Shown: piece after piece, positions 1 through 40,748 of the stretch | How positions within the stretch are numbered: the stretch's first letter is position 1 | Layout of the letters: the number at the start of each line of letters is the position of its first letter | DNA from: Pseudolabrys sp. | GTDB taxonomy: Bacteria; Pseudomonadota; Alphaproteobacteria; Rhizobiales; Xanthobacteraceae | Length of the DNA stretch: 40,748 bases | NCBI GenBank assembly: GCA_019247925.1 | Contig: JAFBAG010000195.1 | Coordinates: forward strand, 1-40,748 | Direction of reading: 5' to 3' | Made by a program: the position numbers and the translations under genes | The notes under the pieces: model-generated | The model's database searches: none | Seen by the model: only the letters and a program-made list of their open reading frames with translations | Told to the model about the DNA's origin: nothing

Positions 1-1399
1 AGTGAAACGCCGCATAGGGTGTCGTCGCGAGGCCGGCAACGAACGAAGCGAGGATAAGAGCGGCAATTTCGCGCCCTCCCCAAAGCGCGACTCGCGCCTG
101 GAGCGAGCTATCCGCAGTGGCGCGCCAAGGAATGCCGTATTGGTACGCGGCGACGAGCGCGAGCGTCGCCGCAAAGGACATCTGAAAGCTCGGATGGACC
201 ACCGCCTCCGGCGAAAGGGCCATGACGAGCAACGCCGCTACGGTTAGAGTGCGGAACGTCAGCGCCGGCCGATCCAGCATCACGCCGCCGAGAACGATGG
301 CGATCATGATGAAGGAGCGCTGGGTCGCGATTTCGGCGCCTGACAGAACCAAATAGAACGCCGCCGCGACGAGTGCGCCCATGGCCGCCCATTTCTTAAT
401 TGGCCGCCGATTGGCCAAAGCGGGCACCAGCGCCAGGCTCGCGCGGATCGCGAAGAAGACGATGCCCGCCACGACCGCCATGTGATAGCCGGAAATCGAA
501 AGCACGTGGCCGATGCCCGACACAAACATGGCATCATTGACCTGTTCGGAAATCGCGTCGCGTTTGCCGGTAATCAAAGCTGACGCGATGGCGCCCTTGT
601 CGCCGGCCAAGACCGTGCGGATGCTTTTGTCGATGCCGGTCCTAACCTTGTCGACGAAGGCCGCGAATTGCAGGCGCAAGGGTATCGGCTGAGGCGGCGG
701 GAGAACTTTGATGGCTCCGTAGGCGTAGCCTGACGCGCCGATTTTTTGAAAATACATATCACGTGCGAAGTCGTATCCGCCCGGGCGTAAAGGTTCGAGC
801 GGCGGCGTCAGTCGCGCTTTCAACGAAATATACGTACCGACCGCTGGCGCGGTGCCCTTTCGCACGGCGACGCGCACGCGCTCAGGCACGACATTGCGCC
901 GCAGTTGATCGATCGCGTGAACGCGGATCACGATGCGGTCGCTGCGGGCGCGTTCTTCGCGCGCCTCGACGAAGCCCGACAGATTGACGGATGAGACCGG
1001 AAACGCGAGGACCGGATGAGCGATCGTCGCCGTACGCAACGTCGCTATCGCAAAGCCTGCGGCAACCGCGGCGCCAGCAAGCGCGAGTACAAACCCGTAG
1101 GCTCGGGCGCGCGCGGCGACGGCGGCCGCGATGAGAAGTGCAGCGACCGGACCTGCCGCCCACAGTGCCGGTTCGGTCGCTGCGGTAAAATAAAACGCGA
1201 TACCGAGGCCAAACGCCACGGGCAGCCACGGCAGAAGCCGCCCGGGCGCCGCTTCACTTGCCAACCAGAGCGCGAACTGCGCGCGTGCCCGCTCGAGAAA
1301 ATGTTCGACTCCGGGCCAGAGCAGGCCCGCGCGCCGCCGCGCAGCGCCAATTTCGGCGGCCCAGGCTTTCGCCCGCGCCCGTGCGCCTCCCTCAGCCAT
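1..1399 (-). CDS. comEC: ComEC/Rec2 family DNA internalization protein, N-terminal part (runs off the left edge)
   Basis: Manual minus-strand translation from ATG at 1399: MAEGGARARAKAWAAEIG...; contains GDKGAIASALITGKRDAISEQVNDAMFVSGIGHVLSISGYHMAVVAG (ComEC family signature) and ends ...TTPYAAFH at the window edge. Not in the ORF track because there is no stop in the window. Confidence 0.9.
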   Translation of the reverse strand, partial: MAEGGARARAKAWAAEIGAARRRAGLLWPGVEHFLERARAQFALWLASEAAPGRLLPWLPVAFGLGIAFYFTAATEPALWAAGPVAALLIAAAVAARARAYGFVLALAGAAVAAGFAIATLRTATIAHPVLAFPVSSVNLSGFVEAREERARSDRIVIRVHAIDQLRRNVVPERVRVAVRKGTAPAVGTYISLKARLTPPLEPLRPGGYDFARDMYFQKIGASGYAYGAIKVLPPPQPIPLRLQFAAFVDKVRTGIDKSIRTVLAGDKGAIASALITGKRDAISEQVNDAMFVSGIGHVLSISGYHMAVVAGIVFFAIRASLALVPALANRRPIKKWAAMGALVAAAFYLVLSGAEIATQRSFIMIAIVLGGVMLDRPALTFRTLTVAALLVMALSPEAVVHPSFQMSFAATLALVAAYQYGIPWRATADSSLQARVALWGGREIAALILASFVAGLATTPYAAFH

Positions 1400-1454
1400 A
1401 GCGTTCCCTCGCCCGCTGCCATGCTAGCGAGAGATCCCTTCGCGGCGCTAGGCA

Positions 1455-3158
1455 CTATTTCTTTGCATGTTCTTTCGCGGTTTCCTTGGCGAACGTATCG
1501 CGCAGGCCGATGACGCGATTGAAGACCGGCTTGCCCGCGCCGGACTCCTTGTCGCGCACAAAATAGCCCTGGCGTTCGAACTGCATCGGCTCGCTGTCAT
1601 CGCCCGCGATAACAGCCGGCTCGACGAGAGCAGTCCTTAGGGTTTCCAAGGACGCCGGATTGAGGTCAGCAGCAAAATTCGCGGCATTCGGAGCCGGATT
1701 TGTGAACAGTGGGTTGTACAGCCGCAGTTCCGCGGGTTTGGCATCGGCCGCCGAAAGCCAATGCATCGTTGCTTTGACCTTTCGGCCGTCCGGCGCATTG
1801 CCGCCCTTGGTCGCCGGATCATAAACGCAGCGCAGCTCGGTTATTTCACCCTTGTCATTTTTTATGACGCTCTTGCAGGTAATGAAATAGGCGTAGCGTA
1901 AACGCACTTCTTTGCCGGGAGAGAGCCGGAAGAATTTCTTCGGCGGGTTCTCCATAAAGTCGTCTTGCTCGATGTAAAGTTCGCGCGAGAAGGTGATTTT
2001 GCGGGTGCCCGCAGCCGGGTCATCGGGATGATTGGCCGCCTCAAGTTGCTCGGTTTGTCCCTCAGGGTAGTTCTCGATCACCACCTTGAGCGGCCGCAGC
2101 ACGGCCATCCGGCGCAGCGCAGTCTTGTTCAGGGCTTCGCGCACTGAAAACTCGAACATGCCGACGTCGACCGTGCTGTTGGCTTTGGCGACGCCGATAC
2201 GCTTCACAAAATCGCGAACCGCCGCAGGCGGCACGCCGCGGCGGCGCAAACCCGCAAGCGTCGGCATGCGTGGATCGTCCCAGCCTACGACGTGGCCTTG
2301 CTTGACCAATTCCGTCAGGACGCGCTTCGACAGCAAGGTGTAGGTGATATTGAGCCGGGCAAATTCATATTGGTGCGGCTTCGACGGCACCGGCAGGTTT
2401 TCAATCAGCCAGTCATAGAGCGGCCGATGATCTTCGAACTCGAGCGTACACACCGAATGCGTGACCCCTTCAATGGCATCGGATTGACCATGGGCGTAGT
2501 CGTAGCTCGGATAGATCTTCCAGGTATTTCCGGTGCGCGGATGGGTCGCGTGCAAAATGCGGTAAAGCACCGGATCGCGCAGATTGATGTTCCCCGATGC
2601 CATGTCGATCTTCGCGCGAAGCACGCGGGCGCCGTTCGGAAATTCGCCCGCTCGCATCCGGCGGAATAAATCCAGGTTTTCCGCAACCGGACGCTCGCGA
2701 AACGGGCTGTTTTTTCCAGGCTCCGTCAGCGTGCCGCGGTTGATCCGGATTTCCTCCTGCGACTGATCATCGACATAGGCTTTGCCGGCGCTGATCAGCC
2801 CTTCCGCCCATTGGTAGAGCTGCTCAAAATAATCCGACGCGTGATAAAGATGCTTGCCCCAGTCGAAGCCCAGCCATTTGACGTCGGCTTTTATGGCGTC
2901 GATATATTCCTGCTCTTCCTTGACCGGATTGGTGTCGTCAAAACGCAGGTGGCAGCGGCCCGCGAATTCTTGGGCGATGCCGAAGTTCAACGCGATGGAT
3001 TTGGCGTGACCGATATGGAGATAGCCGTTCGGTTCCGGCGGAAAACGTGTCACCGCCTGCGGATATTTCTTCGCGGCAAGGTCGCCGGCGACAATATCTC
3101 GGATGAAGTCGCGCCCGGCTTCTGGCGCCGCCGTTTCGCCGGGTTCTGGATTCGTCAT
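1455..3158 (-). CDS. glnS: Glutaminyl-tRNA synthetase (start [19 protein letters not shown] at 3158)
   Basis: [35 protein letters not shown] (KMSKS-like), GlnRS anticodon-binding domain. Confidence 0.95.
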
Positions 3159-3245
3159 GCGTGCCTTATTCCGAATCCGGCCCGCCTTTACAAGCCGCAT
3201 TTGATTGGACACGGCTGTCCGCAAGTATGATAGATGCAGCCTGCG

Positions 3246-4667
3246 ATGGCTTCAGTCGTCACACGTTTCGCGCCCTCTCCGACCGGCTTTCTTCACATAG
3301 GCGGCGCACGCACGGCGCTGTTCAACTGGCTCTATGCGCGCGGCCGCTCCGGCAAGATGCTGCTGCGAATCGAAGATACCGATCGCGAGCGCTCCACGGC
3401 CGCCGCCATTGCTGCCATTATCGATGGTTTGACCTGGCTAGGCCTTCACTGGGACGGCGAAATTGTTTTTCAATTTTCGCGCGCGGCGCGGCACCGCGAA
3501 GTTGCCGAGCAAATGTTGGCCGCGGGCCACGCCTATCGGTGCTACTGCACCCCGGACGAACTCAAGGACATGCGCGAGCGCGCGCGGGCCGAAGGCCGCG
3601 CCCGGCTCTACGACGGGCGCTGGCGCGACCGCGACCCGAAGGATGCGCCGGCCGGAGCGCCGTTCGCCATCAGATTAAAAGCGCCTTTAATTGGCGAAAC
3701 AATCGTCGAGGATCAGGTGCAGGGGCGGGTCGCTTGGCAGAACGAAAATCTCGACGATTTCATCCTGCTGCGCTCCGACGGGACCCCGACTTACATGCTC
3801 GCTGTGGTGGTTGACGACCACGACATGAATGTCACGCATATCATCCGCGGTGACGATCATCTCAACAACGGCGCGCGGCAGACCCAAATCTACCAAGCCA
3901 TGGGCTGGAACGTGCCGGCCATGGCGCATATCCCGCTCATCCATGGGCCAGACGGCTCAAAATTATCCAAACGGCACGGCGCGCTCGGCGTCGAAGCGTA
4001 TCGCGCGATGGGTTATCTCCCCTCCGCAATGCGCAATTATCTGGTGCGGCTCGGCTGGGCGCATGGCGACCAGGAAATATTTTCCAACGAAGAGATGATC
4101 AAGGCTTTCGATCTGCCGCAGATTGGACGCTCTCCCGCGCGGTTCGATTTTGCCAAGCTCGAAAATCTCAACGGTCATTACATCCGCGGCACCGCAGACA
4201 CCGAACTGCTCGCGGCGCTGGAACAGTTGCTCCCGGAAATAGCGGGTGGACGAGACCTCATGGGCCTGCTCACGCCGCAATTGCGCGTTCAGATCTTGTC
4301 GGTGATGCCGGCGCTTAAAGAGCGCGCCAAGACGCTGATTGATTTGTTCGAGGGCACGAAGTTCATTTGGGCTCCCCGCCCGCTCGTGCCCGACGCCGCG
4401 GCCAAAGTTGTGCTGACCGATGAGGCAAAAGCCACCCTCGGTGCCGTTCAAGCGGACTTGAACAAAATCGATGATTGGAGTGCGGCTTCGACCGAGGCTA
4501 TCTTGAGGGGCTATGCCGAAAAGGCGGGCGTGAAACTCGGCGCTGTCGCACAGCCTCTTCGCGCGGCTTTAACTGGCCGCACGACGTCCCCCCCGATTTT
4601 TGACGTTCTTGCCGTGCTGGGGAAAGCCGAAACGCTCGCCCGGTTGCGCGATCAAACCGGCGCCTAG
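3246..4667 (+). CDS. gltX: Glutamyl-tRNA synthetase (alternative start at 3234)
   Basis: [41 protein letters not shown]. Confidence 0.95.
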
Positions 4668-4778
4668 TTGGCTCACCCACGCGTGCGCAGCGCTCCGAGC
4701 TGGTATCCCCCTCGCTATCTTGCAGCGCACACATAGATAAGATACCGAAAGCAAAGTCTCCTTGCGGGGTCAGTCACG

Positions 4779-6107
4779 ATGGACGCCAAGAATACGAACA
4801 ACAAAGCCGACAAGGGCGGCAAAACCGGCGCCCTCACCGTGGGCAACCAGAACTGGGATTTCCCCGTCTACGACGGCTCGATCGGCCCGTCGGTCATCGA
4901 TATTTCAAAGCTCTACGGCCAGTCTGGGATGTTCACCTACGATCCCGGCTTTACCTCTACCGCGAGCTGCGAATCCAAGATCACCTATATCGACGGCGAC
5001 GAAGGCATTCTGCTTTATCGCGGATATCCGATCGAGCAGCTCGCCGAGCACGGCGACTTTCTAGAGACCTGCTACCTGCTGCTCTACGGCGAACTGCCGA
5101 CCCCGACCCAAAAAGCCGATTTCGATTACCGCGTCAGCCGGCACACGATGGTGCACGAGCAGATGAGCCGGTTTTTCCAGGGCTTCCGCCGGGATGCGCA
5201 CCCGATGGCGGTGATGGTGGGCTCTGTCGGCGCGCTGTCGGCCTTCTATCACGACTCGACCGATATTTCCGACCCGCATCAGCGCATGATCGCGTCGATC
5301 CGCATGATCGCGAAAATTCCGACGCTGGCAGCGATGGCCTACAAATATTCGATCGGCCAGCCCTTCGTCTATCCGAAGAACGAGCTCGATTACGCCTCGA
5401 ACTTCCTGCGCATGTGCTTTGCCGTGCCGACCGAGGATTACAAGGTCAACAAGGTGCTGTCGCGCGCGATGGACCGCATCTTCATCCTGCACGCAGATCA
5501 CGAACAGAATGCCTCGACGTCGACCGTGCGCCTCGCAGGTTCGTCCGGCGCCAATCCGTTTGCCTGCATCGCGGCTGGCTGCGCCTGCCTCTGGGGCCCG
5601 GCCCATGGCGGCGCCAACGAGGCCGCGCTCAACATGCTCGGCGAGATCGGGCGGCCGGAACGGATTCCGGAATTCATCAAACGCGCAAAGGACAAGAACG
5701 ACAGCTTCCGACTGATGGGCTTCGGCCATCGCGTTTATAAGAATTACGATCCGCGCGCGAAGATCATGCAGAAGACCTGCCACGAGGTCCTTAGCGAGCT
5801 TGGCATCAAGGATGATCCGCTGCTCGATGTCGCGATGGAGCTCGAGAAAGTCGCCCTGCACGACGATTACTTCATCGAGAAGAAGCTCTATCCGAACATC
5901 GACTATTATTCCGGCATCACGCTGCGCGCGATGGGCTTCCCGACCACGATGTTCACCGTGTTGTTCGCGGTCGCGCGCACGGTCGGCTGGATCGCGCAGT
6001 GGAAAGAGATGATCGAGGATCCGGCGCAAAAAATCGGCCGTCCTCGCCAGCTCTATACCGGCGCGGAACGTCGCGATTACGTCCCGATCTCGCGGCGCAA
6101 AAGCTAA
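4779..6107 (+). CDS. gltA: Citrate synthase, type II
   Basis: [59 protein letters not shown]. Confidence 0.97.
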
Positions 6108-7276
6108 CCGGCGTTTCGCTTTGCCATTTCCATAACGATTGCCGCCGCGCGATCGCTCGGACTGACTTTCCCGATCTCCATGACGGCATCGAGGCGCCGG
6201 AACGCTTGGAGCTGCGCCCGGCGCTGCGGCGTATCGCCGAGCAGAGGCAGCGCCGCTTCGACTATTTTTTCCACCGTTGCATCTTCTTGCAGGAATTCCG
6301 GTACGGCGTTCTCGCCGAGAATAAGATTCGTCAGAATCGCCGACGGTGCGCTGATAAGGCGCCGGAAAATCACCGCCTCGATGGCGGACACTTTGTAAAG
6401 CGCGACCATCGGAATTCCCGCGAGCGCCAACTCCAAGGTGCCGGTGCCCGACTTAACAATCGCCGCCCGCGCCGCATGAAAGGCCGCCTGCTTTTCAGCC
6501 GCGCTTTCCACGATGCGCACCGGCGTGGGCCATTTGGCAACGGCGGCACGAAGCCGCGCGGCGACCGACGGCACCGCCGGCATCACGAATTCGGCAGGTC
6601 CCGTGCGTTGTTCGATTTGCTGCGCGACCCCCTCGAACAGGTCCAGCATGCGATCGAGTTCGCTTCGCCGGCTACCGGGCATCAGCAGCACGATCGGCGG
6701 CGTTTCGTTACGGCGCGCTGCTTCTCCCTCGCGCGGACGCAACGTATCGACCTGATCGGCCAAAGGATGCCCCACGAAAGTGCACGCCGGCCCCCCGAGC
6801 CTTTTATGCACGTCCGGCTCGAAGGGCAGCAGCGCCATCACGCGGTCGATGTAGCCGCGCATGGCCCGCGCCCGCCACGGCCGCCATGCCCAAACCGATG
6901 GCGACACATATTCCACGATCGGGATTTGGGGCGCGATCGCGCGCAAACGTTTTGCAACCCGCAATGTGAATTCCGGGCTGTCGATGATGACCAGGACGTC
7001 GGGCCTTTGTGCCGCGATATCATTCGCCGTGTCGCGAATGAGCTTGAGCGCGCGAAACAACACGCCAAACAGCGAAACAAAGCCCGTGACGGCAAGATCC
7101 CCCGTCGAAAGGCGGAGCGCCAACCCTTCGGCGGCCATATGGTGCCCCCCCACACCGGCAAAGCGAATGGTGGTGCCCGCGCGGGTTTTCAGGGCACGCA
7201 TCAAAGCGGCACCGAGCCGATCGCCGGACTCCTCCGCAGCGACCAGATAGACATGAAGCGGTGGGGACGCTGTCAC
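6104..7276 (-). CDS. lpxB: Lipid-A-disaccharide synthase
   Basis: [43 protein letters not shown]; within the lpx cluster. Confidence 0.95.
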
Positions 7277-8121
7277 CGTTTCAGGCCAACGATGAAGATA
7301 TTCTTGGCGTCGGCGAGTTCGACGGCACGAACGAGGTCGGCGGCAAGCGCTTCACCAGCGGCCACCGCAATTCCGGCAAGTCCCGCGTTCGCAACGCCTT
7401 CGACGGTCTTAGGTCCAATCGTGGGTAGGTCGTAACGGTGGTCTTGGGCCGGTTTGGGGGCTTTTACGAGGACTCCAAGTCCCACAGGCGTCGATAGCCG
7501 CCCCTCTGCGCGTAATTGGGCGACATGATCGAGCAGCTGGTCCGTGCCGCCTACGCTCTCGATCGCGAGCACTTGACCGTTCGCCACAACGGCCGCCTGG
7601 CCTACGTCATAGGCACCAATCGCCGTCAGCACCTCGAAACCGCGATCGATGTCGGCGCGGTCGCTTTCGCTCGGCCTGCGCCGTGTCAAATCGCCCTCCG
7701 GCATCAACAGCTCAGGCGCTATTTCATGCGCGCCCAGCATGCGAAATCCATGATCTTCGAAGATACGGCCCAGTTCCGAGAGCAAATGATTGTCCCCGCC
7801 GCGGTACATCCGGAACAGGCGTGGAAAGAGACGAAGCGTGGTGAGATCAAAACGCACACTGAACATAGGCGGACGCGCCAAGGAGCCGACCATCACCATG
7901 TCGCGGCATCCGGCTTTGCGCATAGCGCTCATTAAACGTCCGAACTGACCCAGCGAAAACCATTTATGCGGATAGTGCGCCACGCGCCCGGCATCTGCGA
8001 TGCCGTGGACTGCGAACAAGATCACCCGCCGCCCTTGCGCAATCGCCGCGTCGGCAACGGCAAAGGGCAAGGATCCGCCCGAGCAGACGATGGCCAGGGG
8101 CGCGGCGTTATCTTGGGACAT
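7273..8121 (-). CDS. lpxI: UDP-2,3-diacylglucosamine diphosphatase, LpxI family
   Basis: AIVCSGGSLPFAVADAA..., GVLVKAPKPAQDHRYDLPTIGPKTVEGVANAGLAGIAVAAG. Confidence 0.93.
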   Translation of the reverse strand: MSQDNAAPLAIVCSGGSLPFAVADAAIAQGRRVILFAVHGIADAGRVAHYPHKWFSLGQFGRLMSAMRKAGCRDMVMVGSLARPPMFSVRFDLTTLRLFPRLFRMYRGGDNHLLSELGRIFEDHGFRMLGAHEIAPELLMPEGDLTRRRPSESDRADIDRGFEVLTAIGAYDVGQAAVVANGQVLAIESVGGTDQLLDHVAQLRAEGRLSTPVGLGVLVKAPKPAQDHRYDLPTIGPKTVEGVANAGLAGIAVAAGEALAADLVRAVELADAKNIFIVGLKR

Positions 8122-8138
8122 CGCTCAATCCGACGCCC

Positions 8139-8942
8139 TCATTCTTCTTCCACCGCGGAAGAACGAGGATGAGCCAGCTTGCGTTTTCCTGTGCGGATGA
8201 AGTCGATCACGCGCATGACTAAAGGCCGACCGGCGTTTTCAGCGGCTACCTTTTCAACCCGCTCCTTGAACGCGCCCGGGCCAAAAAACAGCGCCTGATA
8301 GGCTTCATAGAGCTTTGTAATGTCCGCCGCCGCGATGCCTCGTCGCCGCAGGCCGACCCGGTTGAGGCCCGCAAGTTGCCCGCGATGGCCGATGACCAGC
8401 GCGAACGGAATGATGTCGCTGGTGACACCAACCAGTCCGCCTATCATCGCCTGCTCGCCGATACGCGAGAATTGGTGAACCGCGCACAGGCCGCCAAGGA
8501 AGACGTGATCACCTATGACACAGAAGCCGCCGAGCGTTGCATTGCTCGCAAAAACGACGTTGTTCCCGACCACACAATCGTGGCCCACATGAGCGCCGTT
8601 CATCAGCATGCAATTGCTGCCGACGCGCGTCACGCCGTGACCGCCCGACGTACCCAGGCTCACTGTGACGCTCTCAAAAATCTTGCAGTCCGCACCAATC
8701 TCCAGTGCGGTGTCCTCGCCTTTGTAGTGCACCGATTGTGGCGCCGCGCCGAGCGAGGCGAATGAAGCAATCGTCGTGCCTGGACCGACCGAGGTGCGGC
8801 CGGAAATAACGACGTGCGACGAGAGCCGGCAATTGTCACCGAGCATAACGTTTGGCCCTATGACGCAGTAAGGGCCAATGGATACGTTTTTGCCGATGGC
8901 TGCGCCTTTCTCGATGCGCGCCGTCGGATCCACCATCGTCAT
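8139..8942 (-). CDS. lpxA: UDP-N-acetylglucosamine acyltransferase (start [13 protein letters not shown] at 8942)
   Basis: Left-handed beta-helix hexapeptide repeats, NGAHVGHDCVVGNN, LGGLCAVHQFSRIGEQAMIGG. Confidence 0.94.
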   Translation of the reverse strand: MTMVDPTARIEKGAAIGKNVSIGPYCVIGPNVMLGDNCRLSSHVVISGRTSVGPGTTIASFASLGAAPQSVHYKGEDTALEIGADCKIFESVTVSLGTSGGHGVTRVGSNCMLMNGAHVGHDCVVGNNVVFASNATLGGFCVIGDHVFLGGLCAVHQFSRIGEQAMIGGLVGVTSDIIPFALVIGHRGQLAGLNRVGLRRRGIAAADITKLYEAYQALFFGPGAFKERVEKVAAENAGRPLVMRVIDFIRTGKRKLAHPRSSAVEEE

Positions 8943-9403
8943 CAGCGCGGCTCGCCCATCATTGCGCTGAGCACGGCTTCGGCGACGATCTCGCCGCGCA
9001 CCTTTGCTTCCGCGCGGTACCACCACATGTTGCGGCGCTTGCGAAGCAAGTGCATGTGATATTCGACGGTGTCGCCGGGCATGACGGGCTTGCGAAATTT
9101 CGCTTCATCGATAGTCATGAAGTAGACCACCGCCGAGGCCTTTTCCGGCGAAGCGAGGACGCAGAGCACCCCACCGGTTTGCGCCATCCCCTCGAGCAGT
9201 AACACACCTGGCATGACCGGGTTCTCGGGAAAGTGGCCGAGAAAGTGCGGCTCGTTGATGGTGCAATTTTTGATGCCGATGGCACTCTGCTCGCCATCGA
9301 TTTCGACGATGCGGTCGATCATCAAAAACGGGTAGCGGTGCGGCAGGCTCTTCAGGATAGTTCGAATATCCACGCTTTCCAGCGTTTTACCGGCGCCGTT
9401 CAT
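8942..9403 (-). CDS. fabZ: (3R)-hydroxymyristoyl-ACP dehydratase
   Basis: [41 protein letters not shown]. Confidence 0.96.
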
Positions 9404-9410
9404 TCGTTAC

Positions 9411-10388
9411 TCACTGGATTGGCGGCGGCGCATCGCATCGCGCCCCAACAGCAATATTTGTATGGACTGAGCTGCGGGCAGCCACGTGCGCGCTCTCGCC
9501 GATAGTCACGCGATCGCTGACGCTCACCTGGAAACCGAGCACGACATGGTCTTCCAAAGTCGCGCTCCCTGAAATTCCGCTCTGGGCGAGGATAATGCAG
9601 CGCCGCCCGATCGAAACATTTTGGCCAATATGCACAAGATTGTCGATCTTGCTTCCCTCTCCAATCACTGTGTCGCCCATAACACCGCGATTGATCGCCG
9701 TTCCCGCCCCGATCTCCACATCGTCCTGAATGATAACCCGCCCGACTTGCGGTACTTTTTCGTGTCCGTCGACGCCGTTGGCAGGAACGAAGCCGTCCTG
9801 CCCGATGCAGCAACTAGGGCGCACCACAACGCGGTCACCAAGCAGAGCGCACATGAGCGTCGTGCCTGCGCCGATCGAGCAATTTCGGCCAACTTTGACA
9901 TCGGGACCCAGCACCGCTCCGGCCCCAATCACCGTGCCGCTGCCGATCTCCGCCTGCGCGCTGACGATCGCTCCCGGATCAATTTGAACGTTCTCTTCAA
10001 GGCGGGCAGCATCGTGAATTACCGCACCCGCGTCGGAAACGCCTTTGAACATCGACGAGGGCCGCAGCGTTTCCGGAAACAGCGCGCGCGCTGCCAATAC
10101 AAAGGCTCGGTACGGGTTTTCCGCAATGATGACGCTGAGGGATGATGGTGCGCGCGCCAAATATTTTTCGGGCACGATGCATGCACCCGCCCGGGTTTGG
10201 ACCAGGTGGTCGAGGTCTTGGTCAGCATCAATAAAGGCAAGATCGCGTGCCCCTGCCCGGTCCAGCGCTGCAATTCCAAAAACGCGCCGGTTCGCGACGG
10301 CGTCGTTTTGCAAACGAGACGCGGTTAAGCTGGCAATTTCGGCCAGGTTCAGTCCGTTGCCACGTGCGAAAAAGTTTGGCTCGGTCAT
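9411..10388 (-). CDS. lpxD: LpxD-family UDP-3-O-acylglucosamine N-acyltransferase homologue; atypical (active-site His lost, C-terminus short)
   Basis: MTEPNFFARGNGLNLAEIASLT..., hexapeptide repeats, QVGRVIIQDDVEIGAGTAINRGVMGDTVIGEGSKIDNLVHIGQNV; position between bamA and fabZ. Function uncertain (see findings). Confidence 0.85.
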   Translation of the reverse strand: MTEPNFFARGNGLNLAEIASLTASRLQNDAVANRRVFGIAALDRAGARDLAFIDADQDLDHLVQTRAGACIVPEKYLARAPSSLSVIIAENPYRAFVLAARALFPETLRPSSMFKGVSDAGAVIHDAARLEENVQIDPGAIVSAQAEIGSGTVIGAGAVLGPDVKVGRNCSIGAGTTLMCALLGDRVVVRPSCCIGQDGFVPANGVDGHEKVPQVGRVIIQDDVEIGAGTAINRGVMGDTVIGEGSKIDNLVHIGQNVSIGRRCIILAQSGISGSATLEDHVVLGFQVSVSDRVTIGESAHVAARSSVHTNIAVGARCDAPPPIQ

Positions 10389-10425
10389 ACGGGCCAACGC
10401 CTTGAACGCGGTTTCGCTATGCGGC

Positions 10426-12894
10426 TTAGAACGATGTGCCGCCGCTGAACCGGAAGACCTGCGTGCGGTCAAACGGCTGCTTCATGAACGGATAGGCGAA
10501 GTCGAACCGGATCGGGCCCAGCGGCGAGTCCCACAAGAAGCCGATACCCGCCGCCGCGCGAACTTTCATGCCGTCCGGGGACACGTTGAGTGTTTCGCCC
10601 GTAACACTCCAGCTGCGCGGCCCTTTGTAATCCCAGAGCGAACCAGCGTCGACGAAGGCTGCGAGCTTGATCCCGATTTCCTTCGGCAAGAAGTAGAGCG
10701 GAGTTTGCGCTTCCGCGGATGCGCCCCAGAACATCGAGCCGCCGAGCGGATCCTGTGTCGAAGTGCCAAGGTCGCGCGGCCCGAAGCCCGACGGCGCAAA
10801 GCCGCGCACCAGGTTTGGACCCATCTGGAAATGGTCGAGGCTGCGCAGGCCCCCACTGCCCCAGCCTGCAACGTGGCCGGCCTGTAGCTTCAACAAGCCT
10901 ATGACGTCGGGCAGCACTTCGTAGTAATTGCGCATTTCGCCTGTGGTGCGGATGAACTTCACATCGCCGCCCACGCCGGCGAAGTCCTGGCGCAGCTCGA
11001 ACATTCCGCCGCTGGTGGGGCTCTTGTTGTTGTCGAGGGTGTTATAGGCGAGCGAGTAGCCCAACACCGAGCCGATGACCGGCCCATTCGCCAATTCCCG
11101 GCGTACCGCGAGCGAGGCTTCGCCGTCGGCGTAACATTCGTCCGTACCGGGCGTTACCGGAAGCGTATGGGGCGTATATGGCGGCATCGCCGCGCCGGTC
11201 CCGAGCGGGCCCGCAGGCAAAATACAGTTATTGAATGGCCCCGGTAACGTGACCTTCTGCTGATAAATCGAATAGCGCGGCGCGAAGCTCAACTCTTCAG
11301 TCAAGGCGAAACCCAGCTTCAGATTTACGCCGATCGTCTCCGTGTCATAGGAGAGGTAATTCGAAGCGAGATTGCGTTTGTAGAAGACGTCGACGCCCGC
11401 ACCCATGCGGTAGCCGAGAAAGTATGGCTCCACGAACGACAACTCGGCACCACGTGTACGCTGGCCATAAGTCAGCGCGACGCGGGCAACCTGACCGCGG
11501 CCGAGGAGATTTCGTTCGCCGACAGCCACTTCGCCGAGCCACCCGTCGCTGGTCGAATAGCCGCCTGACAGCGAAAACTGGCCGGTCGACTGCTCTTCGA
11601 CCTCGACATTGAGGACGACGCGGTCGGGAGCGGAGCCCGGCTCGTTACTGATCTTGACGCGCTTGAAGTAGCCGAGGTTATTGAGGCGGCGTTCGGCGCG
11701 ATCGATCAGGGCGCGGTTGTATGCGTCGCCTTCGCCGATATCGAATTCACGGCGGACGACGTAATCGCGGGTGCGCGTATTGCCGCGTACGTTGATGCGC
11801 TCGATATAAACGCGCGGCCCTTCTTCAGCGCTGAAAACAAGGTTGACGGTTTTCGTCTCGAAATTGCGGTCGCCGCGTGGACGGATGGTCGAGAAGGCAA
11901 AACCGCGCTTGGCAGCCTCGATCGACATGCCTTCCACAGTTTTTTCGACCAGTTCGGCGTTATAGACGCTGCCAGGAGACAACTTCAGACGCGAGCGCAG
12001 AATGCCCGGGTCGATCGCAGCGACGTTGGAGACAACATCGACCGTACCGACGCGATATTGCGCACCTTCGTCGATCGTGAACGTGATCACGAAGGCTTTG
12101 ATGGCCGGATCATATTCGCCAATGGCGGAAACGATGCGAACGTCGGCGTAGCCGTGCTTCAGGTAGAAACGGCGCAACAGATCGCGATCGGCCTCGACGC
12201 GGTCCGGATCATAGATGTCGCCGGTCTGGAGGAAGCCCCAGAGCTTGCTCGTTTCGATGGTCTTGATGACTTCCTTGAGCCGCGAAGACGAAAAGGCGCG
12301 GTTGCCGACGAAATTGAGGCTTTGCACGCCGGTCTTTGCGCCTTCATTGACCTCGAAAACGAGGTCGACGCGGTTATTCGGCAATTCGATGGTCTTTGGC
12401 TCGACGCGCACGTCGAAACGGCCGCTACGGCGATAGATCTCGATAATGCGCTGGACGTCGGCCTGGACGGTCGGACGCGAAAGCGTCCCGCGCGGCTTGG
12501 ATTGAACTTCCGCGGAGAGCTGTTCGTCCTTGGCTTTCTTGTTGCCCTCGAACGCAACGCGGTTGATCACCGGGTTTTCGACGACCGTTACGACAATGCG
12601 TCCGCCAGGCTGGCTGATGCGGACATCCTGGAACAGGCCGGTCGCGATCAGGCTTTTCAGCGCTTCGTCGATACTGACGGCATCGAGGCGGCCGCTCGGG
12701 CCGGGACGGAAATAGGAGCGGATCGTATCGGTTTCGACACGGCGATTGCCTTCAACGACGATGGCCGAGCGGGCGCTCTGGGCGACCGCAACGTCCGAGG
12801 CCAATGCTCCGATGAAGGCGCACCCAATGAAGAGTCCGGGGAGGACAACAAGCGCGTAAACGACCCCCCTCACGCCCGCGACTACACGTCCCAT
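10426..12894 (-). CDS. bamA: Outer membrane protein assembly factor BamA (Omp85, POTRA repeats plus beta-barrel)
   Basis: Signal peptide, POTRA repeats, VRGFAPSGFGPRD, C-terminal IRFDFAYPFMKQPFDRTQVFRFSGGTSF. Confidence 0.96.
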   Translation of the reverse strand: MGRVVAGVRGVVYALVVLPGLFIGCAFIGALASDVAVAQSARSAIVVEGNRRVETDTIRSYFRPGPSGRLDAVSIDEALKSLIATGLFQDVRISQPGGRIVVTVVENPVINRVAFEGNKKAKDEQLSAEVQSKPRGTLSRPTVQADVQRIIEIYRRSGRFDVRVEPKTIELPNNRVDLVFEVNEGAKTGVQSLNFVGNRAFSSSRLKEVIKTIETSKLWGFLQTGDIYDPDRVEADRDLLRRFYLKHGYADVRIVSAIGEYDPAIKAFVITFTIDEGAQYRVGTVDVVSNVAAIDPGILRSRLKLSPGSVYNAELVEKTVEGMSIEAAKRGFAFSTIRPRGDRNFETKTVNLVFSAEEGPRVYIERINVRGNTRTRDYVVRREFDIGEGDAYNRALIDRAERRLNNLGYFKRVKISNEPGSAPDRVVLNVEVEEQSTGQFSLSGGYSTSDGWLGEVAVGERNLLGRGQVARVALTYGQRTRGAELSFVEPYFLGYRMGAGVDVFYKRNLASNYLSYDTETIGVNLKLGFALTEELSFAPRYSIYQQKVTLPGPFNNCILPAGPLGTGAAMPPYTPHTLPVTPGTDECYADGEASLAVRRELANGPVIGSVLGYSLAYNTLDNNKSPTSGGMFELRQDFAGVGGDVKFIRTTGEMRNYYEVLPDVIGLLKLQAGHVAGWGSGGLRSLDHFQMGPNLVRGFAPSGFGPRDLGTSTQDPLGGSMFWGASAEAQTPLYFLPKEIGIKLAAFVDAGSLWDYKGPRSWSVTGETLNVSPDGMKVRAAAGIGFLWDSPLGPIRFDFAYPFMKQPFDRTQVFRFSGGTSF

Positions 12895-13066
12895 GCCTTA
12901 CGCGCCCTCATCCCCAAGCTTGGCCGATACGGCGGCCGATTCCGCAGCGAATCCAACCGTATTTGAGGCTTGTTCTGGCCAGTTCTTTACAGCGTTTTCG
13001 TGGCACTGCAACCGCCGACCCGGCCAAGGTCCTCTTTTCCCTCAGAAAGTTGCCCCGCGACAACGA

Positions 13067-14218
13067 TTATGACGTGTAGAGGTGAATGATGTCGTTAAAG
13101 GTCGCGAAAATCATGAGCATCACCACGATCGCGAGCCCGATTCTGAACCCCATTTCCTGCGCCCGCTCTGACAGCGGGCGGCCCCGCATCGCCTCAATGG
13201 CATAGAACAAAAGGTGACCGCCATCCAGCAGAGGTATCGGGAAGAGGTTCAGCAAACCGATCGACACGGACAAAACCGCTGCCAAATGCAGCAAGGGCAC
13301 CAGCCCCCCGGTCGCCACCTGTCCGGATACCTGGGCGATCCGGATCGGTCCCCCGAGCTGATCGGCGCCTTCGCGGCCGGCGAATATGCCTCCGATGTAG
13401 CTCATGGTGCGCTCGATCACGAACCACGTCTCGCCCACGCCCATGCCGAGGGCGGCGAGCGGACCGACCCTCTCCGTTTTCACATCGCCCGGCGCCATTG
13501 ATCGGCTTATGCCGAGAACTCCAACGCGGTGTGTGTTGCCGAAGTTGTCCTTGAGCTCCTTCAGCGCCGGCACGGCTTTGATTTGCCTCCGCTCGCCACC
13601 GCGATCGACCTCGACCGAAAGCGTCTCGCCAGCGCTGACGCTGACAATCCGCTGCATTTCCGAAAAACTATCGATCTTGCGCCCGTTGATGGCGAGGACA
13701 ATGTCGCCCGCCTGGAAACCCGCATCGGCGGCAGCGCTGCCCGCCTGAATGGTGTCAACGCGCGCCGTCGTGGTCTGCTTCCCAACCACCATGAAAATCC
13801 CGGCGAATATTGCGATCGCCAGCAGGAAATTAGCGACAGGACCGGCCACGACGACCGCGGCGCGGGGGCCGACCTTCTGATGCTGGAAGCTTTCGGCCTT
13901 CTCGGCCGGCGTCATGGCCTGGAGCGACGCATTATCGGGCGTGCTGGCCGCGCTCTCATCGCCGAAAAATTTGACATAGCCGCCGAGCGGGATAGCGGAA
14001 ATCTTCCATCGTGTGCCGTGGCGATCGTTGAATCCGATCAGTTCGGGTCCAAAACCGATCGAAAACACCAAAACCCGAATGCCGCAGCGTCGTGCGATCC
14101 AGAAATGGCCGAGTTCGTGAAAAAACACGACGATCGTGAGTACGAAGAGAAACGGAATGACGTAGCCCGTTATCCCGCCGCCAAATGCACTCAAACCACC
14201 AAGAACGCTCGATCCCAT
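13067..14218 (-). CDS. rseP: RIP metalloprotease RseP/YaeL
   Basis: VVFFHELGHFWIARRCGIRV (HExxH), PDZ domain, NLFPIPLLDGGHLLFYAIEAMRGRPLS. Confidence 0.95.
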   Translation of the reverse strand: MGSSVLGGLSAFGGGITGYVIPFLFVLTIVVFFHELGHFWIARRCGIRVLVFSIGFGPELIGFNDRHGTRWKISAIPLGGYVKFFGDESAASTPDNASLQAMTPAEKAESFQHQKVGPRAAVVVAGPVANFLLAIAIFAGIFMVVGKQTTTARVDTIQAGSAAADAGFQAGDIVLAINGRKIDSFSEMQRIVSVSAGETLSVEVDRGGERRQIKAVPALKELKDNFGNTHRVGVLGISRSMAPGDVKTERVGPLAALGMGVGETWFVIERTMSYIGGIFAGREGADQLGGPIRIAQVSGQVATGGLVPLLHLAAVLSVSIGLLNLFPIPLLDGGHLLFYAIEAMRGRPLSERAQEMGFRIGLAIVVMLMIFATFNDIIHLYTS

Positions 14219-14277
14219 ACGATTGGTCCCCGTTACGCCCCAATGGCCGTACCGGCCTCATCGGCCGGTCCAACTCC

Positions 14278-15504
14278 CTAACATGCCTTTGCGGCAATTT
14301 CCGGCAAGAGGTTCCGCGCCAATTGTCTTGCATTATGGTCAATGGCCAAGGCGGCTTCGAGGCTCGGCGGCTCTTGCAGCAGACCCTGAGCCTCTGCGGC
14401 CTCCAAAGTGGCCTCCACCAGCGCTGCAATGGCGGCAAAGCCAAGCCGGCGCGCCAGGAATTCGTCAACGCCGACTTCGTTTGCCGCGTTCAGCACGGTC
14501 GGCGCCGCTCCGCCCCGGATCAGCGCCTCGCGGGCCAGTCGCAAGGCAGGAAAGCGCTGCAGATCCGGCTCCTGGAAAGTGAGGGAGCCGATCTGGCGCA
14601 AATCGAGCCGCGGCGCTGGGGTGGAAATCCGCGCCGGCCAAGCCAGACAATGCGCGATCGGCACACGCATATCTGGCGGGCCGAGCTGGGCGACCATCGA
14701 ACCGTCGCGAAATTCCACCAAGCCGTGAACCACGGATTGAGGGTGAACCAGCACATCGATCTCGTCGGACTCAAGGTCGAAGAGATGATGCGCTTCGATG
14801 AGTTCGAGGCCCTTGTTCATCATGGTCGCTGAATCGATGCTGATCTTCGGTCCCATCGACCAATTCGGATGGCGCAAAGCCTGCTCGGGCGTCGCGGCGC
14901 GGATGGCATCGTTCGGCCAGGTTCGAAATGGCCCGCCGGACGCGGTGATAATCACCCGGCGCACGTCGACCCGGGCGCCGGCACTCAAAGCCTGGAAGAC
15001 GGCATTGTGCTCGCTGTCGACCGGCAGCACGGTTGCCCCCATCGCTGCCGCGCGACCCATAAACAAACTTCCCGCGCAAACCAGGCATTCCTTATTGGCG
15101 AGCGCGATTGTGGCGCCTCGATCAATGGCGGCCATGGTTGGACGGAGTCCAGTCGCGCCGCTGATCGCCGCCATCACCCAATCCGCGGGACGTTGCGCGG
15201 CTTCGATGACCGCCTGCTCACCTGCTGCGGCCTCAATGCCGGAACCGGCCAGAGCAGCCTTTAGCTCGGAATAGTAATCGTCGTCAGCGATGACCGCGAG
15301 GCGCGCGCCCAGCTCACGCGCGATCTTCGCCAATCCGGCTGCATTACGCCGCGCCGTCACCGCTTCCACGGCGTAAGAATTTTTTTGAGCGCGCAGAAGA
15401 TCGACAGTGCTGGCTCCGACCGAACCCGTGGCGCCCAATACTGTAACGCTTCGGGGTTGGTTCTGTCTTGCGCTTTGCGCGCGGATCAGCGGCGCGGCTT
15501 TCAT
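14278..15504 (-). CDS. dxr: 1-deoxy-D-xylulose-5-phosphate reductoisomerase (start [10 protein letters not shown] at 15504)
   Basis: [83 protein letters not shown]. Confidence 0.96.
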
Positions 15505-15508
15505 CGAA

Positions 15509-16321
15509 TTACCATACCAACAAACCTTGCGCGGGCGCTTCGAATCCGCCGCGCAGAATTCCGACACTCGTTGCAACACATATCGCGGCCCAAAATCCGT
15601 CCAGACGATCCATCACGCCGCCATGACCCGGAATGAGTGTGCCGGCATCTTTGGCATCAAAATGACGCTTCACGGCCGATTCAAGCAAATCACCGGCTTG
15701 CGACGCGATAGAAAGCGAAAACGCGATTGCCACGACAGGAATGACACGAACGCCCGCGTAGGGCGCAAAAAGCGCAGCCAGCATCACGGCGCCAAGCGTT
15801 CCGGCCAATGCGCCGCTCCAGGTTTTCTTAGGGCTTATCGAAGGCGCCAGCTTCGGTCCGCCAATCGCGCGGCCGACGAAATAGCCGATGATGTCGGTAG
15901 CCCAGACGACGATGAAGACCAAAAGAATAGCCGCGATCCCCAGCTGCGGATCATCGCGCAAAAAAATCGGCGCGAGCGCAAGCGCACCCGCATAGCCAAG
16001 CCCCGCCGCCATCCAAAGACGGCGCGCCGCCGGCGCAAAGACCACGACTGCGAAAGCGCCAAGCATGATAAGCAGGATCGCGACCATCGGGCGGCTAAAC
16101 TCGGTCATCAGCGCCGACACGATGATGGCAACGGCACCCGCGCCGAATGCCAGCTGGCCGCCCGCACGATCGACAAGCGCGCTCCACTCCCACATCACGG
16201 CGACAGCAGCCGCCGTCCAGAAAATACCGAATGGCCACTCGCCGAAATAGGTGACCGCGAGCGCGGCCGGGGCCAAGACCACAGCCGACGCGATGCGAAG
16301 CGTCAGATTGCTGGCTGCCAC
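15509..16321 (-). CDS. cdsA: Phosphatidate cytidylyltransferase; probable GTG start at 16321
   Basis: [53 protein letters not shown]. The called ATG at 16396 would overlap uppS by 74 bp; GTG at 16321 lies just after the uppS stop. Confidence 0.9.
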
Positions 16322-16322
16322 G

Positions 16323-17078
16323 CTACGAACCAGTCTTCGCGACAACGCCGCCAAACCGGCGTTCGCGGCGGCGATACTCGTTGATCGCCGCCTCAAGCGC
16401 CGCGCGGTCGAAATCAGGCCAATAAGTCGGCACGAAAATCAGTTCGCTGTAGGCCGACTGCCAAAGCAGAAAGTTCGAGAGCCGCTGCTCCCCGCTAGTG
16501 CGAATGATCAGATCAGGGTCCGGGATGTCAGGCGCATCGAGAAAGCGCGCGAAATTCTCGACCTTAACAGCATCGAATTGCACTTCCCCGTCGGCGATGG
16601 CCTTCGCCATCCTCAAAGCCGCGCGCACAATTTCCTGACGTGCGCCGTAGTTGAAGGCCACGACCAATGTCAGCCCCGTATTCGCTTTGGTGCGTTTTTC
16701 CGCCTCGTCCAGCAGACGGAGAATATCTGGCTTGAGATCGCCGCGTTCTCCGATAATGCGCACGCGCACATTATTGGCATGAAGCTCGGCCAGATCGTTG
16801 CGCACGAACAAGCGCAGCAGACCCATCAGGTCGTTGATCTCGGGCGCCGGCCGCGACCAGTTTTCGGCGCTGAAGGAAAAAATTGTGAGAAAGCGAACGC
16901 CCAGTTCGCCGGCCGCGCGCACGGTACGTCGCAGCGCTTCGACACCTCGCCGATGACCTTCGCCTCGCGGCAGTCCTCGGGCCTGCGCCCAGCGGCCATT
17001 GCCGTCCATAATGATGGCAACATGCTGCGGCACCTGAAAGCTCGGCTGCGCGGCCGCTGGATGAACTGTATCGGCCAT
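16323..17078 (-). CDS. uppS: Undecaprenyl diphosphate synthase
   Basis: [74 protein letters not shown]. Confidence 0.97.
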
Positions 17079-17088
17079 CGGCTTTGCC

Positions 17089-17652
17089 TCAGACGGTGAG
17101 GATTTCTTTTTCCTTGCCGTTCAGCATGTGATCGACGTCAGCGATCGCCTGGTCGGTGGCTTTTTGTATGTCGCCCGAAAAGCGGTCGTGTTCATCCTTG
17201 CTGATCTTGTGGTCTTTTTCCAATTTCTTGATGACGTCGAGACCGTCGCGCCTGACATGACGGACCGCCACTCGCGCTGCTTCCGCATATTTATGCGCGA
17301 CCTTCACCAGCTCCTTGCGGCGCTCCTCATTGAGCTCGGGAATGCGAAGTCGGATCATCTGGCCTTCAGTCGACGGCGTGAGACCGAGGTTCGCGGCGAT
17401 GATCGCCTTCTCGACAGCCGTGACCTGCGACTTGTCCCACACGTTGACCGCCAGCATGCGCGGCTCAGGCACTGTCACCGTCGCGACCTGGACGAGCGGC
17501 ATTTGCGCGCCATAGGCCTCGACATGGATCGGATCAAGCATGTGCTGCGAGGCTCGCCCCGTGCGTAGCCCCGCGAGTTCGCTCTTGAGCGCGGCAAGCG
17601 CGCCCTGCATGCGGCGCTTGAGCTCATTGATGTCGTGCGTCGTAACCGCCAT
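17089..17652 (-). CDS. frr: Ribosome recycling factor
   Basis: [61 protein letters not shown]. Confidence 0.97.
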
Positions 17653-17685
17653 GCCTGATCCTCACTTACTTCGCGACGCCGCCTC

Positions 17686-18396
17686 TCAGCCGACCTGCGT
17701 CGCGCGTCCCTTCCCGCTCAAAACCTGCTCGATCGCGCCTTTCCCGTGAATGGAAAAAACGATGATAGGCAGGCGGTTTTCACGGGCAAGGGCAAAGGCT
17801 GCTGCGTCCATCACCTGAAGGTTCTTTTCAAGAGCCTCCTGGTGCGAAAGCTTGTCGTATCGCGTGGCCTTGGGATCCTTTTTCGGATCCGCGCTGTAGA
17901 CGCCATCGACCGAGGTAGCCTTGAGAACCGCGTTGGCGTCGAGTTCAGCCGCACGCAGGACCGCGGTCGTGTCGGTTGTAAAAAACGGATTGCCCGTGCC
18001 GGCTCCCAAAAGGACGACCCGTCCCTTGTCCAGGTTCTTGATGGCACGCTTTCGGCTGTAATTTTCGCAAACGGCCGGCATTGCGATCGCCGACAGCGTC
18101 CGCGCCTCGCGTCCCTTGCGCTCGATTGCGGCTTCGAGCGCGAGACAATTCATGATGGTCGCCAGCATTCCCATCGTGTCGCCGACGGCCCGCGGCACGC
18201 CGCGCGACGAGACTTCGACGCCACGAAAGATGTTGCCGCCGCCGACCACGACACCGAGCTGAACACCGAGCTTCGCTGCCGCGACCAGGTCGTCGGCGAT
18301 CCGCTCGACGGTTGCCTGGTCGATGCTGACGCCATTAGCGCTCAGCGCTTCGCCGGAGATTTTGACGATGACGCGCTTATAAGCGGGGCTGCTCAT
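17686..18396 (-). CDS. pyrH: UMP kinase (start [18 protein letters not shown] at 18396)
   Basis: [54 protein letters not shown]. Confidence 0.97.
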
Positions 18397-18452
18397 GATG
18401 ACGATCCCAAGGCCGGCTCGACTCAAACAGCACGCGGGCGACTATAAAGAAA

Positions 18453-18472
18453 GGGCGGCCGAAAGACCGCCC
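18453..18472 (-). terminator. Intrinsic terminator downstream of tsf
   Basis: Minus strand GGGCGGTC-TTTC-GGCCGCCC followed by TTTCTTTATAG: 8-bp stem (one G-U), tetraloop, U-rich tail, just after the tsf stop. Confidence 0.82.
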
Positions 18473-18481
18473 ATCCTGTGC

Positions 18482-19405
18482 TTATCTTTGGCCGGCCGCC
18501 GCGGCGACCTCGGCAGCAAAATCGGCCTCCTGCTTCTCAATCCCTTCCCCCAGCGCAAAGCGAAGATAGCCGGTGACTTTCACCGGGGCACCGACTTGGC
18601 TTTCCGCTTCCTTGAGCGCCTGGGCGACGTTTTTCTTGTCGTCGTGAACATAGGTCTGCTCGAGCAGCGTGGCTTCCTTGTAAAAAGTCTTAAGCCCGGA
18701 CTCGACGATCTTGTCGATGACATTCGCGGGCTTGCCCTGCTGCTTGTACTTGTCGGCGAGCACGTCTTTTTCCCGCTTCACGATATTGGGATCCATGCTC
18801 GCGGCATCGATCGCTTGCGGATTGGATGCGGCGATATGCATGGCGATCATCCGGCCCAGCGTCTTGAGCTCGTCCGCCTTGCCCGAGGATTCGAGACCCA
18901 CCAGAACACCGATCCGGCCCAGGCCGTCGGTGACGGACGAGTGAACATAACTGCCGACCGCGCCCTGCTTGACCTCAAGCGCGCCGGCGCGGCGCAACGT
19001 CATGTTTTCACCGATCTTGGCGATAGTGTCGTTGATCGCTTCCTCGACAGTGATCGCGCCGGCCTTGGCCTTCTTGATCGCCTCGACGTCGGTCCCTGCG
19101 CCGTGGGCGACGTCCGCGATCATCTTCACCAGACCCTGGAACAGGTCGTTGCGGGAGACGAAGTCCGTTTCAGAATTGACCTCGACGAGCACGCCCTTCG
19201 TGCCGCGCACGCTGACGCCAATGAGGCCTTCCGCAGCGACGCGGCCGGCCTTCTTGGCGGCTTTGGACAGCCCCTTCTTGCGCAGCCAATCCTGCGCGGC
19301 CTGGATGTCGCCCTTGGTCTCGGTCAGCGCCGCCTTGCAATCCATCATGCCGGCGCCGCTCGTCTCGCGAAGTTCTTTGACCATCGCGGCGGTAATTTCA
19401 GCCAT
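18482..19405 (-). CDS. tsf: Elongation factor Ts
   Basis: [33 protein letters not shown]. Confidence 0.97.
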
Positions 19406-19453
19406 CACATGCCTTCTACACTTGAGAGATAAAATAGCGGCCAGCGGCGGAGG

Positions 19454-20452
19454 TTATTCCGCCACCAGTTCCTTCGCCTTGGCGATCCAGCTTTCCACGC
19501 GACCCGGCAGACCCACTTCTTCACCGATGTAATGCGCGGCCTTGCCGCTGAGATCGGCAAATTGCTGGAAGTGGAAGATGCCGAGGTCGTTGAGCTGCTT
19601 TTCGATCGCGCCGGACACGCCTGGCAGCTTCTTGAGATCGTCGGCAGCGCCACGCGGTCCGGGCAATGCCTCATAGCCGTGATCGTCGGCAGCCGGTGCG
19701 GTCGACACGCTTTCGACGGTCGGCTTCTCGGCTGCGCCGACATCGATGCCGGATTCGCCTTGTGCGCGCGAAATACCGTCGATTGCCGCCTTGGCGACCA
19801 GATCGCAATAAAGCGACAGCGCGCGGCTGGCATCGTCGTTGCCCGGGACGACGTGGCTGATGCCGGCCGGATCCGAGTTCGTATCGACGATCGCCGCGAC
19901 CGGAATGCCGAGGCGCTGGGCCTCCTTGATCGCGATGTCTTCCTTGTTCGTGTCGATCACGAACAGCAGGTCGGGCACGCCGCCCATGTCCTTGATGCCG
20001 CCGAGCGAGCGGTCGAGCTTGTCGCGCTCGCGCTGCATCGTCAGGCGCTCTTTCTTGGTGTAGCCGCCGGCTTCGTTGGACGACAGCATCTCGTCGAGCT
20101 TGCGCAGCCGCGCGATCGAGCCGGAAATCGTCTTCCAGTTGGTCAGCGTGCCGCCGAGCCAGCGAGAATTCACGTAATATTGCGCGCAACGTTTCGCCGC
20201 GTCAGCGACCGCATCTTGCGCCTGCCGCTTGGTGCCGACGAACAGAATTCGTCCGCCCTTGGCGACGGTATCGCTGACGGCCTGCAGCGCCTTGTGCAGC
20301 ATCGGCACGGTCTGCGCGAGGTCGACGATATGGATGTTGTTGCGGGTGCCGAAGATGTATTCGCCCATCTTCGGGTTCCAGCGGTGGGCCTGGTGGCCAA
20401 AGTGCACGCCAGCTTCCAATAGCTGACGCATTGAGAAATCAGGAAGCGCCAT
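19454..20452 (-). CDS. rpsB: 30S ribosomal protein S2 with C-terminal extension (start [21 protein letters not shown] at 20452)
   Basis: [34 protein letters not shown]; extra C-terminal domain [38 protein letters not shown]... Confidence 0.97.
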
Positions 20453-20577
20453 AAACATTCTCCGGTTGGTCCGCCGCGGACGGGAGAGGCTGATTTCGTT
20501 GCTGAAACCGGCCACCGGACGGCTTATTGGCTCGTTGTGGGAGCCGAAAGCCAACGTCCGCGTGAGTGATGGCCGCG

Positions 20578-20606
20578 CTTATATAGACGTGGCTGCGCCG
20601 GTGCAA
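20578..20606 (-). promoter_or_regulatory. Sigma70-like promoter for rpsB-tsf
   Basis: Minus strand TTGCAC (20606-20601), 17-nt spacer, TATAAG (20583-20578), upstream of a roughly 119-nt rpsB leader. Confidence 0.65.
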
Positions 20607-20643
20607 GGACTGGGCTGGCCGCTAAGTCCCGGATTCTACGGCG

Positions 20644-23600
20644 CTAAAGCGCCTCGACTGCCACAACTCCGGGAACTGCTTTGATCGCGCCCGCGATTTG
20701 CGGCGAGACCTTGAAGCGCCCGGGCAGCTTGATCTCGACCTCGGTGGCGACGTCGATCAGCAAGATCACGCTCACTTCGCCGTCGCCGGTACCATTGCCA
20801 TTGCGTCCCCGCGGCGCTGCTTCGAGCCGCTTGGCGACGGCTTCGAGCGGAGCGTCGTTGCGCAAAAACACCCGTAGCGCCGTATTCAGATTTGCCGCTG
20901 CGGCATCGAGCGGCTCGGCGGATTGGATGCGGGCGCGAACCTCGTCGCCCTGCACTTCGGCGGAAAGAAAAAGCAGAACGGCGTTGCCGGGCTCAAGAAG
21001 ATCGCGATGTGCGGCGAGCCCTTCCGCGAAAATGACGGCCTCGTAGTGCCCGCTCGGATCGGACAAGCCGATGATGCCCATCTTGTTGCCGGTCTTGGTG
21101 CGCCGCTCCGTGCGCGAAACGACTGTCGCCGCCACGCGGCCCGCGCTCGCGCCGCCCTTCACAGCGCGAGAGAACTCCGCCCAGCTCTGAACCCGCAGCC
21201 GCTTCAGCACGGCCGCGTAATCGTCGAGCGGATGCCCGGACAGGAAGAAGCCGATCGCCTCATATTCCTTGCGCAGTTTCTCCGCAGGCAACCACGGTTC
21301 GACTTTCGGCAGTACGATGGGCTCGCGCCGCCCCGCAGTGCCAAATATGTCGCCCTGCCCGACAGATGCAGCTTCGTGCGCATGCTGTGCTTGGGCCAGC
21401 ATCTTATCGACGCCGCCATAGAGCCGCGCCCGGTTATCGTCAAAAGTATCGAAAGCACCGGCCGCGATCAGGCTTTCCAGCACGCGCTTGTTGACGGCGC
21501 GGGGATTGATGCGCGCCGCGAAATCGGTGACGCCGTCGAAAGGCTTCTTGGCGCGTTCGTCCACGATCGCCTGGACCGCTTGCGTGCCGACGCCTTTGAG
21601 GGCTGCCAGCGCATAAAGGATGGTGTCGCCTTCCACGTCGAATTCGACGCCCGAACGATTGATGGAGGGCGGCGCTACCTTGATGCCGAGCCGCTCCGCC
21701 TCGGCGCGAAATTCCGCGAGCTTGTCGGTGTTACTCATGTCGAGCGTCATCGACGCCGCGAGAAACTCGACCGGATAATTGGCCTTCATATACGCGGTTT
21801 GATAAGCGACGAGAGCGTAAGCCGCGGCGTGACTCTTGTTGAAGCCGTACTCGGCGAAGCGCTCGAGCAGATCGAAAATCAGATCGGCTTGATATTTTTC
21901 GATGTTGTTCTTTAGCGCGCCGTCGACGAAGTGCTTGCGTTGCGCCTGCATTTCGGATCGGATTTTCTTACCCATGGCGCGGCGCAGCAGGTCGGCTTGG
22001 CCGAGCGTGTAGCCGGCGAGGATCTGCGCCGCCTGCATCACCTGTTCCTGGTAGACAATGACGCCGAATGTCTCGCGCAGGATCGGTTCGAGCTTGGGAT
22101 GAACGTATTCCGGCTTTTCCATACCGTGCTTGCGCGCACAGTAAGTCGGAATATTCGCCATCGGGCCCGGGCGGTAGAGCGCGACCAGCGCGATGATGTC
22201 CTCGAAGCGGTCGGGCCGCATATCGAGCAGCGCCCGCCGCATGCCCTGACTTTCCAGTTGGAAGATGCCGACCGCTTCAGCCCGCGCCAGGAGCTCGTAG
22301 GTTTTCTTGTCGTCGAGCGGGATGGCCGCAAGATCGATGTCGATACCGCGCCGCTTCACCAGATCGACGGCCTTCTTCAGAACGGTGAGAGTTTTGAGAC
22401 CGAGGAAGTCGAATTTGACGAGGCCCGCCTGCTCAACCCATTTCATGTTGAATTGGGTCACCGGCATGTCCGACTTCGGATCGCGATAGAGCGGCACCAG
22501 CTCCGAAAGCGGCCTATCGCCGATGACGATGCCGGCAGCGTGCGTCGAAGCGTGCCGGGTCAGGCCCTCCAATTTGATCGCAATGTCGAAGGCCCTTTTA
22601 ACGACCGGGTCGCGGTCGCGCTCCGCTTGCAGCCGGGGTTCGCCATCGATGGCCTGGGTGAGCGATATCGGTGCTGCCGGATTTTGTGGCACTAGCTTAC
22701 AAAGCTTATCGACGTGCCCGTAGGCCATCTGCAGGACGCGGCCGACGTCACGCAGAACACCGCGCGCCTGCAAGGTGCCGAAGGTGATGATCTGCGCGAC
22801 CTGATCGCGGCCGTAACGCTCCTGCACGTAGCGTATCACTTCGTCGCGCCGCTCCTGGCAGAAATCGATGTCGAAGTCCGGCATCGAGACGCGTTCGGGG
22901 TTGAGGAAGCGCTCGAACAGCAGCCCGAAACGCATCGGATCGAGATCCGTGATGGTCAGCGCATACGAAACCAAGGACCCTGCGCCCGAGCCGCGGCCCG
23001 GTCCTACCGGAATCTGATTGGCCTTCGCCCATTGGATAAAGTCGGCGACGATCAGAAAATATCCCGGGTATTTCATGTTCGCGATAACGTTGAGCTCGAA
23101 GCTCAGACGGTCGCGGTATTCTTGCTCGGTATGGCCTGGCGCGACGCCATGCGTCGCAATGCGGTGCGCGAGCCCCGCTTCGGCGCGGTTGCGCAGTTCG
23201 GCCGCCTCATCGACGTTACGATCGCCAACGGTGAAGCGCGGCAGAATCGGTTCATGAGTGCAAGGCCGGAATGCGCACCGTTGCGCGATCTCTACGGTCG
23301 ATGCCAACGCTTCGGGAAGATCGGCAAAGAGCGCCTTCATCTCAGCGCGTGATTTGAAGCGATGTTCCGGCGTGAGCTGGCGGCGATCGCCCTCGGCGAC
23401 AAGCCGGCCGCCCGCGATGCAGATCAGCGCATCGTGGGCTTCGAAATCTTCCACCGTGGCAAAATACGGTTCATTCGTTGCCACCAGCGGAATGCCGTGG
23501 GCATAAGCGAGATCCAGCAGCGCAGGCTCGCTGACGCGCTGCGCCGCCGTGCCCTGGCGCTGCAATTCCACATAAAGCCGATCGCCGAACAACTTGATCA

Positions 23601-24099
23601 GAGAGGTGAATCGCGGCAGCGCCAGATGGCTTTGCCCCGCCGAGATTGCCTGATCGAGAGGTCCGCCTGGCCCGCCTGTGAGGGCGATAATCCCGTCGGT
23701 CTGGCCTTCGAGCCAGCTCAGCTTGATGTGCGGCTGCTCCGACGATGGCGTTTCCAGAAACGCGCGCGAATTAAGCCGCATAAGACTCTCATATCCGGCT
23801 CTTGTCGCCGCCAGCAAAACGATGCGCGGGCGCGGCGCGGCGCTCGTCATGCCGCGCACGCCCTGTTCTCCATCTGCGAAATCGACTGCCAAGGCGCAGC
23901 CGACGATGGGCTGGATGCCGGAAGCCGCGAATTTTTCCGAGAATTCGAGCGCACCGAACATGTTGTCGGTGTCGGTAAGCGCCAAGGCCGGCTGTTTATC
24001 CGCTTTGGCCAGGTCGGCGAGACGGCTGATTGTCAGCGCGCCTTCCAGCAGCGAATAAGACGAATGCACGTGCAGGTGAACGAAATCGAGTTCAGCCAT
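20644..24099 (-). CDS. dnaE: DNA polymerase III alpha subunit (start MAELDFVHLHVHSSYSLLEGA at 24099)
   Basis: PHP domain FVHLHVHSSYSLLEGA, GPGRGSGAGSLVSYALTITDLDPMRFGLLFERFLNPERVSMPDFDIDFCQERRDEVI, YQEQVMQAAQILAGYTLGQADLLRRAMGKK. Confidence 0.97.
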   Translation of the reverse strand: MAELDFVHLHVHSSYSLLEGALTISRLADLAKADKQPALALTDTDNMFGALEFSEKFAASGIQPIVGCALAVDFADGEQGVRGMTSAAPRPRIVLLAATRAGYESLMRLNSRAFLETPSSEQPHIKLSWLEGQTDGIIALTGGPGGPLDQAISAGQSHLALPRFTSLIKLFGDRLYVELQRQGTAAQRVSEPALLDLAYAHGIPLVATNEPYFATVEDFEAHDALICIAGGRLVAEGDRRQLTPEHRFKSRAEMKALFADLPEALASTVEIAQRCAFRPCTHEPILPRFTVGDRNVDEAAELRNRAEAGLAHRIATHGVAPGHTEQEYRDRLSFELNVIANMKYPGYFLIVADFIQWAKANQIPVGPGRGSGAGSLVSYALTITDLDPMRFGLLFERFLNPERVSMPDFDIDFCQERRDEVIRYVQERYGRDQVAQIITFGTLQARGVLRDVGRVLQMAYGHVDKLCKLVPQNPAAPISLTQAIDGEPRLQAERDRDPVVKRAFDIAIKLEGLTRHASTHAAGIVIGDRPLSELVPLYRDPKSDMPVTQFNMKWVEQAGLVKFDFLGLKTLTVLKKAVDLVKRRGIDIDLAAIPLDDKKTYELLARAEAVGIFQLESQGMRRALLDMRPDRFEDIIALVALYRPGPMANIPTYCARKHGMEKPEYVHPKLEPILRETFGVIVYQEQVMQAAQILAGYTLGQADLLRRAMGKKIRSEMQAQRKHFVDGALKNNIEKYQADLIFDLLERFAEYGFNKSHAAAYALVAYQTAYMKANYPVEFLAASMTLDMSNTDKLAEFRAEAERLGIKVAPPSINRSGVEFDVEGDTILYALAALKGVGTQAVQAIVDERAKKPFDGVTDFAARINPRAVNKRVLESLIAAGAFDTFDDNRARLYGGVDKMLAQAQHAHEAASVGQGDIFGTAGRREPIVLPKVEPWLPAEKLRKEYEAIGFFLSGHPLDDYAAVLKRLRVQSWAEFSRAVKGGASAGRVAATVVSRTERRTKTGNKMGIIGLSDPSGHYEAVIFAEGLAAHRDLLEPGNAVLLFLSAEVQGDEVRARIQSAEPLDAAAANLNTALRVFLRNDAPLEAVAKRLEAAPRGRNGNGTGDGEVSVILLIDVATEVEIKLPGRFKVSPQIAGAIKAVPGVVAVEAL

Positions 24100-24201
24100 C
24101 AGCCGGTGGTCCCGCGATTCTCTCTTCGAAAGACAGTGCGAACCCCTCGCCGCCAAGTCCACCCGCGGCTAGCCGAAGTCCCGCTATTCACCGGAAAAGA
24201 A

Positions 24202-24226
24202 AATGCCCGGCAGAAAGCCGGGCATT
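24202..24226 (-). terminator. Intrinsic terminator of the 24270-24368 microgene
   Basis: Minus strand AATGCCCGGC-TTTCT-GCCGGGCATT followed by TTCTTTTCC: perfect 10-bp stem plus U-rich tail. Confidence 0.88.
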
Positions 24227-24269
24227 GGGGGACGCACACGCAGACCTACGCAACAGGGAACGCAACGCA

Positions 24270-24368
24270 CTACAGATTGGTCAGCACCTGCGACCAGATC
24301 ACGATCATGCCGCCGAACAAGGCAAGCGAAGCGAGGGCAGCCGCATCTTGGATGAGCGCGCGAAACAT
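24270..24368 (-). CDS. 32-aa single-transmembrane microprotein, predicted SOS-regulated
   Basis: Manual translation: MFRALIQDAAALASLALFGGMIVIWSQVLTNL*; GGAG ribosome-binding site 6 nt before ATG; hydrophobic segment LASLALFGGMIVIW; flanked by its own promoter/operators and terminator. Below the length cut-off of the supplied ORF track. Confidence 0.75.
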   Translation of the reverse strand: MFRALIQDAAALASLALFGGMIVIWSQVLTNL

Positions 24369-24385
24369 GACCGTCTCCATCAAAA

Positions 24386-24418
24386 GAACAGACGAAGAAC
24401 ATAGTTCATGTTATGTTC
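24386..24418 (-). promoter_or_regulatory. Two alphaproteobacterial LexA/SOS boxes
   Basis: Plus strand GAAC-AGACGAA-GAAC (24386-24400) and GTTC-ATGTTAT-GTTC (24404-24418), 3 bp apart; each matches GTTCN7GTTC or its complement GAACN7GAAC exactly. Confidence 0.82.
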
Positions 24419-24427
24419 CCTTGTCAA
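24398..24427 (-). promoter_or_regulatory. Sigma70-like promoter of the microgene
   Basis: Minus strand TTGACA (24427-24422) with TATGTT (24403-24398) at an 18-nt spacer; interleaved with the SOS boxes. Confidence 0.7.
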
Positions 24428-24453
24428 GTAGCGTAACCACTTGAAATAGTTGG

Positions 24454-25164
24454 CTAATCCAGCTCGACGACTTGACCGTCCTGGATCGTCACGCGCCGAT
24501 CCATACGGGCTGCCAGATCCATGTTGTGGGTGGCAACGACCGTCGCGAGATTGGAGGCTTGGACGAGCTGGGTGAGCGCCGAAAATACGTGGTCGGCGGT
24601 ATGGGGATCCAGATTGCCGGTCGGCTCGTCGGCCAGCAGGACGCGGGGTGCGTTGGCAACCGCTCGGGCGATCGCCACCCGCTGCTGCTCGCCACCCGAC
24701 AGCTCGGCGGGCCTATGGGTCAAACGCTGACCAAGTCCGAGATAGCCCAGAAGCTCGACGGCGCGCGCCCTCGCCTCGCCCCGTGACAGGCCCCGGATCA
24801 TCTGGGGAAGCAAAACGTTCTCGAGCGCGCTGAATTCCGGCAGCAGATGATGGGACTGGTAGACGAAGCCGATATCGTCGCGCCGGATGCGGGTGCGTTC
24901 GGTATCGGGAAGCGTCGAAGTTGCGACGCTATCGATATAGACTTCTCCTGCGTCCGGATGCTCGAGCAGGCCGGCGAGATGCAGCAGCGTCGATTTGCCG
25001 GCACCCGATGGCCCGACCAGCGCAACCGATTGACCCGGCCACACCGCCAGCTCCGCGCCGTTGAGAATATCGAGCGTGGCATCCCCTTGACGATAATGCC
25101 GTTCGATATTGTGCAGGAACAGGACCGGCGAATCTTCGCCCTGCGTTACGTTGAGCTCACTCAT
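24454..25164 (-). CDS. lolD: Lipoprotein-releasing ABC transporter ATP-binding protein LolD
   Basis: [60 protein letters not shown]. Confidence 0.93.
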
Positions 25165-26422
25165 AACGCAGCGCCTCCACCGGATCGAGGCGTGCCGCTC
25201 GCCACGCCGGATAGAGCGTCGCCAGAAGCGACAACGTCAGCGCCATCACCACGACGGCGGCGGTTTCGCCGATATCCATATTGGCGGGCAGCTTCGAAAG
25301 AAAATAAAGCTCAGGCGAAAACAATTCAGTGTTGGTCAGCCATGACAGGAATTGCCGGATGGATTCGATATTGAGACAGACCACGACGCCCAGCAGCAGT
25401 CCGACCAAGGTGCCGACCACGCCGATCGAAGCGCCGGTAATCAAAAACACGCGCATGATCGCGCCCTGCGCCGCGCCCATAGTACGCAAAATGGCAATGT
25501 CCCGGCCTTTGTCCTTCACCAACATGATCAGGCCGGAGACGATGTTGAGTGCCGCGACGAGCACGATCAAAGTCAGAATTAGAAACATGACGTTGCGCTC
25601 GACCTGAAGCGCATTGAAGAACGTCGCGTTGCGCTGCCGCCAATCGATCATGAAGATCGGACGCTGGGCGCTATCGGTGACGGCCTTGCGGTAACGATCG
25701 ACCCGGTCAGGGTTCGCCGTGTAGACCTCGATCGCCGTCACATCGCCGGCGCGATTGAAATAGGCCTGCGCTTCGCTGAGCGGCATGAAGACGAAGGCCG
25801 AGTCATATTCAGACATTCCGACTTCAAAAACGGCGGCAATTCGATAGACCTTGATGCGTGGCGTCGTGCCCATCGGCGTGACCGCGCCGCGCGGAGCAAC
25901 CAGAGTTATGTTGTCGCCCGAGCGCAGCGACAATTGGTCCGCAAGCCGGCGGCCGATCACGACACCCTGCTGATCATCAAAACCTTCGAGCGTGCCCTGC
26001 TTGATGTTACGCGCGATCGACGGAAGCTTTTGCAGGTCCTTGAGCCGAATGCCGCGCACCAGCACTCCGCCGCTGTTATAGGGCGACGAGGCCAGCGCCT
26101 GGCCTTCAACGATCGGCGCGGCCAGCCGGATTCCGTCGGCCTTCGAAACGCGGTCGGCAACCTCTTCCCAATCCGACAGCGGCTTTTCGATGGGCTGGAT
26201 CAGCAGGTGGCCGTTCAGGCCGAGAATCTTGTCGAGCAACTCGGTGCGAAACCCGTTCATCACCGCCATGACGATGATGAGTGTGGCAACGCCCAGCATG
26301 ATCCCAAGGAAGGAAAACCCGGCGATGACCGAAATGAATCCCTCTTTGCGCCGCGCCCTGAGATAGCGCAGCGACAACATCCATTCGAACGGAGAAAACG
26401 GCCGCGTACCGCTGCTCATCAA
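25157..26422 (-). CDS. Lipoprotein-releasing ABC transporter permease, LolC/LolE family
   Basis: [63 protein letters not shown]-terminal [22 protein letters not shown]. Confidence 0.92.
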
Positions 26423-26503
26423 CGCTCCCGAAACGCTGAATTTCGCACGATTCTGGCGGATTCAAGCCATTGCCTGACGACGTTGCCGCAGGTCACGCAC
26501 AGC

Positions 26504-27826
26504 TCATTTTGCCAGCCGGTCGACCGCCGCAACGAGGCTCATAAGTTCCTTTGAACCGTCGGCGCGGCGCTTCACCTCAACCTTGCCCTCCGCCAGGCCG
26601 CGGGGACCAATCATGACCTGCCAGGGAATGCCGATGAGGTCGGCCATCGCGAATTTGGCGCCGGGCCGCTCGTCCAGATCGTGGTAGAGCGGTTCGATGC
26701 CGCGCCCCGTCAGCTGACGATAGAGCTGCTCGCATGCGCTATCCGTGGCGGCATCGCCTTGCTTGAGATTCAGAATGACGACGCGCCACGGCGCAACCGG
26801 CTCGGGCCAGATGATGCCGGCGTCGTCATGCGACGCCTCGATGATCGCGGCGACCAGACGGCTCGGCCCGATGCCATAGGACCCCATGTGCACCGGCACG
26901 TCCTTACCGTCCGGTCCCGTCACGTTCGCATTCATGGGCGCCGAATATTTGGTGCCGAAATAGAAAATATGGCCGACCTCGATGCCGCGCGCAGACACTT
27001 GCTTGTCGGCCGCGATTTTCTCGAACGCCGCCTTGTCGTGCATTTCCGACGTCGCCGCATAGAGCGAGGTCCATTTATCGACCGTCGCTTGCAGCCCCGG
27101 AATGTCGTCAAAATTCACACCAGCGTCCGGCACGGGGAAGTCAAGATAGTCCTTGTGACAGAACACCTCGCTTTCGCCGGTCGGCGCCAGAATAATGAAT
27201 TCGTGGCTGAGGTCGCCGCCGATCGGCCCGGTATCGGCGCGCATCGGAATTGATTTCAGGCCAAGCCGCGCAAAGGTACGCAGATAGGCCACGAACATTT
27301 TGTTGTAGGCGTGCCGCGCGCTGGCCTGATCGAGGTCGAATGAATACGCGTCCTTCATCAGGAATTCGCGGCCGCGCATCAGCCCGAACCGCGGCCGCAC
27401 CTCATCCCGGAACTTCCATTGAATGTGATAGAGATTGAGCGGAACGTCTTTGTACGATTTGCAATAGGCGCGGAAGATTTCGGTGATCATTTCTTCATTG
27501 GTCGGCCCGTAAAGCATTTCGCGCTCGTGACGATCCTTGATGCGCAGCATCTCCTTACCGTAAGCGTCGTATCGCCCGCTCTCGCGCCATAAGTCGGCCG
27601 ATTGAATCGTCGGCATCAGCATCTCGATGGCGCCGGCGCGGTCCTGCTCTTCGCGCACGATCGCGCAGACCTTTTGCAGGACGCGCAGACCGAGCGGCAG
27701 AAATGCATATATCCCCGCCGCCTCCTGCCGCATCATGCCGGCGCGCAGCATCAATTTGTGCGACACGATCTCCGCCTCGCGGGGTGACTCGCGCAAGGTT
27801 GGCAGAAAATAGCGGGAAAGACGCAT
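26504..27826 (-). CDS. proS: Prolyl-tRNA synthetase, short form (start [26 protein letters not shown] at 27826)
   Basis: [111 protein letters not shown]. Confidence 0.96.
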
Positions 27827-27911
27827 CCGAACGGCCCTTGAATCAACTGGAACGAGCAAGCCGGATCGGGAGCCAAAAGACAAGAGCCAGGCGGCGTGAT
27901 AGCGTGACGCC

Positions 27912-28271
27912 ATGTGGCGCACAGGCAGCGGAAGAAGCATTGCGGCGGTCGCCGCGATCTATTGGATCGCGCTGCAGGCAATTCTTTCAGGCTTCTCCTT
28001 TATCCCGAACGTCCAGGCTGCAGCGCTATCCGCTGTCATCTGTCACGGCGATTCAGCTGCAGACGAGCGCGGGCCGAGGGCCGCTCCCGCCGCTTGCGCA
28101 TCTTGCATTCTTTGCAATACGGCACCCACCGCCGCCACCCCTGCTGCGGCGGTGACGCTTGCGTTGCCGGTATCGTGCAGCGTGTCGTTGACGCTGCCGT
28201 GCTCCTCGCAACTCACTGTAGCCACCCGTTCGGCCTTCGAATTCGCGCGAGGACCACCATCCTTGGCCTGA
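27912..28271 (+). CDS. DUF2946-like Cys/His-containing membrane or secreted protein
   Basis: Hydrophobic N-terminus [40 protein letters not shown]-terminal ARGPPSLA; leads the copper gene cluster. Confidence 0.7.
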
Positions 28272-28301
28272 CACTGCGCTCTCAATGTCATGCCAAACAG
28301 G

Positions 28302-28832
28302 ATGGATTCCATGAAAGCTGTTTTACGCTTTGGTAGAGTTGCGCTTCTTCTTGGCGCGTCAGCGCTGCCTTCTAACGCCCATGTGACGCTCGAACAACGC
28401 GAAGCCACTCTCGGCGCGCCCACCAAGCTGACGTTCCGTGTAGGCCACGGCTGCGGCGAATCTCCAACCATCAAGGTCCGGGTGCAAATCCCCGAAGGCG
28501 TTATCGCCGCCAAACCCATGCCGAAACCCGGCTGGGCTATCGACACGTTCAAAAGCAGATATGCGAAGACCTATGAGTTCTTCCATGGCGCCAAACTGTC
28601 GGAAGGCGTCACCGAAATCGCCTGGACCGGCAAGCTCGCCGATGCGCATTACGACGAATTCGTCGCCTCGGTTTTCGTTGCGGCGGACCTCAAGCCCGGG
28701 CGGCTTTTCTTTCCAGTCGTGCAGGAGTGTGAACAAGGTGTGCATCGCTGGATCGAGATCCCCGCGGGCGGCCAGGCCGGGCACGATCTGAAAGAGCCAG
28801 CGCCCTCGCTTATTCTTACTCCGAAACGATGA
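28302..28832 (+). CDS. YcnI/DUF1775 family periplasmic copper-binding protein (start 28302 or 28311)
   Basis: Signal peptide ending in NAHVTLEQREATLGAPTKLTFRVGHGCGESPT; KPGW motif; DUF1775 layout. Confidence 0.88.
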   Translation: MDSMKAVLRFGRVALLLGASALPSNAHVTLEQREATLGAPTKLTFRVGHGCGESPTIKVRVQIPEGVIAAKPMPKPGWAIDTFKSRYAKTYEFFHGAKLSEGVTEIAWTGKLADAHYDEFVASVFVAADLKPGRLFFPVVQECEQGVHRWIEIPAGGQAGHDLKEPAPSLILTPKR

Positions 28833-30412
28833 CCGGCGCCGCGGCGCGGATCGTTTGGCTTGCGATCCTGCTGACCGCCGCGCTTTGCAGCGCGGCGGGC
28901 CCGGCCTTTGCGCATGCCACTTTGGTGCGCGCGGAGCCGCGCGACGGCGCGATGCTATCAGCGGCGCCTGCCGAGCTGAGCCTCACGTTCAACGAGCCTG
29001 TCGCCGGGCTGGTGTTCAAGCTGGTGAGCCCCGACGGCGGGACGAGCAATCCGGCCTTTGTGGTCGAGGACCGCACCGTCACGTTGAGAGCTCCGAGCCT
29101 TCTCGGTCAAGGCAGTTACATTCTGAGCTGGCGCGTGGCTTCGGCAGATGGCCATCCCGTCGGTGGCGCTTTGCAATTCTCGATCGGGGTGCGCAGCAGC
29201 GCGCCAGCCAACATCAACAGCACGGACCGAGGGCTCGCTGTTGCCATCTGGCTGGCACGTCTGGCGATCTATGCCGGTCTGTTTATCGGCATTGGCGGGC
29301 TTGCATTCCCGGTTTGGACCGGAACGAAATTGCCGCCAAAGGCGGCGGCCGTCGTCGCGAGTGTTTCGGCGGTCGCGTTCGCAGCAATTCCGCTCTCGAT
29401 CGGCTTTCAGGGCGTCGACGCGCTCGCCTTGCCGCTCGAAAGCTTCTGGCGGCCCGAGGCTTATATCGCGGGTCTCAAAACCGTCTACGCGACGAGTGCT
29501 CTGATCGCGGGATGCGGGCTGGCGATAAGTTTTGCTGTCGCAGGGGCTCGCAATCGAAACCTTACCAGATTGCTGTCACTCTCTTCAATCGTCCTGGCAG
29601 CAGCCGCGCTTGCCGCTAGCGGGCACGCCAGCAATGCGATGCCACAGTGGCTCACGCGGCCCTCGGTTTTCATTCATGGAATTGCCGTTGCGCTCTGGGC
29701 CGGTTCGCTGATCCCGCTTTGGTTCTTGTTTCGCGCGACCGCGAGACACTCTGTGGTGCTCCTGCGCTTTTCGCGCGCCATCATGTTTGTGCTGGCGGGC
29801 CTTCTCATCAGCGGCACCATCCTCGCCGTCATTCAGATCGAACACGCCGCTGCAATCTGGACGACCGATTATGGGCGCATTTTCGCGGCCAAGCTCGTCC
29901 TGGTCGCCACCCTTCTTTGCATTGCAGCTTACAATCGTTATGTGCTGACGCCGGGCGTCCTGCGGGCCCGTGCAAAAGCGCGGCGGCTTTTCGTCCGTTC
30001 GGTCGGCGCGGAGCTTGGCTGCATCATCGCCATTCTGGGCTTGGTCGCGCTGTGGCGCTTCACGCCGCCGCCCCGATCGATCGCTTCCGGCGAGCCCGCT
30101 TTTGTCCACCTCCACGGTGAAAAGGTGATGGCTGATGTGACTATGTCGCCCGGTCGTGCCGGGCCAATCGAATTGCGCATCCACCTGATGCAGGAAGATT
30201 TCACATCGTTGCGCGCCAAGGAAGTGACCGTCGCCCTTTCCGCCCCGGGTCTGGAAGGCCTGCAGCGTGCGGCACGCCAGGGAAATGACGGTGATTGGCG
30301 CGTCACCAATGTGAGTCTGCCGATGGGTGGGGTCTGGACCGTGCGGGTCGAGACCTTGGTCGACGATTTCAGGAGAGAAATCCTTGACGGTCCCCTCGTG
30401 GTCGGACGCTAG
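28829..30412 (+). CDS. CopC-CopD fusion copper resistance/uptake protein with a C-terminal YtkA/FixH-like domain
   Basis: AFAHATLVRAEPRDGAMLSAAPAELSLTFNEPV (CopC), multi-TM CopD region, C-terminal MADVTMSPGRAGPIELRIHLM...WRVTNVSLPMGGVWTVRVE. Confidence 0.9.
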   Translation: MTGAAARIVWLAILLTAALCSAAGPAFAHATLVRAEPRDGAMLSAAPAELSLTFNEPVAGLVFKLVSPDGGTSNPAFVVEDRTVTLRAPSLLGQGSYILSWRVASADGHPVGGALQFSIGVRSSAPANINSTDRGLAVAIWLARLAIYAGLFIGIGGLAFPVWTGTKLPPKAAAVVASVSAVAFAAIPLSIGFQGVDALALPLESFWRPEAYIAGLKTVYATSALIAGCGLAISFAVAGARNRNLTRLLSLSSIVLAAAALAASGHASNAMPQWLTRPSVFIHGIAVALWAGSLIPLWFLFRATARHSVVLLRFSRAIMFVLAGLLISGTILAVIQIEHAAAIWTTDYGRIFAAKLVLVATLLCIAAYNRYVLTPGVLRARAKARRLFVRSVGAELGCIIAILGLVALWRFTPPPRSIASGEPAFVHLHGEKVMADVTMSPGRAGPIELRIHLMQEDFTSLRAKEVTVALSAPGLEGLQRAARQGNDGDWRVTNVSLPMGGVWTVRVETLVDDFRREILDGPLVVGR

Positions 30413-30572
30413 TTCCATGATGACACGCCGGGAAGTGTCCGATACTTTCCCCCTGCTCAGAAGAGTCGGGCAACCGGCCTGGAGCGGTCTAAGTCTCGGG
30501 AGGAAGTCTCGGCGCGATCATCGCAGCCTTCCGGCCCACCGGCCGGGAATAAGGGACGACAAAAGCGAATGT

Positions 30573-30602
30573 GAGCGGGGCCGGTCGCCCTGCTCTTTTT
30601 TT
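30573..30602 (+). terminator. Putative intrinsic terminator after the copper operon
   Basis: GAGCGGG-GCCGGTCG-CCCtGCTC followed by seven T; one bulged base. Confidence 0.55.
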
Positions 30603-30873
30603 AACGCCGCGGCGGGCCGAAGCCGAACATCAGATCGTCAAGCGAAACTAGGCCGTTGACGTAAATGATCGCCACGACGCCGAAAACGACGCTCGCCACT
30701 ATGGTGGTCCAAATCAGCTTGCGGCCGATACCGGCAAGCATGGGGGCGCCAGGGTCGGTGCCCTGCGCATAGCCCTCGCCTTCGTGCTGGCTCTTGATGC
30801 CGAAAGGCAAGATCGCGAACAAGACAACCCACCAGATCAAAAAGTAAATCGCGATGGCGGTGGTCGCGCGCAT
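30601..30873 (-). CDS. DUF1467 family small membrane protein
   Basis: MRATTAIAIYFLIWWVVLFAILPFGIKSQHEGEGYAQGTDPGAPMLAGIGRKLIWTTIVASVVFGVVAIIYVNG. Confidence 0.88.
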   Translation of the reverse strand: MRATTAIAIYFLIWWVVLFAILPFGIKSQHEGEGYAQGTDPGAPMLAGIGRKLIWTTIVASVVFGVVAIIYVNGLVSLDDLMFGFGPPRR

Positions 30874-30877
30874 GGCT

Positions 30878-31282
30878 TTAAGCCTGCTCGAGCTCGACCA
30901 AAGTGCCGTTGAAGTCTTTCGGATGCAGGAAGAGCACCGGCTTGCCATGCGCGCCAATTTTCGGCTCGCCGGTTCCCAGCACGCGCGCGCCACCGGCCGT
31001 CAATTTGTCTCGCGCCGCCCTGATATCCTCGACCTCGTAGCAGATGTGATGGATGCCGCCGTCAGGGTTGCGCTCTAGAAATTTCAAGATCGGCGAGTCT
31101 TGCCCGAGCGGCTCAAGCAATTCGATTTTGGTATTCGGCAGGGCAATGAAAACCGTGGTTACACCGTGCTCCGGCTGCGGGACGGCTGCGGACACCTGCG
31201 CGCCCAATGTATCGCGGTAGAGCGCCGCCGCTTTGGCGATGTCGCGCACCGCAATCGCCACATGGTTCAGCCGTCCGATCAT
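30878..31282 (-). CDS. mce: Methylmalonyl-CoA epimerase
   Basis: MIGRLNHVAIAVRDIAKAAALYRDTLGAQVS, GGIHHICYEVEDI, LFLHPKDFNGTLVELEQA. Confidence 0.93.
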   Translation of the reverse strand: MIGRLNHVAIAVRDIAKAAALYRDTLGAQVSAAVPQPEHGVTTVFIALPNTKIELLEPLGQDSPILKFLERNPDGGIHHICYEVEDIRAARDKLTAGGARVLGTGEPKIGAHGKPVLFLHPKDFNGTLVELEQA

Positions 31283-31299
31283 TGCATCCTCTTTTTCGA

Positions 31300-32967
31300 C
31301 TATATCGCCAGAACGTGAACGTGGCACATGGGCTTCTTGCCCCAGGCATTGGCCACGGCATTGCGCACGCCGCGCCGCACTGCTTCAGCTACCGTATCGG
31401 GATCGCGCCGTTTCGCGCGCGGCAGAGATTCGAAGGTTTCCAGCACGACATCGTCAACGAGATCGGCGAACAACACTCCGCCGCTGTCGCGCTCCGGAAT
31501 CCCGATCAGATCGATCTCCGGATCCGCGGCCAGCTCGCCTTTTTCAGTCAACGCCAGCGCAATGGAAATTGCGCCGGCAAAGCTCAGCCTGCGGCGATCG
31601 GCGACGGTGCGCGCCTGCGCGTCGACCAAAAGACGGCCATCTTTGTAGACGCGCCCGGCTGGCACCTCATCGATCACGCCGCTCTGCGGTGCGAGCCGCA
31701 CAAGGTCGCCGTTACGGCATAGGATCACGTCTTTCACACCGCAACGGCGCGCCAGCGCAGCGTGTTCGTGCAGATGCAAGGCCTCGCCGTGAACGGGGAC
31801 GAGAATCTGCGGCTTGACCCAGGAAATAAGCTCCTGCAACTCGCCGCGCCGCGGATGCCCGGAGACGTGAACGAGGTGGGTGCGATCGGTGATGACTTCG
31901 ATTCTCTGATCGATCAGGCCATTGATGACCCGGCCCACGGCCTTCTCGTTACCGGGGATTGTGCGCGCCGAGAAGATCACGCGGTCGCCTTTGCTCAAAG
32001 TGACTTCCGGATGTTGATCTTCCGCGATCCGCGCGAGCGCGGCCCGCGGCTCGCCCTGGCTTCCGGTGCAAAGCGCGACAACTTTGTCGGGCGGCAAATG
32101 GCCGTAAATGTCGACGCTGCGGAATTCCTGCACCCCTTCCAGATGTCCGGTCTCTCGCGCAACCTGAACGATACGCTCCATGGCGCGGCCGACCAGAACC
32201 ACTTCGCGCCCCGCCTTCTGCGCCGCCTCCGCGACAACCCGCAGCCGCCCGACATTCGAGGCAAATGTGGTCACCGCGACGCGCGCGCGGGCTGACTTGA
32301 TGAGATCCGTGAGAGTCTTGGCAACGTCGGCTTCCGAGGGCGAACGCCCTTCGCGCACCGCGTTGGTGGAATCGCCGACGAGCGCCAGACAACCCTCCTC
32401 GCCCAGCGCGCGCAGCTTAGTCTCATCAGTCGGCAAGCCGAGCGGCGGGGTTGGATCGATTTTCCAGTCGCCGGTGTGCAACACGGTCCCTGCGGAGGTG
32501 CGAATGATCAGCGCATTCGATTCCGGAATGGAATGGGCCATCGAAACCAGTTCGACGTCGAAAGGACCGGCATTGAACCGGCCGCCGACCGGAATAATCG
32601 TTACTGGTATTTCCGGCGCGCCAGGCTCGCTGGCTCGCTTGGCTTCAAGCAAGGCGGCCGTGAATGGTGTCGCGTAGAGCGGCACCTTCAATTGCGGCCA
32701 AAGGTCGAGCACGGCGCCGAAATGGTCCTCATGGGCATGGGTGAGCACGATGCCTGCGATATTGCGCCGTTCTTCGGCGAGAAAACGAACGTCCGGCATG
32801 ATCAAATCGACGCCGGGCAGTTGCTCTTCCTGCGCGAATGACACACCGAGATCGACGATCAGCCAGCTGCGCCGCGGCGCGCCGATTCCGTAGATCGACA
32901 AGTTCATGCCGATCTCGCCGACGCCTCCCAGGGGCGCGAACACCAGCTCTTTTGGGCCGCCATTCAT
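31300..32967 (-). CDS. rnj: Ribonuclease J
   Basis: LTHAHEDHFGAVLDLWPQL (HxHxDH), ALCTGSQGEPRAALARIA, HVSGHPRRGELQELISWVKPQILVPVHGE. Confidence 0.95.
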   Translation of the reverse strand: MNGGPKELVFAPLGGVGEIGMNLSIYGIGAPRRSWLIVDLGVSFAQEEQLPGVDLIMPDVRFLAEERRNIAGIVLTHAHEDHFGAVLDLWPQLKVPLYATPFTAALLEAKRASEPGAPEIPVTIIPVGGRFNAGPFDVELVSMAHSIPESNALIIRTSAGTVLHTGDWKIDPTPPLGLPTDETKLRALGEEGCLALVGDSTNAVREGRSPSEADVAKTLTDLIKSARARVAVTTFASNVGRLRVVAEAAQKAGREVVLVGRAMERIVQVARETGHLEGVQEFRSVDIYGHLPPDKVVALCTGSQGEPRAALARIAEDQHPEVTLSKGDRVIFSARTIPGNEKAVGRVINGLIDQRIEVITDRTHLVHVSGHPRRGELQELISWVKPQILVPVHGEALHLHEHAALARRCGVKDVILCRNGDLVRLAPQSGVIDEVPAGRVYKDGRLLVDAQARTVADRRRLSFAGAISIALALTEKGELAADPEIDLIGIPERDSGGVLFADLVDDVVLETFESLPRAKRRDPDTVAEAVRRGVRNAVANAWGKKPMCHVHVLAI

Positions 32968-33710
32968 GGACCAATCCCAAAGACTTCACCGGCCGCGATG
33001 TTTTCGCATCCTGTTGCAGTTTTCAGGAGCAAATGGCCCGTTTCGTCGATTCCGTCGAACTGGCCCGTCAACTCCCGTTCAGGGAGGCGAACGCGGATGG
33101 CGTCGTGTAACCCGGCTGCATAGCGAAGCCATTCGGCGCGAATGGAGGCAAAGCCTCGCCCCGCCTGCCACTGCGCGATGCGCAATCCCATCGCACGTAC
33201 GAGGAGCAGCAAGACCTGTTCGGCAGGGGCATCGAGATTTTCGGCTTTCAGGTCAGTGGCGGGAAAAATGGTTTGTACTGGATGGCTGGTGCAATTAACG
33301 CCGATCCCGACCGCAACCGAAAAACGCGGAGTGTTTTCTGCCTCGATCAGAATGCCGGCGACCTTTTTGCCGCCGATCAGCACATCATTCGGCCATTTCA
33401 ACCTTGGATCCAGCGTGGCGTGGCACGCCGTCAAGGCATCGCGCAGCGCGAGCCCGGCAACAAACGAGAGTTGCGCCGCCACGCTGGGCGGTGACGGCTC
33501 GGTCACGAGTAATGTTGCGTAGAGATTGCCGGGCGGCGAAACCCATTCGTTGCCGCGGCGGCCGCGTCCCGCCGTTTGTTGCCCGGCGCTGACCCACAAC
33601 GGGCCACGTTCGCCGCCGCGCGCGAGCGTCAGCGCCTCGGCATTGGTGGAGCCGAGCGTGTCGTAATGTTTGTGCCGGACCCCCGCCAGGTCCGTGGCGT
33701 CGCGGTTCAT
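32964..33710 (-). CDS. birA: Biotin-[acetyl-CoA-carboxylase] ligase (no N-terminal HTH)
   Basis: LGSTNAEALTLARGG, AGQQTAGRGRRGNEWVSPPGNLYAT, KWPNDVLIGGKKVAGILIEAE, GIGVNC. Confidence 0.95.
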   Translation of the reverse strand: MNRDATDLAGVRHKHYDTLGSTNAEALTLARGGERGPLWVSAGQQTAGRGRRGNEWVSPPGNLYATLLVTEPSPPSVAAQLSFVAGLALRDALTACHATLDPRLKWPNDVLIGGKKVAGILIEAENTPRFSVAVGIGVNCTSHPVQTIFPATDLKAENLDAPAEQVLLLLVRAMGLRIAQWQAGRGFASIRAEWLRYAAGLHDAIRVRLPERELTGQFDGIDETGHLLLKTATGCENIAAGEVFGIGP

Positions 33711-33722
33711 TCCTGTGCGGCG

Positions 33723-35159
33723 CTAGAACAGCGATTTCGCCGCCGCGCTCGCGGCGCCGATCAGTGGCGCCGGATAGACAAAAAACAGAAGGTTGCTCAG
33801 GCCGCCAATCGCAAGAACGAGCCGCAATGATCCCGGCATCGGCGCAAAGCCGCGCGCCGGCTCGTCGAAGTACATGATCTTGACGATCAACAGGTAGTAG
33901 TAAGCGCCAACCACGCTGGTGAGCACGCCAACAACCGCCAGCGTGTAAAGGCCGGCGTTGATCGCAGCGAGGAATACGTAGAATTTGGCGAAGAAGCCGG
34001 CGAGCGGCGGAATGCCGGCGAGCGAAAACAAGAGCGCCGCAAGCATGAACGCGATGGTCGGATGCGTGCGGGCAAGGCCCGACAGGTCGTAGATGTTTTC
34101 GACCAGCACGCCGTCGCGACGCATCGACAGCACGACCGCAAAGGTGCCGAGCGTCATCGCCACATAAATGGCGACATAAATCAAAACCCCTTGCACGCCT
34201 TCCACCGAGCCTGCGGCGAGGCCGACAAGAGCAAAACCCATGTGACCGATGGACGAATAGGCAAGAAGCCGCTTGATATTGCGCTGACCGATTGCCGCGA
34301 AGGAGCCAAGAGCCATCGAGGCGATGGCGACAAAGACCACGATCTGCTGCCACTGCTCGGTGATGCCGGGAAACGCCACGATGCTGGCGCGCACGAACAT
34401 GGCAATGCCGGCGACTTTCGGCGCGGCCGCGAAGAACGCGGTGACCGGCGTGGGCGCTCCCTCATACACGTCGGGCGTCCACATATGGAACGGCACAGCG
34501 GAAATCTTGAAGCAGAAGCCGACGAACAGGAAGACGAGGCCAAAAATCAGACCGAGTGGGGGCGCGCCCTGCCCCGCGGCTTTGGCGATGCCAGCGAATG
34601 AGATCGTGCCGGTAAAGCCATAGATCAGCGAAGCGCCGTAAAGCAGCATCCCTGACGACAATGCGCCGAGCACAAAATACTTCAGCCCGGCTTCGGTCGA
34701 GCGAACGTTGTCGCGGTCAAAGGCGGCGATCACGTAGAGCGCCAGACTCATCATTTCGAGGCCGAGATAAAGCGCGATGAGGTCCGCCGCCGAAATCAAC
34801 ACCAGCATGCCGAGCGACGACAGCAGGATCAGCGGGCCGTATTCGAATTTTTGCAGGCGCTCGACCTTCAAGAAATTCAGCGACAGCAGCATCGCACCCA
34901 CGGAGCCCGCCAGTGTCAGCAGCTTCAAGAACCGCGCGAAATCGTCGACGATGAAGCTGTCGCCGAAGAACGTGTGCCGGCCGGGCGGAATCATCACTAC
35001 GAATGCGCCGACCGCGATCAGAACGAAGATGGTGAGGACGTTGACCGTGCGAGCGCTGCCCTCGCCCTGCATCACTCCGGCCAGCAGCAGCACCATGGCG
35101 CCGATCGCCAGCGCCAGTTCCGGCAGCAGTGGTAGATAACTTGAATAGACCACACTCAT
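33723..35159 (-). CDS. nuoN: NADH-quinone oxidoreductase subunit N
   Basis: [72 protein letters not shown]. Confidence 0.97.
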
Positions 35160-36658
35160 GGCAGTCCCGCCGTTTTGCCGGGCGTTTTCACCGCCAGATT
35201 GTAGTGCTCGACGAGCTGCGCCACCGATGCCGCGGACATGTCCAGTACAGGCTTGGGTGCCACGCCAAACAGGATTGTGAGGACGACTAGCGGCAGGAAG
35301 ATCACAAGCTCGCGCAGCCCGAGGTCCTTGATGCCAGCGAGCGCGGGCTTTTCCAGCGCGCCAAAAATCATTTTACGGTAGAGCCAGAGCGCGTAGCACG
35401 CCGACAAAATCAAGCCGAGCGTCGCCAACGCGGCAACATTCGGGTTCACCTTGAACGTGCCGATCAGCGTCAGGAATTCGCCGACGAAGCCCGACGTACC
35501 CGGCAGTCCGACATTGGCCATGGTGAACAGCATGAACACGGCCGCGTAGACCGGCATGCGGTTGACCAGTCCGCCATAGGCGGCGATCTCGCGGGTATGG
35601 ATACGGTCATAGACGACGCCGACACAGAGGAAGAGCGCGCCCGACACGATGCCGTGCGACACCATCTGGAAAATGCCGCCCGCAATACCCTGCGTCGTCG
35701 CCGCAAAAATACCCATCGTGACGAAGCCCATATGCGCCACTGACGAATAGGCGATGAGCTTTTTCACGTCCTCCTGCATCAAGGCGACGAGCGAAGTGTA
35801 AACGATAGCGACCACGGACAGCGCGAATACGATCGGCGCGAAATCGTGCGAGGCCGCGGGGAACATCGGCAGCGAGAAGCGGAGGAATCCGTAACCGCCC
35901 ATCTTCAGCAGGATCGCCGCGAGAATGACGGAGCCCGCCGTCGGCGCCTCGACATGCGCATCCGGGAGCCACGTGTGAACCGGCCACATCGGCATTTTCA
36001 CCGCGAATGAGGCGAAGAACGCCACCCAAGCCCATTTTTGCAGATTGAGCGGGAATTCGTGGCGCAGCAGCACAGTGATATCCGTCGAGCCCGCTTGCCA
36101 GTACATCGCCATGATCGCGAGCAGCATCAGCACCGAGCCGAGCAGCGTGTAGAGGAAGAACTTGAAGCTCGCATAGACGCGGCGCGGCCCGCCCCACACG
36201 CCAATGATGAGAAACATCGGGATGAGGCCGCCTTCAAAGAACAGATAGAAAAGAACGAGATCGAGTGCGGAAAACGTGCCGACCATCAAGGTCTCGAGCA
36301 CCAGGAAGGCGATCATATATTCCTTCACGCGCTTCTGGATCGCGGTCCAGCTGGCGATGATGCAGATCGGCATCAAGGCCGTCGTGAGGATTACGAAGGG
36401 CAAGGAAATGCCATCGACGCCCATGTGGTAGTTGGCAAAACCAAGCCAGGGATGCTTCTCGACGAACTGGAATTCGGCGACCGCCGGGTCGAAGCGCATG
36501 ACCATCGCGAGCGAAATGCCGAAGGTGACCAAGGTCGTCCACAGCGCCACCCAGCGTGCAGTGCCGTTGCCGGTCGGATCGTCGCGCCGCACCAGCATGA
36601 TGAAGAGCGCGCCGACGAACGGCAGGAACGTCGTGACGGAGAGGATAGGCCAATTCAT
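35156..36658 (-). CDS. nuoM: NADH-quinone oxidoreductase subunit M (start [19 protein letters not shown] at 36658)
   Basis: [58 protein letters not shown]. Confidence 0.97.
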
Positions 36659-38754
36659 TAGTGGCCTCCCCGCGCGAACATGAACCAGGTGATGAACGAC
36701 GCCGCGCCAATCAGCATGGCGAAGGCGTAATGGTAGAGATAGCCGGTCTGCAGCCGCACGACGTTTCTGGTCACGTCGAGCACCCGCGCCGACACGCCGT
36801 CGGGCCCGAAACCATCGATCAGCCAGCCGTCGCCGCGCTTCCACAATGTCTGCCCCAGCCACTTGGTCGGCCGCACGAAAATGACATCGTAAAGCTCGTC
36901 GAAGTACCACTTCTTGAGCAGAAAGCGGTAAAGGACGTCGTGCTGGCGCGCGAGCTCAACCGGAATATCCGGACGGCGAATGTAGAACTGCCACGCCACC
37001 AGGAACCCGACAGCCATCAATATGGTCGGCGCAATCGCGACATGCAGCGGCACGTGGTGGATCTCGTCGAGAATCTTGTTGTCCTTGGCGAAGGACAATG
37101 ACTCCCGGAAAAAGTGCGCGACGCCGTGGCCGGCGAAGATTTCCTTGAAGGGCAATCCGGCGAGGACCGACCCCAGCGCGAGGATGCCGAGCGGGATCAG
37201 CATTACGTAGGGGCTTTCGTGCGCGGCCTTGTAGTGCGCCTCATCATGCGGCGCGCCGTGGAAGGTCTTGAAGATCAGCCGCCACGAATAAAACGACGTC
37301 AGCAACGCCGCGGCCGCCGTGCAGATAAAGCCGTAAAGCGCCATCGGATTGTGGGAAACGAAGGCGCTCTCGATGATCGCGTCCTTCGAGAAATAGCCCG
37401 CAGTGAGCGGAAAGCCGGTCAGCGCCAGGGTGCCGATCACCATCACGATATAAGTGAACGGGATACGGTCCTTCAGTCCGCCCATATTCCGAATGTCCTG
37501 CTCGTGATGCATCGCGTGGATCACCGAGCCCGAGCCGAGGAACAGGAGCGCCTTGAAGAAGGCGTGGGTGAAAAGGTGGAACATCCCAATCGAATAGGCG
37601 CCCACGCCCATCGCCACGAACATGTAGCCGAGCTGCGAGCACGTCGAATAGGCGACGATGCGCTTGATGTCGTTCTGCACGAGACCGATCGTCGCTGCGA
37701 ATAGCGCCGTGGTCGCGCCAATGAAGACCACAAATGTCTGGGCGTGCGGAGCCAGTTCAAAGAGGGGCGACAATCGCGCCACCATGAAGACGCCGGCCGT
37801 CACCATGGTCGCGGCATGAATGAGCGCCGAAACCGGCGTCGGACCTTCCATGGCGTCCGGCAACCAGGTGTGCAGCAGGAATTGCGCCGACTTGCCCATC
37901 GCGCCCATGAAAAGCAGCAGGCAGATCGCGGTAAGTGCGTTGAACTGAAAGCCGAAGAAGCTCAGCGTCTTGCCCGCCATGGCCGGGCCCTGCGCGAAGG
38001 CCGTGTCGAGATCGACCGCGCCGGCAAGCGCGAACACGCCAAAAATGCCGAGCGCAAAACCGAAGTCGCCGACGCGGTTGACGACGAAGGCCTTGATCGC
38101 CGCTGCGTTGGCTTCGGGCTTCTGGTACCAGAAGCCGATCAGCAGATAACTGGCAAGACCAACGCCCTCCCAGCCGAAGAAGAGCTGGACGAGGTTGTCC
38201 GACGTCACCAGCATCAACATCGCGAAAGTGAACAGCGACAGATAAGCGAAAAACCGCGGCCGGTGCGGGTCTTCGTGCATGTAGCCGATCGAATAGAGAT
38301 GTACCAAGGCAGAGACCGTATTGACGACGACAAGCATCACCGCTGTCAGAGTGTCGATACGCAGTGACCAGTCCACTTTGAGGTCGCCCGACGTCATCCA
38401 GTTGAACACCGGGACGCGGGCGTCTTGCTGGCCAAATCCCACCTGCACGAAAGCAATCCACGACAGGATTGCCGAGACGATGAGCAGGGTCGTGGTGATG
38501 AGCTCGGCGCTGCGCGACCCCGCCGCGGCAGGTTCGCCGCCATGCGCATGACCATCGTCCTCGTGGTGCGCGTGATGAATAACGCCCCCGCCGTGCACGC
38601 CCGGGGCGCCGTGATGCGGGCCGTGGTCAGCCGCATCGTTCTCCGCGCCCCGCGGCGGGCCCTCGCCGCCCCAGCGCGCCCGCGCGCCGGCAAGCGAAAT
38701 CACCGCCGCGATGATGGCGCCAAATAAGGGAAGGAAAACGATCGCCTGATACAT
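36658..38754 (-). CDS. nuoL: NADH-quinone oxidoreductase subunit L
   Basis: [65 protein letters not shown]; His-rich loop near the N-terminus. Confidence 0.97.
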
Positions 38755-38761
38755 GGTCGCG

Positions 38762-39070
38762 CTAGCCTCGCATCAGGTTGATGTCCTCAACCGCGATTGA
38801 GCCGCGGTTGCGGAAAAACACGACAAGAATAGCGAGACCGATCGCGGCTTCCGCAGCGGCGACGGTAAGCACCAGCAGGGCGAATATTTGGCCGACGATG
38901 TCACCAAGATGGGTCGAGAAGGCGACCAGGTTGATGTTGACCGCGAGAAGGATCAGCTCGATCGACATCAGGATAATGATGACGTTTTTCCGATTGAGGA
39001 AAATGCCGAAGATCCCGAGCGTGAACAGGATCGCGGCGACCGAAAGATAATGGCCGAGACCAATGCTCAT
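38762..39070 (-). CDS. nuoK: NADH-quinone oxidoreductase subunit K
   Basis: [59 protein letters not shown]. Confidence 0.97.
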
Positions 39071-39675
39071 GGTTCCAGCCCCTGCCCGGCGCGCACCTTG
39101 CGGATTTCGATGGCGGTCGCCGGCGTGCGCGCGTTTTGCGCGGGAATGCTTTGCCGTCGCACACGCTCGCGATGATGCAGCGTCAGGACGATCGCGCCAA
39201 TCATCGAGATCAGCAGCACAATGCCCGCGGCCTGGAAGTAATAGACATAGCGCGTGTAGAGGACGAGGCCGATCGCTTCAGTGTTGTCGACATTGGTCGC
39301 GGCCGCGGCGCTGGCTTGCGGCAGGTTTCCTGAAATCGTCCAGGCGCCTACGACAAGCAGCAGCTCCGCCAGAAAAATGCCGCCGACCAGCAGGCCAAAC
39401 GGCAAATATTGCAATACGCCCTGTTTAAGCTCCGAAAAGTCGACGTCGAGCATCATCACGACGAACAGGAACAGCACGGCGACCGCGCCGACATAGACGA
39501 CGATGAGGATCATCGCCAGAAACTCCGCGCCCATCAGCACAAACAGGCCCGCGGCGTTGACGAAGGCGAGAATGAGATAGAGCACCGAATGAACCGGGTT
39601 TTTCGCCGCGATAACCATGAAGGCCGAGGCGACGCAGACGCCGGCGAAGAGATAAAAGAACAAGGCGGTGACCAT
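39067..39675 (-). CDS. nuoJ: NADH-quinone oxidoreductase subunit J
   Basis: [57 protein letters not shown]. Confidence 0.96.
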
Positions 39676-39681
39676 CGTCGA

Positions 39682-40170
39682 TTACCTGTACGGCGCGTCG
39701 AGCGCGATGTTCTTCGCGATCTCACGCTCCCAGCGGTCGCCATTCGCGAGCAACCGCTCCTTGTCGTAATAGAGCTCTTCGCGGGTCTCAGTGGCGAATT
39801 CAAAGTTCGGTCCCTCAACGATGGCGTCGACCGGGCACGCTTCCTGGCAAAGCCCGCAGTAAATGCACTTCACCATGTCGATGTCGTAGCGCGTGGTGCG
39901 CCGCGTGCCGTCATTGCGGCGCGGGCCCGCTTCGATGGTGATGGCCTGCGCCGGGCAAACCGCCTCGCACAGTTTGCAGGCGATGCACCGTTCCTCGCCG
40001 TTCGGATAGCGGCGCAACGCGTGCTCTCCGCGGAAGCGCGGCGAAATCGGGTTTTTCTCGAACGGGTAATTGATGGTGGGCTTGGCCTTGAAAAAGTAGC
40101 GCATCGCCAGGAAGAACCCGGAGACGAACTCCCACAGGAAAATGGCCTTGGCCGCGCGATCGAGACGCAT
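39682..40170 (-). CDS. nuoI: NADH-quinone oxidoreductase subunit I (start [23 protein letters not shown] at 40170)
   Basis: Two 4Fe-4S motifs: [16 protein letters not shown] and [16 protein letters not shown]. Confidence 0.97.
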
Positions 40171-40748
40171 CACGGACCTCCCTGCGGCGCGAGCAAGCCG
40201 AATGGCAGTCCGAACTGGACGACCGCAGCGACCACGACCACCATCGCCAGCGACAGCGGCAGAAATACTTTCCAGCCAAGCCGCATCAATTGGTCGTAGC
40301 GGTAGCGCGGCACGATCGCCTTCGCCATCGCGAACAAAAAGAACATGAAGAACAGCTTGAGCAGGAACCACACGATGCCCGGCACCCAGGTGAAGGGCGC
40401 GAAGGGCACAGGCGGCAACCAGCCGCCGAGGAACAAGATCGTCGCCATCGCGCACATCGTGCAGATCGCGACATATTCGCCCAGCATAAGGAGGAGGTAC
40501 GGCGTCGAGCCGTATTCGACCATGAAGCCGGCGACGAGCTCGGATTCCGCCTCGACGAGGTCGAATGGCGGCCGGTTGGTTTCAGCGAGCGCCGAAACGT
40601 AAAACACAACGAACATCGGAAAGAGCGGCAGCCAGTACCAGCCGAGCATGCCGAAGCGGGTGTCCTGCGCCTCGACGATTTCAGACAGGTTTAGCGAACC
40701 GGCCACCAGCAGCACGGTGATGATGACGAAGCCGATCGAGACCTCGTA
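40170..40748 (-). CDS. nuoH: NADH-quinone oxidoreductase subunit H, C-terminal part (runs off the right edge)
   Basis: Frame open to window edge: ...[44 protein letters not shown]. Confidence 0.96.

Follow-up and report, generated by a model that had tools for sequence, protein, structure and literature searches.

The locus upstream of dnaE

The window, that is, the whole 40,748-nucleotide stretch of Pseudolabrys sp. DNA analysed here (contig JAFBAG010000195.1), contains a 32-codon open reading frame (ORF) placed between a lolD-like gene and dnaE. The elements of the locus are given below in the direction of transcription; the hexamers, boxes, Shine-Dalgarno motif and codons are read directly from the sequence.

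25157..26422 (-): lolC/E-like permease with MacB_PCD and FtsX domains (Pfam)
24454..25164 (-): lolD-like ABC ATPase (Pfam), the upstream neighbour in many relatives
24422..24427 (-): -35 hexamer TTGACA, of which TTGAC recurs in relatives
24386..24418 (-): predicted composite LexA operator GAACATAACATGAACTATGTTCTTCGTCTGTTC, GAACN7GAAC - N3 - GTTCN7GTTC, a layout conserved in relatives
24418-24404 (-): first box GAACATAACATGAAC (GAAC-N7-GAAC), followed by TAT and then the second box
24398..24403 (-): candidate -10 TATGTT with an 18-nt spacer, inside the operator, exact register presumptive
24400-24386 (-): second box GTTCTTCGTCTGTTC (GTTC-N7-GTTC)
24375..24378 (-): Shine-Dalgarno GGAG, 6 nt before the ATG
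24368 (-): start codon ATG of the 32-codon ORF
24270..24368 (-): 32-codon ORF plus TAG, encoding MFRALIQDAAALASLALFGGMIVIWSQVLTNL, a SidA-type peptide with a single predicted transmembrane (TM) helix
24272-24270 (-): stop codon TAG of the 32-codon ORF
24202..24226 (-): intrinsic terminator AATGCCCGGC-TTTCT-GCCGGGCATT, then TTCTTTTCC, not conserved in relatives
20644..24099 (-): dnaE, DNA polymerase III alpha (Pfam), the conserved downstream gene by which the SidA slot is defined

Every element listed in the preliminary description of this DNA is found at its place on the minus strand, including the GGAG ribosome-binding site and the ATG at 24368. The terminator hairpin (24226-24202) has a perfect stem of 10 pairs, 7 of them G-C, and a T-rich tail. 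Encoded in the same genome are a LexA, whose DNA-binding domain is of the expected kind, and a SEDS protein of the FtsW family.

Two other ORFs of the window are worth recording. The ribosomal protein S2 ORF (19454-20554, minus strand) has its S2 domain at residues 45-260 of 366, with a C-terminal extension of about 100 residues, and a CopC-CopD fusion (copper resistance) is present as a single ORF at 28829-30412 on the plus strand.

Conservation and coding capacity of the ORF

The preliminary description presented the ORF as an undescribed single-TM microprotein and named conservation by tBLASTn and a dN/dS comparison as ways to check it; both speak for a coding sequence. Of 200 genomes from the window's family, 159 contain a match to the peptide (tblastn, E <= 1, most between 1e-9 and 1e-4), and an independent collection of named records holds 269 confirmed relatives, the named ones being of the Xanthobacteraceae/Bradyrhizobium group (Pseudolabrys, Rhodoplanes and many Bradyrhizobium). 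Twenty representative peptides align without gaps and with nine invariant columns; A9, A10, L12, L17, F18, G20, W25 and V28 are among the residues that do not vary. For 95 distinct coding sequences (1,724 pairs, each at most 25% divergent), omega (dN/dS) is 0.10 in frame, with pS 0.33 and pN 0.043, as against 0.31 to 11 in the other five frames, and the mean entropies at codon positions 1, 2 and 3 are 0.77, 0.21 and 1.31. Judged by these substitution patterns, the reading frame is under purifying selection, and its status as a genuine gene with coding potential is very strongly supported. It is a gene that standard gene finders overlook, and usually a single conserved chromosomal copy; searches of plasmids and phages gave no match to it.

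The AlphaFold2 model of the 32-residue peptide, whose pTM carries no information at such a length, consists of one helix, residues 2-31, with a pLDDT of 94. The helix is short and strongly hydrophobic, in agreement with the single TM segment originally claimed, the membrane location itself being a prediction. As to the peptide being undescribed, no Pfam or NCBIfam model recognises it (0 NCBIfam matches at E<=10), and the literature searched describes no SidA homologue in Hyphomicrobiales; an earlier mention may nevertheless exist.

The promoter and its composite operator

The ORF was also said to be driven by a LexA-controlled SOS promoter, and the relatives bear this out. At least one box of the GTTCN7GTTC/GAACN7GAAC type occurs in all 97 of their distinct upstream regions (0.4 expected from dinucleotide shuffles), and in 94 of the 97 the exact composite GAACN7GAACN3GTTCN7GTTC is found. 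Its end lies 12-29 nt from the ATG in the family loci; TTGAC precedes the operator by 8-11 nt in 108 of the 109 loci with the composite, and a Shine-Dalgarno-like motif follows it in 106 of the 109. The two boxes described above are the only exact ones in the window and, since shuffled windows contain 1.55 on average, scattered, it is their position and arrangement, not their number, that goes beyond chance.

A search of 101 family genomes for the composite pattern found 56 sites in 55 genomes, and each of the 56 precedes a copy of the peptide ORF, as placed by tblastn coordinates, by about 15-60 nt, while the reversed pattern gave 0 sites in the same genomes. The composite therefore behaves as the private operator of the peptide gene in this family. 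One genome (G004, L320) has two copies of the peptide gene, on contigs C427 and C504, each with its own composite operator.

The motifs very strongly support a LexA-type promoter for the gene, and the boxes suggest that LexA would bind there and that the peptide gene would be induced by DNA damage. Because the candidate -10 lies inside the operator, bound LexA would cover the promoter.

The slot upstream of dnaE in Alphaproteobacteria

Of 115 family loci, 114 have dnaE as the following gene, in the same orientation and within 1 kb; the remaining locus runs off its contig. An order-wide search with the family profile found 48 of 298 genomes at E <= 0.01. Twenty of these order-wide loci, nineteen belonging to other families, were fetched; every one is immediately upstream of dnaE, and an exact LexA box is present in 18. 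Several other families of the order, though they escaped the profile, have a box and a micro-ORF in the slot (L340, L344, L347, L350, L351 and L352), so profile searches underestimate the distribution of the gene. In a class-wide search, the Xanthobacteraceae profile alone gave only chance-level matches outside the family, and for this reason synteny was used instead. With the DnaE N-terminus as query and about one genome sampled per family, a LexA box was found 150-500 nt ahead of dnaE in 15 of 85 readable loci (0.84 in shuffles), with a short hydrophobic ORF after it.

One of the families so sampled has a 29-aa ORF in the slot, and this is the family of SidA, the 29-aa, LexA-controlled inner-membrane peptide of Caulobacter that binds FtsW and blocks division (PMC4211646). 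A search of 79 genomes of that family gave matches to the peptide in 68 (E <= 1), the faintest of them no better than chance. The best 30 loci encode peptides of 29-31 aa; dnaE comes directly after the ORF in all 30, and 24 have an exact LexA box. The curated sidA gene, CCNA_02004 (PMC10769358), shows the same order of LexA box, micro-ORF and dnaE, the last being CC1926 in Caulobacter (PMC1839093). The window ORF occupies this slot on the same strand as dnaE and has two LexA boxes in its promoter; like SidA, with its approximately 29 aa and one TM helix, the window peptide is small (32 aa), hydrophobic and modelled as one helix, with a predicted membrane location.

In Sinorhizobium meliloti, a translated ORF, sORF25, was detected by Ribo-seq in the 5'UTR of dnaE1, which is the same slot; that paper links it neither to SOS nor to SidA (PMC10117765). 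Taken from position alone, it is possibly the Rhizobiaceae member and is offered as a lead.

At four loci from other families (L198, L203, L180 and L227), very divergent ORFs of 26-35 aa, each with a single helix, follow a LexA box upstream of dnaE; slot and promoter have been kept there while the sequence has drifted widely. At L342, a short and very hydrophobic ORF, MFLCRELNMIVLKESCALLVIALLVVSVGIIA, comes after a double LexA box at -302/-284 upstream of dnaE; it has no close resemblance to the family and may encode a peptide that has taken over the slot.

The gene is absent from several genera of the window's family and must therefore be dispensable. The full region upstream of dnaE was inspected in ten genera without a strong match (L329-L338); none has the ORF there, and in four of them only 72-106 nt separate lolD and dnaE, so the loss appears to be genuine. 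These apparent losses should be useful for asking what replaces the SOS peptide. One of them (L332, genome G009) has two LexA boxes 949-968 nt upstream of dnaE and an empty slot, and here the peptide gene may have moved or been replaced.

Relationship to SidA

The preliminary description called the peptide SidA-like by analogy and proposed an alignment to SidA of Caulobacter, whose outcome is divided. The curated model NF033228 (div_inhib_SidA; cut-off 35 bits) matches neither the window peptide nor anything else in the whole window genome; its cut-off is narrow, for whereas one 29-aa SidA-family peptide scores 60 bits, the SidA family's own 29-aa slot peptide at L247/L257 scores 20.5. Whole-genome searches with this model exceeded the cut-off in four SidA-family genomes and in one of 14 named controls, presumably Caulobacter, which was included among the 14. 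Direct comparison of the SidA and Xanthobacteraceae profiles (hhalign) is weak, with a probability of 22 and 2 of 200 column-permuted controls as good, so that the link to SidA rests on intermediates and synteny.

With intermediates, the profile similarity becomes clear. Against 14 divergent slot peptides from outside the SidA family, the window peptide included, chosen by eye, the SidA profile gave a probability of 95.9 and a score of 34.8, whereas permuted controls reached at most 18.4 when all core columns were permuted and 23.5 when the helix columns were (n=200 each). Because the 14 had been picked by eye, the comparison was repeated with 25 such peptides, again with the window peptide and without the SidA family, adding the poorer-looking slot peptides found to that point; the probability was 96.0 and the score 35.0, to be read with the reservation that single-helix peptides hold little information and can converge. 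A comparison of SidA with a mixed alignment was discarded as circular, since that alignment contained two SidA-family peptides, and was repeated without them.

In SidA and the slot peptides alike, the helix is immediately preceded by an acidic residue, starts with an ALAS-like sequence and has an aromatic residue near its middle, and tryptophan occupies one of two positions or both. In the intermediate MSKLIKKVEEEGGVSRWFQDIAALASVAAMGWTVLLWSEI (L232), as in L250, a tryptophan stands at the position seen in SidA and another at that of the Hyphomicrobiales. The window peptide and SidA share the core [DE]xxALAS..F, besides a LexA-box promoter, a single helix of about 30 aa and a location directly upstream of dnaE on the same strand. 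They differ in length (32 against 29 aa), in the position of the conserved tryptophan (25 in the window family, 19 in SidA) and in the FVWM motif, which the window peptide lacks; moreover, nearly all members of the window family have the composite four-half-site operator, though some Caulobacter-family loci also carry two boxes. We therefore regard the window peptide as a homologue of SidA by position, diverged in sequence, and not as a member of the curated equivalog family. This assignment is supported by three independent lines, namely the same slot, profile similarity through intermediates, and the same size and topology, and what had been an analogy has gained substance accordingly.

Proposed function and alternatives

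We think it quite probable that this diverged SidA homologue acts as the SOS checkpoint peptide of its lineage, most likely via FtsW; binding to FtsW and division arrest are proposed by analogy. SidA leaves assembly of the divisome possible, and its block can be bypassed by particular alleles of ftsW and ftsI (PMC4211646); a low-confidence AF3 model in a 2026 study places SidA on TM7 of FtsW (PMC13396833). In an undamaged cell, LexA on the two face-to-face boxes would occupy the part of the promoter that separates the -35 from the start codon, and transcription would be blocked. Upon DNA damage, active RecA would lead to cleavage of LexA, and the composite operator would be freed. The short mRNA would then give rise to a 32-residue single-helix inner-membrane peptide, with its N-terminus in according to the positive-inside rule. 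Within the septal peptidoglycan synthase (FtsW/I/N), the peptide would dock on FtsW and keep the complex inactive, so that division would be delayed until repair is done. The gene, its conservation, the operator, the position beside dnaE and the profile similarity to SidA are results of the present analysis; LexA binding and induction we infer from the boxes, the FtsW target and arrest from SidA, and membrane insertion as well.

Small division inhibitors of comparable action are known. DidA of Caulobacter is likewise a DNA-damage-induced small membrane protein acting on the FtsW/I/N complex but, compared by its description, it has 71 aa, binds FtsN, is controlled by DriD independently of SOS and lies at another locus (PMC4211646). 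YneA of Bacillus, SosA of Staphylococcus, ChiZ of Mycobacterium and DivS of Corynebacterium are also division inhibitors induced by SOS or DNA damage; YneA, SosA and ChiZ are small membrane proteins that act late in division, YneA having been shown, and SosA and ChiZ modelled, on FtsW (PMC13396833). These four, however, come from other phyla and are longer, some with extracellular domains, and there is no evidence of common ancestry.

Might the peptide be SOS-induced and yet act elsewhere than on the divisome, for example by depolarising the membrane, its likeness to SidA being one of size and location only? TisB of E. coli is an SOS-induced single-helix membrane peptide of similar length, and so is DinQ; both are type I toxins that affect membrane functions, differing from the window peptide in not lying beside dnaE, and no sequence relation to them was seen. 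SOS-induced single-helix peptides with other targets do therefore exist, DinQ being described as a toxic SOS-regulated membrane peptide (PMC3567139), and the short, strongly hydrophobic helix of the window peptide would suit such a role. Against this stand the slot, which is that of curated sidA across the class, the profile similarity, and the occurrence of the gene as a usually single, vertically conserved chromosomal copy with no plasmid or phage match, unlike type I toxins of this kind, which go with an antisense RNA partner and are often mobile or multi-copy; no such partner was noticed in passing. We consider a non-divisome effector of this kind improbable.

Somewhat less probable still is that the ORF is a leader peptide or uORF whose translation, together with the LexA boxes, regulates dnaE after damage. 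That dnaE is next in practically every relative would favour such a role, and so would sORF25 of S. meliloti, given that the paper describing it suggests a uORF function for some such sORFs (PMC10117765). The terminator bears on this point. The preliminary description saw the unit as self-contained and insulated from dnaE; the 10-bp-stem terminator is real in the window, but a terminator-like site lies between gene and dnaE in only 3 of 99 loci, the window included, and as a trait of the family it was rejected. Insulation from dnaE, predicted from the hairpin, is peculiar to the window species and not to the gene family. As most relatives lack a terminator, co-transcription is possible and SOS-induced transcription could run into dnaE there; the translated sORF25 in the dnaE1 5'UTR fits such read-through (PMC10117765). 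On the other hand, what is conserved is the amino-acid sequence and the helix throughout, not a stall motif or a structure near the stop; the gap to dnaE varies between 109 and 600 nt; the two genes of the window have a strong terminator between them; and SidA, which occupies this slot in its own family, is known to inhibit in trans. Some species may thus use the locus in dnaE expression, but such a role would leave the conserved peptide unexplained. A chance ORF behind an SOS promoter serving dnaE or a non-coding transcript, for which one could cite its mere 32 codons and, according to the preliminary description, its absence from the supplied annotation track, is ruled out in practice by the 159/200 conservation and the omega of 0.10, together with the codon-position signature and the invariant residues, and merits hardly any credence.

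Implications

The gene for this SidA-type peptide is probably an overlooked cell-division checkpoint of Bradyrhizobium-type bacteria and of many other Alphaproteobacteria. We lean, with some reserve, toward the broader view that it belongs to a class-wide, mostly unannotated SidA-type family kept beside dnaE through much of alphaproteobacterial history, and that the Xanthobacteraceae/Bradyrhizobium group evolved a dedicated four-half-site LexA operator, absent elsewhere in its genomes, which could place this peptide under the tightest repression of all SOS genes. In Caulobacter, the SOS division inhibitor that has been characterised is SidA; among the genomes tested, the curated SidA model passes the cut-off only in the Caulobacter-like family. 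The slot rule, LexA box, micro-ORF, dnaE, offers an easy way to locate proteins whose shortness and divergence put them beyond the reach of homology searches. The arrangement raises the questions of why the gene stays by dnaE, why some genera lose it, and what role the face-to-face double LexA operator plays. If the slot rule holds, the checkpoint of Bradyrhizobium and of many other lineages would become findable and testable gene by gene.

Follow-up and report, generated by a model that had tools for sequence, protein, structure and literature searches.

Organisation of the lolD–dnaE interval

The window analysed here is a stretch of 40,748 nucleotides (40.7 kb) of Pseudolabrys DNA, taken at its full length. 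Within it, the genes lolD (24454..25164) and dnaE, encoding the DNA polymerase III alpha subunit (20644..24099, with its ATG at 24099 and an alternative GTG at 24162), both lie on the minus strand, lolD as the upstream and dnaE as the downstream neighbour of the region described below, and dnaE served as the positional marker. Read on the minus strand, the interval between them holds a promoter overlapped by two LexA boxes, a ribosome-binding site, a small open reading frame (ORF) and a terminator-like hairpin.

LexA in alphaproteobacteria recognises GTTCN7GTTC. Two exact boxes of this type, in opposite orientation and with a 3-bp gap, had been reported by a first-pass annotation, and we found both where it had placed them. 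Box 1 (24404..24418, plus strand) reads GTTCATGTTATGTTC, which is GAACATAACATGAAC on the minus strand, and box 2 (24386..24400, minus strand) reads GTTCTTCGTCTGTTC, which is GAACAGACGAAGAAC on the plus strand. Together they form a composite twin operator, GAACN7GAAC-TAT-GTTCN7GTTC (24386..24418, minus strand), with a centre-to-centre distance of 18 bp; the lolD stop lies 35 bp from it. A GAACATA/TATGTTC inverted repeat, also noted in the first-pass annotation, is indeed present (24397-24403 and 24412-24418), but it merely counts the half-sites again. Like the known alphaproteobacterial SOS box, both boxes are exact direct repeats that overlap a promoter; the difference is that two of them stand here in a dyad arrangement over one promoter. 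In Caulobacter, about 97% of the SOS promoters carry one box (PMC12700426).

The promoter proposed on the minus strand across the boxes is sigma-70-like and was borne out: nothing else in the region matches a promoter as well as the -35 hexamer TTGACA (24422..24427), an 18-bp spacer and the -10 hexamer TATGTT (24398..24403). The -10 hexamer is composed of the 3-bp gap TAT and the GTT of box 2. Box 1 occupies the spacer between the two hexamers, and box 2 extends from the -10 element over the expected transcription start, so that LexA bound to either box should exclude RNA polymerase.

Between the operator and dnaE we found a 32-aa ORF that had been overlooked (24270..24368, minus strand; MFRALIQDAAALASLALFGGMIVIWSQVLTNL), hereafter the sidA-like gene. 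Its ATG lies 17 nt past the operator on the minus strand and is preceded, at 6 nt, by the Shine-Dalgarno sequence GGAG (24375..24378, minus strand). The product has one predicted transmembrane (TM) helix, with the best window at residues 11-29 and a 19-residue hydropathy of 1.89. Scans with Pfam and NCBIfam gave no model matching the 32-aa proteins, an example of how a gene of some 30 codons can escape notice.

Past the stop of the small ORF, and before dnaE, an intrinsic-terminator-like hairpin was predicted on the same strand (24202..24226, minus strand; AATGCCCGGC-TTTCT-GCCGGGCATT followed by TTCTTTTCC). It consists of a 10-bp hairpin and a T-rich tail, and the unit thus looks monocistronic in this window. 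Relatives searched for a terminator between the small ORF and dnaE generally have no such hairpin, which limits the claim of a single-gene transcript to the window.

Two further features of the window lie outside this interval. The ribosomal protein S2 ORF at 19454-20554 (minus strand) has a long C-terminal extension resembling a helix-hairpin-helix-type domain, and at 28290-30412 (plus strand) a YcnI-like (DUF1775) gene is followed by a CopC-CopD-like fusion, by eye a likely copper-handling pair.

Conservation of the twin operator and of the small ORF

The first-pass annotation had also held that two exact matches in opposite orientation within one short intergenic promoter were improbable by chance. 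Counted singly, the boxes are unremarkable: the whole window has no exact match besides these two, 1.27 were expected in it and at least two occurred in 40 of 100 shuffles, and genome-wide there are 52 matches against 81 for the reversed control pattern. It is the paired arrangement that exceeds chance; the Pseudolabrys genome has one composite site and no control composite. When the pattern GAACN7GAAC-N0-10-GTTCN7GTTC was searched in 120 genomes of the family, the composite operator was found in 75 of them, compared with a handful of control-pattern matches. Among the 75 composite sites listed, the gap is exactly 3 bp in 65 and the small ORF lies 11-86 nt downstream in 72, and of the other three, two stand ahead of a short, divergent TM ORF.

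For half-site conservation, 29 loci were picked through the small ORF with the boxes ignored. All 16 half-site bases are intact in 27 of these ORF-anchored loci, and the N7 spacers and flanks are mostly variable, which is the reverse of the pattern (flanks kept, boxes lost) that the first-pass annotation had set against its own reading. That the boxes came together by chance in promoter DNA of higher AT content would agree with the single-box counts, which are at chance level in window and genome alike, but the recurrence of the composite among relatives and the invariant half-sites beside varying spacers refute this explanation, and we give it practically no weight.

The promoter elements are retained together with the boxes. 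In nearly all loci compared, TTGAC stands 17-20 nt (mostly 18) before the -10 hexamer, and in the relatives this hexamer is again made of the gap and the start of box 2 (AATGTT in some genera, TATGTT here). The relatives shown also have a G-rich, ribosome-site-like stretch ahead of the small-ORF ATG. The same Pseudolabrys genome encodes an alphaproteobacterial-type LexA (G000:C77, PF01726 above the cut-off), in which the Ala-Gly cleavage site and the Ser/Lys residues are intact, and the lexA gene itself has an exact box upstream. Conservation, promoter overlap and the presence of this lexA strongly support LexA control of the promoter described here.

In one genus (g10; L324, L325 and L327) the operator is retained with a 4-bp gap and the small ORF is strongly diverged (MRAAASDLMRALTSASLLAGTLVVWAKLLAVL); it was located via the operator, BLAST having missed or barely detected the gene. 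In one genome the operator-ORF unit occurs twice, on separate contigs (G004:C427 and G004:C504), which may reflect a strain mixture or a duplication.

BLAST (E < 1e-3) detected the small ORF in the majority of the 120 genomes of the family, and all 30 loci retrieved encode 32 aa from an ATG start. Its median dN/dS of about 0.16 indicates purifying selection. Substitutions at codon positions 1/2/3 numbered 201/44/378, and the other two forward frames were without a comparable signal. In nearly all relatives dnaE follows directly downstream. About nine genera of the family have neither operator nor ORF upstream of dnaE, so the unit is dispensable. The genera in which twin operator and small ORF are absent before dnaE are g2, g7, g14, g16, g19, g24, g33, g41 and g47 (L336-L344, L329, L332-L335), and loss, relocation or replacement could each account for this.

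Of the LexA-controlled promoter that the first-pass annotation had put between lolD and dnaE, the LexA control stood, but assigning the promoter to dnaE is not the best reading, because the promoter lies immediately ahead of a conserved 32-aa gene that the hairpin then separates from dnaE. If the twin boxes chiefly regulated dnaE, more replicative polymerase would be made after DNA damage, with the small ORF as a leader or a by-product. The arrangement gives this some footing: dnaE is on the same strand, 170 nt past the small-ORF stop, a search of 24080-24300 gave no further promoter-like match, and with a terminator that is not generally conserved in relatives, read-through is possible. Against it, the small ORF is under protein-level selection, the operator tracks the small ORF, and a good hairpin terminator stands between small ORF and dnaE in the window; a weak further point is that a search of the Caulobacter SOS-induction paper (PMC12700426) turned up no mention of dnaE. 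We consider control chiefly of dnaE improbable, and the promoter is treated below as that of the sidA-like gene.

Relation to SidA of Caulobacter

SidA is a 29-residue inner-membrane protein; it is SOS-induced, inhibits division and has FtsW and FtsN as interaction partners (PMC4211646). In Caulobacter crescentus its gene is CCNA_02004 (PMC10769358), and dnaE is CC1926 (PMC1839093). Caulobacteraceae genomes were recognised by the closest CtrA and then confirmed through named loci. The family whose CtrA is closest to that of Caulobacter has a 29-aa ORF behind LexA boxes upstream of dnaE. A scan of named genomes with the 29-aa alignment recovered loci in Caulobacter, including C. vibrioides, Phenylobacterium and Brevundimonas, mostly of 29 aa; in all 79 named Caulobacteraceae loci the dnaE start lies no more than 300 nt away, and most of these loci have LexA boxes. 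We take CCNA_02003 to be dnaE, which would place it side by side with sidA. The 29-aa ORF upstream of dnaE in Caulobacter is almost certainly SidA, its C. crescentus letters being deduced from the named C. vibrioides loci.

We compared the protein family of the window with the Caulobacteraceae 29-aa set by hhalign, which gave a gapless match over 25-28 columns with a probability of 82-84%. The score of 23.1 exceeded a shuffle mean of 9.2 and a shuffle maximum of 18.4, none of 200 shuffles was as good, and the reversed control reached 7.7. One gapless register stands out, with 30 against 4 for the next. Taken without position and operator, a profile match of 82-84% is moderate evidence, as short hydrophobic peptides align easily. 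The likeness extends to those features: both are very short single-TM proteins (32 aa here, 29 aa in Caulobacter), both have LexA boxes just upstream and a position directly before dnaE, and the profile similarity covers most of the length without gaps. They differ in that the Caulobacteraceae proteins have an FVWM core where the window family has F-x-G-M-x-x-x-W, and in that the divergent twin pair with its 3-bp gap is found here, while in the Caulobacteraceae loci the boxes are single or point in the same direction.

A short, LexA-controlled, single-TM peptide could also be an SOS-induced membrane-active toxin, one that disturbs the membrane and so slows growth, with no dedicated role as septation inhibitor. 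Peptides of this DinQ/TisB sort, short, SOS-controlled and with a single TM segment, are found in E. coli (PMC3567139), and a sequence by itself does not separate a toxin from a septation inhibitor. What speaks against a toxin, which we regard as unlikely, is that the protein resembles Caulobacteraceae SidA specifically and in exact register, and that both have the same place before dnaE.

By size, helix, position, LexA box and sequence, the window protein is best regarded as a distant member of the SidA group. Other small, damage-induced, single-TM proteins, compared here by description, are YneA, SosA, ChiZ and DidA; they are thought to act at the FtsW/FtsN stage, and DidA is SOS-independent. 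Our main reading, to which we assign a probability of roughly 80%, is that the locus holds a sidA orthologue under a twin LexA operator-promoter: LexA would repress the gene, DNA damage would induce it, and its product would block septation at FtsW/FtsN. In undamaged cells, LexA dimers on both boxes would keep RNA polymerase off the promoter. Upon damage, RecA-stimulated self-cleavage of LexA would free it, and a short leader with the GGAG site would be translated into a burst of the 32-residue inner-membrane peptide. By homology with Caulobacter SidA, the peptide would keep the septal FtsW/FtsI/FtsN complex in an inactive state and postpone division until LexA has recovered. We infer LexA occupancy, induction, membrane insertion, the target and division arrest; the RecA-triggered release, the peptide burst and the septal inhibition rest on homology. 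The exact symmetry and the inner half-sites GAAC-N3-GTTC suggest that two LexA dimers sit side by side and perhaps cooperate. From the sequence, tight repression and strong DNA-damage induction are predicted. The question of how a single promoter accommodates two LexA dimers finds a natural example in this twin operator.

Putative LexA-controlled micro-ORFs in other alphaproteobacteria

SulA is largely confined to gammaproteobacteria, and the means by which other bacteria halt division during DNA damage are known for few species. A profile of the window-family proteins found nothing credible beyond their own family in 395 genomes of the class, and units in other families were revealed only through position plus boxes. 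The comparison covered 87 dnaE-upstream regions belonging to other families and orders. An exact LexA box is present in 24 of them, where 2.8 were expected, and in 16 of the 87 a box is followed by an ORF of 25-60 residues with a hydrophobic helix, compared with 0.02 expected from shuffles. One locus of the same order (L109, MRAVEDMIELASIAAFFAMMTFWAGVGTNWPLI) is among the dnaE-upstream ORFs that resemble the window protein. The remaining box-plus-TM ORFs have in common with it only size, helix, position and control, and homology of all of them is therefore a hypothesis.

Together with the SidA-like gene of the window, these units suggest that a SidA-type DNA-damage brake on cell division reaches far beyond the known case within the alphaproteobacteria. 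In the literature searched we found no mention of SidA outside the relatives of Caulobacter, or of the twin operator; earlier mention is possible, and we claim no priority. The object of interest is the unannotated SidA-like gene under its conserved sites, together with its possible spread across the class. A wider reading, for which we see an even balance of chances, joins these elements: largely unannotated LexA-controlled membrane peptides of about 30-50 residues before dnaE would form a class-wide, ancestral SOS division checkpoint, with SidA as its best-known member. The twin operator would then have been gained in the family of the window, its inner half-sites GAAC-N3-GTTC doubling as the -10 element and allowing cooperative binding of two LexA dimers. 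If this were true, many alphaproteobacteria would have their SOS division inhibitor at one conserved position before dnaE, among them families for which the literature searched gave no such inhibitor, and the question would become testable gene by gene.

Composite boxes with 8-12-bp gaps elsewhere in the class were considered as sidA operators and rejected, as several lie at lexA itself. Such divergent box pairs, located at or near lexA in several further alphaproteobacterial families (L105, L106, L107, L092, L093, L095 and L102), suggest paired-box autoregulation. At two loci in other families (L163 and L122), the reverse order, a GTTC pair and then a GAAC pair, stands before short TM ORFs upstream of dnaE, a second design of twin operator.
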